From Candidatus Zixiibacteriota bacterium (lineage in GTDB: Bacteria; Zixibacteria; MSB-5A5; GN15; FEB-12), in contig JBFLZR010000005.1 in assembly GCA_040756055.1 (NCBI GenBank), positions 1-64,000 of the forward strand: DNA of 64,000 bases, written 5' to 3'. The notes beneath the pieces are model-generated. The model saw only the letters and a list, made by a program, of their open reading frames with translations. It searched no databases and was not told the origin of the DNA. Positions within the stretch are counted from its first letter, which is position 1. Each line of letters begins with the position of its first letter. This document shows, piece after piece, positions 1 through 64,000 of the stretch. Position numbers and translations under genes: made by a program.

Positions 1-400
1 CCTGTAGCAGACCGGGAGAACTTATCTACTAGACAGGCTTTCCGGCCTCGGTCGGGTTAGAGTTTCATCCCGGTCTGTCATAATATCTGACGCAACCAAT
101 GACCAAGACAAGATACAAGGTCGGGTTTTTAACGGATGCGTGTCAATGATAGAATCTAAACGATCCGTGCCCGGCGACTTCGAAAACTCAAAAGGGGGTT
201 GGAACAAGCCGGGAGTGAGGATCTGAGCCTTGGGGGCGCAGGGATGTTCAGACCTCCTCCCGTATAAGAACCAACAATACCACACCAGATACATTCTTTG
301 ATTAACCGACCGTAAAATTGGATGTCCTCGGGTCGGATTGTGTACCAGAAGCACCTGGACTTGTGACAAGGCGAAACATAAAACCAAAGGAGTTTAGCCA
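1..400. other. Intergenic stretch before the sigma factor
   Basis: I see no convincing gene in these 400 bases. Reading frames on the minus strand are open for up to about 120 codons but look like chance translation, with no signal, motif or ribosome binding site. The stretch holds a long-range inverted repeat near its left end and the ribosome binding site AAGGAG just before the sigma-factor start. Confidence 0.6.
8..77. repeat. 10-bp perfect inverted repeat enclosing about 50 bases
   Basis: CAGACCGGGA at 8-17 is matched exactly by TCCCGGTCTG at 68-77. Between them lies a smaller possible hairpin (AGGC...GCCT near 39-52). The arrangement could fold as a closing stem of a structured RNA, or it could be a repeat end. 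No run of T follows, so a simple terminator is unlikely. No known riboswitch motif was recognised. Confidence 0.4.
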
Positions 401-1108
401 ATGAGTCGGGCTCTGGAAAGCAATAATAGGATTACCTCAAGGCGGTCGCTCAAGAGACCAATCAATCATAAACCGGAATTGTCGCCCAAGCTCAGCTTGC
501 ATCGTCAGGATGTCGATGAGACCGACACGTATGACGATACTCGCGCGAAGCAACTGGTGAGCCAGATTCAGCAGGGCAATCAGCAGGCGTTTGCCGAGCT
601 GGTGGACAGCTACAGCCGTCAGGTGACGGCGCTGGCTTATAAGATGGTCAGCAATTATGATGAGGCGGCCGATATCGCCCAGATGGTTTTCGTCAAGATG
701 TATCAGAACGTCTGGCGATTCGATGATTCGAAGAAGTTTTACAGCTGGCTTTACCGCATCACCGTGAACGCTTCAATCGATTACATGCGAAAGCACAAAC
801 GACACCGTCATGAGCCGCTGGAGGAATTTCACGAATCAGTGGAGACCACGCAGGAGGATCCCGAAGAGTCGTTTCGTCGTCAACAAATTGCGGGCTACCT
901 CATTAGTGCTGCTGATGCTCTCAACGATAAGCAGCGGTCCGTTTTTGTATTAAGGGACCTCGAGGGTTGTGATATTGACGAGGTGGCTTCATCATTGAAC
1001 GTTTCTGAAGCGACCGTTCGCTGGTATCTGCACCGGGCGCGGGTCAAGATTCGCAAAGAACTACGGCGCGAGTGCCCTCAATTACTTCATTTCCTCGGTA
1101 TTGTCTGA
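401..1108 (+). CDS. ECF (extracytoplasmic function) RNA polymerase sigma factor
   Basis: A 235-residue sigma-70 family protein of the ECF type, which directs core RNA polymerase to a small set of promoters. Residues 1 to about 50 are a basic, low-complexity extension. Region 2 follows (about 65-135), with the typical DEAADIAQMVFVKMY segment and a WLYRITVN stretch. Region 4 is a C-terminal helix-turn-helix (about 180-225) containing EVASSLNVSEATVRWYLHRA. The ATG start is preceded by AAGGAG at good spacing. No anti-sigma factor gene follows, which is usual for RpoE-like factors, so its control is not visible here. The next gene is an MFS transporter in the same direction, but a strong palindrome separates them. 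Confidence 0.92.
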   Translation: MSRALESNNRITSRRSLKRPINHKPELSPKLSLHRQDVDETDTYDDTRAKQLVSQIQQGNQQAFAELVDSYSRQVTALAYKMVSNYDEAADIAQMVFVKMYQNVWRFDDSKKFYSWLYRITVNASIDYMRKHKRHRHEPLEEFHESVETTQEDPEESFRRQQIAGYLISAADALNDKQRSVFVLRDLEGCDIDEVASSLNVSEATVRWYLHRARVKIRKELRRECPQLLHFLGIV

Positions 1109-1159
1109 CACCAGACGTACTTTCTTCATTAGGCAGCACCTTTTACAGTTAAACGGCCT

Positions 1160-1187
1160 GGCCGCGTTTTCCACCGGTGGAACGGCC
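1160..1187 (+). other. Strong hairpin between sigma factor and MFS gene
   Basis: TTCCACCGGTGGAA at 1169-1182 is a perfect 14-base palindrome, flanked by GGCCG (1160-1164) and CGGCC (1183-1187), which can extend the stem across a one-sided bulge. It lies 52 bases after the sigma-factor stop. It lacks a T tract, so it may be a weak terminator, an mRNA-stabilising hairpin or a dyad operator. It also argues against a GTG start at 1177 for the MFS gene. Confidence 0.4.
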
Positions 1188-1311
1188 ATTCGCGGATAAA
1201 CGGATTTCGGCGGGGATTGTGGTTTGTCGGGCTCTTTTTTTGCTGGATAGCCGCGACGAGCGGAATTTTCTTGTCGGTATTTTCCCCGATTTGGATTATC
1301 TTTACCGGATT

Positions 1312-2454
1312 ATGTCGCTTGGCATCAAGAAAGTCTCCGTCTTTACCGTCACGCTGTCGGCAATATCCGTTAATATCGGTTTCTATGCATGGCGGGTGAT
1401 GTTCAACAATTTCGGTGTGGAAGTCTTCGGAGCTTCGCCTACCGAAGTCGGTATCATTCAGGCCGCCAGGGAAATCCCCGGGCTTCTGGCATTCGGCGTG
1501 GGTGCCCTCGCCGTTTATTTTACCGAATCAAAGATCGCCGCCATTTCCATTGCCGCTATCGGGCTGGGGCTTCTGCTTTGCGGTGCGGCGCCGACAATAG
1601 TCGTGCTGGGACTGGCCACGGTGCTGATGTCCTTTGGATTTCATTATTTCGAACCCATGAATTCATCGCAGTTGCTTGCGCTCACGAATGTCGATGAACT
1701 CGGACGGACACAAGGGAAGCTGATGTCGTTCGAGGCCATGGCGGGGCTCGTCGGCGCCGGGCTGGTGTTGCTTCTGACGTTTTTCCTGGATTTCAGAGCG
1801 ACTTTTTACGTTATCGGCGGCCTGGTGACGGCAACCGGCCTGTATCTGACCGTGGCGCTGCCGTCCAACCGCGGCGAGACTGAGCAGCGAAAGTTGAGAA
1901 TACAGAAGAAATACTGGCTTTATTACACTCTCTCATTTTTGAGGGGCTGTCGAAGACACATATTCACGACTTTCGCCATATTCCTGCTCGTGAAAAATCA
2001 CGGCTTGAACATAACCGTGATATCGAGTCTCATGCTGGCCACGGCGGGCGTAACGATATTCACAAATCGATTCCTTGGCAATCTTTCCGACCGGATAGGG
2101 GAGAGGGTGGTTCTGGCGGGGTGTTCTTTCGTGCTGGTGTTCATTTTCGCCGGCTACGCCTACGTTACCTTTTTGCCGATTCTCATCGCTTTCTATGTTC
2201 TCGATCACGTTCTGTTCGGTTCGTCGATTGCGCTGAAATCCTACCTGAAAAAAATCTCTACCCCCGAAGATCTCACCAACTGCCTGTCGTTTGGCATGAC
2301 AGCCAATCACGTGACAGCGGTCGTGATTCCTGTGGTGGGCGGTGTGTTGTGGGCGACATTCGGGTATGAGGTGACGTTCATTTCCGGAGCGGTGATCGTT
2401 TTCGTCGACATGCTCTTCGCCTTGCGGGTTCCGCGGAACGGACACATCGTGTAG
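1312..2454 (+). CDS. MFS transporter
   Basis: A major facilitator superfamily permease of 380 residues with about 12 hydrophobic segments. The substrate cannot be read from sequence. The frame is open upstream to a GTG at 1177, but the extra 45 residues are not membrane-like and the GTG sits in a hairpin. The ATG at 1312 gives MSLGIKKVSVFTVTL, a normal MFS beginning at the first helix. A recognisable Shine-Dalgarno sequence is missing there, so the start is probable rather than certain. The loop SDRIGERVVL at about residue 260 resembles the conserved MFS loop motif. Sugar, drug or metabolite export are all possible. Confidence 0.8.
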   Translation: MSLGIKKVSVFTVTLSAISVNIGFYAWRVMFNNFGVEVFGASPTEVGIIQAAREIPGLLAFGVGALAVYFTESKIAAISIAAIGLGLLLCGAAPTIVVLGLATVLMSFGFHYFEPMNSSQLLALTNVDELGRTQGKLMSFEAMAGLVGAGLVLLLTFFLDFRATFYVIGGLVTATGLYLTVALPSNRGETEQRKLRIQKKYWLYYTLSFLRGCRRHIFTTFAIFLLVKNHGLNITVISSLMLATAGVTIFTNRFLGNLSDRIGERVVLAGCSFVLVFIFAGYAYVTFLPILIAFYVLDHVLFGSSIALKSYLKKISTPEDLTNCLSFGMTANHVTAVVIPVVGGVLWATFGYEVTFISGAVIVFVDMLFALRVPRNGHIV

Positions 2455-2559
2455 GCGAAGAATGTGATACAATTTTAGTTGCACTGCCGGGTTGTGTGCT
2501 TAAATTAGCGTTGATAGGCTGAACTTCAAACAACATGAGAGCTGGGTCTCTTTTGGCGG

Positions 2560-3885
2560 ATGGCCGAGATTAAACGAAAACTGATGGGGAACGGAAGCAA
2601 TCAGCTACTTGCTGAAGACCGGCCAGTGCATGACTGGTTTAGGTTTGTACTGTCATACCCACCGCATTTGGTAAGAGAGTATTTGGGACGTTTCGATGCC
2701 AGGCGGGGGCAGTTCGTTCTGGATCCATTCTGTGGAACCGGCACAACGGTAGTTGAGTGTAAGAAATTGGGTATAGCAAGCATAGGTTTGGAAGTGAATC
2801 CAGCCGTGGCCGCATTTGCTCGGACAAAAACCGATTGGGCAATAAATCCGAGAAGTTTGGAGACTCATGCAAGGGGAATTTACGATAAAGCCTTGGAGAA
2901 ACTTCATAAACATGGGCTCTCAGATAACGGTGAGTTGTTTTCGGCTGCTCAAAATGTGTCGTCCTGCGACGCGGGTCGACTCCGCACCCTTCCCGAAGAA
3001 AGCATGGCTCTTCTAATCAAGAATTCTATAAGTCCGCTACCACTTCACAAAGCCATTGTTTTGTTGGAGACCATAGAAGAAAGCAAAGAAGTTACCTATC
3101 ATCAACACGAAAGACTGGCTTTGGCCAAAACAGTTGTTTATGGCGCAAGCAACCTCCATTTTGGACCGGAAGTGGGGGTAAGCAGGGTGAAAAAGCAAGA
3201 TGCCGGGGTGATTTCGGCATGGTTAAACAATATTCTTCAAATGTGTCGGGACCTACGAGTTGTAGCGGATTGTGGCCCGACGGAGGCCGCCGTGCGATGC
3301 GAGGATTCACGCACTATTGCTCAATCTTTTGACGGTCGCTCTGTTGATACAGTGATCACTTCGCCGCCGTATCCGAATGAAAAGGATTATACTCGGACTA
3401 CTCGCCTAGAGTCTGTCCTTCTTGGTTACATATCAACAAGGCAGGATCTGCGAGACCTGAAGAAGTCCTTTGTTCGTTCGAATACTCGTGGGGTATTTGC
3501 AGGTGATGAGGACGACAAATACATAAGGGGAAACCCCAGAATTGAGAATATCGCGAGGGACATCGAAATCAGAAGAATTGAACTCGGCAAAACATCGGGG
3601 TTTGAACGTCTCTACGGGCGTTTAACAAAACTCTATTTTGGGGGCATGGCGAGGCACTTTGCCGAACTTAGAGAAAGGTTGAGCCCCGGGGCGAGGCTCG
3701 CTTATGTCGTCGGAGATCAGGCATCCTATTTGAGAGTCATGATTAGAACCGGGCAATTACTTGGTGAAATAGCAGAGTCATTAGGGTATGAAGTAACCGA
3801 TATTGATCTTTTCAGAACTCGTTTATCCACAACCACCGGTGAGCAGTTGCGTGAAGAGGTCCTGTTGCTTCGGTGGCCCGGTTAG
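2560..3885 (+). CDS. DNA methyltransferase of a restriction-modification pair (N4-cytosine/N6-adenine type)
   Basis: A 441-residue S-adenosylmethionine-dependent DNA amino-methyltransferase. The cofactor-binding motif I, DPFCGTGTT, is near residue 50. The catalytic motif IV, TSPPY, is near residue 268. This motif I-then-IV order, together with a WFRFVLSYPPHLV segment before motif I, is seen in stand-alone Type II enzymes. It probably protects host DNA by methylating the exocyclic amino group of cytosine or adenine in a short site. The endonuclease-like gene starts 22 bases after its stop. The gene is richer in A+T and in AGA/AGG arginine codons than its neighbours, which suggests acquisition by transfer. 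The target site cannot be read from sequence. Confidence 0.85.
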   Translation: MAEIKRKLMGNGSNQLLAEDRPVHDWFRFVLSYPPHLVREYLGRFDARRGQFVLDPFCGTGTTVVECKKLGIASIGLEVNPAVAAFARTKTDWAINPRSLETHARGIYDKALEKLHKHGLSDNGELFSAAQNVSSCDAGRLRTLPEESMALLIKNSISPLPLHKAIVLLETIEESKEVTYHQHERLALAKTVVYGASNLHFGPEVGVSRVKKQDAGVISAWLNNILQMCRDLRVVADCGPTEAAVRCEDSRTIAQSFDGRSVDTVITSPPYPNEKDYTRTTRLESVLLGYISTRQDLRDLKKSFVRSNTRGVFAGDEDDKYIRGNPRIENIARDIEIRRIELGKTSGFERLYGRLTKLYFGGMARHFAELRERLSPGARLAYVVGDQASYLRVMIRTGQLLGEIAESLGYEVTDIDLFRTRLSTTTGEQLREEVLLLRWPG

Positions 3886-3907
3886 TGTGTTGCGAGGTTA
3901 TGAGGAT

Positions 3908-4705
3908 ATGGGGTCAAAGAGCAAATACAATGAGATTATTGAGCGGATTTTTCTCTCCAAGTTTAGATCTGGAGCCAGCGAAATTAGTTTTGAGCGCTCG
4001 GACATAGTAGCGGTTGCCGAAGACTTGGGGATCGAATACCCCAAAAACTTGGGCGATGTAGTATATAGTTTTAGGTACAGATCTAGTTTGCCAGCGAAAG
4101 TGAGAGCAAAAGCGCCTAAAGGAATGACCTGGATAATCAGAGCAGCGGGGCGAGGGAGGTACCGTTTTAGCTTAGTGCGCGACATCTCTCTCGATCCCAA
4201 CGAAAACATTGCTGAGACCAAAATTCCCGATGCTACTCCAGGGATCGTTAGCAAGCATTCTTTGAGTGATGAACAGGCTCTTCTGGCTAAGGTGAGATAC
4301 AACAGACTTGTTGATGTGTTTACAGGGATCACTTGCTATTCTCTGCAGAGTCATTTGCGAACAACAGTACCCAACATGGGACAGATAGAGACGGACGAAA
4401 TCTACATTGGCGTAGACAAAAGGGGGGTTCAATACGTCATTCCAGTTCAGGCCAAAGGTGGGAAGGACCGCTTGAGTGTGGTTCAGATAGAGCAGGATTT
4501 AGCGATGTGCGAGCACAAGTTCCCTGAACTCGTGTGTCGGCCCGTTGGCGCTCAGTTTATGCGTGAGGAGGTCATTGCTCTATTCGAATTTGAGCTTGGC
4601 AACGGAGGGGTTCGTGTGGCTGGCGAGAGGCATTATCGCTTGGTAGAACCTGACCAAGTATCTGATGCCGAACTCCGGGGTTATCGCTCTCGTCTATCGG
4701 AATAA
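3908..4705 (+). CDS. Probable restriction endonuclease partner
   Basis: A 265-residue protein encoded directly after the DNA methyltransferase. I chose the ATG at 3908, giving MGSKSKYNEII, because the upstream extension overlaps the methyltransferase and looks non-coding; GAGG lies shortly before it. The segment IETDEIYIGVDKRGVQYVI followed by PVQAKGG has the layout of a PD-(D/E)XK nuclease core: acidic residues on one strand and a Q-x-K on the next, as in HinP1I-type variants. It has no helicase, ATPase or specificity-subunit features, so a Type II enzyme is most likely. The assignment rests on the weak nuclease motif plus pairing with the methyltransferase; the family itself is not recognised with certainty. 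Confidence 0.65.
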   Translation: MGSKSKYNEIIERIFLSKFRSGASEISFERSDIVAVAEDLGIEYPKNLGDVVYSFRYRSSLPAKVRAKAPKGMTWIIRAAGRGRYRFSLVRDISLDPNENIAETKIPDATPGIVSKHSLSDEQALLAKVRYNRLVDVFTGITCYSLQSHLRTTVPNMGQIETDEIYIGVDKRGVQYVIPVQAKGGKDRLSVVQIEQDLAMCEHKFPELVCRPVGAQFMREEVIALFEFELGNGGVRVAGERHYRLVEPDQVSDAELRGYRSRLSE

Positions 4706-4783
4706 TATCCTTGAGAGACTGCCATTGAGTCGAGTCAATTGATCTGTCTGTATTGGCGTGGCCTAGAGGCCTGAAAGCAGTAC

Positions 4784-4800
4784 TGTTCAAATTGTGAACA
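4784..4800. promoter_or_regulatory. Possible operator, inverted repeat TGTTCA-N5-TGAACA
   Basis: TGTTCA at 4784-4789 and TGAACA at 4795-4800 form a perfect 6-bp dyad with a 5-base centre, the geometry of many helix-turn-helix repressor sites. It lies 79 bases after the restriction gene and 196 bases before the next lipoprotein gene. No promoter was identified around it, so its role is a guess. Confidence 0.25.
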
Positions 4801-4995
4801 CCCGCATCTCTGCTCTTTGTCTGCATCTGAATGTCAAATTTTTACACCGAATAGGTTCTCGGTGGCTCCCCGCTGCTTCGCTGTAACGCATGGCTGCCGT
4901 GGCACTTACAAATATGGATTGGTTTTGCCGACAGTTGGCGTGACTTTTGCATCGACAGGGTTGGAAGCAAAGGTTTTTGCGCAACGGAGAATGAT

Positions 4996-5700
4996 ATGAA
5001 AAGAGTAACTATTCTGGCAGCCCTGGCAATCCTGACGGTCGTGATTGTGCTGATAGGCTGCGAAAAAGAAAAGATTGTTGAGTCGACCGAGTATGTCCAC
5101 GAAACCGAAACCGAGTATGTATTCGATACCATCGTACGAATCGACACCGTTGTCGATTCAGCTCCGAACCCCGTTCAGGGAGTTGATACTGTCGTTTTAG
5201 AGGATACTCTCGTGCTGGTGGATACGGTCACTATCACGGAGACCGACTACATTTACGACACCACGCTCCTGTATGACACGGTGACGATTGATCACAATTA
5301 CTACGATACGGTCGTGGTAACGGATACCGTGGAGACAGTCCGATGTGATCCGAACGGGTACTTCGCGTTTGCCGCGATGCAGTACTACTGTGATCCTCTC
5401 GTGATTCAATTCATCTATCAGGAGTTCGGCTATTCGGATGGATGGATATACTACCTGTCCATGTTCCAGAGCGATATAGCGCAGGTGTCAAGCAATGTGT
5501 ATGACATCTATGGTTACTGTGACTACTGGACGCCTGACTGGACCGGATACTACCCGCTCGAATATTACTGGCGACTTACCTTCACGGGCGGTGATCCATC
5601 AGATGTCGCCAATTGGGACATGGCCGAACCACCGGTTAGCGCCAGTCGTGAGCCTGGCGTCAGACTGATGCCGGCGGACGCCAGAGTCAAGTTGCGTTAG
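4996..5700 (+). CDS. Lipoprotein with an Asp-Thr-Val repeat tract
   Basis: A 234-residue predicted lipoprotein of unknown function. Residues 1-22 form a signal peptide ending in the lipobox LIGC, so it should be lipidated at Cys22 and anchored to a membrane. Residues about 25-115 are an unusual acidic tract in which D-T-V/I/L recurs every 6-11 residues (DTIVRIDTVV, DTVVLEDTLVLVDTV, DTVVVTDTVETV). The pattern suggests alternating beta strands. Residues 116-234 are rich in Tyr, Trp and Asp and may be a compact extracellular domain. It stands alone, with a hairpin terminator about 50 bases downstream. I do not recognise the family. Confidence 0.7.
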   Translation: MKRVTILAALAILTVVIVLIGCEKEKIVESTEYVHETETEYVFDTIVRIDTVVDSAPNPVQGVDTVVLEDTLVLVDTVTITETDYIYDTTLLYDTVTIDHNYYDTVVVTDTVETVRCDPNGYFAFAAMQYYCDPLVIQFIYQEFGYSDGWIYYLSMFQSDIAQVSSNVYDIYGYCDYWTPDWTGYYPLEYYWRLTFTGGDPSDVANWDMAEPPVSASREPGVRLMPADARVKLR

Positions 5701-5750
5701 AGACATCACCGGTCTAAACTTGACCTGTTAACACAGGCGCAAAGTTAAGG

Positions 5751-5768
5751 GGGGGCCATCGGGCCCCC
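5751..5768 (+). terminator. Hairpin terminator after the lipoprotein gene
   Basis: GGGGGCC (5751-5757) pairs with GGCCCCC (5762-5768) across the loop ATCG. The tail is TAATTG rather than a clean T run, so termination may be moderate. It lies about 50 bases after the stop codon. Confidence 0.55.
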
Positions 5769-6017
5769 TAATTGTCTGACCGATTCAACAACCCCCTAAC
5801 AGATTGTCGAAGCTTTTCCATTGAGAGCGACAACACATATTGTGTTCAATAATACTATACTAACTAGTATATGATTGTGGAACTACTGGACCTCCTTGGT
5901 CAAAAAATATCACTTTTATCTCTTTTTTTGTTGACTATTAGAGTCGAAAAATTGTTCATGAATTGTCAACATGGTTTATGTTGAGGAAACGTGATTCTTT
6001 TGAATCGGGGGTGATGC
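5769..6017. other. A+T-rich leader before the cytochrome operon
   Basis: About 250 bases, clearly richer in A+T than the flanking genes. It must hold the promoter of the cytochrome operon. TTGACT at 5931 is a possible -35 element but no good -10 follows at the right distance. A dyad (5856-5871) is listed separately. No gene is seen. Confidence 0.5.
5856..5871. promoter_or_regulatory. Possible operator dyad upstream of the cytochrome operon
   Basis: TATACTA-AC-TAGTATA (5856-5871) is a perfect 7-bp inverted repeat with a 2-base centre. It lies about 145 bases before the decaheme cytochrome start, in the A+T-rich leader. Its position suits a regulator of the electron-transfer operon, but no regulator gene is adjacent. 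Confidence 0.3.
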
Positions 6018-6959
6018 ATGTCTCCTTATGTTTTCAGGGTTTTGAAATTTACCCTGCCGTTATTAGTCGTTTCCTTCTCCGTCATATCGTCATATTCGCA
6101 GGTGGGTGGTCAGACGTTGGATGTTGCCGATGAAGACTGTCTTGCCTGCCATGAGGACTTCGATAAAAGCCTGATGCCGACCACACATAGGCTTTCCTCG
6201 ACCGTAGACAATCCTTCCATGATGATTGCCTGTGTCTCCTGTCACAAAGGAGCGGATATGCATCTGGATGATCCGGGTCGGGGAACGATCGGCAATCCGG
6301 CGGTAATGGAGTCTTTCCGGGTCGAAAAGATATGTACGGATTGCCACGATGCGCATCTGCAGGCCTACACGGCCGGGTTCGACCCGCACGCCGGATTGGA
6401 CCTCTCGTGTACATCGTGTCACACGGTTCACGGAACCAATGAGTATCTGTTGATTGACCCCAGCGGTGGATTCTGCGGAACCTGTCACGTCGCGGTGGTC
6501 AACGAATTTCGCAAACGGTCGAATCATCCTCTGACTGGACAGAATATCGGGTGTATTGACTGTCACAGTCTGGTGTCGGCGGGTGAGCCGGACTACGGAC
6601 ACGGCGGTGGCGTCATCTGCACCAACTGTCATCCGCTGCAGAGCGGACCGTATCTGTTCGAACATGAGGCGACCAGTTCTTTCACTCCTGAGGGCAGTGG
6701 CTGTGTATCGTGCCATTCACCTCACGGCAGTTCCAATGACCGGTTGCTCAATCAGCCGGATGATCGCCTGTGCCTGCAGTGTCACGGAACTCCCCCCGGG
6801 CACCTGACGGCTCACGGCGGTAGCATGGCCGGGTATGCTTGCCTGGACTGTCACAGCGAAATTCACGGGTCATACGATAACCTGTATCTGCTCGATCCGC
6901 AGCTTGGCAGTAAACTTGGAAGCGGCCCCGATGACTGCTTCTGCCATTACTATCGATAG
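6018..6959 (+). CDS. Decaheme c-type cytochrome, MtrA/DmsE type
   Basis: A 313-residue periplasmic multihaem cytochrome. After a signal peptide (about residues 1-28) there are ten CXXCH haem-binding motifs, with first cysteines near 41, 72, 106, 131, 153, 179, 201, 229, 252 and 275. Each should bind one covalent haem c. The C-terminus has an extra CFCH (307-310), one residue too short for a normal site. Size and haem count match MtrA/DmsE-family proteins, which plug into an outer-membrane porin and carry electrons across it. The downstream genes encode exactly such a porin and a surface cytochrome, so I infer a transmembrane electron conduit. The ATG at 6018 is preceded by GGGG at 6007-6010. 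The inner-membrane electron donor is not in this window. Confidence 0.9.
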   Translation: MSPYVFRVLKFTLPLLVVSFSVISSYSQVGGQTLDVADEDCLACHEDFDKSLMPTTHRLSSTVDNPSMMIACVSCHKGADMHLDDPGRGTIGNPAVMESFRVEKICTDCHDAHLQAYTAGFDPHAGLDLSCTSCHTVHGTNEYLLIDPSGGFCGTCHVAVVNEFRKRSNHPLTGQNIGCIDCHSLVSAGEPDYGHGGGVICTNCHPLQSGPYLFEHEATSSFTPEGSGCVSCHSPHGSSNDRLLNQPDDRLCLQCHGTPPGHLTAHGGSMAGYACLDCHSEIHGSYDNLYLLDPQLGSKLGSGPDDCFCHYYR

Positions 6960-6972
6960 GAGGTGGCTCGTT

Positions 6973-8538
6973 ATGAAATACTATAAAGGTGTTTTCACGA
7001 TTGTAGTCGCTGTCCTGTTAGTGGCAGTCATCGCCAATGCCCAGAGTGACAATTACGGGGGTACGGTCAGGGTCGGCTATCTCTTTCTGGACACGGAGGG
7101 AAACCAGAGCTTAAACCAGAATACTTTCAATCTCTACCAGGGGATTGACCTTTCCCTTGAGCAGTTTTCGTATCGGTTCGACAACGGGCTTAATTTCTCG
7201 GCGAATATTCGGAATGCGGCGTTTCGCAACCGCAATGTGGCTCTGAGCGCTTCGAAGACGGGAGCGTGGGGGATAGGGTTTACGCACAATGGTTATCGGC
7301 GACCGTATGACTTCAATGGTGACTTTGAGACTCATCGTTACCGCTCAAGCGGTCAACTGTGGTGGCGGGCCCGTCCCTGGGTGAAATTCTTCGCCGGGCT
7401 GGGAGTCATCAAGAAAAACGGCGAGATGTTGAAGCTGTTTGTGCCGGAGGACGGGATAATCGCCGACAGTGTGGATTACTCGCTCTGGTCATATCACGCC
7501 GGTTTGACATTTCAGGAAAATCGGCGGGTCGGTCAGATCGAGTTTCGTCGCACTACGTTCTCCGACGGTGTCGACTATGATAACGATCGCTCCACCATTC
7601 GTTTTCGGGCCGATGGCTCTATGCCTTTGCCGAACTATGAGAATCTGACGGTCAACGCCGGCTACCAGTATTATCGCAACGCTTTCGAGAGGCGCGTCGA
7701 TACCCTTCAGGCCCACACCTTCTGGGGTGGAGTGCGCTTTGTCAACGATGATGGGTACCTGGTCAGATACAGCTTCATTTTCGACCGGGCGAGGCGCACC
7801 GGAGATGCTACCGATGCTGATAATATTACCCATGCGGTTTATATCGGAAAAAGCTGGCACCGTCGCGGTGGCGTTACCGCCGGCTACAAATATAGACTTA
7901 ACGATGATATCTCCGACGAGTTGACCGGCAACGGCTATTCCATAACCGCCTGGTTCATGCCGGTGGATAAGTTGAGTCTTAAGGCCGGGTATGGATCGGA
8001 GGAAATGGATGTAGATGAAGGCCGGACTCTGACCGGTACCACTGAGCGAAGCAACGGCTGGGCATCGGCGCGGTATCGCGCCGATTTCGGCTGGCTGCGC
8101 GTGAAGGTGCAAAACAGGCAGATGGACAACGAAGATATCGGCAGTTCGACTGACTATATCCGCTTTGCCGGTGATGTTTCGGTTGAGCTTTCCCAATATG
8201 GCATGGCGACCGGTTCTTATTCATACGGTAACGGTGAATACAAGAACGCGTCCGGAGTTTTCGAGTTTGATGAACACGTGTTGAACGGTGAACTGACCAC
8301 GGCGGAATATCGCAATTTCATTTTCGGGTTTGGCGGTATGTATCTTCGCAGTCAGCAGGATCTGGATGTGGAGAGTTTTTCCGTTCGGTTTACCGGTCGG
8401 TATCGTCTCGAGAGCGGGCTTGGGCTGGAATTCGAGTATAGCTCGCACAACTTCGATAATCTCGGCGATACTTCGCCCATCTACAACGAATACTACACAG
8501 ACAATATCGTGCGAGTGGGAATTTCGTACGATTTATAG
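6973..8538 (+). CDS. MtrB/PioB-like outer-membrane porin of an electron conduit
   Basis: A 521-residue outer-membrane beta-barrel. The ATG at 6973 is preceded by AGGAGG, overlapping the end of the cytochrome gene, and gives a signal peptide ending ...AVIANAQ. The longer open frame upstream is an overlap artefact. The mature protein alternates polar and hydrophobic/aromatic residues in many predicted strands, for example TVRVGYLFLDT, YSFIFDRARR and LEFEYSSHNF, and ends in VRVGISYDL, a typical barrel terminus. There is no CXXCH. In MtrCAB-type complexes such a porin sheathes the decaheme cytochrome encoded immediately upstream, 13 bases away. The assignment is from barrel character and operon position; sequence similarity between MtrB families is known to be low. 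Confidence 0.8.
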   Translation: MKYYKGVFTIVVAVLLVAVIANAQSDNYGGTVRVGYLFLDTEGNQSLNQNTFNLYQGIDLSLEQFSYRFDNGLNFSANIRNAAFRNRNVALSASKTGAWGIGFTHNGYRRPYDFNGDFETHRYRSSGQLWWRARPWVKFFAGLGVIKKNGEMLKLFVPEDGIIADSVDYSLWSYHAGLTFQENRRVGQIEFRRTTFSDGVDYDNDRSTIRFRADGSMPLPNYENLTVNAGYQYYRNAFERRVDTLQAHTFWGGVRFVNDDGYLVRYSFIFDRARRTGDATDADNITHAVYIGKSWHRRGGVTAGYKYRLNDDISDELTGNGYSITAWFMPVDKLSLKAGYGSEEMDVDEGRTLTGTTERSNGWASARYRADFGWLRVKVQNRQMDNEDIGSSTDYIRFAGDVSVELSQYGMATGSYSYGNGEYKNASGVFEFDEHVLNGELTTAEYRNFIFGFGGMYLRSQQDLDVESFSVRFTGRYRLESGLGLEFEYSSHNFDNLGDTSPIYNEYYTDNIVRVGISYDL

Positions 8539-8578
8539 GCTATAAAAGGTGGCGTTTTGATGATAACAAGGAGGAAAG

Positions 8579-9637
8579 ATGGATAGACTCAAGTACTTAG
8601 CGGCCGGCCTGGCGTTGCTTCTGTTGATCGCGGCCGGATGTGATCGGGAGATATCGGGCAATGTCGAGTACGATGATGACTTTGCTAACGCCAGTGAAGA
8701 CTGTCTGGCATGTCACAGCGGGTATCTCGATCAGGCGCAGGGAGAGTGGGCAAACTCGACTCATGCGTCGGGAAACAACATTGACTATACCAATCGAGGC
8801 GGTACTGACTGTACCAAATGCCACAATGAGGAAGGTTACCTGTCTTTCCTGGAGACCGGCACGCTTCCCGATGTGCCTTTTGCGAGTGTGAGCGCTATTG
8901 GGTGTTTCACCTGCCACAATCCTCACGAGACGGGCACCCTGGAGCTTCGCCAGACCGAAGCGGTCGCCCTTATAGACGGTGCTGTGTTCGATCATGGCGC
9001 TGCCAACCAGTGTGCCGCCTGCCACCAGTCGAGGTTCGCCGGCAGCGCTATTACCGCCGATCAATCGGTGAACAGCAGGTTCGGACCGCATCACAGCAAT
9101 CAGTCCGATATGATTGACGGAACAGGTGGTTACGAATTCCCCGGCGAAGACTATGAATTCCCGCTGTCGCCGCATGCCAATCAGGTGGATAATGCCTGTG
9201 TCGGTTGTCACATGGGCGATCCGCGAACGCACGTTGGTTACCAGTTGGGCGGCCATTCATTTAACATGGCAGTCGAGGGCATAGACGAAACTCTCGTCGG
9301 CGTGTGCGCAACGAGCAGTTGTCACGGTGAGGATGTCGAGGAGTTTGATTTCGCGGCTGATGAAGACTACGACGGTGATGGCGATATTGAAGGATACCAG
9401 ACTGAAATGGACGGTCTGCTTGAGGAATTGGCGATGTTGCTGACTACCCAGGGAGTTCTTGACGACGGCTCGCCGTTCAGTGGCACTATTGCCGATCCGC
9501 ATTTGGCAGGGGCGCTTTATAATTATGTATACGTTGAGGAGGACCAGTCCAGAGGTATTCACAATTTCAATTATGCCCGCAGCCTTATTGAGGCCTCGAT
9601 TGACTATGTTTCCGGCTTGCCGGTGCCGATGCTATAG
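8579..9637 (+). CDS. Six-haem cytochrome lipoprotein, probable outer-surface partner
   Basis: A 352-residue lipoprotein with the lipobox IAAGC (Cys21). It has five CXXCH motifs (first Cys near 42, 78, 109, 145 and 207) and one CX4CH site, CATSSCH at 243-249, for a probable total of six haems. CX4CH attachment sites are known but uncommon. An acidic DEDYDGDGD segment near 261-269 resembles a calcium-binding loop. The last 80 residues have no haem motifs. It is 40 bases downstream of the porin gene, with AGGAGG before the ATG. The order decaheme, porin, lipoprotein cytochrome suggests it is the cell-surface terminal of the conduit, analogous in role to MtrC/OmcA, though much shorter. A hairpin terminator closes the operon. 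Confidence 0.85.
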   Translation: MDRLKYLAAGLALLLLIAAGCDREISGNVEYDDDFANASEDCLACHSGYLDQAQGEWANSTHASGNNIDYTNRGGTDCTKCHNEEGYLSFLETGTLPDVPFASVSAIGCFTCHNPHETGTLELRQTEAVALIDGAVFDHGAANQCAACHQSRFAGSAITADQSVNSRFGPHHSNQSDMIDGTGGYEFPGEDYEFPLSPHANQVDNACVGCHMGDPRTHVGYQLGGHSFNMAVEGIDETLVGVCATSSCHGEDVEEFDFAADEDYDGDGDIEGYQTEMDGLLEELAMLLTTQGVLDDGSPFSGTIADPHLAGALYNYVYVEEDQSRGIHNFNYARSLIEASIDYVSGLPVPML

Positions 9638-9672
9638 GTCGGTTCAGGCTGGATAAGCGAGATTATCACAAG

Positions 9673-9702
9673 GCCCCTTCCATTTTGGGAGGGGCTTTTT
9701 TT
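9673..9702 (+). terminator. Rho-independent terminator of the cytochrome operon
   Basis: GCCCCTTCC (9673-9681) pairs with GGGAGGGGC (9687-9695), with one G-T pair, across the loop ATTTT. It is followed directly by seven T residues. Confidence 0.85.
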
Positions 9703-9754
9703 TGGCAAACGCGGCAGCGGGACGCAAGGGCGGGGTTGGACCGGGAAATTATAG

Positions 9755-9781
9755 TTGCGTATACTCCTGCGCCTGTATACA
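9755..9781 (+). promoter_or_regulatory. Possible promoter of the original tRNA-Leu gene
   Basis: TTGCGT (9755-9760) and TATACA (9776-9781) are 15 bases apart, about 35 bases before the truncated tRNA-Leu. The same TTGCGT element occurs before the intact copy. This may be the ancestral tRNA promoter, now driving only a 5' fragment. Confidence 0.35.
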
Positions 9782-9809
9782 TTACCCGCGCCTGTCAAAA
9801 TCAACATAC

Positions 9810-9854
9810 CCAATTGCCGGAGTGGTGGAATTGGTAGACACCAGGGACTTAAAA
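9810..9854 (+). repeat. Left attachment-site repeat (45 bp)
   Basis: Identical to 16436-16480. It starts six bases before the tRNA 5' end and ends in the anticodon loop (..GGGACTTAAAA), where tyrosine recombinases often cross over. Confidence 0.85.
9816..9854 (+). pseudogene. Truncated tRNA-Leu(UAA), 5' half only
   Basis: The acceptor 5' strand GCCGGAG, the D arm, and the anticodon 5' stem and loop match the intact tRNA-Leu at 16442 base for base up to CTTAAAA. Then the sequence becomes ACTGATCGC, with no 3' anticodon stem, variable arm, T arm or acceptor 3' strand. It cannot make a tRNA. It is the stub left by integration of the island. Confidence 0.9.
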
Positions 9855-10184
9855 ACTGATCGCGACGAAAATGCATCTGATTGGCGTTCAGCGCATTCCA
9901 TAGCACGGCAATTAGATAGGGTGCGATTGTTTAAGTATTACTTTGGGAGGTTTTTGATTGATTTGGACTGAAAGTGGTCCCAAAATGGTCCCAAGGGTGG
10001 CAGCTTTCGTCGCGATTAGTGGTGCACCTTTTCACTCCGTCTGCTGGACGGGTGTCTGAAAGGAGCTATTTTGCTTGCATGGTCTAGTCATCCGAGTATT
10101 ATTGCTATTTTGTTGGGTGGAGGTGCAGCAATTCGGCTCTTAGTCTGGGCACAGAAGTCGACGCTAGTATGAGAGGAATTACTA
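9855..10184. other. Left end of the island, non-coding
   Basis: No gene is supported in these 330 bases. A short open frame reads ...LFKYYFGRFLIDLD from the tRNA stub but has no start of its own. A paired TGGTCCCAA repeat (listed separately) is present. The ribosome binding site GAGAGGAA precedes the HIT gene. Confidence 0.5.
9975..9994 (+). repeat. Paired TGGTCCCAA direct repeats near the island end
   Basis: TGGTCCCAA occurs at 9975-9983 and 9986-9994, an 11-base period, about one DNA helical turn. Being about 120 bases inside the left attachment site, they could be arm-type binding sites of the lost integrase. That is inference from position and spacing only. Confidence 0.35.
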
Positions 10185-10901
10185 ATGGATGAACAGAATG
10201 TCGCGGTGTCTACCGTGATGCAGGAACGAACCTCTGATGTGGATTGTGAATTCTGTGTTGAATTAGACAGTCCGATAAGATCGCGGTTCGCTAGGGTGTA
10301 CGGGGAAACGCTCGCCTCTCGCGTTATCTGCGAAACGGAATCTTTTGTGGCTCTTCCCACAATTGGCCAGTTGTTTAAAAGCAGCCTGCTGGTATTGCCT
10401 AAGCAGCACGTCGAGACTATTTCGAGTCTTGAAGCTCGTGACCTCAAACATCTCATATCACTTATTGACCGCCTGGCCGGAAAGGTGTCAACCCTGGGAT
10501 TTCCGATTGTCTTTGAGCATGGAGCCAAGTGTGGTACGGGCCATGGTTGCGGCATATACCACGCGCATGTCCATATCGTCCCGGTGCCATCGCAGGTTGA
10601 TTGTGGTCGGCTCCTCGGCCGGCATTGCCAAGACACCACTGATTTGATTGACGCCTGGCTCCAGCTTCGTAACGCCGACAACTACCTTGTGGCCCGGGAT
10701 ACTCACGGATCCACAGGTCTCATTGATCTGCGAGACTCCAAAGACAGTGATTTCCCATCGCAGTACATGCGTAGGCGTCTTGCAGAGCTCTACGGCGTGC
10801 AGAAGTCATGGGATTGGCGTTCATATCAAACAATTGAACCTTGGCTGATTGAAACGGTCCACAAGCTTCGGGTTGATCGTTCGATTCTGCATTCCAGTTA
10901 G
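10185..10901 (+). CDS. HIT-family protein (nucleotide hydrolase/transferase fold)
   Basis: A 238-residue protein whose N-terminal about 150 residues form a histidine-triad domain. The motif YHAHVHIVPV places His126, His128 and His130 in the catalytic HxHxHxx pattern that binds the alpha-phosphate of nucleotides. CEFC at 21-24 is a likely zinc pair as found in some HIT proteins. The C-terminal about 80 residues are an extension without a recognised motif. HIT enzymes hydrolyse nucleoside phosphoramidates and dinucleoside polyphosphates or transfer NMP groups; the substrate here is unknown. It is the first of three closely spaced genes, 18 bases before the APH-like kinase. The ATG has GAGAGGAA upstream. 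Codon usage (AGA, CGA, CTC) differs from the core genes, in keeping with the island. Confidence 0.8.
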   Translation: MDEQNVAVSTVMQERTSDVDCEFCVELDSPIRSRFARVYGETLASRVICETESFVALPTIGQLFKSSLLVLPKQHVETISSLEARDLKHLISLIDRLAGKVSTLGFPIVFEHGAKCGTGHGCGIYHAHVHIVPVPSQVDCGRLLGRHCQDTTDLIDAWLQLRNADNYLVARDTHGSTGLIDLRDSKDSDFPSQYMRRRLAELYGVQKSWDWRSYQTIEPWLIETVHKLRVDRSILHSS

Positions 10902-10919
10902 AGTTTTGAAGGGGTAGAT

Positions 10920-12221
10920 GTGCCAACTGAGCAGATTCCACAGTTCAGAGACATTGTTGCTGAAATAGTCGACGAAGATCAGTTAAGCTGTATTGAGTGG
11001 TCGGCACGCAAATTCCTCAGACACATTGCAACCACCAGACGGTTAGCAGCCAAAGTCTATCCGCACATTCGACGGTACAGCAATCTTCCAATCAATCTCA
11101 AACTCGTATCATTAGAGCGGGTTGGCGCTGCACCGGGGTTTAGTGGTGCCACTGTCACAATAGGCTATTTCTATAGAAACCATCCAGATGACCACCCATC
11201 GAATCCTATGGTCTTGAAGATATCTCGACCTACCATAAAGAAGGGACGCTTGTTCGACAAGCTCAATGATGAATGGAATCGTGCCATGCAGGTTGCTTCC
11301 TACGCGGGACAGGATAAATCCAATTTCGCTTTTCCGATTCATTTGGATAAGGCAAATCAGCGAAGAGAGTACTCCGTGCTCTGGTCGCCGTTTTTCTCGT
11401 CTAAAGCCTTCAGATATCGACCACTGTTAGGTTTGCGAGTGAGTAGTTTGGCCAATGTGCTCAGGGGCAAAGAGACATTGGCAAATACATCATTGAGTGA
11501 ATTCGTGACCACTGCCTTTGACCGTTTAGACGACATGCACTTCCGAATTGGCAGTGGCAGGCTGTGCAGGCGTCGAAACATACTATGCGAATACAAGAGA
11601 TACTTGCGGGGTTGGAGTAGGGGAGAACGCGAGAAATGGGCAGCAATTTGGGGACCTCATACGGAACAGATGACCAAGCAGTTTGGTAGGAGTTGGACCA
11701 ATCCCATTTGGCTGATGGATCAACTCCGGTACAAGAGGCCGAGACTAACTCTTGGCGCAGTTCATGGAGACATTCACCCGCTAAACATCATCATACAAAA
11801 CGATAGATCTCCCGGAGTAATTGACTTCGGCTGGGCAGAGGACGAGTCTCATGTTGCCAAAGACTTCGTCTTGATGGAGTGTAATTTCAGATTCGTCTTT
11901 CTGAAGCCTGATATCCCATTCTCGGCAATTCTGAAGTTGTCTCGTGCTATCGGAGGTAACCTCAGATCGGAGCTAAACTCGGGGAGCGCGCAGTGTGATG
12001 AGTATTATCAGTTGATTAAGGACTTGCGAGAATTGGCCATCGGACGCTTGGGTGAAGGGTCGGACTTTGACATTGAATATGTCCTTCCTCTCTTCTTGAC
12101 AGCTTTTGGACTTCTTAGACATCTGGACTCATTTGAAAACCAGGTATCTGCGCATCTGACCGTTCTCGGTCTATCCGACTATTGTCGAAAGAATGTCCTG
12201 CCAAAGTTGACTGGTACATAG
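10920..12221 (+). CDS. APH/ChoK-like small-molecule kinase
   Basis: A 433-residue protein with an aminoglycoside-phosphotransferase-type kinase fold. Lys100 in MVLKIS is the likely ATP-binding lysine. HGDIHPLNIII (about 281-291) is the catalytic loop with its Asp and Asn. VIDFGWAE (about 299-306) is the metal-binding DFG segment. The core catalytic residues are therefore present. The first about 60 residues and the last about 110 are extensions not typical of antibiotic phosphotransferases, so calling it a resistance gene would be unsafe. It starts with GTG at 10920, with GAAGGGG upstream, 18 bases after the HIT stop. Its neighbours suggest it phosphorylates a metabolite or partner in a shared nucleotide-dependent pathway. 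Confidence 0.75.
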   Translation: MPTEQIPQFRDIVAEIVDEDQLSCIEWSARKFLRHIATTRRLAAKVYPHIRRYSNLPINLKLVSLERVGAAPGFSGATVTIGYFYRNHPDDHPSNPMVLKISRPTIKKGRLFDKLNDEWNRAMQVASYAGQDKSNFAFPIHLDKANQRREYSVLWSPFFSSKAFRYRPLLGLRVSSLANVLRGKETLANTSLSEFVTTAFDRLDDMHFRIGSGRLCRRRNILCEYKRYLRGWSRGEREKWAAIWGPHTEQMTKQFGRSWTNPIWLMDQLRYKRPRLTLGAVHGDIHPLNIIIQNDRSPGVIDFGWAEDESHVAKDFVLMECNFRFVFLKPDIPFSAILKLSRAIGGNLRSELNSGSAQCDEYYQLIKDLRELAIGRLGEGSDFDIEYVLPLFLTAFGLLRHLDSFENQVSAHLTVLGLSDYCRKNVLPKLTGT

Positions 12222-12253
12222 CCTTAGTACTATAATCATGGAAGGCAAGGAGT

Positions 12254-13318
12254 GTGAAAGGCAATCGGCTAGAAGATGTTGGAGAATTCCGCTTGCTGCA
12301 GGAAGTGGTTCTGCCGCTCAGCAGCGATCGGAAAGGCACAATCACGCTTGGAGACGACTGCGCGTCAGTCCGCCTTGAGCGCGGTCACAGCGAGATCGCT
12401 ATTACGTCCGATCCGGCTCCCAAGCCCTTAGTGTGGGATCTTGATTCTGAACCGTACCGGACTTGGGGGTGGTATTCGGTCCTAATCAACGTCAGTGACT
12501 TGGCGGCGGCCGGGGTCGACCCGATTGCCTTTACAAGTTCGGTAGAGGCCCCTCCAGACTTGCTTGTTGCCGACTTTCAGAGCTTCTTCTGTGGAATCGC
12601 GGATGCGTGCAAGAAGATGGGGATAGCGAACGCCGGGGGCAATATCCGGGCAGCCTCGAAATTCGGCTGCCACGGGACCGCAATCGGTGGTGCACAATCG
12701 GGAGAGATTCTCCGAAGATCGGGGTGCAAACCAGGCGACGAGATATTCGCCATAGGTTCTTGTGGTCAGTTCATATCTGCTTTTCTACGGGCGAATCAGG
12801 TGGGTCTTGCCGATGTTTCCGAAAGCGAAAGAACTGCTTTAGTAAGACCGGCACCAAAGGTGCGTGAGATGAGCACTCTTAGGCGAGCTAGTGTTGTCTC
12901 CGCAGCCTCAGACAACTCCGACGGCGTGCTCGGTGCCATATGGAACATATGCGAAAGATCGATCTGTGGGGTCGAGTTAGAGCTGTCCGAGAAGTGCTTG
13001 CCGCTGAATGTCAAACAGGCGGCCAGTAGTCACAACCTTGACCCTTGGAATCTGATGTACTTCTGGGGCGATTGGCAAGTAATTGTAACGGTACCGCCGG
13101 AAAGAGTGAGTGAGTTGAGGAGATTAGCCGACCAAGAACAGATACCCTATACAAGATTGGGTCGTGCCATCGATGGAGAGCCAAGAATCACTGGCAGGTC
13201 CCATCGGCGCTACGGACGATTGAAAATCCTACGTAACGAGAATTTCATCAAGACGTCGTATAACACTGCCAGTAATGATCATGTTGAATATATGCTTCGC
13301 ACAGACTTGTTTGAGTGA
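12254..13318 (+). CDS. ThiL/PurM-superfamily (AIR synthase-related) protein
   Basis: A 354-residue protein of the PurM/ThiL/SelD/HypE fold, which uses ATP to phosphorylate or activate small molecules. VGEFRLLQEV at the start resembles ThiL. GDDCA (33-37), NVSDLAAAGVDP (about 79-90) and GGNIRAAS (about 126) correspond to ThiL nucleotide- and metal-binding segments, with changes: the second usually reads NLSDLAAMGA and the third GGDTT. The third lacks the usual aspartate. A real thiamine-monophosphate kinase role is doubtful because no thiamine genes are nearby. The start is GTG at 12254; AAGGAG lies very close before it, so the exact start is uncertain. It is 32 bases after the APH-like gene. 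I infer a divergent kinase working with the two upstream enzymes. Confidence 0.7.
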   Translation: MKGNRLEDVGEFRLLQEVVLPLSSDRKGTITLGDDCASVRLERGHSEIAITSDPAPKPLVWDLDSEPYRTWGWYSVLINVSDLAAAGVDPIAFTSSVEAPPDLLVADFQSFFCGIADACKKMGIANAGGNIRAASKFGCHGTAIGGAQSGEILRRSGCKPGDEIFAIGSCGQFISAFLRANQVGLADVSESERTALVRPAPKVREMSTLRRASVVSAASDNSDGVLGAIWNICERSICGVELELSEKCLPLNVKQAASSHNLDPWNLMYFWGDWQVIVTVPPERVSELRRLADQEQIPYTRLGRAIDGEPRITGRSHRRYGRLKILRNENFIKTSYNTASNDHVEYMLRTDLFE

Positions 13319-13378
13319 TCAATTGCAAAGACGGTCTTCATCATGCGGCTTTCAGACGGAACTGGAGCCTGAATATGC

Positions 13379-16129
13379 GTGCAATTGGATAACTACGATC
13401 GAGGTGGAGTCGACCGGTTCTTTTCTGAGGTTGGGCGTTTTAACGAAGGAATGAAGGTGGTAGGACTTCGATACAAGAGAGTCGATCTGCACATTCATAC
13501 ACCAGCCTCAGGTGATTACAAGGACAAAGGAGCAACCCCAGAGCAGATTGTGGATGCAGCTCTTAAGGCGGATTTGGCGGCGATTGCGGTAACGGACCAT
13601 CAGACCGGTGATTGGGCCGACGGTCTGAAGTCCGCCGCCGAGAAGACACCGCTGGTAGTCTTCCCTGGTGTCGAGCTTCTGGTTACTGGAGGAGAAGAGG
13701 GAGTACATGTCCTTTGTCTCTTCAGTGAAGAAAAAGGCACGGATCACGTCAATCAGTTTCTCAATACTCTCGAAGTCTATGACAAGGAAGGAAAAAAGAC
13801 TCTATGTACGGAGCTTTCCGTAGGGCAAGTAGCCGATAGGTTGGATGCATATGATGCCTCTGGAATAATGATCCTCGCCCATTGTCATTCAACCAAGGGA
13901 GTTCTGGGGGACATCAAGGGAGAAACTCGCAGGGCAATATTCGAGAAACCGAGGCACTGCCTAATAGGTGCAGAAGCATCGGAGGCGAATTTTCGCGATG
14001 CAGATAAGAAAAAGAAGAAAACCCGAGTGGTTGACCTTCTGGATGGAAATGATCCCAATTACCACTACCGGCGGCTGGGGGTTGTTCAAAGCTCAGACTC
14101 TCATAGCCTCGACACCATTGGCAGTACATGCTCTTTCTTCAAGGTGGAAAGCAATATCACTTTGGAGGACATACGTCAATGTCTTGTAGATAGAGACACG
14201 CGCATAAGACAGCCTCACGAGTACGCTGAGATTAGCTATCCCATTGTTCAGAGTTTGGAAGTAACAGGCGGGTTTCTCAGTGATCAGTCATTTGCTTTCA
14301 ACAATGGGTTGAATAGCATCTTAGGCGCAAAGGGATCGGGTAAATCACTATGCGTGGAGTTCCTGAGGTTTGTGCTTAATCAATCCCCATCAAACCCCGA
14401 CCTCAAGTTGGATCATGAGCAGAAGCTCGCGAATTGCCTTGAGACCTACGGCAAAGTGAGTGCGATTCTGTGCGACGAGTCTGGCAAGAGGTACAAGGTG
14501 GAGCGTGAGCTGAAGCCAAACGAAGGTAGTCTCGTTGTAGTGCGTGACATCGAGGCTGGTAATGAAGTGCATTTCGAAGTGGCCGAAGCCTTTCCGGTGC
14601 TATTTCTGAGCCAGAACGAGATAATAAAAATAGCAGAGGACAAATCCGGGCGTGAGCAGCGTCACTTCATAGATCGCTTCTTCGATTTTTACAAGTACGT
14701 TCGAAACACCGAAAGAGCCCTATCGGATCTGATCGAAGCTGATCGAAGGTACTCCGAAGCGCTGAGGGCGCACTACAAAGTCAGGTCGGTTGAAGAGCGC
14801 AAGAAGTCGGTGCAACAGCAGTTGGGCGTAGCGGAACGTCAGCTTACTAATAAGGCATTCACGGAGTATCAGAAGAAGGAATCCATTGGCCGCGCATTGG
14901 TTAATCAGCGGAACTACTTGGAGGGACTAAAGGGCGAAGTTGAAGACTTCATACCTGAGATAGAAGATCTGACTTCGCCAGAAATCGAAGGAGAAGACGC
15001 TAATAATGATCCTGGAGTGAAAAGGACGGCAGACGTAGTCAATAGTACGCACACTGCAGTAGTGTCCGGTTTAAAGGATCTCGCTAAGACTGTAGCTGCT
15101 GGCGTTGTCAGCATTGTCAAGGAAATCGCAGATTTCGAAAAGACGTTTGCACCAGTAAAACAGGAATATGACAAGCTAGTAAAACAGGCTGGCGGGAATC
15201 AAGTGGTGCTAAGCGAGCAGCGAAAGAACATCGTGGCACAGCTTGGAAAACTGGATGCAGAAATTGCACTCCTCAAGGGGAAGGCCTCGCTACTGCGCAC
15301 AATCACTGAGAGAAGAAGGCAAATCGTCTCACGCCTGGAGGAAAACAGAAAGGCATACTTCGAGGCCAGAAAGACTAGATGTGACTATTTTAACAGCAGT
15401 TCAGGCGGCCTGCTGAATGTCGAGATGTCAGAACAAGCCGATACAAGTATATTCGCGGAGAATCTGCTGCGCTTCAAGAAGGGTAGTTGGCTCCGAGATG
15501 AGGAAATGCAGGCAATCGCATCCAAGGTGGCCCCGAGGGATTTAATCAGATCCATCTTGGCATATGAATGGAAGGGGCGAAAGACAACCGATGAAGCCAG
15601 ATGCATAAGTGAGCCATCGAATGTTGAACAAGAAAAGATACTGAAGCTCTTCAATCACTTATTGGACAGCTATAGCTACGAGGATATTCTCGCGCTTCAG
15701 CACAAGTCTACACCTGACGACAAGCCATCCATCAGCTACAGAGTTGGCTCCGAGTACAAGCCGTTGGCAGAGCTCTCCACGGGGCAGAAAGCAGTTGCTC
15801 TGCTTCTGATGGCCCTAAGCGATGGCAAGTTCCCAATCGTGATCGATCAGCCGGAAGATTCTCTGGACCTCCGTTCAATTTGGGAAGACGTATGTTACAA
15901 GGTCAGAAACACGAAGGAACGCAGGCAGTTCATTTTCACTACTCACAATTCTTCTGTAGCTGTAGCCTCGGACTCGGATAGTTTCTGCATCATGGAAGCC
16001 GATGCTTCATCGGGCCGAGTGCTTCTTACTGGATCCATGAACCAGCCTGATATCCGGGATCAAGTCATTAAGTACCTCGAAGGTGGTCCTTCCACGTACG
16101 ATCACAAACGAAAGAAGTACAACTTGTGA
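13379..16129 (+). CDS. TrlF-type PHP-domain and SMC-like AAA ATPase
   Basis: A 916-residue two-part protein. The N-terminal third is a PHP metal phosphoesterase with VDLHIHTPASG near 36-46, AVTDHQ, FPGVEL, LAHCHS and QSSDSHS. The rest is an SMC/ABC-type ATPase: Walker A GAKGSGKS near 316, a long coiled-coil-forming middle (about 430-700), the signature STGQK near 800, Walker B IVIDQPEDSLD near 820 and an H-loop TTHN near 855. This layout matches TrlF-family AAA-like ATPases, which occur in defence contexts and are thought to use the PHP domain as a nuclease. The frame opens at a GTG (13379); the ATG at 13451, with AAGGA just before it, is an equally good start. It sits 60 bases after the ThiL-like gene, so joint expression with it is possible. 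Confidence 0.85.
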   Translation: MQLDNYDRGGVDRFFSEVGRFNEGMKVVGLRYKRVDLHIHTPASGDYKDKGATPEQIVDAALKADLAAIAVTDHQTGDWADGLKSAAEKTPLVVFPGVELLVTGGEEGVHVLCLFSEEKGTDHVNQFLNTLEVYDKEGKKTLCTELSVGQVADRLDAYDASGIMILAHCHSTKGVLGDIKGETRRAIFEKPRHCLIGAEASEANFRDADKKKKKTRVVDLLDGNDPNYHYRRLGVVQSSDSHSLDTIGSTCSFFKVESNITLEDIRQCLVDRDTRIRQPHEYAEISYPIVQSLEVTGGFLSDQSFAFNNGLNSILGAKGSGKSLCVEFLRFVLNQSPSNPDLKLDHEQKLANCLETYGKVSAILCDESGKRYKVERELKPNEGSLVVVRDIEAGNEVHFEVAEAFPVLFLSQNEIIKIAEDKSGREQRHFIDRFFDFYKYVRNTERALSDLIEADRRYSEALRAHYKVRSVEERKKSVQQQLGVAERQLTNKAFTEYQKKESIGRALVNQRNYLEGLKGEVEDFIPEIEDLTSPEIEGEDANNDPGVKRTADVVNSTHTAVVSGLKDLAKTVAAGVVSIVKEIADFEKTFAPVKQEYDKLVKQAGGNQVVLSEQRKNIVAQLGKLDAEIALLKGKASLLRTITERRRQIVSRLEENRKAYFEARKTRCDYFNSSSGGLLNVEMSEQADTSIFAENLLRFKKGSWLRDEEMQAIASKVAPRDLIRSILAYEWKGRKTTDEARCISEPSNVEQEKILKLFNHLLDSYSYEDILALQHKSTPDDKPSISYRVGSEYKPLAELSTGQKAVALLLMALSDGKFPIVIDQPEDSLDLRSIWEDVCYKVRNTKERRQFIFTTHNSSVAVASDSDSFCIMEADASSGRVLLTGSMNQPDIRDQVIKYLEGGPSTYDHKRKKYNL

Positions 16130-16435
16130 TATGCGCGATGTCATTGCCCATTTAGGCAATTGACCACATTCCCAATCCTCCTACACTGAACGGGCGGCAG
16201 CACATTCGCTACTCATCCAGCATCAATCCCAATGCAGTAGGGGGATCAAATTTCACAGAATCTGTATGAAACGCAGGAGCGGTGGGCTGTACGCCCGCCT
16301 GACTAGCGAGTTGCGGGGCAAACGAACCGTGTTAACTACGCCTTGGAATCGCAAGCCCTTAATAGAAAACAAGGAAAGCTAAGCTAAATCTTTCTTGCGT
16401 CCTTATCAAAAGTTGTGTAACTTCTTGCCGCGTTA
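16130..16435. other. Right end of the island, non-coding
   Basis: About 300 bases with no supported gene. A small hairpin GGGCTGTACGCCC (around 16286-16298) is visible. The last 40 bases hold the probable promoter of the intact tRNA-Leu. Confidence 0.5.
16395..16423 (+). promoter_or_regulatory. Possible promoter of intact tRNA-Leu
   Basis: TTGCGT (16395-16400) and TAACTT (16418-16423) are 17 bases apart and 18 bases before the tRNA. The -10 is weak, but the -35 equals that before the truncated copy. It implies the island brought its own promoter for the rebuilt tRNA. Confidence 0.4.
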
Positions 16436-16480
16436 CCAATTGCCGGAGTGGTGGAATTGGTAGACACCAGGGACTTAAAA
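16436..16480 (+). repeat. Right attachment-site repeat (45 bp)
   Basis: Identical to 9810-9854. Here the repeat is the 5' half of the intact tRNA-Leu. Confidence 0.85.
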
Positions 16481-16530
16481 TCCCTTGCTCCGTAAGGGGC
16501 GTGCCGGTTCGAGTCCGGCCTCCGGCACCA
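16442..16530 (+). tRNA. tRNA-Leu (anticodon UAA)
   Basis: An 89-base class II tRNA. The acceptor strands GCCGGAG and CTCCGGC pair fully. The anticodon stem AGGGA/TCCCT encloses CTTAAAA, giving anticodon UAA (codon UUA). A long variable arm (GCTCCGTAAGGGGC) marks it as leucine type. The T arm GCCGGTTCGAGTCCGGC is normal. The 3' ACCA is encoded in the DNA. It lies at the right edge of the island and its 3' end is repeated downstream. Confidence 0.97.
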
Positions 16531-16724
16531 ACATCGTTGGTTTTAACCAGACCCCGCGTTCAGCATCTACCGCAAGGACAACGTAAAGCCGACAAGTCGG
16601 TTCGAGTCCGGCCTCCGGCACCAACATCGTTGAATTTATCCAGACCCACTTTTAGCAGCGACCACGAGGGGAGTATGAAGCCGACAAGTCGGTTCGAGTC
16701 CGGCTTCCGGTACCAGCGTCGCTG
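16505..16724 (+). repeat. Three tandem copies of the tRNA-Leu 3' end (about 93-bp period)
   Basis: The 35 bases from the T arm through ACCA and 9 bases beyond (16505-16539) recur exactly at 16598-16632, 93 bases later. They recur with 5 mismatches at 16690-16724, 92 bases after that. The sequence between copies is also related (CCAGACCC..., then AAGCCGACAAGTCGG before copies 2 and 3), so whole units were duplicated and drifted. Copies 2 and 3 lack any 5' tRNA half. In copies 2 and 3, CCGAC-AA-GTCGG can form a small hairpin. If transcribed with the tRNA, these would form a repeated tail RNA. Confidence 0.85.
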
Positions 16725-16786
16725 GATTTGTCCGCGCTCAGCCGACAGAAGCTCCAATTCCATCTTATCTGGAGAAGAAATCTTTG

Positions 16787-18217
16787 TTAAGGCTCAAATA
16801 AAGTGGTGTTCGAACCCAGAAACCACGAAATCCAGCGTTGAACATCATTGCGTCGCACCTCGGAGCGAAGGGTCCGCATGCGCCTCTGACGGTCCTGCTG
16901 ATCCATAATATATGCGGCATAGATAGCATCTGCGGTTCCCTCGAGGTCGAACGGGTTGACCATCAGGGCCCCTTTTGCCAATTGTTCTGCGGCGCCGGCG
17001 AATTCGGATAAGATCAACACACCATTGTTTTCCACCGAACTGGCGCAGTATTCTTTGGCCACCAGATTCATACCGTCGCGAAGAGGAGTAATCAGAGCAA
17101 TTTCGCAGGCACGGTAGTAGCCCAGAAGCTGTGTGCGATCCAGCTCGCGGAACATGTAGTGGATGGGAACCCAGCCATGTTCGGAGAACTCCCCGTTGAT
17201 TCGTCCGGCAAGGGTGTCGAGGTATTCTTTCAAGTCGCGATATTCAGGAACCTTTGTTCGGCTCGGCACGACTATCTGGACGAGCGATACGTTCTGGCGG
17301 AGCTCGGGATATTTCTCCAAAGCGCGCTCAAAAGCGAGGAATCTCTCTGGAATACCTTTGGTGTAATCCAACCGGTCGAGCCCGAGAACGAGCTTGCGGC
17401 CGGGCAGATTTTCATGGACGAACCAGGCGGACTCGGCAACATCTTTCGAGCGGGCATGATCGTTGAATTCGTTGAAATCGATACTTATGGGATACGTGCC
17501 CAGCCTGATAGTGCGGCCGTGAAGTTTGATCTCGGTCTGGTAGCGGTAGCCCTTGACCGATGCCTCCGGTACGAGGGCCCTGACACAGTGGACGAAATTG
17601 CGGCGATCGTGAGTTGTCTGAAAACCGAGGTGATCGTATTTGAGAAGCGACTGGATAATTTCCGTCCGCCAGGGTATTCGCCTGAACAGATCGTGCGATG
17701 GAAAGGGGATGTGCAAAAAGAAATTCAGTTCGGTGATTACCTTTCGCTCACGAAGATAATGCCCTACGAGCATAAGCTGATAATCGTGAATCCAGACAAA
17801 ATGTTCCGGGGCCACGTGCTGCGATATCTCGTCGGCAAATCTCTCGTTGACGGTGTTGTAGACCTCCCAGTTTTCGGCATCGAACGTGGCATAACCGATC
17901 AGGTCGTGAAACAGGGGCCAGATGGTTTGATTGGAAAATCCCCGGTAGTACTTTTCAATTTCTTCATCGCTGATTCTAACCGCTTTGAGAGTATATCCCT
18001 GCTCGCTGCTGTGTTGTTCGAGTAGAGGTTCCACCGGAGCTTCCGGCCGGCAGCCCGGCCAGCCCATCCAGAGGCCGTGATTGGCCCGCATCAGTGGCGC
18101 CAAAGCCGTTATCAGGCCGCCGGAACTGGCGTTGACCAGCCACTGGTCTTCGTGTCGGTCGACAATGATGGGCAGACGGTTGGAAACAACGAATAATTTC
18201 TTTTCCGGTTTCTGCAA
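16787..18217 (-). CDS. otsA: Alpha,alpha-trehalose-6-phosphate synthase (OtsA)
   Basis: A 476-residue GT20 glycosyltransferase that joins glucose from UDP-glucose to glucose 6-phosphate, giving trehalose 6-phosphate. The typical N-terminal strand [10 protein letters not shown], the sugar-phosphate pocket segment [11 protein letters not shown] (about 143-153), the [16 protein letters not shown] segment and the donor-site run [13 protein letters not shown] are all present, and the length is normal. GGAGG is well placed before the ATG at 18217. It is the last gene of a minus-strand set with otsB and treT. Trehalose protects against osmotic and desiccation stress. Its 3' end approaches the tRNA-Leu repeat region, about 60 bases away. 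Confidence 0.95.
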
Positions 18218-18335
18218 AAGAACCTCCAGGACTAAAGTGACCCTGCGATTATCGTGGATTACCGGCGAGGAGCTTTAATTCATGCCTCACCTATAATACG
18301 GAATTTTTCGGGGGAAAGCAAACACGCGGGAGATT

Positions 18336-19109
18336 TTACGGCCAGCGTTGAAAGAAGTCACTCAGTTCCGATGGAGGCTGAAGCCAAAGATCCGCTGCGG
18401 TGTCGCGAAGTTGTGGCCGTACGAGGACGCTGAGGCCGCGCCCCTTGAGAGCGCCAAAAGCGTCTTCATCAGTAAAATCATCGCCCAGGTAAGCGGCCGG
18501 GATGTTTCCATCAGTCTGCTCCAAAAGGGTTTTTACAGGTGTTGACTTGTTCGTTCCCGCGACGCGGATTTCGACGCCGCCATCGAAATTGTGAATTTCC
18601 AGACCCGAATTCTCTATCTCACCCTGCCAGCGATTCAGAACCTTGTCTCTGATTTCGTTGACCAGATTCTCGGGCCGGCCGCGCCAGTGAAAGGCGGCGC
18701 CCGATGGCTTGAATTCCGCTATATCTATCAGACCATTTTGACTGATCCACGGATACAATTCGCCCAGCCTCTCATTGACAGCGTCTTCGAGAGGCATAAC
18801 CGAGTGCTCGCCATCGCGCGTCAGACGCTCCAGACCGTGACAGCCCCATAACTCCGGAAGGCGGTCGAATTCCAACAGTCCCTTGAGACTTTCAATCGAT
18901 CGTCCACTGATAATGACAACCCTCGTTTTGTCGCTTTCGAAGAGTCTTTCCATGGCAGGTATCAGCTCATGGTAGGGATAAGCGCTTTCGCGGTCAGTCG
19001 TAAACGGAGAGAGGGTGCCGTCGTAGTCCAGCATCAAGAGCGGCTTCTCGGCTGTACAAAGACGTTCGAAGAATGAGTCGAGACTGAATTTGTCATTCAA
19101 GAGTTTCAT
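18336..19109 (-). CDS. otsB: Trehalose-6-phosphate phosphatase (OtsB)
   Basis: A 257-residue HAD-superfamily phosphatase that removes phosphate from trehalose 6-phosphate. LDYDGTLSPF (about 28-37) holds the nucleophile and acid/base aspartates. VVIISGRS (about 65-72) carries motif II. YLGDDFTDEDAF near 217-228 holds the motif IV metal ligands. The gene begins 9 bases after the treT-like stop and about 120 bases before otsA, consistent with one transcript making trehalose in two steps. Confidence 0.95.
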   Translation of the reverse strand: MKLLNDKFSLDSFFERLCTAEKPLLMLDYDGTLSPFTTDRESAYPYHELIPAMERLFESDKTRVVIISGRSIESLKGLLEFDRLPELWGCHGLERLTRDGEHSVMPLEDAVNERLGELYPWISQNGLIDIAEFKPSGAAFHWRGRPENLVNEIRDKVLNRWQGEIENSGLEIHNFDGGVEIRVAGTNKSTPVKTLLEQTDGNIPAAYLGDDFTDEDAFGALKGRGLSVLVRPQLRDTAADLWLQPPSELSDFFQRWP

Positions 19110-19118
19110 CGTGTTTTA

Positions 19119-20360
19119 TTATACTCTGATGAGCGTATTCTCCAAACCTACCTTGAAGCCCAGCATGAGAGTGAGATACTCGCGAAGGTGCCGCGTCAAA
19201 AGGAAGTTGTCCCGGACGAATTGTCTGGCGGTGGCTCCAATCTTTTCCATTCGCTCCGGTTGTCTGAGCAATTCACGGATGCGCAACGCGGCGCCTTCCG
19301 GCGAATCCACGGTGTATCCGGTGTAATGATTGTGCACCTGAAGTCGGATACCGCCCACATTGCCGCCGATGACCGGTTTGCTTTTCCACATGGCCTCGGT
19401 CACGGTAAGCCCGAACCCTTCCTGCAGGGACTTCTGTATTACGATTGTCGATGCCCGTTGCAAAGCATTAATCGTTCTATGAGCATCGCTGGGAAGTTGC
19501 AAAACGAATATTTTATCGTTGCCGGTGGCGAAGTCCATGACTTCCTGATAGACGGCGTCGCCCTCGGGGTCATCTGTGGCGCCTCCGCCGGCCAGCACAA
19601 GCTGCGCCTCCACTGCCCCGTCGAGCAGATTGAACGCCTCGATGACACCGACCGGATCCTTGAAGCGATCGAAACGGGATATCTGCGTGAGAATCGGTAA
19701 ATCCTGAGAGATCGCGAATTCCTTCAGGGTTCGATCAACCTCCGCTTGGGCCAGTTCGCGATTCTTTTCGCTCAACGGGTCTATACTCGGGGCAATTATG
19801 AACTGTGGGTGAGGGAGACTCTGAGCGAAAATAGGCATCGAAAAAATGCTCGCGTCGAAACTGTCAACTTTCGTCTTGAGGTAATTCCAGACTTTGCGAT
19901 AGGGATGGCTGACATCGACGTGACATCTCCATATCCACTTGCCCTTTCGCTGCGGCATCAAGTCAAGTAGATGGGCCGGCTGGGGATCGTGGATGAATAC
20001 AAAATCGGCCTTTTCGAGTATTGGCCGGAGTCTGTCAGCGTTGGAGGCGACCGTCTCTTCATACGTACGTATCATTGACGGCGTGAGGGTCACGCGATTC
20101 CCCTGCAGACCATTGTGGAAGGCCTTGGTCACGTTGAAATAATCCTCGTGGCCATCGATAACTTCCCATGACGCATGAATTCCCAGATCGTTCATGAGGG
20201 GGATCAGCCAGTGCAGTATCTCCGCTACTCCGCCACCGGCCTTGGTGGAATTAACATGAACCACGGAGGCGCCGGCAAGACTGTTGGCCAGTTGCCTCAA
20301 CTGCGACACCGCCACTTTGCCCGCGACCTCTTCGTATGCATCGAGCGACCGTCCGTTCAT
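19119..20360 (-). CDS. treT: TreT-like trehalose synthase, GT4 glycosyltransferase
   Basis: A 413-residue GT-B glycosyltransferase of family GT4. Features typical of trehalose glycosyltransferring synthase TreT are HVNSTKAGGGVAEILHWLIPLM near residue 35 (broken here for length), FIHDPQPAHLL, and WIWRCHVDVSHP near 145. The C-terminal donor site has LQEGFGLTVTEAMWKSKPVIGG. TreT couples NDP-glucose with free glucose to make trehalose directly. Its ATG overlaps the stop of the upstream gene (ATGA). Next to otsAB it would give the cell two routes to trehalose. A related retaining transferase with another acceptor remains possible. Confidence 0.8.
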   Translation of the reverse strand: MNGRSLDAYEEVAGKVAVSQLRQLANSLAGASVVHVNSTKAGGGVAEILHWLIPLMNDLGIHASWEVIDGHEDYFNVTKAFHNGLQGNRVTLTPSMIRTYEETVASNADRLRPILEKADFVFIHDPQPAHLLDLMPQRKGKWIWRCHVDVSHPYRKVWNYLKTKVDSFDASIFSMPIFAQSLPHPQFIIAPSIDPLSEKNRELAQAEVDRTLKEFAISQDLPILTQISRFDRFKDPVGVIEAFNLLDGAVEAQLVLAGGGATDDPEGDAVYQEVMDFATGNDKIFVLQLPSDAHRTINALQRASTIVIQKSLQEGFGLTVTEAMWKSKPVIGGNVGGIRLQVHNHYTGYTVDSPEGAALRIRELLRQPERMEKIGATARQFVRDNFLLTRHLREYLTLMLGFKVGLENTLIRV

Positions 20361-21040
20361 GCATCCACCTTTGAAGTGATTGATTCAACAGTGTCTATCA
20401 GAGTCTTTTTCAACTCGGGCAAGGTCAGGTAGTAGAAGTCGATACTTTTGAGGGCTCCTATAAGTTCTTCACATCCTTTGCCAAAACCAAGACACCAGGC
20501 TGTGAAATCGTCGACACGGCTCTCGGTACGTCGTCTGGCCTCGATGAAGTGATAATAGATGGAGCTGTAACTAATACTCGGAAGTATTTCGACAAGCTCA
20601 GCCGGGTTTGTCAGCACGACGCCGCTGCTGAAAACAACCGTTGCGGCGCGCATGAAGATGAAATCGTCCCCTTTGGGTACCGATGGTATGTATGGCAGTT
20701 CGCTCAGGCGGTCATCGATAATTTCCACGACTGTCTCGCGGAGGAGTTGAAAGGATTTGAATTTGTAGGGATTAAGAATCCCCAGGCGTTCGGCCAATAC
20801 ACGGTCACGCAGAAACCGGGCAGACCAGACGGCAAAGTCGTTACGGAACTCCGGATCATCGAAGGAAGGTCGAATGAGGGTTTCGCTGAAGTGATGAAAC
20901 AGGCAATCTTCGGGACATATCGCGATTCTTTCGCGCAATTCGCGCAGGTTTACGGCCGTATCGACTCCGCCCATTCTTGTAATCAGTGTGCAGTCTTTGA
21001 CTTCAAAGGGCATATTAGTTTTTTCGGTGGGTAAGCTCAT
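20357..21040 (-). CDS. Uncharacterised protein of the trehalose operon (DUF5752-like)
   Basis: A 227-residue soluble, probably helical protein with no signal peptide or catalytic motif that I can identify. Recognisable segments are LRELRERIAICPEDCLFHHF near the N-terminus and ISYSSIYYHFIEARRR in the middle. The His-rich positions (HHF, YHF) may matter. It resembles the uncharacterised family (probably DUF5752) encoded next to glycosyltransferase and trehalose genes in several phyla. Its stop overlaps the treT start by four bases, so translation is coupled. I chose the ATG at 21040; an upstream in-frame start at 21112 would add 24 unlikely residues. A regulatory or scaffolding role in trehalose or glycogen metabolism is inference from context. 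Confidence 0.65.
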   Translation of the reverse strand: MSLPTEKTNMPFEVKDCTLITRMGGVDTAVNLRELRERIAICPEDCLFHHFSETLIRPSFDDPEFRNDFAVWSARFLRDRVLAERLGILNPYKFKSFQLLRETVVEIIDDRLSELPYIPSVPKGDDFIFMRAATVVFSSGVVLTNPAELVEILPSISYSSIYYHFIEARRRTESRVDDFTAWCLGFGKGCEELIGALKSIDFYYLTLPELKKTLIDTVESITSKVDA

Positions 21041-21095
21041 ATCTTTAGAAAAAGCCCTGCTATCGGGCAAATCACCCTGTATTCGCTGCATTATT

Positions 21096-21150
21096 AAGCT
21101 TAAGCCGGTCAATTCAACCTGTTAAGCTCTATTATTACAACAAGCTTAAG
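21096..21150. promoter_or_regulatory. Repeated AAGCTTAAG motifs upstream of the trehalose operon
   Basis: AAGCTTAAG occurs at 21096-21104 and 21142-21150, with an inverted partial copy TTAAGCT at 21122-21128. The centres are about 23 bases apart, roughly two helical turns. They lie 56-110 bases upstream of the minus-strand operon start. This looks like a cluster of operator sites; the regulator is not known. Confidence 0.35.
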
Positions 21151-21243
21151 GTAATTACGTTTCAATTTCTTTGGATTTTTTCCATTGCGGGAATTTAGAT
21201 TTTTGCTTTTATTCCGAACGCTTTCGACATCAACACAATTTCG

Positions 21244-21316
21244 GCCACCGTAGCTCAGCTGGTAGAGCAGCTGATTCGTAATCAGCAGGTCAGCGGTTCG
21301 ATCCCGCTCGGTGGCT
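21244..21316 (+). tRNA. tRNA-Thr (anticodon CGU)
   Basis: The acceptor strands GCCACCG (21244-21250) and CGGTGGC (21309-21315) pair fully. The D arm GCTCAGCTGGTAGAGC is normal. The anticodon stem GCTGA/TCAGC encloses TTCGTAA, giving anticodon CGU (codon ACG). The T arm is AGCGGTTCGATCCCGCT. CCA is not encoded, unlike the tRNA-Leu here. A run of eight T follows closely and may terminate transcription. Confidence 0.96.
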
Positions 21317-21350
21317 CTTTTTTTGTATTCAATGCAGTCGCCGGATTTTC

Positions 21351-21378
21351 TTGCGCAATCGCCAAAAAAGGTTAAATT
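21351..21378 (+). promoter_or_regulatory. Possible glnA promoter
   Basis: TTGCGC (21351-21356) and TAAATT (21373-21378) are 16 bases apart, about 38 bases before the glnA ATG. Both boxes are partial matches to sigma-70 consensus. Confidence 0.4.
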
Positions 21379-21416
21379 ATGGCGCATTTTAACCATAAAC
21401 GGCCTATGAGGAAATC

Positions 21417-22829
21417 ATGAAACTGGAACGTCTGCAGAAATTAGCTAAAGATAACAAAATTGAATTCATCGACCTCAAGTTTATCGACCTGCCCGGTTTG
21501 TGGCACCACATCACTATCCCGGTATCGGCACTGAGCGAAACTCTGTTCAAAACGGGGGTGGGCGTGGATGGATCCTCACTGCCGGGCTACTCATCCATCG
21601 AGCGCGGCGATATGCTTGCCCTTCCCGTGGCCGAGACGGCCTTCATCGACCCGTTTTATGAAAGACCAACTCTTTCGTTCATGTGTGATATCATGGACTC
21701 GCGCGATAAGGTCGAGCCGTACTCGCGCAACCCACGTCGTGTAGCCGAAGACGCCGAAACATATCTGAATAAAGTGAAACCGGGTATTCGGGCTATAATC
21801 GGGCCGGAATTCGAATTTTACCTGTTCAGCAAGGTTAACTTTTATCAGGGACCGGATCAGGCCTTTTATTACCTCGACTCCGAAGAGGCCGAGTGGAACG
21901 CGGCGCAGGATGAGGAGAGCCTCGGCTTTAAGATACCGTATAAGAAGGGGTATCATGCCGCTCCGCCGATGGACCGTAGTTTCAATTTGCGTTCCGAGAT
22001 GTCATCATTGCTGTCGAAGGTGGGGATTGAATTGAAATACCACCACCACGAGGTTGGCTCGGCCGGTCAGCACGAAATTGAAATAAAATTCGCACCGCTT
22101 CTGAAAATGGCCGACCAGAGCATGCTGGTCAAATATTTTATTAAGAATCATGCTTTCCGCAACAAGATGTCGGCGACCTTTATGCCCAAACCTCTGTTCA
22201 ACGAACCGGGGTCCGGGCTTCACGTCCATCAGTACCTGGCCGACAGCAAAGGCTCGATCTTTTACGATGCCAAAGGTCCCGCGCGTTTCTCCAAGATTGG
22301 ACTGTATTACATGGGCGGAATCCTCAAGCACGTTGACTCCCTGCTGGCCTTTACCAACCCCTCGACCAACTCCTTCAAGCGGCTCGTGCCGGGATTCGAG
22401 GCGCCTGTGGCCGGTACTTATTCGGTCGGCAACCGAACGGCGTGTATACGCATACCGGGGTACCAGCGCGATCCCAAAACAATGCGGTTCGAGTTCCGCC
22501 CTCCCGATGGTACCATGAATCCGTATCTCTCATATTCGGCTATGCTGATGGCTGGGATCGACGGTATCAAAAACAAGATTGACCCGGGTCTGCCGCTGGA
22601 CAAGAATCTGGACACTTTGCCCGAAGACGAGCTGGCGAAAATTCACCTTCTGCCGACCTCGCTCAACAAGGCGCTGAATGCCCTCGAGGCCGACAATGAG
22701 TATTTGCTTGCTTCGGGCGTCTTTACCGAAGATTTGCTCCAAAGTTGGATCAAAATCAAACGGAATGAGGTCACGCAGATTCGTATCAGACCCACGCCAT
22801 ACGAATTCCAAATGTACTATGACATTTAG
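21417..22829 (+). CDS. glnA: Glutamine synthetase, type I
   Basis: A 470-residue GSI enzyme that condenses glutamate and ammonia at the expense of ATP, the main ammonia-assimilation step. The beta-grasp N-terminus carries GVGVDGSSLPGYSSIERGDM. GPEFEFYLF, HHHEVGSAGQHEIEIKF and NPSTNSFKRLVPGFEAP are the metal, glutamate and ATP-site signatures. The loop that carries the adenylylated tyrosine in enteric enzymes (KNLYDLPPEE in E. coli) reads KNLDTLPEDE, so the modified tyrosine is missing. Control by adenylylation is therefore unlikely. GAGGAAATC precedes the ATG. No glnB, glnE or amtB is nearby. Confidence 0.97.
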   Translation: MKLERLQKLAKDNKIEFIDLKFIDLPGLWHHITIPVSALSETLFKTGVGVDGSSLPGYSSIERGDMLALPVAETAFIDPFYERPTLSFMCDIMDSRDKVEPYSRNPRRVAEDAETYLNKVKPGIRAIIGPEFEFYLFSKVNFYQGPDQAFYYLDSEEAEWNAAQDEESLGFKIPYKKGYHAAPPMDRSFNLRSEMSSLLSKVGIELKYHHHEVGSAGQHEIEIKFAPLLKMADQSMLVKYFIKNHAFRNKMSATFMPKPLFNEPGSGLHVHQYLADSKGSIFYDAKGPARFSKIGLYYMGGILKHVDSLLAFTNPSTNSFKRLVPGFEAPVAGTYSVGNRTACIRIPGYQRDPKTMRFEFRPPDGTMNPYLSYSAMLMAGIDGIKNKIDPGLPLDKNLDTLPEDELAKIHLLPTSLNKALNALEADNEYLLASGVFTEDLLQSWIKIKRNEVTQIRIRPTPYEFQMYYDI

Positions 22830-22980
22830 CCGGGATTCGGTCAGCGCGTCGGTGACGGGCTGACCCTAAGGGTCTGTAGTACAGTGGTTTGCGTCTATTG
22901 CGGGGATTGCCTCAACGAAGCCGAGCATCGCAAAAATTCCTGCCAACAAAATACAGGGGCGATTACGTATTATTTTGGAT

Positions 22981-23005
22981 AGGTCGAAGTACTCGCTTTC
23001 GACCT
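22981..23005 (+). terminator. Possible glnA terminator hairpin
   Basis: AGGTCGAA (22981-22988) pairs with TTCGACCT (22998-23005) across 9 bases, followed by CATTTTC. It lies about 150 bases after the glnA stop. The T tract is short, so it may be only a weak terminator. Confidence 0.4.
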
Positions 23006-23105
23006 CATTTTCAAGAAAAGGCTTTCGGAGCACCTCTCGCGCTGGTTGGGCAGCGCCTATGGAGATAGTAGTAATTATTACTGGCACATTTCGAGAGGAG
23101 CTCGC

Positions 23106-23660
23106 ATGAAATCATCGTTCAAGTCTCTTACCGCAATAATCGCCTTATTACCTCTTTTCAGCTTTTTTGCCTGCTATGACGAACAGCAAGTTATCGATCC
23201 GGTCGTTGCAGAGTATGGTCTGGAGACGCCTTCTATTGACAATGTATATCCGGCCAATGGTGAAAGTAATGTTAACCGCCACGGAGCGTTGGGGATTAAG
23301 TTCAATCGCCCCATGGACACAGCCTCGGTGAACAGGAGTATGCGTGTCGTGGGAGCTTCAGGGATTCAAACCTGCATGGATTCGCTTATGCAGCGAAACG
23401 ACTCAACCGGTGGCGGCCAGATGGGCAACCCGCCCGATGATCACACGATGGACTGGATCGACAGTGTCAGTTATACCGGTGCAATGCACTGGAATGCCAC
23501 ATCGGATAGTTGTGTATTTCACGCGGATTCCGCATTTCTTCCGAATACGGAACACATGATCATCCTTACCGGGGAGATTCGGGCGCATGATGGCACCGCG
23601 ATGGATATGAGCGGGTATGACGCCGGTTGCTACATGTCGTTCTTCACAACGGGTCCCTGA
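23106..23660 (+). CDS. Small lipoprotein with a bacterial Ig-like domain
   Basis: A 184-residue predicted lipoprotein. I chose the ATG at 23106 because GAGAGGAGC precedes it and it gives a clean signal peptide with the lipobox FFAC. The segment VYPANGESNVNRHGALGIKF followed by NRPMD is typical of SbsA/Big_5 Ig-like domains. These usually begin with a P-x-x-G-x-x-x-V motif and an F-x-x-P-M turn. The middle is rich in Met, Asp and Gly. It probably sits on the periplasmic or outer surface. No operon partners are close; a sigma-70 promoter for the next gene lies downstream. Confidence 0.7.
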   Translation: MKSSFKSLTAIIALLPLFSFFACYDEQQVIDPVVAEYGLETPSIDNVYPANGESNVNRHGALGIKFNRPMDTASVNRSMRVVGASGIQTCMDSLMQRNDSTGGGQMGNPPDDHTMDWIDSVSYTGAMHWNATSDSCVFHADSAFLPNTEHMIILTGEIRAHDGTAMDMSGYDAGCYMSFFTTGP

Positions 23661-23808
23661 TTTATTGTCATGGCGCGAGTGGGTGTGCGCGATCGGCGGC
23701 GGTGTCGCAGAGATAGAATCTCAGGATCAATGATATCAGATAGATCTGTCTATGTACCTCGTTTTGTTTTGTCCTATGACATACGAGGGCAGGTGATTCC
23801 TTTTTCCG

Positions 23809-23837
23809 TTGTGTTTTCCAGCCCCGATTACTATAAT
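23809..23837 (+). promoter_or_regulatory. Sigma-70-type promoter for the aminotransferase gene
   Basis: TTGTGT (23809-23814), a 17-base spacer and a perfect TATAAT (23832-23837) lie about 80 bases before the ATG at 23920. Confidence 0.6.
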
Positions 23838-23919
23838 CCGTGTGGACAAAAAGCACTTTTTTCGGAAATAGAGTCGTAAGTAAAAGTTTTACAATAACCA
23901 GAGAAAGGATGACAGAGCA

Positions 23920-25128
23920 ATGCTCGTCGGACAAAACAACAAGACACAGGTCGAGCAGTGGAAAATAGCGCCGCACGTCGTAAGGCTGGAGTCTTCGATT
24001 ATTCGTGAAATTCTCAAGATCTCGTCCCAACCGGGCGTGATTTCGTTTGCCGGCGGTCTTCCTGCTCCTGAGCTGTTTCCGCTTGAGGACCTCAGGCAGG
24101 CTATGGACGAGGTTGTACGCAAGCATGGAGCTCCTGCGTTTCAGTATACGCTGTCGCGCGGTATCCCGCAGCTTCGGGAACTTCTCGCCCGGCGCGCGGC
24201 TGAACGCGGCACAGTGTGCGAGGTGGACAACATTCTCATAACCGCCGGTGCGCAACAGGCGATTGAGTTGGTGGCGAGAGCTTTTGTCGACAGAGGCGAT
24301 TATATCATTACTGAGTATCCAACCTATGTTGGCGCTTTGCAGGCATTCAATTACTATCAGGCCCGCTATGCAACGGTTGATATGGATAACGAGGGAATGA
24401 TTATAGAGCAGGCCGAAGAAAAGATCATAAAATACAAGCCGAAACTCATCTATACCGTGTCGAATTTCCAGAATCCGACCGGTATTACGATGTCTCTGGA
24501 ACGTCGCAAAAAACTCATTGATCTGGCCATGCGCTACAATATTCCGATAGTCGATGATAATCCTTATGGTGATATTCGTTTTACCGGCGAGCGTGTTCCG
24601 ACACTCAAGTCGCTGGGCGGCGACCAGGTGATAGCGCTGAGGTCGTTCTCGAAAATAGTCGCCCCCGGACTCAGGCTCGGGTGGATGAATGGCGCCAAGG
24701 CCATAATGGGACACTTCGAGAAAGTCAAACAATGTACCGACCTGCACACTAACACACTTTGTCAATATCTCATATATGAGTTTATCGCGGCCGGCAAATT
24801 GGAGCCGCACATAAAGAAAATAGTGGCTGACTATCGTGCCAAGCGCGACGTGATGCTCAAAACGATGAAAGAAACCTTCCCGCATGGTGTCAGATGGACT
24901 GAGCCTGAGGGCGGCCTCTTCCTGTGGGTAGAACTACCCGAACACGTATCAGCCAAGGACCTCCTGCCCAAGGCTGTGGAGCAGAAGGTTGCATATGTTT
25001 ATGGTTCGCCGTTTTTCCCGGATGGCGGCGGTCAGAACACCATGAGACTGAACTTCTCTAACGCCACGCTCGAGGGAATCGTGGAAGGTATCACGCGGCT
25101 GGGAAAATTACTCAAAGAGAATATGTAG
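23920..25128 (+). CDS. PLP aminotransferase, class I/II, 2-aminoadipate transaminase-like
   Basis: A 402-residue fold-type I aminotransferase close to the LysN/2-aminoadipate transaminase group. ISFAGGLPAPELFP near residue 44 is characteristic. YPTYVG and SNFQNPTG form the substrate and cofactor site. RSFSKIVAPGLRLGW holds the PLP lysine. Members act on 2-aminoadipate, aromatic, branched-chain or other amino acids, so the substrate is not fixed by sequence. It has its own promoter (TTGTGT/TATAAT) and is followed by a strong terminator. The next gene is a DapF homologue, but the terminator argues against a shared transcript. Confidence 0.85.
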   Translation: MLVGQNNKTQVEQWKIAPHVVRLESSIIREILKISSQPGVISFAGGLPAPELFPLEDLRQAMDEVVRKHGAPAFQYTLSRGIPQLRELLARRAAERGTVCEVDNILITAGAQQAIELVARAFVDRGDYIITEYPTYVGALQAFNYYQARYATVDMDNEGMIIEQAEEKIIKYKPKLIYTVSNFQNPTGITMSLERRKKLIDLAMRYNIPIVDDNPYGDIRFTGERVPTLKSLGGDQVIALRSFSKIVAPGLRLGWMNGAKAIMGHFEKVKQCTDLHTNTLCQYLIYEFIAAGKLEPHIKKIVADYRAKRDVMLKTMKETFPHGVRWTEPEGGLFLWVELPEHVSAKDLLPKAVEQKVAYVYGSPFFPDGGGQNTMRLNFSNATLEGIVEGITRLGKLLKENM

Positions 25129-25160
25129 CAGAGACCTGTTGTTCTCAGCAAATACAAAAA

Positions 25161-25181
25161 GCCCGCAACGCGGGCTTTTTT
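25161..25181 (+). terminator. Rho-independent terminator after the aminotransferase
   Basis: GCCCGC (25161-25166) and GCGGGC (25170-25175) flank the loop AAC, followed by six T. Confidence 0.9.
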
Positions 25182-25220
25182 AAATTGCCAGAAGCGCCAA
25201 AAAGCCATTTCGTTAGCCCT

Positions 25221-26066
25221 ATGCAGATACAATTCACCAAGTACCACGCTCTACAAAACGACTTTCTCGTTATAGAGCAAACCGGAGCCAGTCTGTCCGG
25301 ACGTCGTCTTTCAAATATCGCGCGGACCTTCTGCCATCGCCGCACGGGCGCGGGCGCCGATGGTATACTGGTACTGTCGAAAGCCCGTGGAATTGACTAC
25401 AAAGTGGACATCTACAACGCCGATGGCAGTTGGGCCGAGAAATCGGGAAATGGTCTGCGTATCGCGGGAGTCCACGTATTTCTGAAAAGCGGAAAGCGGC
25501 AAAAAAGCGACTTTCTTTTTCGGACAGGTGCGGGTGTCGACCGGGTACAAATCGGCAGGAAAATAAAAAACGGCTACCTGGTGACCGTTGATCTGGGCCG
25601 GCCCGAGTTCGACACTTCGAAAATTCCGGTTAAGACTAGTCAGCGTTATATGATAAATGCGCCGCTCAAGGTGGGTACGGTAAATCTCCCGGTGACATGT
25701 TTGTCGGTGGGCAACCCGCATACGGTGCTTTTCGTCGACAATTTCGACTTCGACTGGAAAGCTCTCGGCGCTGATCTGGAAGTCCACAAAGCCTTTCCGA
25801 ATCGGACGAACGTTGAGTTTGTCAAGGTTGTCACTCCCCGCGAGATATTGGTGTGTGACTGGGAGAGAGGTGCGGGGGCTACCGGATCATCGGGAACCGG
25901 GGCAGCGGCATCGGCCTGCGCCGGTGTTATGCTGGGCTTGGTGGACCGTAGGTGCGAGGTAGTTTTTGATACCGGCTCTCTGGATATTCACTGGATTGAG
26001 AAGACCGACACTATCAGGCTGACCGGGCCGGTCGTACATGTGACACAGGGCACATTCCAACTGTAG
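25221..26066 (+). CDS. DapF-fold protein lacking both catalytic cysteines
   Basis: A 281-residue homologue of diaminopimelate epimerase. I chose the ATG at 25221 because MQIQFTKYHALQNDFLVIE matches the DapF start; 12 upstream residues are excluded. In true DapF two cysteines act as acid and base. The first, in GNG-x-RC, is here GNGLRI (Ile). The second, in the GAGETQACGSGA segment of E. coli, reads GAGATGSSGTGA (Ser). The rest of the fold signatures, such as GAGADGILVL and VGNPHTVLFV, are kept. The usual two-base epimerisation is therefore not expected. Cys-poor DapF relatives may form a subfamily annotated by habit as epimerase. Possible alternatives are an isomerase or dehydratase of related fold. 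An MFS gene follows after 16 bases. Confidence 0.75.
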   Translation: MQIQFTKYHALQNDFLVIEQTGASLSGRRLSNIARTFCHRRTGAGADGILVLSKARGIDYKVDIYNADGSWAEKSGNGLRIAGVHVFLKSGKRQKSDFLFRTGAGVDRVQIGRKIKNGYLVTVDLGRPEFDTSKIPVKTSQRYMINAPLKVGTVNLPVTCLSVGNPHTVLFVDNFDFDWKALGADLEVHKAFPNRTNVEFVKVVTPREILVCDWERGAGATGSSGTGAAASACAGVMLGLVDRRCEVVFDTGSLDIHWIEKTDTIRLTGPVVHVTQGTFQL

Positions 26067-26082
26067 AGTTGTCGATAGCTCC

Positions 26083-27408
26083 ATGCCTACCACGATATCA
26101 TCACCTCCCGAACAATCCAACATCGGCTCACTATCAAGCGCGCTGAGAACGGGCGTGGTCGAATATCTGTCGCACGTCAAAATGTTTTCGCGCAACGCCC
26201 GTCTTTACCTGTTCGGTTCTTTCCTTATGGGTATCAACTTCCACGTATTTCAGCTTCTTCTGAATCTGTATCTCAAGCAGCTTGGATTTAACGAAGGGGA
26301 GATAGGTTTTGTTGTCTCCTCCCGGGCCATAGGAATGACGGTCATTGCGATTCCGGCCGCCATACTGATGAGTCGGGTCAAACTGAAACCGCTGCTGATT
26401 ATCAGCGGGATTTTATTTGCCGGGTTCAGTTTCTTCATAGCCACGTATCAGGTGTTTATTCTTTTGGTGGGTTTCTCCGTTCTCAGCGGCATGGCTTTCG
26501 CGTTTTACCGGGTGGCGGCCGCGCCTTTCTATATGCGAAATTCAACACCGACGGAACGTACGCATTTGTTTTCGTTTTCATTCGGAATGATGTTGCTGGC
26601 GGGCATGGCGGGGTCGATCGGTTCGGGGAAGATGGTGATGGTTCTTGGCGATCTCACGGGTGATATCGTCCTCGGCTACCAGTTAACCATGTATCTGGGT
26701 ATTGTGGTGGCGCTGATGGCCGTAATACCGTTTTTTCTGATCAAGGCGGCAAAACCTTCAGTGGAAGAAAACAAAATCAATATCACCTGGGCCCAGTTAA
26801 GACAGCGAGGCTGGTTCTACTTCAAAATCACCATAAGCAATTTCATACTTGGGGGAGGAGCCGGACTGATTATTCCGTTTCTGAACCTGTACTTTCGGGA
26901 CAGGTTCGGCCTGACTCCGGATACTATAGGTCTGTACTATTTCGTGGTCCAGCTTGCCATGCTTGTCGGGTCGCTATCCGGCCCGTTGCTGGTTAAACGG
27001 TTCGGGCTGGTGAGGACGGTCGTTATCACGCAGATCGCGTCAATTCCGTTCATGCTGGTATTGTCGTACAGCTATATGCTGCCGTTGGCTTTCATAGCGT
27101 TCATCTTCAGGGGCGGTCTGATGAATCTCGGAGCCCCGCTCGTCACGAATTTTGGCATGGAGATGTCGCAGAAGCAGGAGCAGGGGTTGGTCAACGCACT
27201 ACTTCAGGTCGCCTGGACATCCTCGTGGATGTTCTCAGCGGCTATTGGCGGAAGTCTCATTGAGGCCTACGGCTATACAGTGACTATGAATATTACGATT
27301 GTGCTATATGTTATTTCGACTGTCCTGTTTTTCGGCTTCTTTCGAAAATCCGAGATACGAAGCGGGAGTTCTGTAGGCTGGACGCTTGCTCGCGACAATG
27401 GATCGTAG
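26083..27408 (+). CDS. MFS transporter
   Basis: A 441-residue permease with about 12 membrane segments after a roughly 40-residue polar N-terminus. The pattern (LFGSFLMGINFHVFQLLLNLY at helix 1, broken here for length; LVGSLSGPLLVKRFGLVRT in the second half) fits the MFS. Substrate unknown. It starts 16 bases after the DapF-like gene, so the two are probably co-transcribed. The transporter might then import or export the DapF-like protein's substrate or product. That link is inference. Confidence 0.85.
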   Translation: MPTTISSPPEQSNIGSLSSALRTGVVEYLSHVKMFSRNARLYLFGSFLMGINFHVFQLLLNLYLKQLGFNEGEIGFVVSSRAIGMTVIAIPAAILMSRVKLKPLLIISGILFAGFSFFIATYQVFILLVGFSVLSGMAFAFYRVAAAPFYMRNSTPTERTHLFSFSFGMMLLAGMAGSIGSGKMVMVLGDLTGDIVLGYQLTMYLGIVVALMAVIPFFLIKAAKPSVEENKINITWAQLRQRGWFYFKITISNFILGGGAGLIIPFLNLYFRDRFGLTPDTIGLYYFVVQLAMLVGSLSGPLLVKRFGLVRTVVITQIASIPFMLVLSYSYMLPLAFIAFIFRGGLMNLGAPLVTNFGMEMSQKQEQGLVNALLQVAWTSSWMFSAAIGGSLIEAYGYTVTMNITIVLYVISTVLFFGFFRKSEIRSGSSVGWTLARDNGS

Positions 27409-27517
27409 TGACGAGTGCGTCAAATATTCGCCCCGAACTGGCTGATAATTCTGGACTTGACGGATAAAACTGTTATTTTTAGCCTTCTCAATAACTTTAC
27501 GATAGACAATCAGGCTG

Positions 27518-29317
27518 ATGAGCAAAAGCAAATACAAAGAGATATTTTCAAGGGCGATTAGTGAAGCCTTTCAGACTGTATACCCGGAGAAATATTTCGA
27601 AACGGGTCAGCAGAGTATTTTCGACTCTGGTTTTGTATTTCAAAATCTCGAGAAGCCAAAAGACCCAACAATGGGACGTTTCGCTCTGCCGGTTTTCAAA
27701 TATGCCGGTCTTTTAGGTGATAAGCCGCAGAACATAGCCGAGAAAATATCCGAAGCCGCCGACGCATTGCTTTCGAGCGCCCCGGTGAGGACTGTCGCGA
27801 CCGGCGGATTCATAAATGCCAGAACCGACTTTGCCGAGGAAGGAGCGGAAACTCTACGGGATATTATCACAGCGGACGCTGCCTACGGTTTTTCGGATGA
27901 TGGTAGGGGTCGTACCGTGCTTGTGGAGTACTGTTCCGCCAACATCGCTAAGCCGTTTGGTGTCGGGCACTTGCGTACCACCATCTTAGGTAATTCTTTA
28001 AGGAAAATCTTCCAACGGCTTGGCTATGATGCCGTCGGTATCAATTATGTGGGCGACTGGGGGACTCAGTTCGGCAAGATGATTGTCGCCTACCGGAAAT
28101 GGGGAGCCGATTTGCCCGTGGGCAAGGAGACTGTCTCCGACCTGCTGAATCTGTACGTGAAATTCCATGACGAAGAAGAAAAGAACCCGGATTTTGCTGA
28201 GGAGGCAAGAGAGGCGTTTAAGAATCTGGAAAATGGCAGGCCGGAGGAAAGGGCGCTCTGGGAACGTTTCCGGAATATCTCATTTGCGGAGTGGCAGCGT
28301 GTATTTGACATTATGGGAATAGAGTTCGATTGGACAACCGGTGAAGCGTTTCTCAACGACAAAATAGAGCCGGTCATTCAGCGTCTGAAGAAAGTCGGGC
28401 TGACATCGGTTTCCGATGGCGCCCTCATAGTGGACCTTCACGACCCGCAACTGCCGCCGTGTCTTTTGCGCAAAGCCGATGGCGCCACGTTGTATGCTAC
28501 CAGGGATATTGTCGGCCTGTTATATCGCGCCGAGAAATACGATTTTCACGAGGCGCTTTATGTTGTAGCTTCGGCTCAGTCCGATCACTTCAAGCAGGTT
28601 TTCAAGGTGGTCCAAATGCTCGAGGAGGCGGAGAATGTGCCAGAATCCAGAAGAATCGCTCCCCGGGCCAAACATATCGACTTTGGATGGGTCAAGTTCG
28701 GTGAGAAAACCATGTCGACCCGGCGGGGTAATATCGTTTTCCTCGAGGATGTCGTCAACCAGGCCGTTGATCTGGCCAAACAGAAAATCCTCGAGAAGAA
28801 CCCGGATTTGAAGAATATCGATGAGACTGCCCTTATGATCGGCACCGGCGCGGTAATATTTTCTCAGCTTTCAGTCAGGCGTCAGAAGGATGTCAATTTC
28901 GATTGGAACGAAGTACTCAGTTTCGAAGGAGAGACCGGTCCGTATTTGCAGTACACGCACGCGAGACTCTGTTCACTTATGCGCAACTATTCGGGGAAAA
29001 TATCGCCGGATATCAACATCGGTTTTCTCGACAACGAGGAGGAGAAGCGGGTTGTGGAGTTGCTGGCAGACGCTCCAGATGCAATAAGGGACGCGGCCAG
29101 AAATTACGAGCCGAATTTTATTTCCACTCATCTGTTGAAATTGGCGGGCGCTTTCAATAAGGTATATCAACGCAAGGATGAAAGCGGAAAGATCGATAAG
29201 ATTATATCCGATAATGCTGACCTCACGGCTGCTCGCATGGCGCTGGTCAGGTCGGTTCAAGTGGTGATAAAAGAGGGTCTCTATTTGCTGGGGTTAAAGG
29301 CCCCCGAGGAGATGTAA
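27518..29317 (+). CDS. argS: Arginyl-tRNA synthetase
   Basis: A 599-residue class Ia aminoacyl-tRNA synthetase charging tRNA-Arg. The HIGH-like signature appears as ANIAKPFGVGHLRTTILG near 145-160. The KMSKS-equivalent region reads KTMSTRRGNIV near 400, where ArgRS enzymes usually lack the second lysine. GDWGTQFG and a C-terminal DALR anticodon-binding domain (THLLKLAGAFNKVYQ) complete the fold. The N-terminal additional domain is present (about 1-110). It is an independent gene with about 110 bases of upstream spacer. Confidence 0.96.
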   Translation: MSKSKYKEIFSRAISEAFQTVYPEKYFETGQQSIFDSGFVFQNLEKPKDPTMGRFALPVFKYAGLLGDKPQNIAEKISEAADALLSSAPVRTVATGGFINARTDFAEEGAETLRDIITADAAYGFSDDGRGRTVLVEYCSANIAKPFGVGHLRTTILGNSLRKIFQRLGYDAVGINYVGDWGTQFGKMIVAYRKWGADLPVGKETVSDLLNLYVKFHDEEEKNPDFAEEAREAFKNLENGRPEERALWERFRNISFAEWQRVFDIMGIEFDWTTGEAFLNDKIEPVIQRLKKVGLTSVSDGALIVDLHDPQLPPCLLRKADGATLYATRDIVGLLYRAEKYDFHEALYVVASAQSDHFKQVFKVVQMLEEAENVPESRRIAPRAKHIDFGWVKFGEKTMSTRRGNIVFLEDVVNQAVDLAKQKILEKNPDLKNIDETALMIGTGAVIFSQLSVRRQKDVNFDWNEVLSFEGETGPYLQYTHARLCSLMRNYSGKISPDINIGFLDNEEEKRVVELLADAPDAIRDAARNYEPNFISTHLLKLAGAFNKVYQRKDESGKIDKIISDNADLTAARMALVRSVQVVIKEGLYLLGLKAPEEM

Positions 29318-29438
29318 CGGGTCGCGAATAATCACTTGCGCCTCTATCCGGCAAAAAATACCTTATGTAGTTGCTATGAAAATTCCCTGGCTCGAAAGGC
29401 CGGGCTGTTAAACTGACGGTATCTACGGAGACTTATTA

Positions 29439-30452
29439 ATGTTAGTTGTAATGGAGACGACCGCTACCGACCAGATGGTCGCCAAGGTTTGTATTGTTAT
29501 CGAGTCAATGGGGCTCACCGCCCATCCGATACCGGGCACACAGAGAACAGTGGTGGGTGTAACCGGGAATAAGTCGAAAGTTGATGCCGATAAGATATTC
29601 GCTCAGCCTGGCGTGAAAGACATAATTCACGTTACTCCCCCTTTCAGACTGGTCAGCCGCGATCACAAAGCGGAGGACACGATTGTGGACATCAGCGGTG
29701 TCCGCATTGGCGGACGAGAGTGTGTGATGATGGCTGGGCCGTGCAGCGTGGAGAGCCGCGAGCAAGCTTTCGCGATAGCGGAGGCGGTGTCAAAAGCGGG
29801 CGCAAAGGTGTTTCGCGGCGGGGCGTTCAAACCAAGGACATCACCATACAGTTTCCAGGGGCTGGGAGAGAAAGGATTGAAAATCCTCCGTGAAGTTAAG
29901 CAGGAGTTTGGTCTATTGATAGCCACCGAGGCTCTCGACACGGAGACGCTGGACCTGGTCGCGGAGTACACTGATATCATTCAGATTGGCGCCCGCAATA
30001 TGCAGAATTTCTCACTGCTTCGCAAAGCCGGACGATCACGGAAACCGGTTCTTCTCAAGCGCGGCATGTCAGCTACTCTTGAGGAGTTTCTGATGGCCGC
30101 GGAATATATTCTTGCCGAGGGCAATCCGAATGTGATCCTCTGTGAGAGAGGAGTCAGGATATCCGCCGACCGAACAAGAAATACGCTCGACCTCTCCGCG
30201 ATTCCATATGTAAAACGCACCAGTCATCTGCCCATAATTGCCGACCCCAGTCACGGTACCGGCCGGAAGGACTTTGTTATTCCGCTTTCCCGTGCGGCTG
30301 TCGCGGTTGGCGCCGATGGTCTGCTTGTCGAAGTTCACCATGATCCGGCCAATGCGCTCTCCGATGGTGCTCAGGCAATCACCCCTGACATGTTTCAGAG
30401 CATGATGGATCAGGTTAAGGCGATTGCAGCGGTACTCGACAGGACATTCTGA
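29439..30452 (+). CDS. aroF: 3-deoxy-7-phosphoheptulonate synthase (DAHP synthase, type I beta)
   Basis: A 337-residue enzyme condensing phosphoenolpyruvate and erythrose 4-phosphate, the first step of the shikimate pathway. The barrel has MAGPCSVES, FRGGAFKPRTSPYSFQG, RNMQNFSLL, KRGM and ADPSHGTG, all active-site segments. Residues 1 to about 75 form a ferredoxin-like domain, as in Thermotoga-type DAHP synthases, where it mediates feedback inhibition by aromatic amino acids. GGAGAC precedes the ATG. It is the first gene of a six-gene aro operon. Its TGA overlaps the aroA ATG by one base. Confidence 0.95.
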   Translation: MLVVMETTATDQMVAKVCIVIESMGLTAHPIPGTQRTVVGVTGNKSKVDADKIFAQPGVKDIIHVTPPFRLVSRDHKAEDTIVDISGVRIGGRECVMMAGPCSVESREQAFAIAEAVSKAGAKVFRGGAFKPRTSPYSFQGLGEKGLKILREVKQEFGLLIATEALDTETLDLVAEYTDIIQIGARNMQNFSLLRKAGRSRKPVLLKRGMSATLEEFLMAAEYILAEGNPNVILCERGVRISADRTRNTLDLSAIPYVKRTSHLPIIADPSHGTGRKDFVIPLSRAAVAVGADGLLVEVHHDPANALSDGAQAITPDMFQSMMDQVKAIAAVLDRTF

Positions 30453-31795
30453 TGCCCCGTAAGATTCACCCGACAAAAAAATATGGCGGTACAATATCTG
30501 TCCCCGGGGACAAATCAATAGGTCACCGAGCGGCGCTCTTGTCGATACTGTCCAAAGGCGATATCAAGATTATCAACTTTCCTCGCAATGCCGACTGTTT
30601 GAGATCACTCGAAGCCGCCAGGGCGTTCGGAGTGCGGGTTAGCGAGCAGGACGGGATAATGCGCTTGAGTCCCCCGGAGACGCTGACCATCGCTCCCGAT
30701 ACGCTTATCGAATGCGGCAATTCCGCAACGACCGCGCGACTTCTTTTCGGCATCATCGCCGGCTCGAATCTTACGGTAACTCTCTCCGGTGATGATTCGC
30801 TTTCACGACGTCCGATGGCGCGCGTGATCGAGCCGCTGAGCGCGATGGGCGCGGAGGTGTTCTCCAAAGAAAACAAGCTGCCAGTCAAAATCAGCGGGAA
30901 GAAGCTGCTGCCGTTCGATTATGAGTTGCCGATTCCGTCGGCGCAGGTCAAATCCGCCGTGCTACTGGCCGGGCTGGCATCTTCGTGCTCGGTGAACGTT
31001 CGCGAAAAGACCATCACGCGTGACCACACCGAAATAATGCTGGAACAACTTGGTGAAGGTGTCGAGGTGAGAGAAATAAAACCGGTGATGGTTCAGGATC
31101 CGGTCGATCCGAGAAAAAAGAAAATGCACATGCCGGAGTCGTTCAAAAAGGAGATCCGTATAACCTCGCAGACACGCGTAAACGGCGGCACGGTTGACAT
31201 TCCTGGTGATTTTTCGACGGCGGCATTTTTCATGGCCGGCGCGGCGGTATCGAAAAAAACGATCACTATAGAAAATGTAGGGCTGAATCCGACAAGGACA
31301 GGATTTCTTGATTACCTGAGGGCGGCGGGCTGTAAAGTGGAAATCACTGAAAAGAGAACAGTCTCGGGAGAACTCCGGGGAAGTGTCACCGTGACAGGGG
31401 GAGAGCTGAAAGCGCGCAAGATAGCAGGCGACTCGGTCGTCGAGCTTATCGATGAAATCCCGGCGCTGTCGGTGGTCGCTGCCTTTGCCGATGGTACCAC
31501 GGTCATTCGTGATGCCGGTGAGCTTCGCGCGAAGGAATCGGATCGGCTCGAGGCAATTACCGAGAATCTTAAACTCATGGGCGTCAAATGCGGCGTACTC
31601 GAAGACGGTTTGGCAATTGAAGGTCGCAGGGAGCTGACGGCCGCCGACTTTAAATCGTTCGGCGACCATCGAATAGCGATGGCTTTTTCAGTTGCTTCGC
31701 TTTTCCTGATAGGGCCATCCAGCATCGACAATCCGGATATTGTCGAGATCTCGTGCCCCGGCTTCTATAGCCTGCTGGATAAAGTCACGGCATGA
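30452..31795 (+). CDS. aroA: 3-phosphoshikimate 1-carboxyvinyltransferase (EPSP synthase), class II-like
   Basis: A 447-residue two-domain enzyme joining PEP to shikimate 3-phosphate. The N-terminus reads GTISVPGDKSIGHRAAL, where most family members have GDKSISHR. The PEP-site loop is ECGNSATTARL. The glycine equivalent to E. coli Gly96 is alanine, as in class II enzymes such as CP4, which are naturally insensitive to glyphosate. RRPMARV, SAQVKSAVLLAGL, TRDHTEIML, LNPTRTG and ELRAKESDRL follow the class II layout. It is translationally coupled to aroF (one-base overlap) and to aroE (four-base overlap). Confidence 0.95.
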   Translation: MPRKIHPTKKYGGTISVPGDKSIGHRAALLSILSKGDIKIINFPRNADCLRSLEAARAFGVRVSEQDGIMRLSPPETLTIAPDTLIECGNSATTARLLFGIIAGSNLTVTLSGDDSLSRRPMARVIEPLSAMGAEVFSKENKLPVKISGKKLLPFDYELPIPSAQVKSAVLLAGLASSCSVNVREKTITRDHTEIMLEQLGEGVEVREIKPVMVQDPVDPRKKKMHMPESFKKEIRITSQTRVNGGTVDIPGDFSTAAFFMAGAAVSKKTITIENVGLNPTRTGFLDYLRAAGCKVEITEKRTVSGELRGSVTVTGGELKARKIAGDSVVELIDEIPALSVVAAFADGTTVIRDAGELRAKESDRLEAITENLKLMGVKCGVLEDGLAIEGRRELTAADFKSFGDHRIAMAFSVASLFLIGPSSIDNPDIVEISCPGFYSLLDKVTA

Positions 31796-32637
31796 AAGAT
31801 AAGTACTTATTTGGAGTGGTGGGCCATAAAATCGGTTACTCACTCTCACCGCAAATTTTCCAGACAATTTCCAAAATTACCGGGGTGCCCTGCGATTTTA
31901 AGTCCCATGACATCGCCCCGCGTCGTTTCAATATAGACTTCCCTGAGGTTCTCAAGAGCGGCATTGATGGATTCTCGGTCACGATTCCTTTTAAGAACAG
32001 GGTTGCGGAGTATTTGGATGAAGTTGATGTCTCTGCCGTCGCGGTTGGCGCGGTCAATTCCATCGGTATCAAAGACGGCCGAGTCTTTGGTTACAACACA
32101 GACAGCTATGGTTTCTCCCTGCCGCTGCTGAAGCACTCTGATAAGCTCCACGGCGGAGCGGCGCTTGTCTTTGGGGCAGGTGGCGCTGCCAAAGCAATCG
32201 TTCACAGCCTGGCTACCAGATTCAAGATGAGGCGAGTATGTGTGTTCGCCCGAAGTGCCGTCAAGTTCGCGGAATTCAAGCAGTGTCTCCAGGAGAATAT
32301 CCCCAGTCTCAATATCGAAGGTGGTTTAATCGAAGACTACGACCCGCAGAGTTACGAACCGTACGATATCGTTGTCAACTGTACTCCTCTGGGAGGATGG
32401 AACCATCTTGATGAATCCCCTCTGCCGTCATCATTTAACTGGCTGGCCGGTAAAATCTACTGTGACCTCAGTTATAACCGGGGCAACAAAATTGTTGCTT
32501 CGGCCGCAAAACAGGCGTTGACAGCGTACGATGGTTCTATCATGTTAATAGGGCAGGCTCTCAGATCGCTCGAACTGTGGACAGGCATAAAGGTAGAATT
32601 TGAACCTGTTTATGGTGAAGTGTTTGGCGGGGTATAG
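31792..32637 (+). CDS. aroE: Shikimate dehydrogenase
   Basis: A 281-residue NADP-dependent enzyme reducing 3-dehydroshikimate to shikimate. GHKIGYSLSPQIF near residue 11 binds substrate. TIPFKNRVAEYLDEV holds the catalytic lysine and NTDSYGF the catalytic aspartate. GAGGAAKAIVHSL is the nucleotide-binding loop and NCTPLGGW the usual NxTPxG motif. The ATG overlaps the aroA stop as ATGA. The next gene starts 10 bases later. Confidence 0.95.
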   Translation: MKDKYLFGVVGHKIGYSLSPQIFQTISKITGVPCDFKSHDIAPRRFNIDFPEVLKSGIDGFSVTIPFKNRVAEYLDEVDVSAVAVGAVNSIGIKDGRVFGYNTDSYGFSLPLLKHSDKLHGGAALVFGAGGAAKAIVHSLATRFKMRRVCVFARSAVKFAEFKQCLQENIPSLNIEGGLIEDYDPQSYEPYDIVVNCTPLGGWNHLDESPLPSSFNWLAGKIYCDLSYNRGNKIVASAAKQALTAYDGSIMLIGQALRSLELWTGIKVEFEPVYGEVFGGV

Positions 32638-32647
32638 CAGGTCTGTA

Positions 32648-33217
32648 ATGCTGAAGAACGCTAATATATTTCTGGTGGGTTTCTCCGGCTCCGGTAAGTC
32701 GACCATCGGCCGCAAGCTGGCGCGCAAGCTCCGGGTACAGTTCTACGATACGGATCAGATAATCGAACAGGCGGCCGGCAAGAGTATACCTCGCATTTTT
32801 GATGAGGACGGGGAAGAGACTTTTCGTCACCTCGAAGAGCAGGCCGTCGAAGGGATAGTCAAGCGGCGGTTGCACAGCAAGGTGGTTGCCCTGGGGGGCG
32901 GTGCTTTCGAAAACAAAAGGACGCGGGGGCTTCTCAGTCAGAGTGGTGTAGTTATCTACCTGAGCTGCGCCCAGGACGAACTACTCCAGCGTATCAGCAG
33001 ACTACCGGCTCGTCCAAAGCTGCGTGTGCAGGGGGGCATGGATGCCAAAAAAAGTCGGGTTGTCTTGAGGGAGCGGATGAAATCGCTATTAGCCAAACGT
33101 CAGAAAAACTACAAGACGGCGCATCTGACTTTCTCGACCACCGGAAAGGACCCGGATAAATCGACTACCGAATTGAAGTCAAAACTGGTAAGAATGTATG
33201 CCCGAAATAGTCGTTAA
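32648..33217 (+). CDS. aroK: Shikimate kinase
   Basis: A 189-residue P-loop kinase phosphorylating shikimate at the 3-hydroxyl. FSGSGKSTIGRKLA is the Walker A. YDTDQIIEQ and the FRHLEEQAV region bind shikimate. VALGGGAFENKRTR is the GGG substrate motif. The lid region has RPKLR. I chose ATG 32648, which gives MLKNANIFLVGFSG, over an upstream start inside aroE. The 3' end overlaps aroB by 20 bases. Confidence 0.94.
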   Translation: MLKNANIFLVGFSGSGKSTIGRKLARKLRVQFYDTDQIIEQAAGKSIPRIFDEDGEETFRHLEEQAVEGIVKRRLHSKVVALGGGAFENKRTRGLLSQSGVVIYLSCAQDELLQRISRLPARPKLRVQGGMDAKKSRVVLRERMKSLLAKRQKNYKTAHLTFSTTGKDPDKSTTELKSKLVRMYARNSR

Positions 33218-34310
33218 TTTGAACAAACGCAGCTATCCCGTCGTGGTGGGCTCCGGGATCGGTTCCAAACTACCTGCGAGACTTCGCAGGATTGCCGGCG
33301 ATGCCAGGCTTTTTGTTTTCTACGACGCCAACTTTTATGCCCTTCACGGTCATATCCTTCAAAAGTCGCTGGAGAAGGACTTCAGGACTGTCGAAATTGT
33401 GTCGCCATCGGGAGAACGGTTTAAATCCCAGAGACAGCTTAACAAAATTCATGATTTGCTTTTTGCGGAAAAAGTCACCCGCTCGGATTTAATTCTGGCC
33501 TGTGGCGGCGGTGTGACAGGCGATCTTGTCGGTTTCGCGGCATCTTCCGCCCTGCGTGGAATTCGATGGGGTATTGTGTCCACGACACTGCTGGGAATGG
33601 TCGACGCAGCGATCGGCGGCAAGACCGGTGTCAATCATCCGCTTGGAAAGAACCTTATTGGCTCGTTCTGGCAGCCATCCATTGTCTGGTGTGACATCGA
33701 TTATCTGGCTACACTCCCGACACGAGAGTGGATATCGGGACTTGGAGAGGTCATCAAATATGGCGGTCTGATGGGCGGCCCGGTACTTGAATGGTTATAC
33801 GATATTCATGATTGGCCGGTCGATCAACAGGGTCGCATGCTCCAGAAAGTGGTCGTTGAGTGCTCCGGGTATAAAGCCAGAGTGGTCGCTGCCGATGAGA
33901 CCGAGAGGGGACAGAGAATGGTTCTCAACCTGGGCCATACCTTCTCGCATGCCATAGAAGCGACTGTCGGGTTCGGAAAGCTGACCCACGGCGAGGCCCT
34001 GATCATTGGATTGAAGGCGGCAGTCGATCTTAGCTGCATTCTTAGCCGTCGTCGAGAGGCAACTCTTAAAAAGTATGATAAAATCTTGACCGGCTTCCTG
34101 AAATACGTGAGACGGCGCAGAATCGATGCTGCCGGGGTAATGAAGGCAATGCAGGTCGACAAGAAACGCGGCAATCTGACGGCAAAATTCATCTTGCTTG
34201 AAAAACCGGGAAGGCCTATCATTGCGGAAGGAATAAACAGGGATCTGGTATATAAATCACTGCTATCGGCTTTAGAGGTTTACGGGCTTTTCGGAGGACG
34301 CAATGCCTAA
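33198..34310 (+). CDS. aroB: 3-dehydroquinate synthase
   Basis: A 370-residue NAD- and metal-dependent enzyme converting DAHP to 3-dehydroquinate. CGGGVTGDLVGFAAS is the NAD-site glycine run. STTLLGMVDAAIGGKTGVN binds substrate. GLGEVIKYG, NLGHTFSHAIE and HGEAL include the zinc-binding Glu and two His. Its start lies inside aroK and its end overlaps aroQ by 8 bases, so translation is likely coupled through the operon. Confidence 0.96.
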   Translation: MPEIVVNLNKRSYPVVVGSGIGSKLPARLRRIAGDARLFVFYDANFYALHGHILQKSLEKDFRTVEIVSPSGERFKSQRQLNKIHDLLFAEKVTRSDLILACGGGVTGDLVGFAASSALRGIRWGIVSTTLLGMVDAAIGGKTGVNHPLGKNLIGSFWQPSIVWCDIDYLATLPTREWISGLGEVIKYGGLMGGPVLEWLYDIHDWPVDQQGRMLQKVVVECSGYKARVVAADETERGQRMVLNLGHTFSHAIEATVGFGKLTHGEALIIGLKAAVDLSCILSRRREATLKKYDKILTGFLKYVRRRRIDAAGVMKAMQVDKKRGNLTAKFILLEKPGRPIIAEGINRDLVYKSLLSALEVYGLFGGRNA

Positions 34311-34743
34311 AATTCTTGTTGTTAATGGTCCTAATCTCAATTTGCTGGGCAGGAGAGAGCCGGAAATTTATGGTTCCCGGAGCCTGGAGGATCTCAACGA
34401 CAAGCTGGTTCTGCTGGCCGCCGAGCTAAAAGTCGAGCTTGAGTTTTTTCAGTCCAATTCTGAAGCCGAACTGATCGACTTTATTCACACTAAGGGGTTT
34501 GATGCGGATGGCATGATTATCAATCCCGGGGCGTTCAGCCACTATAGTATCGCCCTGCGTGATGCTATTGCGGCGGTCGGCATTGACACGATTGAGGTCC
34601 ATCTGTCGAATATTTATAGTCGGGAGGAGTTCCGACACAAGTCGGTTATTGCGCCGGTGTGCCTGGGACATCTGGTCGGTTTCGGATTCTACGGTTACGC
34701 TATGGCGCTCAGCTATTTCAGTGACCTGTCGAAAGAGGAATAG
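34303..34743 (+). CDS. aroQ: 3-dehydroquinate dehydratase, type II
   Basis: A 146-residue type II dehydroquinase, a small dodecamer-forming enzyme. VNGPNLNLLGRREPEIYG carries the catalytic tyrosine and arginine loop. INPGAFSHYSIALRDA and VHLSNIYSREEFRHKS bind substrate. It completes DAHP-to-EPSP in this operon. Chorismate synthase (aroC) is not in the window. A GAGGACGC ribosome site lies before the ATG within aroB. Confidence 0.97.
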   Translation: MPKILVVNGPNLNLLGRREPEIYGSRSLEDLNDKLVLLAAELKVELEFFQSNSEAELIDFIHTKGFDADGMIINPGAFSHYSIALRDAIAAVGIDTIEVHLSNIYSREEFRHKSVIAPVCLGHLVGFGFYGYAMALSYFSDLSKEE

Positions 34744-34746
34744 TTC

Positions 34747-36333
34747 ATGAGAGTGGCGCGCTTTTTCATAATTGCCGTGAGTATGATTTTGATTAGACTC
34801 GTCTCGTGTACTCAGCAGCCGCTGACACAGGAAGCCCTGCTTACGACGCTTGATTCTCTTGAGTATAAAATGGAATGGCTCGATTACCGCATTTCTCTGG
34901 CCATGTGGGAACTGTACACCACCGGTGAATCGGACTCTCTTCGTTACTATCAAAATCTTTACGGTGAGGTAGTCTCTGGCCCCGAAATCTACCAGCAGTT
35001 GTCTTCGGGCGGAGCGCTGCTTACCGATGAGCTTAACCAGCGCAGAAGAGACATACTTTTCGGCGCCGTTCTGGTTGGCAAGGTTGAAACCGATAGGGAC
35101 ATAAGCGAGCTGCGCGATTCGCTGGAAGTGGTGAATATCAACTACCGTCCGGAATTCGAGGGGGCTGAGAGGACCTCGGGATACCTCTACAGCGTGTTTC
35201 GCACGGATCCAGGCCGTACCCGCCGGGAGCTTGCGTACCGGGCGTGGTGTTCGGTCGGCGATGAACTTGCCGAAGGTCTCGAACAACTGCTCCGGATGCG
35301 GGACCAACGGGCACGCCGTCTTGGCTATAATAGTTACATCGCCCTTAGCTTCGGTGCCAACGGAATCGACATGACTAACTATCGGGCGCTGTTAAGACAA
35401 CTGGATTCGCTCAGCGCTCAACCCTACCTTGAGATAATTAAAAGAATTGCGACCGACCTCAATGTTGACCGTCCGGAGATTTGGGACCTGTCCTATTCCT
35501 ACGGTGACATAACGACGCAGGTGGATCGCTTTTTCCCGGCTGATTCCCAGATGAACTACATCCAGCGGAGTCTCGAAGGGGTTGGTTTTGACCTCGATAA
35601 GATGCCCATTTACTACGATCTGGTTGACAGGCAGGGAAAGTCGCAATTCGCGTTCGCGTTTCCGATCAAGCCGCCTCATGATGTCCGCGTACTGGCGAGC
35701 CTGTATGATGGCATGTACAGCACCCGGATGCTTTTCCACGAGATCGGGCACGCCGTTCACTACACGCAGATCGCGCAGGACAATCCATTATTCATCAACA
35801 ATATTCAGGGCGCCTGGTCCGAGGCTATGGCTCAGACAATTTCCGCTCTGATGGATGACAAATTCTGGCTGGCTGAATATGCCCACATGCCGGAGCAATT
35901 GATAGATTCCTATCTAAAATCGAAGCGGGCGCAGGATATCATTTACCTGCGCACGACACTGGTGAGGCTTTATTTCGAACTTGAAGCCTACACCAATCCC
36001 AACCGGGATATCAACAAGCTTTACTGGGACCTGTTTGAGAAGTACATGATGTTACCCCGGCATGATGATATGAAACCGTGGGCGGCCATATTCCACTACA
36101 CGACCCACCCCGTCTATCTGCAGAATTATCTGTATGCCGACATTGTGGCCGCACAGACGATAGACTTTCTAAAGACCAATTACGGCAGCTTCGTTGACAA
36201 CCCCATGACCAGCGCGTTTCTGATTCAGAATTACTACCGTTTCGGCGGACGGTACGACTGGCGGGAATTGCTCAAGCGGGGAACGGACGAAGAATTCAAT
36301 CCAGCTTATTTCATCAAGCGGATAGGCTTGTAG
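34747..36333 (+). CDS. M2-family zinc dipeptidyl carboxypeptidase lipoprotein (ACE-like)
   Basis: A 528-residue predicted lipoprotein. A signal peptide ends with the lipobox LVSC (about residue 21). LFHEIGHAVHYTQ near 329-340 holds the HEXXH zinc site. GAWSEAMAQT about 24 residues further supplies the third ligand glutamate, the spacing of M2 (angiotensin-converting enzyme-type) peptidases. Such enzymes release dipeptides from peptide C-termini. It begins three bases after aroQ, so it is transcribed with the aro genes, though a functional link to aromatic synthesis is not obvious. M3 peptidases have a similar zinc motif and are the main alternative. Confidence 0.8.
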   Translation: MRVARFFIIAVSMILIRLVSCTQQPLTQEALLTTLDSLEYKMEWLDYRISLAMWELYTTGESDSLRYYQNLYGEVVSGPEIYQQLSSGGALLTDELNQRRRDILFGAVLVGKVETDRDISELRDSLEVVNINYRPEFEGAERTSGYLYSVFRTDPGRTRRELAYRAWCSVGDELAEGLEQLLRMRDQRARRLGYNSYIALSFGANGIDMTNYRALLRQLDSLSAQPYLEIIKRIATDLNVDRPEIWDLSYSYGDITTQVDRFFPADSQMNYIQRSLEGVGFDLDKMPIYYDLVDRQGKSQFAFAFPIKPPHDVRVLASLYDGMYSTRMLFHEIGHAVHYTQIAQDNPLFINNIQGAWSEAMAQTISALMDDKFWLAEYAHMPEQLIDSYLKSKRAQDIIYLRTTLVRLYFELEAYTNPNRDINKLYWDLFEKYMMLPRHDDMKPWAAIFHYTTHPVYLQNYLYADIVAAQTIDFLKTNYGSFVDNPMTSAFLIQNYYRFGGRYDWRELLKRGTDEEFNPAYFIKRIGL

Positions 36334-36344
36334 AGTATATACCC

Positions 36345-37004
36345 TCAGCGTTTCATTATCGGGATGCCGATGCCGAATTCGATGCCGATGCACTCGCCGA
36401 AGAAATCGACCTCGTAGCCCCACAGGTCGTCGATCTGTCTGCCTTTGGAAAAAGCCCGCGTGTAATATAACTCGTATCGCATGTTATAGCTTTTCGATGA
36501 ATACGAAAACAACCCGAAACCTAACCGTATAAAAGAATACGTACCCAACTCCAAGTCCGGGCCGCTTTGTGGCCACTTTGCCGTAAAGAGCCCAACATCG
36601 AGACGAGCATAGGGAATGGATCGAGTGAGGGTCCGCAGGTTATATATACCGCTGACCGAATAGAACCATCCCTGACCATTGCTCACATCTTCACCGGGGA
36701 CCGTCTTATAGCCGCGCTGGATACTCGCTTGAAGTCCATAGCGTGGCTGAGGGTAATATGTCAGCGACAGTCCGAAGCCATAAAGTGCCTTATCAACGTC
36801 ATCGCCGCCAAAATCGTCGATCAACTCCGCTGTCTTTCCGATAACCACACCACCTGTCAAAAACGGAGCCAGGTTCAGTTTTAAATCGACGATATTTGCC
36901 GGTTTGGTATCAATTTCAGGTTTGTCTTTCTTCCCGGCGTGGACGGTATTGAAAGCCGCCAGCAATAGTGCTACTGCCAATACAAACGTTCTGCGTGTTC
37001 GCAT
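36345..37004 (-). CDS. Outer-membrane beta-barrel protein, paralogue A
   Basis: A 219-residue secreted protein with a signal peptide ending NTVHAG. The mature part alternates aromatic and polar residues in repeated short strands (LSLTYYPQPRYGLQASI, NMRYELYYTRAF) and ends with IGIEFGIGIPIMKR, as expected of a small barrel of about 8-10 strands. It is clearly related to the next minus-strand gene: both share LNLxPFL near the N-terminus, a central SIPYxRxDxG motif and the same C-terminal layout. They are tandem duplicates separated by about 37 bases. Function unknown. Confidence 0.65.
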   Translation of the reverse strand: MRTRRTFVLAVALLLAAFNTVHAGKKDKPEIDTKPANIVDLKLNLAPFLTGGVVIGKTAELIDDFGGDDVDKALYGFGLSLTYYPQPRYGLQASIQRGYKTVPGEDVSNGQGWFYSVSGIYNLRTLTRSIPYARLDVGLFTAKWPQSGPDLELGTYSFIRLGFGLFSYSSKSYNMRYELYYTRAFSKGRQIDDLWGYEVDFFGECIGIEFGIGIPIMKR

Positions 37005-37041
37005 GAATCCCTCCTGTAAAGTGTACGAGATTGCTATCGTT

Positions 37042-37707
37042 TCAACGCGTCAAGAGCGGAATACCGAGGCCTATCTCGAGACCGACCCGCTCAGCATCGA
37101 AACCTATTTCCTGACCATCAAGGCCCTCAGGCTTATTTTCGCCGGAAAAAACTATGCTGTAGTACAGCTCAATCCTGGTGCTTATTGATTTCATTCGAAA
37201 GATAAAGACACCTACCCCGGCTCGGCCGTAAGTATGGGTGCCAAGCCCGAGATCATCGTCTCCGGAATAGTCCGGAAGAGTACCGGTTGCGATGCCAAAG
37301 TCGATCCGGACATAGGGGATGGACTTGACGTGCTTCAACGAATAGATAGCAAGGCTACCCGAAATTATGCCGCCGCGGATGGCCTCCCACTCACCGGGGA
37401 GATGCTTTCGGAAATACTCCAGGTTGAGCCCGATAGAAAACACCGGTTTCGGGTGATAAACCAGCGAAAGCCCGCCGGACCACAGGAGCCTTTCTGAAAA
37501 CTCATTGTTAATCTGCTCTATCTTTTGCGATGCCTCGCCGACCACCATTGCCGCGCTTAGAAATGGTATGAGATTCAGCTTGGTCTTTCTAATCGTCAGG
37601 GGTTCAAAAAGCGTGGAGCTTTTCGTGGAGTCTTGCGCTGACGATATGGAGCCACACGCAAGCAGCAAGAAAATGGCAAGAGTTGTGGCTATGTGACGGG
37701 TCCGCAT
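37042..37707 (-). CDS. Outer-membrane beta-barrel protein, paralogue B
   Basis: A 221-residue secreted protein and tandem paralogue of the following minus-strand gene. The start is the ATG at 37707, preceded by GGGGAGG. The signal peptide ends SISSAQ; a Cys at about 17 could be an alternative lipidation site. SIPYVRIDFGIATG and GLEIGLGIPLLTR align with SIPYARLDVGLFT and GIEFGIGIPIMKR of paralogue A. A TTGACA-N17-TTTATT promoter lies upstream, so the pair is probably one transcript. Function unknown. Confidence 0.65.
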   Translation of the reverse strand: MRTRHIATTLAIFLLLACGSISSAQDSTKSSTLFEPLTIRKTKLNLIPFLSAAMVVGEASQKIEQINNEFSERLLWSGGLSLVYHPKPVFSIGLNLEYFRKHLPGEWEAIRGGIISGSLAIYSLKHVKSIPYVRIDFGIATGTLPDYSGDDDLGLGTHTYGRAGVGVFIFRMKSISTRIELYYSIVFSGENKPEGLDGQEIGFDAERVGLEIGLGIPLLTR

Positions 37708-37757
37708 GGACCTCCCCATTTGGTGTATAAAGGTAAATAAGACAATCCTGTCTGCCT

Positions 37758-37786
37758 AATAAAATGGGATGAACAGTCTTTGTCAA
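37758..37786 (-). promoter_or_regulatory. Sigma-70-type promoter for the barrel pair
   Basis: Read on the minus strand, TTGACA (37786-37781), a 17-base spacer and TTTATT (37763-37758) lie about 50 bases before the ATG at 37707. Confidence 0.55.
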
Positions 37787-37870
37787 GCGGCGGTGTCGAT
37801 AAGATTTAGCTTGAGACAACAACCGTGAAAGGCTACCTTATTCCGAAATACTCAAATCGCGCGCGAAAAA

Positions 37871-39241
37871 ATGCAGGAATCGACATTCTCAACACAGCCG
37901 GATGATAAAATAACGAACGGTTCGATCTCGAGGTCGATCTTCAGTCTGGCCGTACCGGTTGTGCTGGCCATGTTCATGCAGTTCGCCCTATCCTCGACCG
38001 ACTACTACTGGGTCGGCAGGCTGGGTCCTACCGCCCAGGATGCTGTCACCAGTTCGATGGTGATTACCTGGACGGTCTACGCCCTTATGACCATTATTTC
38101 CGTCGGTATTACGGCTCTGGTCGCCAGATATGTCGGGGCCCGGGACTATAATAAAGTCACGTACTATATAAAGCAGGGTATAGCTATGGCCGTAGTCCTG
38201 TCGCTGTTTTTTGGCGCGGCGGGATACCTGCTCACTCCGAGCATACTTAATTTCATGGACACCAGCCCGGCCACCCATGTGCTGGCTTCACCGTATTTGA
38301 GGATATTTTTTGCTTCGGCTCTTTTCTTTTTCGGGCAGGACCTGGTCTACGCCATATTTCGTGCTTCGGGAGATACCCGGACTCCCACTCTTGTTGGCAT
38401 AGGAGGGGTGCTTCTGAATGCCGCCCTGGACCCGCTTTTGATTTTTGGTCTGGGACCGATACCTGCTCTCGGAGTGGCGGGCGCCAGCCTGGCAACATCT
38501 ATATCAGTAACGGCCGGCGCGGCGGTTATCACGATTCTATTGATGAAAGGCAAACTCGGATACCCGGTTGACAAACCATTCTCAATAACGCCGCATCTTA
38601 ACTCAATGATCAAGATCGCGCGTATCGGTATGCCAATCGCCAGTCAGCAGTTTATCTTTGTCGTTGTCTATTGGTTTCTCATCAAAGTTGTTCATGTCTA
38701 CGGGGAAGCCGCTGCCGCCGCGATGGGAATAGGAAATCGGATGGAATCGTTTTCATATCTGACCTGCTACGGATTTTCGGTCGCCGCTTCGACTATGGTC
38801 GGCCAGAACCTGGGCGCCAAAAAACCGGATCGGGCAGCCAGATGCGCGTGGGGTGCGGTTGGCATCGCGGTCGCCATCACCTTTGTCATATCTGTGATAT
38901 TCATAATTTTCCCCAGACAGATCGCCGCCGTCTTCACCGATCACTCCGAAGTGCTCGGGATCGCAATTGACTATCTGATCATTCTCGGTATCTCTCAGAT
39001 GGCTATGGCGCTGGAAATTGTTCTTGAAGGCGCTTTTGGGGGAGCTGGCGATACCCTCCCGCCGACGTTGGTCATGATCCCGCTATCACTGGCCAGGGTC
39101 CCTCTGGCCTATTACCTGGCTTTCCATCTTGACTGGGGCATCAACGGAGTCTGGTGGACCCTCACCTTCACTTCAGTGGCCAAGGGGATTATTCTCGCCT
39201 TTGTATTCAAGCTCGGACGATGGAAAACCAAAGAAGTCTGA
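37871..39241 (+). CDS. MATE-family efflux transporter
   Basis: A 456-residue polytopic membrane protein with about 12 helices in two homologous halves. Near the N-terminus LAVPVVLAMFMQFALSSTDYYWVG, written here in part as LAVPVVLAMFMQ, is the standard MATE first-helix region. QDLVYAIFRASGDTRTP in the first half and EGAFGGAGDTLPP in the second are the repeated R/G-A-x-GDT-x-P motifs. MATE proteins export cationic drugs, toxins or metabolites using sodium or proton gradients. Substrate unknown. It faces away from the barrel pair with about 150 bases between them. Confidence 0.92.
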   Translation: MQESTFSTQPDDKITNGSISRSIFSLAVPVVLAMFMQFALSSTDYYWVGRLGPTAQDAVTSSMVITWTVYALMTIISVGITALVARYVGARDYNKVTYYIKQGIAMAVVLSLFFGAAGYLLTPSILNFMDTSPATHVLASPYLRIFFASALFFFGQDLVYAIFRASGDTRTPTLVGIGGVLLNAALDPLLIFGLGPIPALGVAGASLATSISVTAGAAVITILLMKGKLGYPVDKPFSITPHLNSMIKIARIGMPIASQQFIFVVVYWFLIKVVHVYGEAAAAAMGIGNRMESFSYLTCYGFSVAASTMVGQNLGAKKPDRAARCAWGAVGIAVAITFVISVIFIIFPRQIAAVFTDHSEVLGIAIDYLIILGISQMAMALEIVLEGAFGGAGDTLPPTLVMIPLSLARVPLAYYLAFHLDWGINGVWWTLTFTSVAKGIILAFVFKLGRWKTKEV

Positions 39242-39336
39242 TATTATGTTGCTTCCCCCGGAATATCGCTATTTATTCTTATAATTCGTCAATCGAACTG
39301 ATCCTCGAAGCGAGGTCGAAAGGGAAAAATTGAGAT

Positions 39337-40107
39337 ATGAACAAAAAGTATGTTCGTTTCAGTCCAAAGGGGCAGAATCTGCCAAGATACGGTTCTCTTG
39401 AAGTCGACAATGTGACGGCCCTGGACAAGGCTCCCTGGCTTGGGGGGATGGAAACAGGCGATAAATACAAGCTCGATGAAGTACAGCTGCTGGCTCCGGT
39501 CGAGCCCTCCAAGGTGGTCTGTATCGGACTGAATTACCACGCCCACGTTAAGGCTTCTCAATCTGCCAACGAGGCCCCGGAATACCCTTTGATTTTCCTC
39601 AAACCGCCGTCATCGGTAATCGGTCAGGACGAGAAAATCATATATCCGCCGCAGTCCCAGCGAGTTGATTATGAGGCTGAGCTCGGAGTTGTAGTCGGTC
39701 AGACAGCCAAGGGGGTCTCCCGCGATGACGCCATCAAGTACGTATTCGGTTACACCTGTGTCAACGATGTCACCGCCAGGGACCTTCAGAAGAAAGACGG
39801 CCAGTGGTCGCGGGCCAAAGGTTTTGATACTTTCTGCCCGGTCGGCCCCTGGATTGTGACGGACTTGAAGTATCAGGATGTTCTGGTTGAGGGCGTACTG
39901 AACGGTGAGGTAAAGCAGTCGGGTAGAACCTCGCTCATGATCTTCGACATCCCGTATCTGGTAAGTTACATTTCTTCGGTGATGACCCTTAATCCGGGTG
40001 ACCTGATTTCCACCGGAACCCCGGCCGGAATTGCGCCGATGAAATCCGGCGATATCATCGAGGTCAAACTGGAGGGGATAGGTACCCTTCGCAACACCAT
40101 GGCTTGA
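39337..40107 (+). CDS. Fumarylacetoacetate hydrolase-family protein
   Basis: A 256-residue enzyme of the FAH superfamily, which includes hydratases, isomerases, decarboxylases and acylpyruvate hydrolases acting on beta-diketo acids. VVCIGLNYHAHVKAS and LIFLKPPSSVIG form the core. VDYEAELGVVVG carries the metal-binding glutamates, and NDVTARDLQ plus GFDTFCPVGPWIV follow. The C-terminus has ISTGTPAGIAPM. The N-terminal about 65 residues are the short helper domain. The exact substrate cannot be read. AATTGAGAT precedes the ATG. It is followed by alaX about 90 bases later. Confidence 0.9.
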   Translation: MNKKYVRFSPKGQNLPRYGSLEVDNVTALDKAPWLGGMETGDKYKLDEVQLLAPVEPSKVVCIGLNYHAHVKASQSANEAPEYPLIFLKPPSSVIGQDEKIIYPPQSQRVDYEAELGVVVGQTAKGVSRDDAIKYVFGYTCVNDVTARDLQKKDGQWSRAKGFDTFCPVGPWIVTDLKYQDVLVEGVLNGEVKQSGRTSLMIFDIPYLVSYISSVMTLNPGDLISTGTPAGIAPMKSGDIIEVKLEGIGTLRNTMA

Positions 40108-40200
40108 TCCGGGTGCGGCCGGAATTTGCTCGGTCAATGTCGTCCAAATCGGGGAAAAATTGTAGAAACGATTGAGCGAATCAGAGTATCATAAGATAAG

Positions 40201-41391
40201 ATGACGACAAGACTATATTACAAAGATCCTTTCCTCCTGGAATTCGATGCTACGATTGTCGGCGGTGGTCAGCACGAGGAGCGCTTTTTCACGGTGCTCG
40301 ACCGTTCGGCTTTCTATCCTACATCAGGCGGTCAACAGCATGATACCGGCAGACTGAATGACGTCGAGATAGTCGATGTAATCGAGAGTAATTCCGGCGA
40401 GGTGTGGCACATTTCAGGGCGGCCTGTTGGCAGTGTCGGAGCCGCGGTTAAGGGTGTTATTGACAAATCCCGTCGGCAAAGGCACCGCCAGCAGCACACC
40501 GCGCAGCACATTCTCAGCCAGACCTTTGTCCGTTTATTCGGGTTCAATACGGTCTCGGTTCATCTCGGTGAGGAATACGGAGCTATTGAGTTCGATACGA
40601 AAGAGATAAGCGCGGCGCAACTCGACGAGGCCGAACAATTCGCAATGCAGATAGTGTTTGATAACCTCCCAATCGAGATTCTATTTATCGACAGTTCCCA
40701 GGTGGCCGATACACCGCTACGCCGGGCGCCGACCCGCGGAGGTGAAATCCGTGTCATCAAGATCGGAGAGCTGGACTACTCGGCCTGCGGAGGCACTCAC
40801 TGCGCAACAACCGGGGAGGTCGGAATCATCAAGATTATCGGAACCGAAAAATTGCGCGGCCGGCCGCTGGTAAAATTTTTTTCCGGTGTTAAAGCGTTTG
40901 AGGACTATCGGACGCGCTACGATGTCTCCGATCGAATCGCGCAGAGCCTGACGTGCAACGTTGTTGACCTTCCGGAGAAGCTGATCAAGCTTCAAGAAGA
41001 AAATAAGGCAGTCAAACAGGAATTGGTCCGGGTACTCAAAGATGGGTTGCCGGCCAGAGCGCAGGAATTGGCGAAAAGCGCAACCGAGCATAACGGCATC
41101 AGGTTGGTTTGCGAGAACATAGGGAGTTTCGATGTGCGTTTGGCCGGTCAATTGGCAGGGCAGACGGCTGAGATTGTCAATGGCGTCGCGGTGCTGTTTA
41201 CGGAAGGCAGATTGATTATCGCGGTTTCGGAAGGATGTTCGATGCAGGCGTCGCAGATAGCGAAAAATCTGACGGCACAAGCCGGCCTCAAGGGCGGCGG
41301 CAGCGCGAAACTGGCTCAACTTGGCGGCGCCGAAAGCGGGATCATTGGACAATACCGCGAACAACTCAAAAGGATACTCGAGAGTGCCTAA
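40201..41391 (+). CDS. alaX: Alanyl-tRNA editing protein AlaX with DHHA1 domain
   Basis: A 396-residue freestanding editing enzyme that hydrolyses mischarged Ser- or Gly-tRNA-Ala. The N-terminal domain has FYPTSGGQQHDTG. The editing core has RQQHTAQHILSQ (HxxxH zinc site near 99-103), completed by CGGTHC near 197. A coiled region (about 255-290) leads to a C-terminal DHHA1 domain with GLKGGGSAKLAQLGG, which contacts the tRNA elbow. The length matches long-form AlaX proteins. Its 3' end overlaps the GTG start of the lptD-like gene by 8 bases. Confidence 0.9.
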   Translation: MTTRLYYKDPFLLEFDATIVGGGQHEERFFTVLDRSAFYPTSGGQQHDTGRLNDVEIVDVIESNSGEVWHISGRPVGSVGAAVKGVIDKSRRQRHRQQHTAQHILSQTFVRLFGFNTVSVHLGEEYGAIEFDTKEISAAQLDEAEQFAMQIVFDNLPIEILFIDSSQVADTPLRRAPTRGGEIRVIKIGELDYSACGGTHCATTGEVGIIKIIGTEKLRGRPLVKFFSGVKAFEDYRTRYDVSDRIAQSLTCNVVDLPEKLIKLQEENKAVKQELVRVLKDGLPARAQELAKSATEHNGIRLVCENIGSFDVRLAGQLAGQTAEIVNGVAVLFTEGRLIIAVSEGCSMQASQIAKNLTAQAGLKGGGSAKLAQLGGAESGIIGQYREQLKRILESA

Positions 41392-44300
41392 GTCGACAGG
41401 TCACATAATCACGCTCTTGGCGATACTTGCTCTGGCGACAACAAGTTATTCCCAGCAAAAACAGAAGCTCGTTCTGCACCACGCCGACCAGTTCGAGGTC
41501 GTCCTTTCCAGTGATAACCGTTACATCTCCTACGTCACCGGCCATGTCGCCTTCAAGACCGAGACCGGCTTCATCTACTGCGATTCCGCTCGCTGGCTTA
41601 AGGGGGAAAACGTTCGTCTGAACGGCCACGTGCTTATCGACGAAAGGGATTACCGTCTCGAGTCCGACTCTGTCTTCTACGACTTGACGACTGAGGAAGC
41701 GCTGGCTCTGGGCAAGAGAGTCGAGCTGTGGTCATATCTTGACTCGCTGTACGCTGTCGGCACTCATGCCTTCTTCTCCGATAAAGCCAAGTACTTCATT
41801 ATGGAACAACGCCCGGTGGTCTATATCAAGTACCCCGACAGTGTGAATATGATCGAAGTAATCGCCAATACGGTTGAGTATGACGCGGCGACGAAGACGG
41901 CTGAGGCTTATGGTGACGTAAAGATAACCTCGAGTGAGTTCTCATCGGCTTCGGGCTGCGCCGTGATGAAAACTGAAACCAACACGGTGGACCTGTTCGA
42001 TCAACCCTCGCTGATCCGCGGCAAATCGACCGTCTCCGGCAGCCTGATCGCCATATACTCGGAAAACGACGTGCTGTCGCGCATAGACGTGGTTGACACC
42101 GCCAGGGGAGAATTCAAAGAGCCCATCGATACGGTCAAAGGTTACTACGATGAGTCGATTCTTTCGGGAAATCGGATAATCCTCGACTTCGATCAGGGTG
42201 AACTCAGTAACATCACCTGCTGGGGGCAGGCTTACTCATGGTATTTCCCATCGCCCCGAGGCGGCGCAGAGACGCATCAAAACAGTGTGTCGGGCGATAC
42301 GATTCGTTTCTATATCGAGCAGGAGGGGCTGGAGAGGGTAGACGTTGTCGGTGGCGCTGTCGGACGGTATATAACATCGAAAACACGCGCTGCGGATACG
42401 GCTCTCGTGATGCAGGTGGACACTATCGATTATAACGGGAAGTTCATTGAATACCATATAGCCGATTCCCTGATTTATCTGGAGCGGGCATCGCACGTTC
42501 AATCGGGTACTGTCGCCTTGGATGCCCATAAGATTTCGTTCGATACCAGGCAAAAGATCATCGAAGCATATTCGGCCTATCTTGATCAGGATACTGTCGG
42601 TACTAAGTACAGTGTCGCGGCGCAGATACAACCAAACAGCATCCCGGTGATTCTGCGCGACAAATCTCAGGAAATTTACGGCGATTACCTTTTGTATTCT
42701 ATAGATACCGAGAAGGGCCGCATAATCCAGTCCAAATCCGATTATCAGGCAGGACTCTACTACGGCGACAAGCTGTATCGCGAGCAGGAGCGTATCGTTT
42801 ATGTCGATGACGGTCGCTATACGACATGCGACGCCGAGGAACCGCATTTCCATTTTCATTCAAAGCACATGAAGCTGATTCAGGATGATAAGCTGATAGC
42901 CAAACCGGTCGTATTCTATGTTGAACGAATTCCCGTTTTCGCGCTGCCGTACTATGTGTTCCCGCTCAAAAAAGGACGACACTCCGGATTTCTGCCGTTC
43001 ACCTTCGGTCAGTTCCAAACGGGGGACAGGTACATCAGGGATGTCGGTTACTACTGGGCTGCTTCAGAATACTGGGACTTGCGCGCTTCAATGGACTATC
43101 ACGAAATACAGCAGACGTTGGCATTTAACACCCGGATGGACTTCAAGAAGAGATACCTTCTGGATGGCTATTTAGCGGGAAGCTACGCCAGAGAGACTGC
43201 GTACAGTACTTCGGTAGCCTCGGAATCAAAATCGAACCGATGGACACTCAGGGGTGTCTACAACCACACCTTCTCGCCATCGTTTTCTATCAGGTCCAGT
43301 GCCGATTTTCAGTCCGACAAATCTTATTATACCGACTATTCGCAGAACCTTGAGGAACGTCTTAACCGGAATACCAAATCGCAACTGTCGTTCTCCAAAC
43401 GCTTCGCTAACGGCATTTCCCTTAGCGGTACCGTTACACACAACGTCGATCTGGATGCTGAATCCCGGACGGACAATATTCCGAATCTGTCAATGTCATT
43501 TCCCAGGATTTGGCCGTTCGGAAGCGGCTCCAAAGATGAGTCAGGACAGCTCGTCAAAAAGTGGTACAACGATATTGTCCTGAGCTATTCGCCCAACCTG
43601 ACGAATTTTTCCAGTCGAATCACGCGGGATTCAACTTATGTCTTAGCGATCGATACGACTATAGACAGTTCGCTGACTCCTTGGGATACGACTGTGGTTG
43701 AGACTGTCGACACTCTTTCCTATCGCAGTCGAAAAAAGTACGCACAGATCAATCACAATCCGAGCATCACTCTTCCGGGTATCAAATTCGGCAATTATCT
43801 GAATCTAACGCCGAGGTTCAGTTACTCCGAGACATGGATCAGGATATATGAAACGGACCAGTCAATAGATAAAGCCATAGACGCCTCTACTACTTACCGC
43901 ACATATGCATGGAATACAGGTGTCTCCGCGAATACCAAGCTGTATGGAACGGTGTATCCGAATATCGCCGGTCTGACCGGTTTGAGGCACGTCATCACAC
44001 CAACAGTTTCCTATACCTACTACCCGGACATAGATCTGCACCCGGAGGTTCGTGCTTTTGCCGGCGGCGGAGCCGGCAGCAAAAAAAGCTCGGTGATGGG
44101 CTTCAGGCTGGAGAACCTGTTCCAAGCCAAGTATCGCAAGGGAGAAAACGAGGTAAACAAGGATCTGTTGTCCGTTTCGTCGAATTTCTCTTACGATTTT
44201 GAGAAGGAAGATAAACCTCTTTCGAATCTCTCAACGAGTTTCAGTTCTTCGGCTTTGCCGATAATACAGAGCCTTAGCGGCTCGATGACGCACACTTTCT

Positions 44301-44830
44301 ACAATCCCGAAAACGACGAGCTCGATTTCTGGTCGCCATATTTAACCTACTTTAACGTTGATGCGAATTTCAGGATAGCCGGAAAGAACTTTCTTTTCGA
44401 TGACCCGGACGAGCAAGTCGAGAGAGGTTCACTGCGCGACTATGAATCAATTGCCGATTATGCTCAGCCAGTCGCACCCACGCAGACTGGTGGCACGCGA
44501 GCGACGGGGTGGAGTCTCACGGCGACCTACAGCTATACTGAATCCGGCCGTGGAGAAGCGTGGACCAAGCGGAGTTTCATCCGCATGAATCTTAGTTTTA
44601 AATTAACGCCGACGACCTCGATAACTTATTCGCAGCAGTACGATATCGAACGCGGACTGACCGTAAACAACGCGGTGAACATTGTGCGCCAGCTCCATTG
44701 CTGGTCGGGAAGTCTCTACTGGGTCCCGATAGGCTCAAACCGCGGCTTCGGTTTCAAACTCTTCGTTACCGAGATACCTGAAATAAAGATCGACAGCAAC
44801 CACGACACCTTCCTGGAAAGCCTCCAGTAA
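41384..44830 (+). CDS. lptD: LptD/OstA-type LPS-assembly outer-membrane protein
   Basis: A protein of 1148 residues, larger than the roughly 780-residue E. coli LptD. I chose the GTG at 41384, which gives MPKSTGHIITLLAILALA, a signal peptide; the upstream frame overlaps alaX. The N-terminal half is an OstA-type beta-jellyroll with periodic segments such as FKTETGFIYCDSARW and VNMIEVIANTVEYD. The transition YVERIPVFALPYYVFPLKKGRHSG (in part: VFALPYYVFPLKKGR) is the signature joining jellyroll and barrel in LptD-like proteins. The C-terminal half is a beta-barrel of many strands. It implies LPS export to the outer leaflet. The translational overlap with alaX is probably only economical packing. 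Confidence 0.88.
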   Translation: MPKSTGHIITLLAILALATTSYSQQKQKLVLHHADQFEVVLSSDNRYISYVTGHVAFKTETGFIYCDSARWLKGENVRLNGHVLIDERDYRLESDSVFYDLTTEEALALGKRVELWSYLDSLYAVGTHAFFSDKAKYFIMEQRPVVYIKYPDSVNMIEVIANTVEYDAATKTAEAYGDVKITSSEFSSASGCAVMKTETNTVDLFDQPSLIRGKSTVSGSLIAIYSENDVLSRIDVVDTARGEFKEPIDTVKGYYDESILSGNRIILDFDQGELSNITCWGQAYSWYFPSPRGGAETHQNSVSGDTIRFYIEQEGLERVDVVGGAVGRYITSKTRAADTALVMQVDTIDYNGKFIEYHIADSLIYLERASHVQSGTVALDAHKISFDTRQKIIEAYSAYLDQDTVGTKYSVAAQIQPNSIPVILRDKSQEIYGDYLLYSIDTEKGRIIQSKSDYQAGLYYGDKLYREQERIVYVDDGRYTTCDAEEPHFHFHSKHMKLIQDDKLIAKPVVFYVERIPVFALPYYVFPLKKGRHSGFLPFTFGQFQTGDRYIRDVGYYWAASEYWDLRASMDYHEIQQTLAFNTRMDFKKRYLLDGYLAGSYARETAYSTSVASESKSNRWTLRGVYNHTFSPSFSIRSSADFQSDKSYYTDYSQNLEERLNRNTKSQLSFSKRFANGISLSGTVTHNVDLDAESRTDNIPNLSMSFPRIWPFGSGSKDESGQLVKKWYNDIVLSYSPNLTNFSSRITRDSTYVLAIDTTIDSSLTPWDTTVVETVDTLSYRSRKKYAQINHNPSITLPGIKFGNYLNLTPRFSYSETWIRIYETDQSIDKAIDASTTYRTYAWNTGVSANTKLYGTVYPNIAGLTGLRHVITPTVSYTYYPDIDLHPEVRAFAGGGAGSKKSSVMGFRLENLFQAKYRKGENEVNKDLLSVSSNFSYDFEKEDKPLSNLSTSFSSSALPIIQSLSGSMTHTFYNPENDELDFWSPYLTYFNVDANFRIAGKNFLFDDPDEQVERGSLRDYESIADYAQPVAPTQTGGTRATGWSLTATYSYTESGRGEAWTKRSFIRMNLSFKLTPTTSITYSQQYDIERGLTVNNAVNIVRQLHCWSGSLYWVPIGSNRGFGFKLFVTEIPEIKIDSNHDTFLESLQ

Positions 44831-44968
44831 AAGCCGAAAAGCCTTTATTTTAGCGCGTTTTCACTCACATTTTTTTCAATTTTAGTTGACAATACTACGG
44901 TTGGAGAAGTTTTTAGCGTTATTACTGTTAGAATCTGTTAACCTTTAATTGAAAATTGGAGTATAGCT

Positions 44969-45244
44969 ATGACTAAAGATGAGATGATTGCTTTGATGGC
45001 TGATACCGCCACTATTTCCAAAAAACAGGCAACCGAAGCCCTTGAAGCCTTCATGACTGGAATCACCAAGCAGCTCAAAGACGGTGGGAAGGTAAGCTTC
45101 GCCGGATTCGGCACGTTCTCGGTTTCCGAACGCAAGGCCCGCACCGGACGTAACCCGCAGACAGGTGAGACGATCTCAATTCCCGCTACGCGCGTCCCCG
45201 TTTTCAAGGCCGGAAAGAATCTCAAGGAAGAAGTCAAGAAGTAA
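44969..45244 (+). CDS. hup: HU/IHF-family DNA-binding protein
   Basis: A 91-residue nucleoid protein that bends DNA as a dimer. DEMIALMADTATISKKQATEAL is the helical base (shown in part: MIALMADTATISKKQ). GKVSFAGFGTFSVSERKA and TGRNPQTGETISIPATRVP form the body and DNA-binding arm, with the conserved RNPxTG and proline. It is a monocistronic gene: TTGACA at 44886 is a likely -35 with no clear -10, and a strong terminator follows the stop by about 25 bases. Confidence 0.96.
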   Translation: MTKDEMIALMADTATISKKQATEALEAFMTGITKQLKDGGKVSFAGFGTFSVSERKARTGRNPQTGETISIPATRVPVFKAGKNLKEEVKK

Positions 45245-45267
45245 CGTTGACAACCGTGATTTACCCG

Positions 45268-45295
45268 AGGCAGGGTGCTTATGCCCTGCCTTTTT
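45268..45295 (+). terminator. Rho-independent terminator after HU gene
   Basis: AGGCAGGG (45268-45275) pairs with CCCTGCCT (45284-45291) across TGCTTATG, followed by five T. Confidence 0.9.
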
Positions 45296-45346
45296 CATTG
45301 ATTTTTAATTGATTTTTACCGCTACATTCTCGAACTTGACCGACGT

Positions 45347-47671
45347 ATGGCTCGAAAGAAAAGTCGCAAACCCAAAGAGCGCCGTCAGAAGGCGTGGGGA
45401 GTGGTTCTTTTTCTGTTGGCCCTGCTGATTCTGGTATCGCTCGTCACTCACAGGGGGATCGATGACCAGCGAATCACGGGACAAATTGACGAAGGCCTCA
45501 AACTGCATGAGATCCAGATCCGTAACCAGGCGGGTATCGTCGGAGCCTACCTTTCATACCTGTTGCTGGCCGCGCTGGGTTGGCTGTCATTTTTTGTTCC
45601 CTTCGGTCTAATCCTTGTATCGCTCCGCATTTTCGCGTCGGAATTCGGTGAGAAACTTCGTCTCAACAGCTTTCTGCTGTTCGTAGCCTCGCTTCTGGCT
45701 ACCATGATTTATAACATCCATCTGTACACCACGCGTGAGATTACAGCGGAAAAAGACTTCGCCGGTGGCCTGCTCGGTGACCGGTTAACGGCTTTCTCAG
45801 TTAAACTAATAGGTGAGACAGGTTCATATATCGTTTTGAGCGGTATTATCTTAATTCTACTGATACTCTACACGTCAATTACCCCGGCGCTGTCGGTCAA
45901 AATGCCGGTTCCATCAGCGGGCGCGTTTAGAAAAGTGTTCGACGCCTTCGTCTCGGTTGGTCGAGCCATCTTCAGCTTCAACTGGCTCACGACACTCTTT
46001 GAGAGGGGCAGTTCCGATGAGAGTGAGGAAGATGAAGAAGATGAAGGAGAGGTGGGACAAGATGACGAAGTTCTCGATGGGGAACCTGAAAAAGAAGCCA
46101 GCGATGATGTAACCGAAGAAGAGCGCCCGGAACCTTCGGACAGAATCAGCGGGGAACGAAAAACTTCCGCCGCGAAAAAAGCCCAGCAGCTTCAGCTAAA
46201 GTCGGTTGACTATACTTATCCATCCGTGGAACTTCTTCACGAGAATCCAAATGAGACGACATCGGTTGACACCGATGAATTGAACATGACCGCCCGGATG
46301 CTACGGGAGACTCTGGAGACTTTTGGAGTTAGACTTGAGGGGAATATAAGTCACTATCCGGGGCCGGTGATTACCCGCTTCGAATTCAAGCCCGGATCCG
46401 GTATTAAGGTAAATCAGATTCTTAACCTGTCCGATGATCTTGCGCTGGCGCTCAAGGCCAAACGAATCCGTATCATAGCGCCGATACCGGGAAAGGCAGC
46501 GGTCGGCATCGAGATACCAAACAGGCAGGCCCAGACTGTCTATTTGAAAGACATTCTTGTTTCCGAGCAGTTCCACAATCCATCGCTGAGATTGCCGCTG
46601 GCTATGGGTAAGACGACATCCGGTAAACCGTTCGTCGCCGATCTGGCCAGGATGCCACATCTTCTTATCGCCGGAGCGACCGGGTCGGGCAAATCAGTCT
46701 GTCTGAATATAATGATTACGTCGCTACTGTACCGTCTGCACCCTTATCAGTTGCGTTTAATTTTCATCGATCCCAAAATGCTCGAGTTGTCAGTTTACAG
46801 TGGTATACCTCACATGGGGCGGCCGGTGGTGACCAATCCCAAAAGAGCCGAGAAAGTGCTCGCCGATGCCGTTAAGGAGATGGAAACCCGTTACCGCAAG
46901 TTGGCCAATCTTTCTGTCAGGAACATCGTTGACTACAATCAGAAGCAGCAGAAGGAAGAAGATAAGTTACCATACATTGTGATTTGTGTCGACGAGTTGG
47001 CTGACATGATGATGTCGGCGACTTCGTCCCGTACGGAAATGCTAATCACGCGACTGGCACAGATGTCGCGTGCCGTTGGCATCCATTTGATTCTGGCCAC
47101 CCAGCGACCATCGGTCGATGTCATCACCGGTCTTATCAAGGCCAACTTCCCGGCGAGAGTAGCCTTCCAGGTGTCGTCAAAGGTGGATTCACGAACGATT
47201 ATTGACGCCAACGGCGCCGAGAAATTGCTGGGTAATGGTGATATGCTATTTCTGCAGACGGGGCAGCCCGAACCCGTCAGAATTCACGGCGCATATGTCT
47301 CGAGCGAGGAGACAGAGGCCATCGTCAAGTTTATAAAAGATCAGGGTCTCGAGCCGATGGCTCTTGAGAGCATCACCCAGGCGACCGGCGAGGCAACCGA
47401 GGAGGCCGATGTAGATTTCGGCGATCCGCTGTTTAAGGAGGCCGCCGAGGTTGTCGTCAGGCATAAACAGGGTTCTGTGTCGCTTCTGCAAAGGCGCTTG
47501 GGAATCGGCTATCAAAGAGCCGCCCGTCTCATCGACAAACTGGAACAGGCCGGCATCGTCTCGTCCTTTGACGGCTCCAAAGCACGCGACGTTCTGGTCG
47601 ACAGGTCGTACCTCGAGACTCTGTTCGCCTCTCCTGACCGGTCGACCATTGTCGATTCCGAACAGAACTGA
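45347..47671 (+). CDS. ftsK: DNA translocase FtsK/SpoIIIE
   Basis: A 774-residue septal DNA pump that moves chromosomes through the closing division site. The N-terminus has four hydrophobic segments within about residues 18-190, then an acidic linker (about 222-270). The motor has Walker A GATGSGKSVCLN near 445, Walker B IVICVDELADMMM near 545 and LILATQRPSVDVITG. The C-terminal winged-helix gamma domain (about 690-750, SLLQRRLGIGYQRAARL) recognises polar KOPS-like sequences. It heads a seven-gene run. LolA follows immediately, as in E. coli. Confidence 0.95.
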   Translation: MARKKSRKPKERRQKAWGVVLFLLALLILVSLVTHRGIDDQRITGQIDEGLKLHEIQIRNQAGIVGAYLSYLLLAALGWLSFFVPFGLILVSLRIFASEFGEKLRLNSFLLFVASLLATMIYNIHLYTTREITAEKDFAGGLLGDRLTAFSVKLIGETGSYIVLSGIILILLILYTSITPALSVKMPVPSAGAFRKVFDAFVSVGRAIFSFNWLTTLFERGSSDESEEDEEDEGEVGQDDEVLDGEPEKEASDDVTEEERPEPSDRISGERKTSAAKKAQQLQLKSVDYTYPSVELLHENPNETTSVDTDELNMTARMLRETLETFGVRLEGNISHYPGPVITRFEFKPGSGIKVNQILNLSDDLALALKAKRIRIIAPIPGKAAVGIEIPNRQAQTVYLKDILVSEQFHNPSLRLPLAMGKTTSGKPFVADLARMPHLLIAGATGSGKSVCLNIMITSLLYRLHPYQLRLIFIDPKMLELSVYSGIPHMGRPVVTNPKRAEKVLADAVKEMETRYRKLANLSVRNIVDYNQKQQKEEDKLPYIVICVDELADMMMSATSSRTEMLITRLAQMSRAVGIHLILATQRPSVDVITGLIKANFPARVAFQVSSKVDSRTIIDANGAEKLLGNGDMLFLQTGQPEPVRIHGAYVSSEETEAIVKFIKDQGLEPMALESITQATGEATEEADVDFGDPLFKEAAEVVVRHKQGSVSLLQRRLGIGYQRAARLIDKLEQAGIVSSFDGSKARDVLVDRSYLETLFASPDRSTIVDSEQN

Positions 47672-47683
47672 TTGAAATATCTT

Positions 47684-48304
47684 ATGTATAAATCAATTAT
47701 GAGAACAATGCTGGCGACGGTAGCCGGGCTGCTTCTGACAACCGGTATTTCAGCGGATACGGATGTCTTCGAGCAGATAAAAGCCATGCTCGGGGAGGAT
47801 GGTTGCTCTCATTTTGAATTTATGAGCATTATCGAGTCCGATGTTTTCGACCAGGTTGATACGGCTACGGGCACCGCCTATCTTGCCAGGGATGGTCGCT
47901 ATAATATCGAGATCGGACAAGATAAATTTCTGTGTGACGGTGAATACAGGTATAGTTATTCCGAAGGAAGCGGCCAGGTAATTATCGAAAAGATGGAGCC
48001 GACCTCAGCCGGTGACGAGGAATTTTCCTTCATAATAAAGCTCGGCGACTTTTATAACACACACGTAGTGAAAAAGAACCATCGCTATCGGCTCGTCAGG
48101 AAATCAGAAGGCGGCGGTAGTTATCCCGATTCGTTGTATGTTACGGTTGACAAAGACACGAAAAGATTGAAACGATTTGACTATCTCGACGTTAACGAAG
48201 AAGCGAATACCATCTTGTTTCTCAAACAGGATTATCGTCTTAACTGTGATGATACGTGGTTTCAACCCAATTTTCCGGATTCTGTCGAGAGAGTAAGGCT
48301 GTAG
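47684..48304 (+). CDS. lolA: LolA-like outer-membrane lipoprotein carrier
   Basis: A 206-residue periplasmic protein. The ATG at 47684 gives MYKSIMRTMLATVAGLL and a signal peptide ending GISAD; a TTG at 47672 directly after the ftsK stop is an alternative. The mature part is a half-barrel-like beta protein, with LARDGRYNIEIGQDKFLCDG and FDYLDVNEEANTILF resembling LolA strands (YxxxxQxxxDG...LWxYD pattern in other species). LolA ferries lipoproteins from LolCDE to the outer membrane. Similarity is modest; its place right after ftsK, as in Proteobacteria, supports the call. Confidence 0.75.
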   Translation: MYKSIMRTMLATVAGLLLTTGISADTDVFEQIKAMLGEDGCSHFEFMSIIESDVFDQVDTATGTAYLARDGRYNIEIGQDKFLCDGEYRYSYSEGSGQVIIEKMEPTSAGDEEFSFIIKLGDFYNTHVVKKNHRYRLVRKSEGGGSYPDSLYVTVDKDTKRLKRFDYLDVNEEANTILFLKQDYRLNCDDTWFQPNFPDSVERVRL

Positions 48305-48305
48305 C

Positions 48306-49634
48306 TTGAAATTCTATATCCATAAGCTGGGGTGTCCGAAAAACGATGTCGACGCCGATTATATTTCGGCGCGGTTGATGGCCGATGGCCATCAGCCGGT
48401 GTTCGATCCCGAGCAGGCGGAATCGATTATCGTGAATACCTGCGGGTTTATTCTTCCGGCCAAGGAGGAGTCCATCTTCGAGTTGCTGCGCCTTGGCCAA
48501 CTGAAGAAATCCGCCGGCGTTAAAACTCTTTTCGCCACCGGTTGTCTTTCGCAACGCAACGGGGAAGAACTGCTTCAGGGCATGCCGGAGTTGGACGGCG
48601 CTTTCGGGCTGGGTCAGCTCGATGCCATCGCTGATGCTGTCAAGAAAGGTACAGTTTCAAGCAAGCCGGTGGTAGTGGATTCCCGCCGACTGGCTTATCT
48701 GGATTTTGGCGAACGGTTCATTGATGCTGACTCTCCTTACGCATACCTTAAGATCTCCGATGGCTGCGATAATCTTTGCGCTTATTGTGCCATCCCCAGG
48801 ATCAGGGGCCAGTATCGTAGTCGCCCAATGGAATCGATTTTGGCCGAGGCCAGGTATCTCGCCGAGCACGGCAAGAGAGAGTTGATACTCGTATCTCAAG
48901 ACTCAACTCTGTATGGCCACGACTACCCGGCGTCGGCGAAGGTCGACATCGTTTCTCTCCTGAAAGAACTGGAGTCGATCGAGGGGGTGAAGTGGATTCG
49001 CCTGATGTATCTTCATCCGGCCCATGTTGCGGATGGGCTTGTCGAGTATCTCGTATCCGGCAGCAAGACCCTTCCGTATTTCGATTTGCCGTTGCAACAT
49101 ATAAATTCGGAAATTCTGAAGTCCATGAACCGCAAAATCGACCGCGATGGGATTATCGGACTTTTGGACAAAATAAGGCGAGCCTCGTCTGAGGCGACCA
49201 TACGAACCACTTTTATAGTAGGGTACCCCGGCGAGACCATCGAGCAGTTCGGCGAGTTGCAGAGCTTTGTGTCGGACTTTGAGTTCGACCGGTTGGGGGT
49301 GTTTGGTTATTCGCCTGAAGACGATACGCCGGCGGCGGATCTCCCGGGCCAGATTTCTGAGGAGGAGAAATTCCGGAGACTCGATGAGCTTATGATGCTG
49401 CAGCAGGAAATAGCCTTTGCCAAAAATAACTCCTTGATAGGCAGTCAGCGGGATGTTATCATAGATGCGATTTGTGATGATGGCGGCGCGATTGGACGCA
49501 CCTGTGCGGACTGTCCCGAGATTGACCAGGAAGTGTATGTCACAGGGGGGAATCCCGGGATCGGCGATATCTGTCGCGTCACCATTACAGCCTCACAGGG
49601 ATATGATTTAGAAGGGCACTTTAGCAGGGAATAG
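48306..49634 (+). CDS. rimO: Ribosomal protein S12 methylthiotransferase RimO
   Basis: A 442-residue radical-SAM enzyme adding a methylthio group to an aspartate of ribosomal protein S12. The N-terminal UPF0004 domain binds one cluster through KLGCPKNDVD, NTCGF and ATGCLSQR. The radical-SAM motif is CDNLCAYCAIPRIRG. A TRAM domain ends the protein. KLGCPKNDVD favours RimO over MiaB. It starts with TTG at 48306, one base after the lolA stop, because the conserved N-terminus begins there. Confidence 0.93.
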   Translation: MKFYIHKLGCPKNDVDADYISARLMADGHQPVFDPEQAESIIVNTCGFILPAKEESIFELLRLGQLKKSAGVKTLFATGCLSQRNGEELLQGMPELDGAFGLGQLDAIADAVKKGTVSSKPVVVDSRRLAYLDFGERFIDADSPYAYLKISDGCDNLCAYCAIPRIRGQYRSRPMESILAEARYLAEHGKRELILVSQDSTLYGHDYPASAKVDIVSLLKELESIEGVKWIRLMYLHPAHVADGLVEYLVSGSKTLPYFDLPLQHINSEILKSMNRKIDRDGIIGLLDKIRRASSEATIRTTFIVGYPGETIEQFGELQSFVSDFEFDRLGVFGYSPEDDTPAADLPGQISEEEKFRRLDELMMLQQEIAFAKNNSLIGSQRDVIIDAICDDGGAIGRTCADCPEIDQEVYVTGGNPGIGDICRVTITASQGYDLEGHFSRE

Positions 49635-49637
49635 CCT

Positions 49638-50282
49638 ATGATACAATTCGACAAATTGGGCATATTTCTATCCAAACCCATAGCCGTGCTGCTGGTTGTG
49701 ATATACCTGATCCAGTCGGGTCTGCTGGTTTATCTGATCAAAAACAGGTTTGACCTTGAAAAACAGGTGTCTTTTCAGCATAACCGAATTAACGAGCTCG
49801 AGGAAAAGCTCCAGATTTTTAAGGCGATCGATGATTTCCAGATCGGATTCAATGATGATGAAGTCCGCCAGGTCACCGATGTCATATATAGCGAAAGCAA
49901 GAAATATCATTATGATCCGATGTTCGTTCTGGCTGTAATCCTGACCGAGTCATCCTTCAAAAGGGGTCAGATCTCCAATAAAGGCGCTCGTGGGCTGATG
50001 CAGGTGGTGCCTTTTGTCGGGAAAGACCTTGCCGACCGCACCGGTCTGGAATGGGAAGGCTCACAGATGCTGCTGGAACCCGAAACTAATATCAAGCTGG
50101 GGACATTCCATCTTTTCGAGCAAATTCTTAAGTTTGGTGACATCAAAAAAGCCCTGTTGGCATATAATATGGGAGAGGCCAAGCTCAGGGGGATGATTCG
50201 GGAAAACAAGCCGCTGCCCAAGGGCTACCTGAACAAGGTCATGGAGAACTACAAGATGCTCAAGGAGACATATAAAGTTTGA
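49638..50282 (+). CDS. Membrane-anchored lytic transglycosylase (SLT domain)
   Basis: A 214-residue enzyme that cleaves the glycan strands of peptidoglycan. One N-terminal membrane helix (about 13-35, IAVLLVVIYLIQSGLLVYLI) is followed by a short coiled coil. The SLT domain is about 80-205, with LTESSFKRGQISNKGARGLMQ (in part: TESSFK) carrying the catalytic glutamate, then GLMQVVP and AYNMGE. The gene starts three bases after rimO. Its TGA overlaps the bamD TTG start (TTGA). Confidence 0.9.
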   Translation: MIQFDKLGIFLSKPIAVLLVVIYLIQSGLLVYLIKNRFDLEKQVSFQHNRINELEEKLQIFKAIDDFQIGFNDDEVRQVTDVIYSESKKYHYDPMFVLAVILTESSFKRGQISNKGARGLMQVVPFVGKDLADRTGLEWEGSQMLLEPETNIKLGTFHLFEQILKFGDIKKALLAYNMGEAKLRGMIRENKPLPKGYLNKVMENYKMLKETYKV

Positions 50283-51214
50283 AACGCACACTCGCTCACG
50301 CAATCATGCTCACGCTCCTGACAATTTTTGTGTCAAATTTTGTTGGCTGCGGCGGAAGACCCAGTCTTGCCAATCTTACTGCCAGGGAATTGTTTGATAA
50401 GGGTAAAGCTAAATACAGCGAAAAAGACTATTTCGATGCGATCGAATATTTTCAGGCTATTGTTTACAACTATCCCGGTGAGTCAATGGTCGACACTGCC
50501 CAGTACTACCTGGCGCTCTCATATTTCGGCAACCACGAATACGAGCTGGCCCAGGTTGAGTTCAACCGACTCCTGGTGAACTATCCGTCATCGGTTTATT
50601 TCGAACACTCTATTTTTATGAAGGCGGTGTGCTTCTTTGAGGGCACTCCTCGGCACTATGGGCTCGACCAATCCGATCTTGAGACGGCCATCAAGCAGTT
50701 CGACGACTTCATTATCGACTATCCCGAGGCGGAACTCGTGCCTGAGGCTCAGCGGTATCTTTTGCTCGCCCGTACTCGTCTTGCGAAAAAATACTACAAC
50801 AGCGGTGTTGTCTATAACCGGCTGGGAGCCTACGAGTCGGCTGGGATATATTTTCAGAAGGTGGTGGATGATTTCACCGATACCGAATTTGCGCCCCAGG
50901 CCACCTATAAGATCGCGGAAATGGAATATAAACGGCGCATGTACTCTGAGTCCTCCAAAAAATTCGCTAACTTTGCGGCTGTTTTTCCCGAACACGAGTG
51001 GGCGGCCGAGGCCTTGGAAAAAGCTCCCGAGGCTGCTTATAAGAGCGGTGAAGAATCTTACAAGGCCGGGGAGTTTGCCCAGGCCAAGGAGCGTCTCGAA
51101 TCATTTTTGGAAACTTACCCCGACCACGAAAAAGTAGATGACGCTCGCAAGCTGCTCGAGCAACTCAAGGCCATGCCGTCTGCGGAAATCAAAAAAGATG
51201 ACGACAACTCCTGA
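50279..51214 (+). CDS. bamD: Outer-membrane protein assembly factor BamD
   Basis: A 311-residue lipoprotein of the BAM complex. The TTG at 50279 overlaps the preceding stop and gives a signal peptide with the lipobox FVGC (about 24). The mature protein is a series of tetratricopeptide repeats: FDKGKAKYSEKDYFDAIEYFQ, then AQYYLALSYFGNHEYELAQVEF-type and ALEKAPEAAYKSGEESYKAG-type helices. VYNYPGESMVDTAQYYLA resembles the BamD P-loop turn. It helps recruit barrel substrates such as LptD and the MtrB-like porin. Its end overlaps nadD by 17 bases. Confidence 0.9.
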   Translation: MKRTLAHAIMLTLLTIFVSNFVGCGGRPSLANLTARELFDKGKAKYSEKDYFDAIEYFQAIVYNYPGESMVDTAQYYLALSYFGNHEYELAQVEFNRLLVNYPSSVYFEHSIFMKAVCFFEGTPRHYGLDQSDLETAIKQFDDFIIDYPEAELVPEAQRYLLLARTRLAKKYYNSGVVYNRLGAYESAGIYFQKVVDDFTDTEFAPQATYKIAEMEYKRRMYSESSKKFANFAAVFPEHEWAAEALEKAPEAAYKSGEESYKAGEFAQAKERLESFLETYPDHEKVDDARKLLEQLKAMPSAEIKKDDDNS

Positions 51215-51809
51215 AAAAGGAGAAAACTGGGGAATTCTGGGGGGAACGTTCGACCCTGTCCACACGGGACACATCACACTCGCCAACGACATCTGCATTG
51301 CCAAAGGCCTCGACGGGGTCCTGCTTGTCCCGGCCGGTAACCACCCGTTCAAAGAAGGCACCATCTACGCCTCCTTCGAAGACCGGGTGCAGATGCTGAA
51401 ACTTGCCGTCGCGAATCATGATTGTCTTGGTGTCTCTAAGATTGAACAGCAAAACAATCTTTCCGGATACACCCTTGATACTATCAGGGCCGTCAAGAAA
51501 CGGCACCCGGGGGTTACGTTCTATTTCATCATTGGCGCCGATAACATCTCGCAAATCAGAAACTGGCACCGGTTCGAGAAAATATTCGATGAAATCCATA
51601 TCGTGGCCGGTACCAGGCCGTCATACACCTTGGATCACCATGGCGACGCTGTTTTAAGCCGTATTGAATTTGTCGAGACCTCTGCGGTTAACGTGTCATC
51701 GAGCGAAATCAGACAGTTGATCGGCCAAGGTGGTGATCTCAGCGTTCTGGACCGATGGGTGGGGAGCGAAATCAAAGAGTATATTATAAGGCGAAAGTTG
51801 TACCGGTGA
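51198..51809 (+). CDS. nadD: Nicotinate-nucleotide adenylyltransferase
   Basis: A 203-residue nucleotidyltransferase making nicotinate adenine dinucleotide for NAD synthesis. The ATG at 51198, inside the bamD end, gives MTTTPEKGENWGILGG. GILGGTFDPVHTGH carries the (T/H)xGH nucleotide motif. FIIGADN and the C-terminal VSSSEIRQLI (SxTxxR-like) bind ATP. The TGA overlaps the polA ATG by one base. Confidence 0.94.
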   Translation: MTTTPEKGENWGILGGTFDPVHTGHITLANDICIAKGLDGVLLVPAGNHPFKEGTIYASFEDRVQMLKLAVANHDCLGVSKIEQQNNLSGYTLDTIRAVKKRHPGVTFYFIIGADNISQIRNWHRFEKIFDEIHIVAGTRPSYTLDHHGDAVLSRIEFVETSAVNVSSSEIRQLIGQGGDLSVLDRWVGSEIKEYIIRRKLYR

Positions 51810-54529
51810 TGACTTCCAAGAAGACAGTGTACCTGGTCGATGGCTCCGCGGTGTTCTATCGCGCTTACTTTGCGTTTATTCGCAACCCGCTCATTAACTC
51901 AAAAGGCGAAAACACCTCAGCCACCTATGGTTTCGTTAACTCGCTGATCAAGATTATCAACGACGAAAAGCCCGACTATATTGCCGTCGCTTTCGACACC
52001 AAGCAGCCGACTTTCCGGCATGAAATGTACGAGGAGTACAAATCGACCCGTGCGAAAATGCCCGATGAGCTGGTGGAGCAACTGCCGCGAATCCGCCAGG
52101 CGGTCGAGGCTCTCAATATCGCCAGCTTCGAAAGGGAGGGATACGAAGCGGATGATCTTATCGGTACGATGGCCAAACAGGCTGAGAAAAAAGGTCACCG
52201 GGTCTGGTGTGTCACCGGTGACAAGGATTTCTTCCAACTCGTAACTGATAACGTAGGTATATATAATCCCAAAGGCTCGGCTGGTGAAGCTGACAAATAT
52301 GGCCCGGAAGAAGTAAAGGCGAAGTTTGGCGTCTATCCGGAGCTCGTCATTGACAAGCTCGCTTTAATGGGGGATAGCTCCGACAACGTTCCCGGCATAC
52401 CGGGCATCGGACCGAAGACGGCTGATACACTTTTGGAGCAGTTTGGTTCGCTTGAAGCGGTTCTGGAAGGAAGCGACAAGATAAAGGCCAAAGGCGTTCG
52501 TGAAAAAGTCGGCAGCAATAAAGATAAGGCATTGCTATCCAGAGAGCTTGTTGTCATCAAGACGGATGTTCCGATGGAGTTCGATGTGGAGCAGATCCGG
52601 CGCAAAGAAATCAACTACGAACTGGCCAAAAAGCTCTTTTTAGAACTCGAATTCAACCGGCTCTTGAAACAATTACTTCCCGAACAACAGGCTTCGACGG
52701 TCGAAGACGCCGCGCCGGGAGTCGCCGACGTGGAGTATCTATGCGTCTCCAGCCTCGAGGAGTTAAAGGAAGTTGTCAAAGAGCTTTCCTCAAAGAAGGA
52801 GATTGCCGTCGATACCGAGACGACTTCCATCAACGCCCTCGAAGCTGACCTCGTAGGTGTTTCTCTGGCGGGACAGGCGCGTAAAGCATATTACATCCCG
52901 CTTGGCCACACTTTCGACAAAAACAAAAACCTCCCTTTTGACAGCGCTATCAAAGAGCTGAAGAAGCTTCTGGAAAACCCCAGAGTGCAAAAGGGCGGGC
53001 AGAATATAAAGTATGATCTGCATGTCCTACGGCGTTGCGGTATAGACATTACGCCAATCGGTTTTGACACCATGCTGGCGTCTTACGTGCTTGATCCTTC
53101 CAGCCGCGAAAACTCTCTGAATTTCCTTGCCATGAAGTATTTTGATTATCAGATGCAGCCCATCACGGATCTGATTGGCAGCGGCAAGAACCAGAAGACC
53201 TTTGATACCGTATCGGTGGACAAAGCTGTTTTCTATGCCGCCGAAGATGCCGACTACACCTTCCGGCTGCGCGGTAAGTTGGCTCCGCTCATTGACGATC
53301 ACGAGATGAACAATCTGTATTACAACATTGAACTGCCTCTGGTGAAGGTACTGGCTGACATGGAGCAGGCGGGAATCAGGGTTGACACTGACTTTCTGTC
53401 AGGCCTGTCCGGCGAGATGGATAAGAAAATTGATAATCTAAAAATAGAGATTTACAAGATCGCCGGAGGCGAGTTCAATATCAACTCGACTCAGCAGCTT
53501 TCGCACATTCTGTTTGAAAAACTAAACTTGCCTACCAAAGGGAAGACCACCAAAAAAACGGGTTACTCGACCGACGTAAAAGTACTGGAGGAACTGGCGG
53601 AGATACATCCCTTTCCAAAGTTGATTCTGGAATATCGGCAACTAACCAAACTCACCGGAACTTACATCGACGCAATTCCCAGGCTGGTCAACCCGCGGAC
53701 CGGCAGAGTGCACACGTCGTTCAACCAGACTATCGCGGCAACGGGCAGACTGTCGTCCACCGACCCTAACCTTCAGAATATCCCTGTGCGCACCGAAGAA
53801 GGCCGCCAGATACGTAAAGCGTTTATACCGGCCGACAACGACCACGTCTTACTTGTTGCCGACTACTCCCAGATCGAACTAAGAATACTGGCGCACTACA
53901 GCGAAGATAAGGGTCTTATTAAAGCGTTTCGCGACAAAGAAGATATTCATGCCCGCACCGCAGCCGAGGTGTACGGCGTGGACATAAAAAAAGTTACGCC
54001 TCAGATGCGTCGAGCGGCCAAAACGGCCAATTTCGCGGTCATCTATGGAGTGTCGGCTTTCGGTCTGTCGCAACAGACCGAACTTGACCTCGGTGAATCG
54101 AAAGAGTTCATTGATACCTACTTCGAGCGCTACCCCGGCATACGCCAGTACATGGACAGTATGAAACGGATCGCGCGCGAGCAGGGTTATGTGACCACGC
54201 TGTTCAATCGGCGCCGCTATTTACCCGAAATAACCAGCAAGAATTTTAATGTCAGGCAGTTTGCCGAACGCATTGCCATAAACACGCCCATTCAGGGAAC
54301 AGCCGCCGATATGATCAAGGTTGCCATGATAAAGATTCACAAGAACATGGCGTCAATGAAATCCCGGATGGTTCTTCAGGTTCACGACGAATTGGTGTTC
54401 GACGCTCACAAGAGCGAACTCGACGATTTAAGGCAGCTGGTCAAAGATGGTATGGAAAAGGCGGTGAAGCTCAAAGTCCCTATTGTGGCCGACCTCGGAG
54501 TGGGGGATAACTGGCTCGACGCCAAATAA
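51809..54529 (+). CDS. polA: DNA polymerase I
   Basis: A 906-residue repair and primer-removal polymerase. The 5'-3' exonuclease domain (about 1-290) has LVDGSAVFYRAYFA, YEADDLIGT and GDSSDNVPGIPGIGPKTA. The 3'-5' exonuclease domain (about 300-470) keeps its acidic residues (AVDTETT, YDLHVL, AAEDADYTFRL), so proofreading should be active. The polymerase domain has ADYSQIELRILAH (motif A), RRAAKTANFAVIYG (motif B) and LQVHDELVFD (motif C). The ATG at 51809 overlaps the nadD stop; the longer upstream frame is rejected. It ends the ftsK-polA run. Confidence 0.97.
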   Translation: MTSKKTVYLVDGSAVFYRAYFAFIRNPLINSKGENTSATYGFVNSLIKIINDEKPDYIAVAFDTKQPTFRHEMYEEYKSTRAKMPDELVEQLPRIRQAVEALNIASFEREGYEADDLIGTMAKQAEKKGHRVWCVTGDKDFFQLVTDNVGIYNPKGSAGEADKYGPEEVKAKFGVYPELVIDKLALMGDSSDNVPGIPGIGPKTADTLLEQFGSLEAVLEGSDKIKAKGVREKVGSNKDKALLSRELVVIKTDVPMEFDVEQIRRKEINYELAKKLFLELEFNRLLKQLLPEQQASTVEDAAPGVADVEYLCVSSLEELKEVVKELSSKKEIAVDTETTSINALEADLVGVSLAGQARKAYYIPLGHTFDKNKNLPFDSAIKELKKLLENPRVQKGGQNIKYDLHVLRRCGIDITPIGFDTMLASYVLDPSSRENSLNFLAMKYFDYQMQPITDLIGSGKNQKTFDTVSVDKAVFYAAEDADYTFRLRGKLAPLIDDHEMNNLYYNIELPLVKVLADMEQAGIRVDTDFLSGLSGEMDKKIDNLKIEIYKIAGGEFNINSTQQLSHILFEKLNLPTKGKTTKKTGYSTDVKVLEELAEIHPFPKLILEYRQLTKLTGTYIDAIPRLVNPRTGRVHTSFNQTIAATGRLSSTDPNLQNIPVRTEEGRQIRKAFIPADNDHVLLVADYSQIELRILAHYSEDKGLIKAFRDKEDIHARTAAEVYGVDIKKVTPQMRRAAKTANFAVIYGVSAFGLSQQTELDLGESKEFIDTYFERYPGIRQYMDSMKRIAREQGYVTTLFNRRRYLPEITSKNFNVRQFAERIAINTPIQGTAADMIKVAMIKIHKNMASMKSRMVLQVHDELVFDAHKSELDDLRQLVKDGMEKAVKLKVPIVADLGVGDNWLDAK

Positions 54530-54569
54530 GTCGCAGACTTTCCGTCAAATGACCGCCGCGATACAACTT

Positions 54570-54597
54570 TTGCCGTCCGGTCTCCGTTATATATGAT
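54570..54597 (+). promoter_or_regulatory. Possible promoter for the barrel gene
   Basis: TTGCCG (54570-54575) and TATGAT (54592-54597) are 16 bases apart, about 35 bases before the ATG at 54632. Confidence 0.45.
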
Positions 54598-54631
54598 GAA
54601 GGTACCTGTAGAGAATTGAAAGGGAAGTGTT

Positions 54632-55324
54632 ATGAATAAAAAGATATTAGTGATAGCCGTTATTGCCCTTATGGCTCCGCTGTGCGCCGCAGGTGGTGTC
54701 AAGCGAATCGATGTCTCCCCGATGGTGCTGATCAACCTCTCCGAGACACAGGACTTAGCCTCCGGTAATCGGTTCCTCGGAGGAGCTGTTGCGGGCGACT
54801 TCTATGTCTCACAGAACTTTGCCATTCGTACCACATTGGGCTATGTGAAAAACCTATATAATACTTCCGTGCAAAGCATCGATGAGCTTTTTGGCGACCC
54901 GCAGTTTGTTGAGGGCACGGAGTACTCATTTCGTGTTTCTATTGCCCCCTACGCCGAAGCGCACATTGGTCCCGGTCTGAAGCCGTACGCCACCTTCACG
55001 GGCGGATTCGGGTATTTCGAAAGATCGAACAACGTCTCCGATATACGGTACATTCAAGAGGGGGCTATCTCCAACGCCCAATATCTGTCTAATTCGCCCG
55101 GTGGAAGCTACTATGATCTTTCGACTTCCCTTGGTCTCAAAGTACCGGTGAGCGGACGGGTTTCTGCTTTTGCCGAAGTTACTCACAGAATATTCTCAAG
55201 TTTCGACTCGGATAACTACTACGATGCCAACTCGAACCTTCGGATGATACCGTTCGGATTCGACCAATACAAGACGTTCCTGTCCGCCGGATTGACCTAT
55301 AGTTTTAGTTTAGATGGCAACTAA
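54632..55324 (+). CDS. Outer-membrane beta-barrel protein
   Basis: A 230-residue secreted protein with a signal peptide ending APLCAAGG. The mature sequence alternates in strands (GAVAGDFYVSQNFAIRTTLGY, in part GAVAGDFYVSQNF; SVAFAEVTHRIFSSF-type ends) and finishes with FLSAGLTYSFSLDGN, typical of an 8-stranded OmpA/OmpW-like barrel. GAAAGGGAAG is before the ATG. It is a single-gene unit with a strong terminator. Function unknown; not obviously paralogous to the pair at 36.3-37.7 kb. Confidence 0.7.
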   Translation: MNKKILVIAVIALMAPLCAAGGVKRIDVSPMVLINLSETQDLASGNRFLGGAVAGDFYVSQNFAIRTTLGYVKNLYNTSVQSIDELFGDPQFVEGTEYSFRVSIAPYAEAHIGPGLKPYATFTGGFGYFERSNNVSDIRYIQEGAISNAQYLSNSPGGSYYDLSTSLGLKVPVSGRVSAFAEVTHRIFSSFDSDNYYDANSNLRMIPFGFDQYKTFLSAGLTYSFSLDGN

Positions 55325-55351
55325 GACTTATTGTCACAGTACAATTTAATG

Positions 55352-55376
55352 GGCCCGGCAAATGCCGGGCCTTTTT
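55352..55376 (+). terminator. Rho-independent terminator after the barrel gene
   Basis: GGCCCGGC (55352-55359) and GCCGGGCC (55364-55371) flank AAAT, followed by five T. Confidence 0.92.
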
Positions 55377-55443
55377 GCTTTAGAGATGTCCGCCCTCAAA
55401 CTTCGACTTGTCTAAAAGCCCGATTTTACGTTTCTTGCCTGAT

Positions 55444-56028
55444 ATGATTATTGGGATTACCGGTCAAATCGGCTCCGGCAAATCGACGGCAGCCAGGCTC
55501 CTGAAGCAAATGGGGGCGGTGGTTATTGATGCCGACCAGATTGGCCGCGAGGTGGTCGAGCAGAATCCGGCTCTGTTGAAAGGACTGGTCAAGCGGTTCG
55601 GCGATGAGATTCTGACGCCGAAAGGCAAGCTTGACCGAAAAAAGCTGGCTGCGCTCGCATTCCGCAATAACGACACCCGCGACATGCTCAACCGACTTGT
55701 CCACCCATACCTTTTGAAAGAACTCAACCGGCAGATGAAGTCATTGGCCAAAAGGCACAGGCTCGTCGTGATCGATGCCGCCCTGCTGCTTTACTGGAAT
55801 CTCGATCAGGTCGTTGACAAAGTGATTTTGATACACGCTTCGCAGAAAATTCGACTCAGGCGATTGGCAGAGCGGGGGATAGGGCGCAAAGACGCACTCG
55901 CCCGCCAGAGACAGCAGCTCAGTTATACCGAGCAGCGCAAGCGCGCGGACCATGTTATTTTCAACAACGGAACACCGCAAGAGCTCAAACTGAAACTTCA
56001 AAAGGTTATCGCCAAATCGGTTGACTAA
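55444..56028 (+). CDS. coaE: Dephospho-CoA kinase
   Basis: A 194-residue P-loop kinase for the last step of coenzyme A synthesis. GITGQIGSGKSTAARLL is the Walker A. VIDADQIGREVV and LVVIDAALLLYWN carry substrate-binding and lid residues. I chose the ATG at 55444; the TTG at 55408 would add 12 residues before the conserved start. coaE near polA is a common arrangement. Transketolase follows after about 75 bases. Confidence 0.94.
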   Translation: MIIGITGQIGSGKSTAARLLKQMGAVVIDADQIGREVVEQNPALLKGLVKRFGDEILTPKGKLDRKKLAALAFRNNDTRDMLNRLVHPYLLKELNRQMKSLAKRHRLVVIDAALLLYWNLDQVVDKVILIHASQKIRLRRLAERGIGRKDALARQRQQLSYTEQRKRADHVIFNNGTPQELKLKLQKVIAKSVD

Positions 56029-56102
56029 TTTGATATATTTGCTACCATTAATCCTGTGTTAACTGACTGGTACAGCATATTACCTATCAAGAGGTTTGAA
56101 AA

Positions 56103-58115
56103 ATGACAACGACCGGCTCCTCTCGAAATATCCATAAAAGCGAATATACTATCGAAAAGCTCATAGAAACCGCCAATTACATGAGGGGTCTGAACCTCAC
56201 GGCGCTTTGCTCGGCGCAGTCGGGTCACAGCGGCGGTACACTGGGAATAATGGACATCTGCGCCGCGCTTTATCTTAAGATAGCCCGTCACGATCCCCAG
56301 AATCCCGATTGGGAAGACCGTGACCGCATAATCTGGTCAGCCGGCCACAAAGCCCCGGCGCTGTACACGTCGCTGGCGCTCGCGGGGTATTTCCCCGAGC
56401 GTGAACTGATGAAGCTCCGGATGCTCGGCTCGCCTTTTCAGGGACATCCGCATCGTAAAGATCTCGCCGGGGTGGAAATTTCATCCGGCTCGCTCGGACA
56501 GGGGTTCTCTGTCGGGGTCGGCATTGCGCTGGCCGCAAAGCTCGACAAAAAGGATTACTGCGTTTTCGTAATTAGCTCCGATGGTGAGCAGCAGGAGGGG
56601 TCTATTTGGGAAGCGGCCATGTCGGCCTCCCATCACAAGCTTGACAACCTGATTCTGCTTATAGATAAAAATCGTCTTCAGATTGACGGTGCAGTGAAAG
56701 AGGTCATGAATATCGACCCGCTGGCGGATAAGTACGAGGCCTTTGGATGGCACGTGCTCGAAGTTGATGGTCATGACATGAGTGATATCGTCAGCAAGCT
56801 GGACAAAGCCCGCAACAACAACGACACCGGCAAACCCGTCGCGCTTATCTGTCACACCAACAAGGGGCGCGGTGTATCGTTTATGGAAAACGTGGTTGGA
56901 TGGCACGGCAAACCGCCGAGCAGGGAAGAACTGGGGAAAGCGCTTAAGGAGCTTGGGCTGGAGAAGACAATCGACGTCGATGCGCTCATCGCCTATGGCG
57001 CCGAATACGAAGCCGAAATGGACAGGAAACTCGATGACGGTCTTCCGAAATTCAAACGCGATTACTGGTGGAATAAATCTGACAATATGAAAGTGGAGAT
57101 GGATCCAACCCGCAAAGGCATGGGCCGGACGCTTGACAAATATGGCGATGACGAGAGGGTCGTCTGTATCGGCGCGGACATTTCCGATTCTATCACCATA
57201 TCCGACTTCTACAAAAAACACGCGGAGCGACGGAAGCGCTTTATTTCTGTCGGTGTGGCTGAACAGGGAGCCACTACCATAGCAGCGGGTTTGGCCAAAG
57301 AAGGCAAACTGCCGGTCTTCGGCACCTATGGTGTCTTTTCGTCCGCCCGCAATCTCGACCAGCTTCGCGTTTCGGTCTGCTACGGCGATTATAATGCCCT
57401 GGTGGTCGGCGCTCATGGGGGAGTATCGGTTGGGCCGGATGGCGCCACGCATCAGGAACTCGAAGCGCTTTTTCAAATGACCGGTCTTCCGAATATGAGA
57501 GTGGCGGTTCCTTGCGACGCTGTCGAGACGGAGAAGATGACCCGGGCTTTGCTTTTCGATGTTGTTGGTCCCAAATATCTGCGCTTTGCCCGTGAGGCTA
57601 CTCCCATTGTCACGAAGCCGGATACGCCGTTCGTTTTCGGTGAGGCCAATGTTTACCGCTATCGCGGCGAAACAGAGAATTTCGTTGATGCCTTCGAAAT
57701 CACGCTTGCGTCGGAATACGAAAATGAAGGTGAGGAACTCACGATAATTTCTTGCGGCCCCGAAACCGCGGAGGCGCTTCGCGCCGCATACATTCTAAAA
57801 TCGGATTTTGGCGTTGAGACACGAGTCATAAATATGCACACGGTCAAGCCGCTTGACAGGGACGCCATTCTTCGCGCCGCCGCCGAGACAAGTGCCATTA
57901 TAACCGCCGAAGAACATCAAATCGGCGGGCTGGGCAACCTGGTGGCTGCTGTCGTGGCCGAGGGGAATTTCGATGGCGGCGAATCGGTGAAGTTTTCCAT
58001 GGTAGGCGTTCGAGACAGTTTCGGCGAGTCCGGTAAGCCATGGCAGCTTATCAAAAAATACGGCCTGGCGGCCGAGCACATAGCGCTTAGAGCAAAAGAG
58101 TTGTTGGATAAATAA
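56103..58115 (+). CDS. tkt: Transketolase
   Basis: A 670-residue thiamine-diphosphate enzyme of the pentose phosphate and Calvin-type pathways, supplying erythrose 4-phosphate, the DAHP synthase substrate. AQSGHSGGTLGIMDI and SSGSLGQGFSVGVG are in the N-terminal domain. The TPP motif reads SSDGEQQEGSIWE...NKNRLQ-type (here SDGEQQEGS then DKNRLQIDG), where the usual first glycine of GDG is serine. The pyrimidine domain has VGVAEQGATTIAAGLA. The third domain is complete (about 545-670). It is a single polypeptide, not the split N/C form seen in many archaea and anaerobes. Confidence 0.94.
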   Translation: MTTTGSSRNIHKSEYTIEKLIETANYMRGLNLTALCSAQSGHSGGTLGIMDICAALYLKIARHDPQNPDWEDRDRIIWSAGHKAPALYTSLALAGYFPERELMKLRMLGSPFQGHPHRKDLAGVEISSGSLGQGFSVGVGIALAAKLDKKDYCVFVISSDGEQQEGSIWEAAMSASHHKLDNLILLIDKNRLQIDGAVKEVMNIDPLADKYEAFGWHVLEVDGHDMSDIVSKLDKARNNNDTGKPVALICHTNKGRGVSFMENVVGWHGKPPSREELGKALKELGLEKTIDVDALIAYGAEYEAEMDRKLDDGLPKFKRDYWWNKSDNMKVEMDPTRKGMGRTLDKYGDDERVVCIGADISDSITISDFYKKHAERRKRFISVGVAEQGATTIAAGLAKEGKLPVFGTYGVFSSARNLDQLRVSVCYGDYNALVVGAHGGVSVGPDGATHQELEALFQMTGLPNMRVAVPCDAVETEKMTRALLFDVVGPKYLRFAREATPIVTKPDTPFVFGEANVYRYRGETENFVDAFEITLASEYENEGEELTIISCGPETAEALRAAYILKSDFGVETRVINMHTVKPLDRDAILRAAAETSAIITAEEHQIGGLGNLVAAVVAEGNFDGGESVKFSMVGVRDSFGESGKPWQLIKKYGLAAEHIALRAKELLDK

Positions 58116-58131
58116 AGAAAGGCACGTTAGC

Positions 58132-59307
58132 ATGAAATACTCCACGAGGATTACCAAATTAGGGACCGAAGGCGCGTTCGCCGTTTTAGCCAAAGCCAAA
58201 CAGATGGAGGCCCAAGGACGGTCCATCATTCACCTCCAGATCGGTGAGCCGGATTTCGACACCCCGCAGAATATATCCGAAGCCGGCGTGAAGGCCCTTT
58301 GGGATGGTCAGACACACTACAGTTCATCGGGAGGCGTCATGCTGGCCCGACAGACGATCGCCGATTATTACCGCAACGAACGCAAGATGGATATCGGTCC
58401 TGAAAATGTCATTATCATGCCGGGCGCGAAGCCGGTAATCTACACCGCCCTGTGTGCCGCGGTGAACGAAGGGGATGAAGTCATTATTCCCAACCCCGGT
58501 TACCCGACTTATGAGTCGGTCGTCAACTACCTGGGCGCGAAACCGGTGTTTGTCGACCTGCTCGAAGAGAAAGATTTCCGCTTCGATGTTGAGCAGCTCA
58601 AAGAGTTGATCACCCCCAAAACTAAGATGATCGTTATCAACTCGCCTCAAAATCCCACCGGCGGCATGCTTGCCCAGAGCGATCTTGAGGGTATCTATGA
58701 ACTGGCAGAAAAGCACGATCTCTGGATTCTTACCGATGAAATCTATTCCCGCATAGTCTATGACACCAAGTTCCTCTCAATTGCGACAATCCCGGGCGCG
58801 ATGGAGCGCACGATCATTGTCGATGGTATGTCCAAGACCTATGCCATGACCGGCTGGCGTTTGGGATACGGCATTATGCCCAAGAAAATGGCCGACTACC
58901 TGTTTACGATGGCGGTCAACAATTTCTCCGGCACCTGCACATTTGCCCAGTACGCGCTTATCGAGGCTTTAACCGGGCCGCAGGGCTCGGTGCAGAAGAT
59001 GGTGGCCGAGTTCCATCGCCGCCGCGATGTCATTGTCGAGGGTCTCAACAAGATGGAAGGTATAAGCTGTCTTAATCCGGTCGGGGCGTTTTACGTATTC
59101 CCGAATATCACCAAAACCGGTCTGACCTCGCAGCAGTTCGCCGATCTGATGCTTCAGGAGGCTGGCGTAGCCATATTGGCCGGCACCTGCTTTGGGTCCA
59201 ACGGTGAAGGATATGTACGGTTTTCGTATGCCAATTCCGTTGAGAACATTCAGGAAGCCCTTAATCGCATCTGGAAGACACTTGCAGGGGTCAAGCAGGC
59301 GACATAG
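58132..59307 (+). CDS. aspC: Aspartate aminotransferase-like PLP enzyme (class I)
   Basis: A 391-residue fold-type I aminotransferase. IHLQIGEPDFDTP near 35, PNPGYPTYES, NSPQNPTGG, DEIYSRIVYD and SKTYAMTGWRLGY (PLP lysine) are standard. The GEPDFDTP type belongs to the prokaryotic aspartate/alanine transaminase subgroup I-gamma. The substrate may be aspartate, or prephenate or alanine in some homologues. It starts 16 bases after transketolase, with AAAGAAAGG before the ATG, so the two are likely co-transcribed. A terminator follows. Confidence 0.9.
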   Translation: MKYSTRITKLGTEGAFAVLAKAKQMEAQGRSIIHLQIGEPDFDTPQNISEAGVKALWDGQTHYSSSGGVMLARQTIADYYRNERKMDIGPENVIIMPGAKPVIYTALCAAVNEGDEVIIPNPGYPTYESVVNYLGAKPVFVDLLEEKDFRFDVEQLKELITPKTKMIVINSPQNPTGGMLAQSDLEGIYELAEKHDLWILTDEIYSRIVYDTKFLSIATIPGAMERTIIVDGMSKTYAMTGWRLGYGIMPKKMADYLFTMAVNNFSGTCTFAQYALIEALTGPQGSVQKMVAEFHRRRDVIVEGLNKMEGISCLNPVGAFYVFPNITKTGLTSQQFADLMLQEAGVAILAGTCFGSNGEGYVRFSYANSVENIQEALNRIWKTLAGVKQAT

Positions 59308-59336
59308 CGGACATCGACAACAATCGACTTTCAGCG

Positions 59337-59361
59337 ACCGGGGCATTCGCCCCGGTTTTTT
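59337..59361 (+). terminator. Rho-independent terminator after the aminotransferase
   Basis: ACCGGGGC (59337-59344) and GCCCCGGT (59349-59356) flank ATTC, followed by a T run to 59361. Confidence 0.93.
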
Positions 59362-59438
59362 GCTGTAACAAGATGTCCTGTTATAGCTTGAACGAATTTG
59401 GGTTCGTTTCATTAATTTCCGTATCCAATGTTCGCTTA

Positions 59439-59470
59439 TGGTAGGCTCATGCCGTGGCGTGAGCCTACCA
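59439..59470. repeat. Isolated 11-bp perfect hairpin
   Basis: TGGTAGGCTCA (59439-59449) pairs exactly with TGAGCCTACCA (59460-59470) around TGCCGTGGCG. It lies between a terminator and a promoter, so neither function explains it. It has no T tract on the plus strand. It could be a REP-like or miniature mobile-element stem. Confidence 0.6.
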
Positions 59471-59562
59471 AATTAAAATATCCGGTCGTTTCTAATAAGA
59501 CTTCGGGAAGGATTCTGCCGCAAATTTGTATTAAATTTGAGACGTGGTGATCCGTGCTGTGG

Positions 59563-59591
59563 TTGACAGAATAGATAAGTTGGTTTATGCT
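59563..59591 (+). promoter_or_regulatory. Sigma-70-type promoter
   Basis: A perfect TTGACA (59563-59568), a 17-base spacer and TATGCT (59586-59591) lie about 100 bases before the ATG at 59696. Confidence 0.6.
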
Positions 59592-59695
59592 ATAAGCATA
59601 CACAACTCGACAGAAGCAACTCGGCATTATTGGGTTTCACCATTTCTTCTGGAGGGATAGAGAAGATCTCAACCACTTATCGATGAGGGAGTCTA

Positions 59696-60505
59696 ATGAA
59701 ACGGTTAGTGCTACTAGTTACGCTCGGCTGTCTGGTTCTGCCGCTCGTTTCGATGGCTGACGGTCCCGTGGAGAATGAGCCGGGGGCGGTTTTCACGGGC
59801 GTATACTCGGATTCGGGAGTTGATGAGAACAACGATGGCTATTTTGATTATCTGTTAGTCTCAGTAGAGGTAGATGTTGCCGTTGCCGGGGAATATGTTG
59901 TGAGCGGGCTTTTGATGGATGAGATGGGCCGCGAGATATGTTGGCGGGCCAGTTATGCTAACTCATGGGTAACATCGACGGCAAGAGAGTGCGGGGAAGG
60001 CACTCACGCATTCGGCGTCAGATTTGGTGGTGAGGATATTCGCAAATCACAGGCGGATGGAATTTATCAGACTCGGCTCATGCTCGGGGGAGGTTCGGAA
60101 GATGTTTTGGAAGTGATAACAACACCTTATACCCATACCGAATTTCGCGAGATGCCGTTCGAGATACTGGATTTGGTGTCGCATCAGGGGGTCGATACAA
60201 ACGGGGACGGGCTTTTTGAGTTGATTGAAACCAGAGTTGAAGTGAGTGTCTTTCGCTCCGGTCTTTATGATATGCTCGGGCGTTTGTATGGCAGAGGAAT
60301 CTTTTCCGAGCCGGTTTCGTTCTCAGATTCACTTGTCGTGGGTATGGACACACTCAAGTTTGAGCTCCCTGTTCGTAGAAGTGAAGCGGGGAAGATTGAG
60401 GGCGCCCTGACCTTCGACTTGAAATTCGACAATCGGAGAGAACTTTTTGGGGGACAAAGAGAATACCAATTGTGTGGCTATAGCTCAAGCCATTTCGAGC
60501 CCTAA
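59696..60505 (+). CDS. Secreted protein with two calcium-loop-like segments
   Basis: A 269-residue exported protein with a signal peptide ending VSMADG. It seems to have two similar beta-sandwich halves: each opens with an acidic loop, DENNDGYFDYL near 43 and DTNGDGLFELIE near 164, followed by V-x-V-E-V strands and a later G-x-Y segment. The DxNxDG loops resemble calcium-binding EF/thrombospondin-type loops. I do not recognise the family. It is likely a monocistronic gene from its own promoter. Surface or periplasmic location is inferred. Confidence 0.65.
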   Translation: MKRLVLLVTLGCLVLPLVSMADGPVENEPGAVFTGVYSDSGVDENNDGYFDYLLVSVEVDVAVAGEYVVSGLLMDEMGREICWRASYANSWVTSTARECGEGTHAFGVRFGGEDIRKSQADGIYQTRLMLGGGSEDVLEVITTPYTHTEFREMPFEILDLVSHQGVDTNGDGLFELIETRVEVSVFRSGLYDMLGRLYGRGIFSEPVSFSDSLVVGMDTLKFELPVRRSEAGKIEGALTFDLKFDNRRELFGGQREYQLCGYSSSHFEP

Positions 60506-60634
60506 CCTGCAGGTACGGTTCATATCAAACATCAGCTATATACGTAGCAAATACGTAGTTTCCCCTCATTGTCCGATTTTAACATTCTATTAATTTGAGT
60601 TCACAAGATTTGGGAACGTCCTGGCACCGGTAAC

Positions 60635-60677
60635 AACCGGCCGTCGATAAAGCAGGAAGTTGATTCGGCGGCCGGTT
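60635..60677 (+). other. G+C-rich structured leader, long hairpin
   Basis: AACCGGCC (60635-60642) pairs exactly with GGCCGGTT (60670-60677). Further G+C-rich segments (CCCCGGGCCGGG, about 60713-60724) follow before the small gene at 60784. The 280-base gap may be a structured 5' leader. No known riboswitch consensus was recognised. Confidence 0.4.
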
Positions 60678-60783
60678 TTGTCCCCGGAACTGACGCCGGC
60701 TCAGGTTGTAGGTCCCCGGGCCGGGTGGAGCGGCAGGAAGCCGGGCGTTCACCGCCACAAACTGCAAGGGTAGGAGAGACACC

Positions 60784-61044
60784 GTGATTACACTTCACGA
60801 GGTAAAGGTATTTATCCAACAAATGGCAGTGATGAGCAATTACATCATTCAATTGAATCAAATGCTGCCCCAGGTAGTCCAACTGGTCGAGCAAATCGAC
60901 AGTATCAACGAAGAATTGACCATCGATCGGGACCGGATGACCGCCAAAATGCGCGCTACGGAGGTCCTTGGCGAAATCATCAAAACCCGTGTCTACCAGA
61001 ATACGCTCGATACTACTCCGGACAGCCCGCACCGTCAGTACTAA
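60784..61044 (+). CDS. Small helical protein, unknown function
   Basis: An 86-residue, probably all-helical protein with a heptad-like pattern of hydrophobic residues (VVQLVEQIDSINEEL) suggesting a coiled coil or helical hairpin. There is no signal peptide or known motif. It starts with GTG at 60784, with a good AGGAGAG ribosome site, which supports it as a real gene. It lies between a secreted-protein gene and the murein-peptide cluster, 72 bases before the NlpC/P60 gene. Function unknown. Confidence 0.6.
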   Translation: MITLHEVKVFIQQMAVMSNYIIQLNQMLPQVVQLVEQIDSINEELTIDRDRMTAKMRATEVLGEIIKTRVYQNTLDTTPDSPHRQY

Positions 61045-61116
61045 ACACGATAGTCAGTTTCCGACTGACTCTCTTTTTTATTTGATTACCCGCCCGCGAC
61101 GGCTTAAAATGAAGCC

Positions 61117-61923
61117 ATGAAATACGGGTGGGTAACCGGCAATCTGGTCGATCTCTGGACTGAGCCCAAATTCAACAGTGAACGTGCCAGTCAGCTCCTG
61201 TTCGGCCAGACGGTGAGAATACTTCAGGAAAAAAGCGGCCACTATTTTGTACGGATAGCCGATGGCAACACCGGATGGGTGGACAAGCGCTTTATCGCAG
61301 GCGTTTCAAAGGCCGAACACTCCAGATACGAATCACGAATTAATTCTTTCGTGAATTCATCCACCGCTAAACTGTACGATGTAAATCACGGAGAAGGGCA
61401 AGCACCGTATTTTCTGTTTTACGGTACCCGCCTGTTCACCCGTTTAACAAAAGAAGGGTTCGCGAGGGTAATTTTGCCCGATAATACTACCCTCGCGATC
61501 AAGAAGAACAATCTCGTGCCGATAAACAGGACAAGTGCGCTCAAGGTTACACCGGAAATGGTGGTCTCACAGGCCAAACGATTCCTCGGAGTGCCTTACC
61601 TTTGGGGAGGAATTACTACGGCCGGTTTTGATTGCTCCGGCTTGGTGCAGACCGTATTGTCCCGGTTCGGCATCAGCGTGCCGCGGGATACCAAAGACCA
61701 GATTACTGTCGGCGAAAAAATAGGCCGTGAGTGTATAAAGACCGGAGATTTGTTGTTCTTTAAAAGACATGTTGGATTCGCTATCGGAAAGGATAAAATA
61801 ATCCACAGCTCGGTAGGCGGCGGAGGCGTCCGAATCAATGGATTGACACCGGACGGACCGGATTACAGAGAAGACTTGGATCGAGATTTCAATCAGGCAA
61901 GGAGACTGGCATGTTTCAGTTAG
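61117..61923 (+). CDS. NlpC/P60 murein peptidase with SH3 domains
   Basis: A 268-residue cysteine peptidase cleaving gamma-D-glutamyl-diamino acid bonds in murein peptides. Two SH3-like domains occupy about 1-60 and 75-140. The C40 domain has FDCSGLVQ (Cys173), KRHVGFA (His218) and KIIHSS (His230) as catalytic triad. There is no signal peptide, so it probably acts in the cytoplasm on recycled peptides, like the YkfC type. The epimerase gene overlaps its end by 13 bases, which supports a murein-peptide recycling pathway. Confidence 0.92.
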   Translation: MKYGWVTGNLVDLWTEPKFNSERASQLLFGQTVRILQEKSGHYFVRIADGNTGWVDKRFIAGVSKAEHSRYESRINSFVNSSTAKLYDVNHGEGQAPYFLFYGTRLFTRLTKEGFARVILPDNTTLAIKKNNLVPINRTSALKVTPEMVVSQAKRFLGVPYLWGGITTAGFDCSGLVQTVLSRFGISVPRDTKDQITVGEKIGRECIKTGDLLFFKRHVGFAIGKDKIIHSSVGGGGVRINGLTPDGPDYREDLDRDFNQARRLACFS

Positions 61924-62942
61924 ACACCGTACGTGTTTCCCTACCTCTCAAGCAGAAATTCGTGGTATCCAAAGGCGGCACCGATGTAAAAACGAACCTT
62001 CTTACCGTCCTCAACAACCGTTACAACGGTGAAGCCTCGGGTTCGGTCCACTACGGACCATCAATCGATGACATCGAAAAGGATATCAAAAAGGGTATAG
62101 AGAAAATTCAGGGTTTCAAGGAAATCACGATCGAGACCCTCGAGGACGTCAGCAATTTCAAGATCAACCCGATTGCCCGCTCGGCGCTGGTTGCGATGCT
62201 TTTGAATTACATCTCCGGCGAAACGAGGCGCTATCCGTGGGAAGTTTTGGCGCTCGGTTCACCGGTGGGCATCAAAAGCTCCATTACCATCAGTATCGAT
62301 AAACCCTCGGAGATGATCGATGCGCTCGAGAGAAGCGACTATCCGATAATTAAGCTCAAGATGGGCAACGAGGAAGATATTATGCTCCTCGATGCCATCG
62401 ATAAGGTCAGGGGCAAGGAGATCAGGGTCGATGTAAACGGGGCGTGGTCGTGCGCCAAAGCCGAGGAAATGATCTTCCATCTCTCCAGGAAAGGCGTTAA
62501 AATCATCGAACAGCCGACGGACACGGCATTTGTTCAGGAATGGCCGCACCTCAAGGGCAAAGCGACCGAGGTGGAACTGGTGCTTGACGAAGGATTGAAC
62601 ACTTCGGAAGATTACAGCGATATGGCCGAGTATGTCGACGGAATAAATATCAAGATGGAAAAGTGTGGCGGCATCCTCGAGGCTGTCAGAATCGCCGATA
62701 AGGCCCAGGCGGACAAGAAGAAAGTCATGCTCGGGTGCATGGTCGAGTCTTCGGTCGGAATCGCCCAGTCGGTTTACATGTCGTCAAAGGCGGATTATTT
62801 TGACCTTGACGGACCGCTGCTTTTGCAGGATGATATCGCAGATGGGATCAAATACGACAGGGAGTCAATTGAGGTCGACCGTGAGATTATCGGCGGCCCC
62901 AAACTTAAACGCGATGTTATGGAGAAGTACATTTCCGGTTAG
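61911..62942 (+). CDS. Dipeptide epimerase (L-Ala-D/L-Glu epimerase-like, enolase superfamily)
   Basis: A 343-residue enolase-superfamily epimerase. Lys148 and Lys150 (IIKLKMG) and the second-face lysine near 248 (NIKMEKCGG) are the two bases. The magnesium ligands are Asp174 (DVNGAWS), Glu200 (IIEQP) and Asp226 (LDEGLN). It is expected to convert L-Ala-D-Glu, released by the NlpC/P60 enzyme upstream, into L-Ala-L-Glu for degradation. Closely related enzymes act on other dipeptides. Its 3' end overlaps the next gene by 29 bases. Confidence 0.9.
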   Translation: MFQLDTVRVSLPLKQKFVVSKGGTDVKTNLLTVLNNRYNGEASGSVHYGPSIDDIEKDIKKGIEKIQGFKEITIETLEDVSNFKINPIARSALVAMLLNYISGETRRYPWEVLALGSPVGIKSSITISIDKPSEMIDALERSDYPIIKLKMGNEEDIMLLDAIDKVRGKEIRVDVNGAWSCAKAEEMIFHLSRKGVKIIEQPTDTAFVQEWPHLKGKATEVELVLDEGLNTSEDYSDMAEYVDGINIKMEKCGGILEAVRIADKAQADKKKVMLGCMVESSVGIAQSVYMSSKADYFDLDGPLLLQDDIADGIKYDRESIEVDREIIGGPKLKRDVMEKYISG

Positions 62943-64000
62943 GCTGCTTATCAGCCTGATCTTATCCGTTGTTGCCGTCTCATCGGTGATGGGTGCATCG
63001 CTCAAACCCGACGACATCAACGATGTAAATGCCCAGATAAAAATCATCCATCCCAAGCCGAACCAACTGGTAGCATCGGTTGATTCGGCTTTCATATTGG
63101 GGAATGTCCCGGCCGAAAACGATGGCCAGGCCTACAAGCTGTTTATCAACGATCAATTTGTGCCGGTTCATCCCAATGGCGGCTTTATCGCGTTTTTGCC
63201 CATCGCCCCCGACACATTCCAGTTTCACCTTGAGGCCTATCTCGTCGAAAAAGACCGCTACAAAGACCTCAATGGAACCAGTTCCAAAAACGACATTCTC
63301 TCTATCCATATCCAGCGCGCGCTGACAAAAACCCTTTCTGTTGTGGTGCCGAAACCGATGCAGACACTCCCCATGGATTCAACGGTCTTTGACCGGGAAA
63401 TCAACCTTCCGTCGGGCGACATAGTGATGACATCAGGCGACAGGTTCAAAGTCGAGTTTCGAGGTACTCCCGGACGAGCGGCATGGTTTGGCATTCCCGG
63501 AGTGATTGACTCGGTGCCGATGGCCGAACTGGAACCACAAATGCAACAGTTCTTCGGAGAATCCGTCTTCGGCGCCGGAGGGGTCCCTGAATCGCTTAAG
63601 GTGGCGGGGGTGTACTCGGGATTTTATGACATCCCTCCCGGGGTCCAATGCGATACCGTGCGCTTGAATTACTGCCTCGGCCAACTCGGGGTGAGGGAAT
63701 TGCTGCACAGGTTCTGGCTGCCTCCGTACGAGCATGACGACCGAATGCTGTCGATGCTTCTTTCCATGACTGACACCACGTGCGCGGACACGATCAGTTC
63801 CTACCGGGTGTCCATCAACGGCCCCGATTACCCGTTCACTGTCCGCTTCATGGATTCAGTACAGATTATCCGGTACGCGCCGCGCATGGGGTATTTCGCC
63901 ATATTTCAGCCAAAAGGAGTGGAAGCACTGGCCGTGGGAGCCGAGGCAGACTGGTACAGGATTCAACTGTCAAAAACGCAGTTCGCCTGGGTACAAAAAA
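62914..64000 (+). CDS. Secreted protein, start of a possible amidase (cut by the window end)
   Basis: An open frame of 362 codons runs from an ATG at 62914, inside the epimerase gene, to the window edge without a stop. It gives a signal peptide (MLWRSTFPVRLLISLILSV, then ...SSVMGAS). The mature part starts with KIIHPKPNQLVAS and holds beta-strand-rich domains. The last visible part, MGYFAIFQPKGVEALAVGAE followed by DWYRIQLS, looks like an SH3-type domain. The catalytic part, if any, lies beyond the window. Being directly after the NlpC/P60 and epimerase genes, an N-acetylmuramoyl-L-alanine amidase is a reasonable guess, but no catalytic motif is visible. Confidence 0.65.
   Translation, partial: MLWRSTFPVRLLISLILSVVAVSSVMGASLKPDDINDVNAQIKIIHPKPNQLVASVDSAFILGNVPAENDGQAYKLFINDQFVPVHPNGGFIAFLPIAPDTFQFHLEAYLVEKDRYKDLNGTSSKNDILSIHIQRALTKTLSVVVPKPMQTLPMDSTVFDREINLPSGDIVMTSGDRFKVEFRGTPGRAAWFGIPGVIDSVPMAELEPQMQQFFGESVFGAGGVPESLKVAGVYSGFYDIPPGVQCDTVRLNYCLGQLGVRELLHRFWLPPYEHDDRMLSMLLSMTDTTCADTISSYRVSINGPDYPFTVRFMDSVQIIRYAPRMGYFAIFQPKGVEALAVGAEADWYRIQLSKTQFAWVQK

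What the first reader, a model, noticed from the sequence alone, without database searches (positions are those of the whole stretch)
10185..13318. Three-gene HIT / APH-like kinase / ThiL-like cassette, possibly an undescribed system
Three enzymes that all handle nucleotide phosphates are packed with gaps of 18 and 32 bases in a mobile island beside a TrlF-type ATPase. None has a housekeeping partner nearby. The kinase keeps its catalytic residues, the HIT triad is intact, and the ThiL-like protein has altered substrate motifs. This could be a nucleotide-signal or modification pathway used in defence, or a small-molecule (antibiotic-type) modification route.
Basis: inference. Interest (0 to 1): 0.75.

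Follow-up and report, generated by a model that had tools for sequence, protein, structure and literature searches.

The report
Mobile HIT–kinase–ThiL-like enzyme operon
Three adjacent genes for nucleotide-phosphate-type enzymes turn out to travel together as the core of an undescribed operon in very different bacteria and an archaeon, mostly in mobile or phage-defence islands, so they probably form one biochemical system whose product is still unknown.

Summary
Searching 84,980 genomes with the HIT protein alone gave seven strong relatives; in six (three alphaproteobacteria, a Bacteroidales MAG, Pseudomonas mandelii, the archaeon Methanoperedens) the same kinase and ThiL-like genes lie beside it in the same order. 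The seventh contig is too short to tell. Fuller operons add a dCTP-deaminase/dUTPase-fold protein, a C39-like cysteine protein and a NUDIX hydrolase.

The ThiL-like protein keeps metal/ATP residues but lost residues nearly invariant in true ThiL. The kinase belongs with TCAD9/APH. TrlF is absent from the other six loci, so it is co-cargo.

The window copy sits in a 6.6-kb island between two copies of a tRNA-Leu 5' half; known or candidate defence genes flank several other copies.

Best reading: an intracellular two-step phosphorylation route on a nucleotide-like molecule, probably for phage defence. Linkage as a system is well supported, on seven loci; the chemistry and defence role are inference. 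No description was found in PADLOC-DB 2023 or open-access papers.

The parts
10185..10901 (+). HIT-family protein, 238 aa, with N-terminal CxFC, histidine triad H126/H128/H130 and a family-specific C-terminal extension (SQ..R...W.W)
10920..12221 (+). TCAD9/APH-family small-molecule-type kinase, 433 aa, catalytic loop HGDIHPLN and metal-binding IDFGW intact
   Evidence: APH-type structures lead the fold search, with a low-confidence model
12254..13318 (+). ThiL-like AIR-synthase-family protein, 354 aa; metal/ATP residues kept, ThiL-invariant substrate-side positions lost; C-terminal LRNENF extension
13379..16129 (+). TrlF-family PHP + AAA-like ATPase: separate cargo of the same island, not part of the trio
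   Evidence: NF045780 383.6/350 bits; absent from other trio loci
9810..9854 (+). left repeat: 5' half of tRNA-Leu up to the anticodon loop (attachment-site-like)
   Evidence: 45/45 identical to 16436-16480
9855..9935 (+). element-end sequence similar to that following other tRNA-Leu half genes in the phylum
   Evidence: alignment; loci
16436..16530 (+). right repeat, part of the intact tRNA-Leu(UAA) gene at 16442-16530

Best explanation
The trio is the core of a horizontally mobile operon, HIT - [DCD/dUTPase] - [C39-like] - TCAD9/APH kinase - ThiL-like - [NUDIX], that works as one intracellular pathway on a nucleotide-like small molecule. Proposed steps: the APH-type kinase puts a first phosphate on an alcohol group; the ThiL-like enzyme puts a second phosphate on that phosphate (or activates an oxygen with ATP); the HIT protein makes or breaks a nucleotidyl bond on the product; the DCD/dUTPase-fold and NUDIX proteins, where present, trim or sanitise related nucleotides. 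The purpose is most likely phage defence (an antimetabolite or signal made or released on infection), since the operon has no exporter and no polyketide/peptide synthase and several copies sit beside defence genes. Shown: conservation, order, linkage, intact catalytic residues, changed ThiL pocket motifs, island context. Inferred: substrate, order of steps, defence role.
For: A search with HIT alone recovered kinase + ThiL-like next to it in 6 of 7 strong relatives, in the same order, with gaps of -56 to +32 bases inside the operons; none of the more distant HIT loci has the kinase. Pairwise identities of kinase and ThiL-like co-vary across the seven loci (Mantel r 0.91, p 0.0016; HIT r 0.62-0.66, p 0.014-0.029). 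All 7 kinases match TCAD9; PMC7159879 suggests that APH-type kinases in conflict systems act on small molecules. The ThiL-like proteins fall on one side of a branch apart from the phylum's ThiLs (95/96 support). Accessory DCD, dUTPase and NUDIX and MazG or HD dGTPase-like proteins beside related HITs point to nucleotides. Contexts: HepT/nucleotidyltransferase and SspD (L072), PRTase_III-A, CARF6 and a methyltransferase (L076), an LmuA/Avs1a-like metallo-beta-lactamase-fold protein (L073), DUF2971 (L074), relaxase (L070), transposases (L071).
Against: No substrate or activity is known. The window copy lacks DCD, C39-like and NUDIX, so the trio alone must suffice or borrow chromosomal enzymes. 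Only six other full loci were found, partly because the scan used strict seeds. PADLOC proximity is suggestive only: a control of 10 genes beside ordinary HIT loci gave one clear and a few marginal hits. The kinase model is low confidence (pLDDT 65). A signalling, pool-editing or detoxification role fits the same parts list.
Confidence: 0.4

Rival explanations
1. Nucleotide-pool defence: the operon lowers or edits (d)NTPs on infection, with the DCD/dUTPase, NUDIX, HIT and HD-type partners doing the depletion and the two kinases controlling it.
For: DCD or dUTPase close by in 5 of the 6 other trio loci (L070-L074); an HD dGTPase-like protein between HIT and ThiL-like in viral-collection contig L123; DCD directly before HIT in six Streptomyces loci.
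Against: The window and P. mandelii copies have no such enzyme in the cassette; two small-molecule-type kinases are not needed for depletion; DCD is an accessory, the kinases are the constant part.
Confidence: 0.2
2. Small-molecule modification: detoxification (antibiotic or nucleoside inactivation) or synthesis of a secondary metabolite.
For: APH-type structures are the nearest solved folds of the kinase (weak model); the C39-like protein's best structural matches include the biosynthetic proteins AziU2-U3 and CtaG; relatives of the HIT protein lie in biosynthesis-like clusters with cysteine desulfurase, PRPP-synthase-like and PfkB-like genes (assigned by eye).
Against: No exporter, PKS or NRPS seen in the trio operons; defence or mobile neighbours in most loci.
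Confidence: 0.2
3. Thiamine salvage: a ThiK-like kinase followed by ThiL making thiamine pyrophosphate; attractive because the window genome and its taxonomic family show no ordinary ThiL.
For: L070 kinase's best NCBIfam match is thiamine kinase YcfN/ThiK, E 1e-4; besides P0003 the window genome has only weak matches to the ThiL-like profile, of the score and length of purM/purL (inferred).
Against: Positions near-invariant in 29 comparison proteins of the phylum (H of xHF 28/29, E of GGEDY 27/29, aromatic of G[WYF]xHF 27/29) are changed or missing in all 8 cassette proteins; score below the ThiL cut-off; HIT, DCD and C39-like have no known role in salvage.
Confidence: 0.06
4. Chance neighbours in an island.
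For: Islands collect unrelated genes; TrlF next door is such a case.
Against: Same three genes, same order and strand, in six other distant genomes.
Confidence: 0.02

Closest known systems
TCAD9 (PF19974), APH-type kinase domain associated with vWA-MoxR-VMAP ternary conflict systems
   Same: All seven cassette kinases match it; kinase of small-molecule type in conflict contexts
   Different: No vWA, MoxR or VMAP gene in the window island; here it is fixed to HIT and ThiL-like partners
ThiL, thiamine-monophosphate kinase (TIGR01379)
   Same: Same fold family; GDD, SD, GGN/D and DxSD metal/ATP residues
   Different: Below the family cut-off; xHF, GGEDY and G[WYF]xHF motifs replaced; extra C-terminal segment with LRNENF
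HIT superfamily hydrolases/transferases (Hint, Fhit, GalT branch)
   Same: Histidine triad and overall domain
   Different: About 95-aa C-terminal extension with invariant SQ, R and WxW; fixed operon partners
Nucleotide-editing anti-phage enzymes (dCTP deaminase and dGTPase defence; from my own knowledge)
   Same: DCD/dUTPase-fold partners in fuller operons; HD dGTPase-like partner in L123
   Different: The nucleotide-editing enzyme is optional here and absent from the window cassette
TrlF / Ppl PHP-ATPase defence proteins
   Same: The neighbouring gene in the window island is a TrlF-family member
   Different: Not linked to the trio elsewhere

Membership tests
HIT superfamily | H-x-H-x-H triad and Pfam HIT score over cut-off | tested here: met
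   H126/H128/H130; 32 vs 21.5 bits
TCAD9 / APH kinases | Pfam score over cut-off and intact HGDxHxxN / DF[GE] motifs | tested here: met
   49.2 vs 40 bits; motifs invariant in 7 sequences
vWA-MoxR-VMAP ternary system | vWA, MoxR and VMAP genes beside the effector | tested here: not met
   The window island holds only HIT, kinase, ThiL-like and TrlF as identified genes; flanks of other loci were only partly annotated
ThiL (thiamine-phosphate kinase) | Score over the curated equivalog cut-off | tested here: not met
   162.9 vs 184.15 bits; two relatives 125 and 98
ThiL (thiamine-phosphate kinase) | Substrate-side motifs xHF, GGEDY, G[WYF]xHF (read as TMP contacts from my own knowledge) | tested here: not met
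   H, E and aromatic changed or missing in 8 of 8 cassette proteins; kept in 28, 27 and 27 of 29 comparison proteins
ThiL (thiamine-phosphate kinase) | Metal/ATP acidic residues | tested here: met
   D34, D35, D53, D82, D220, S222, D223 in the window protein, shared with ThiL
Known anti-phage system (PADLOC-DB 2023) | A strong model match for HIT, kinase or ThiL-like | tested here: not met
   Only weak motif-level hits: ThsC 1e-4, PD-T4-6 6e-5; none for ThiL-like
Anti-phage defence system | Protection in a phage challenge | not testable with these tools
   Needs bench work
tRNA-integrated mobile island | Flanking direct repeat of the target tRNA | tested here: met
   45-bp repeat
tRNA-integrated mobile island | Own integrase in the island | tested here: not met
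   No recombinase-like ORF of 80 aa or more recognised between the repeats
tRNA-integrated mobile island | Empty site in a close relative | tested here: inconclusive
   G027 has a tRNA-Leu half near the matching gene but other genes beside it
TrlF-linked system | TrlF beside the trio in other genomes | tested here: not met
   0 of 6 loci

The most novel reading that the evidence does not exclude
A new defence system in which a TCAD9/APH kinase and a ThiL-like phosphate kinase together build a diphosphorylated nucleotide-like effector (signal or antimetabolite), with HIT, DCD/dUTPase and NUDIX proteins controlling its release or clearance, mobilised as a cassette across bacteria and archaea.
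Probability: 0.35. Interest if true: 0.88.

Novelty: categorically new. Interest (0 to 1): 0.7.

Why it matters
A fixed pairing of a small-molecule-type kinase with a ThiL-like phosphate kinase, kept across a wide span of bacteria and one archaeon and carried in mobile islands, implies an unknown phosphorylated metabolite. If it is a defence system it would be a new kind of nucleotide-based immunity with directly testable enzymes; if not, it is an uncharted metabolic pathway. Caveat on novelty: the check covers PADLOC-DB 2023, Pfam, NCBIfam and open-access papers only.

Tried and rejected
Kinase as a query: no relatives in plasmids, phages (25) or viral contigs (26; one search gave one weak hit, L160, a glycosyltransferase-like ORF without partners), and none in genomes with single-sequence seeds; the seeds were too strict, since relatives do exist. 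ThiL-like in plasmids and phages: only ordinary ThiL-like matches. HIT in phages and viral contigs: weak or no matches; one search gave 11 loci, one of them long (L059, phage-like, without kinase or ThiL-like). First HIT alignment too diverse to search. E. coli genomes with the P. mandelii DNA: nothing. Thiamine salvage considered and ranked low. TrlF as a partner rejected. Literature searches for the gene set found nothing.

Full report
What was checked. The window lies in contig C5 of a 3.3-Mb, 12-contig genome that is 97.7% complete. The three reading frames are present as described: 238, 433 and 354 codons on the + strand with gaps of 18 and 32 bases. The first is a HIT protein with the triad H126, H128, H130. 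The second is a kinase of the TCAD9/APH group with an intact catalytic loop and metal-binding Asp. The third is an AIR-synthase-family protein whose best named match is ThiL, but below that family's cut-off. A fourth gene, 60 bases further on, is a TrlF-family PHP/ATPase.

Island. A 45-base exact repeat, the 5' half of tRNA-Leu, lies at 9810-9854 and again at 16436-16480 inside the intact tRNA-Leu gene. The four genes lie between the copies. No recombinase was recognised there. The three other genomes of the genus have no match to the kinase or HIT protein and no ThiL-like match of this type. Similar tRNA-Leu halves followed by related sequence occur elsewhere in the phylum, so the island appears to belong to a wider class of integrated elements. 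This supports mobility; excision itself was not shown.

Is it a system? The kinase alone found nothing with strict seeds. A search with a HIT alignment found 23 loci in 84,980 species genomes. Seven match the HIT strongly over nearly its whole length (E at or below 6e-24). Six of these, L070 Hyphomonas, L071 Methanoperedens, L072 an alphaproteobacterium, L073 Marinicaulis, L074 a Bacteroidales MAG and L076 Pseudomonas mandelii, carry both the kinase and the ThiL-like gene downstream, in the same order and strand. The seventh (L075) is a 4.8-kb contig with NUDIX, HIT and DCD pieces and ends soon after. The search used only HIT, so the linkage of the other two was not built in. Among the weaker HIT loci none has the kinase, and only viral-collection contig L123 has the ThiL-like protein. 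Pairwise identities of kinase and ThiL-like track each other closely (Mantel r 0.91, p 0.0016, seven loci), those of HIT less so. Linkage and co-inheritance are therefore well supported, on a small sample.

Fuller form. In the three alphaproteobacterial loci the operon reads HIT, DCD, C39-like, kinase, ThiL-like, NUDIX. Bacteroidales has HIT, C39-like, kinase, ThiL-like, dUTPase; Methanoperedens has a DCD 415 bases downstream. DCD and dUTPase were identified by Pfam, the NUDIX by weak Pfam/NCBIfam matches and a good match to solved structure 3e57. The C39-like protein has no fitting Pfam family, but a good AlphaFold model (pLDDT 86) whose best solved match is a C39-like peptidase, followed by AziU2-U3 and CtaG; C29, H149 and D165 are invariant in four sequences. 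The window has none of these extras near the trio; its genome has one dCTP deaminase elsewhere.

The ThiL-like protein. In an alignment of eight cassette proteins and 29 AIRS proteins of the phylum, nearly all ThiL by their motifs, the metal and ATP residues are shared by both groups (window D34, D35, D53, D82, D220, S222, D223). The positions H of xHF, E of GGEDY and the aromatic of G[WYF]xHF, near-invariant in the comparison set, are changed or missing in all eight cassette proteins, which have GDW and in most cases an N-rich NENF-like motif instead. That these are thiamine-phosphate contacts rests on my own knowledge of ThiL annotation; the paper consulted (PMC6416309) says that the pocket is formed by one subunit and is conserved, without naming these residues in the text read. 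In a tree the cassette proteins fall on one side of a branch with 95/96 support. The comparison was with ThiLs of this phylum only.

The kinase. All seven match TCAD9 and six match APH. The model is weak (pLDDT 65), and the fold search, led by APH(3')-Ia and a steroid kinase, says only that it is an APH-type fold. TCAD9 is described as a domain linked to vWA-MoxR-VMAP conflict systems (PMC10910872); the authors who described those systems suggest that their APH-type kinases act on small molecules (PMC7159879). No vWA/MoxR partner was found in the window island.

Context. P. mandelii: DNA methyltransferase, PRTase_III-A, CARF6 protein. L072: HepT and nucleotidyltransferase pair, SspD. L073: metallo-beta-lactamase-fold protein resembling LmuA/Avs1a. 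L074: DUF2971/PDC-S31. L070: relaxase; L071: transposases. Window: TrlF, and a type II methyltransferase/restriction pair 5 kb upstream outside the island. A control of ten genes beside five ordinary HIT loci gave one clear match and two proteins with marginal matches, so the contrast is suggestive, not a measured enrichment.

Mechanism. Two ATP-dependent phosphotransferases are the constant pair, which suggests stepwise phosphorylation of a small molecule; HIT enzymes act on nucleotidyl bonds; the optional partners act on nucleotides (established knowledge of the families). The lack of an exporter argues against a secreted antibiotic. I favour an intracellular nucleotide-like product used in defence, at 0.4, ahead of pool editing (0.2) and modification or detoxification (0.2).

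Limits. Seven loci in all; collection scans are exhausted; PADLOC-DB dates from 2023 and only open-access papers could be searched, so a description published elsewhere cannot be excluded.

Noticed in passing
window 9810-9854 and 16436-16480; L143, L144, L146, L140: Half genes of tRNA-Leu recur in the phylum, in G088 as five same-strand copies 3-8 kb apart with a tyrosine recombinase just beside the first; the stretches between carry varied genes, including a DUF262-like candidate defence protein. It looks like an integron-like or serial-integration array.
   Followed up: partly
window 16505-16739: The 3' half of tRNA-Leu is present three times in tandem, about 92 bases apart, counting the copy in the intact tRNA gene.
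   Followed up: no
window 2560-4705: Type II methyltransferase and a strong match to a PADLOC type II restriction enzyme (REase_II, 1e-116) in overlapping frames.
   Followed up: no
window 6018-9637: Two multihaem-cytochrome-like proteins with CxxCH motifs around a beta-barrel-like protein: possibly a porin-cytochrome conduit (by eye).
   Followed up: no
L006, L077-L081: Six Streptomyces loci share a different cluster around the same HIT family: MazG-like, methyltransferase, DCD, HIT, a 313-aa protein without family match, and cysteine desulfurase.
   Followed up: partly
L007 6007-9663; L082 1794-5907: HIT followed by a membrane-type protein and a large protein ending in a MazG-like domain, shared by a Caulobacter plasmid and a Methylumidiphilus MAG.
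   Followed up: no
L004 4370-9656: Parabacteroides plasmid: ThyX-like protein, AAA-type ATP-binding protein, HIT, MazG-like protein, dihydrofolate reductase in a row.
   Followed up: no
L123 3542-9047: Viral-collection contig with a HIT-family protein, an HD dGTPase-like protein and a ThiL-like protein but no kinase: a possible variant.
   Followed up: partly
own genome and its taxonomic family: No ordinary ThiL was seen in the window's genome or its family, only matches of purM/purL score and length, although other families of the phylum have ThiL.
   Followed up: no
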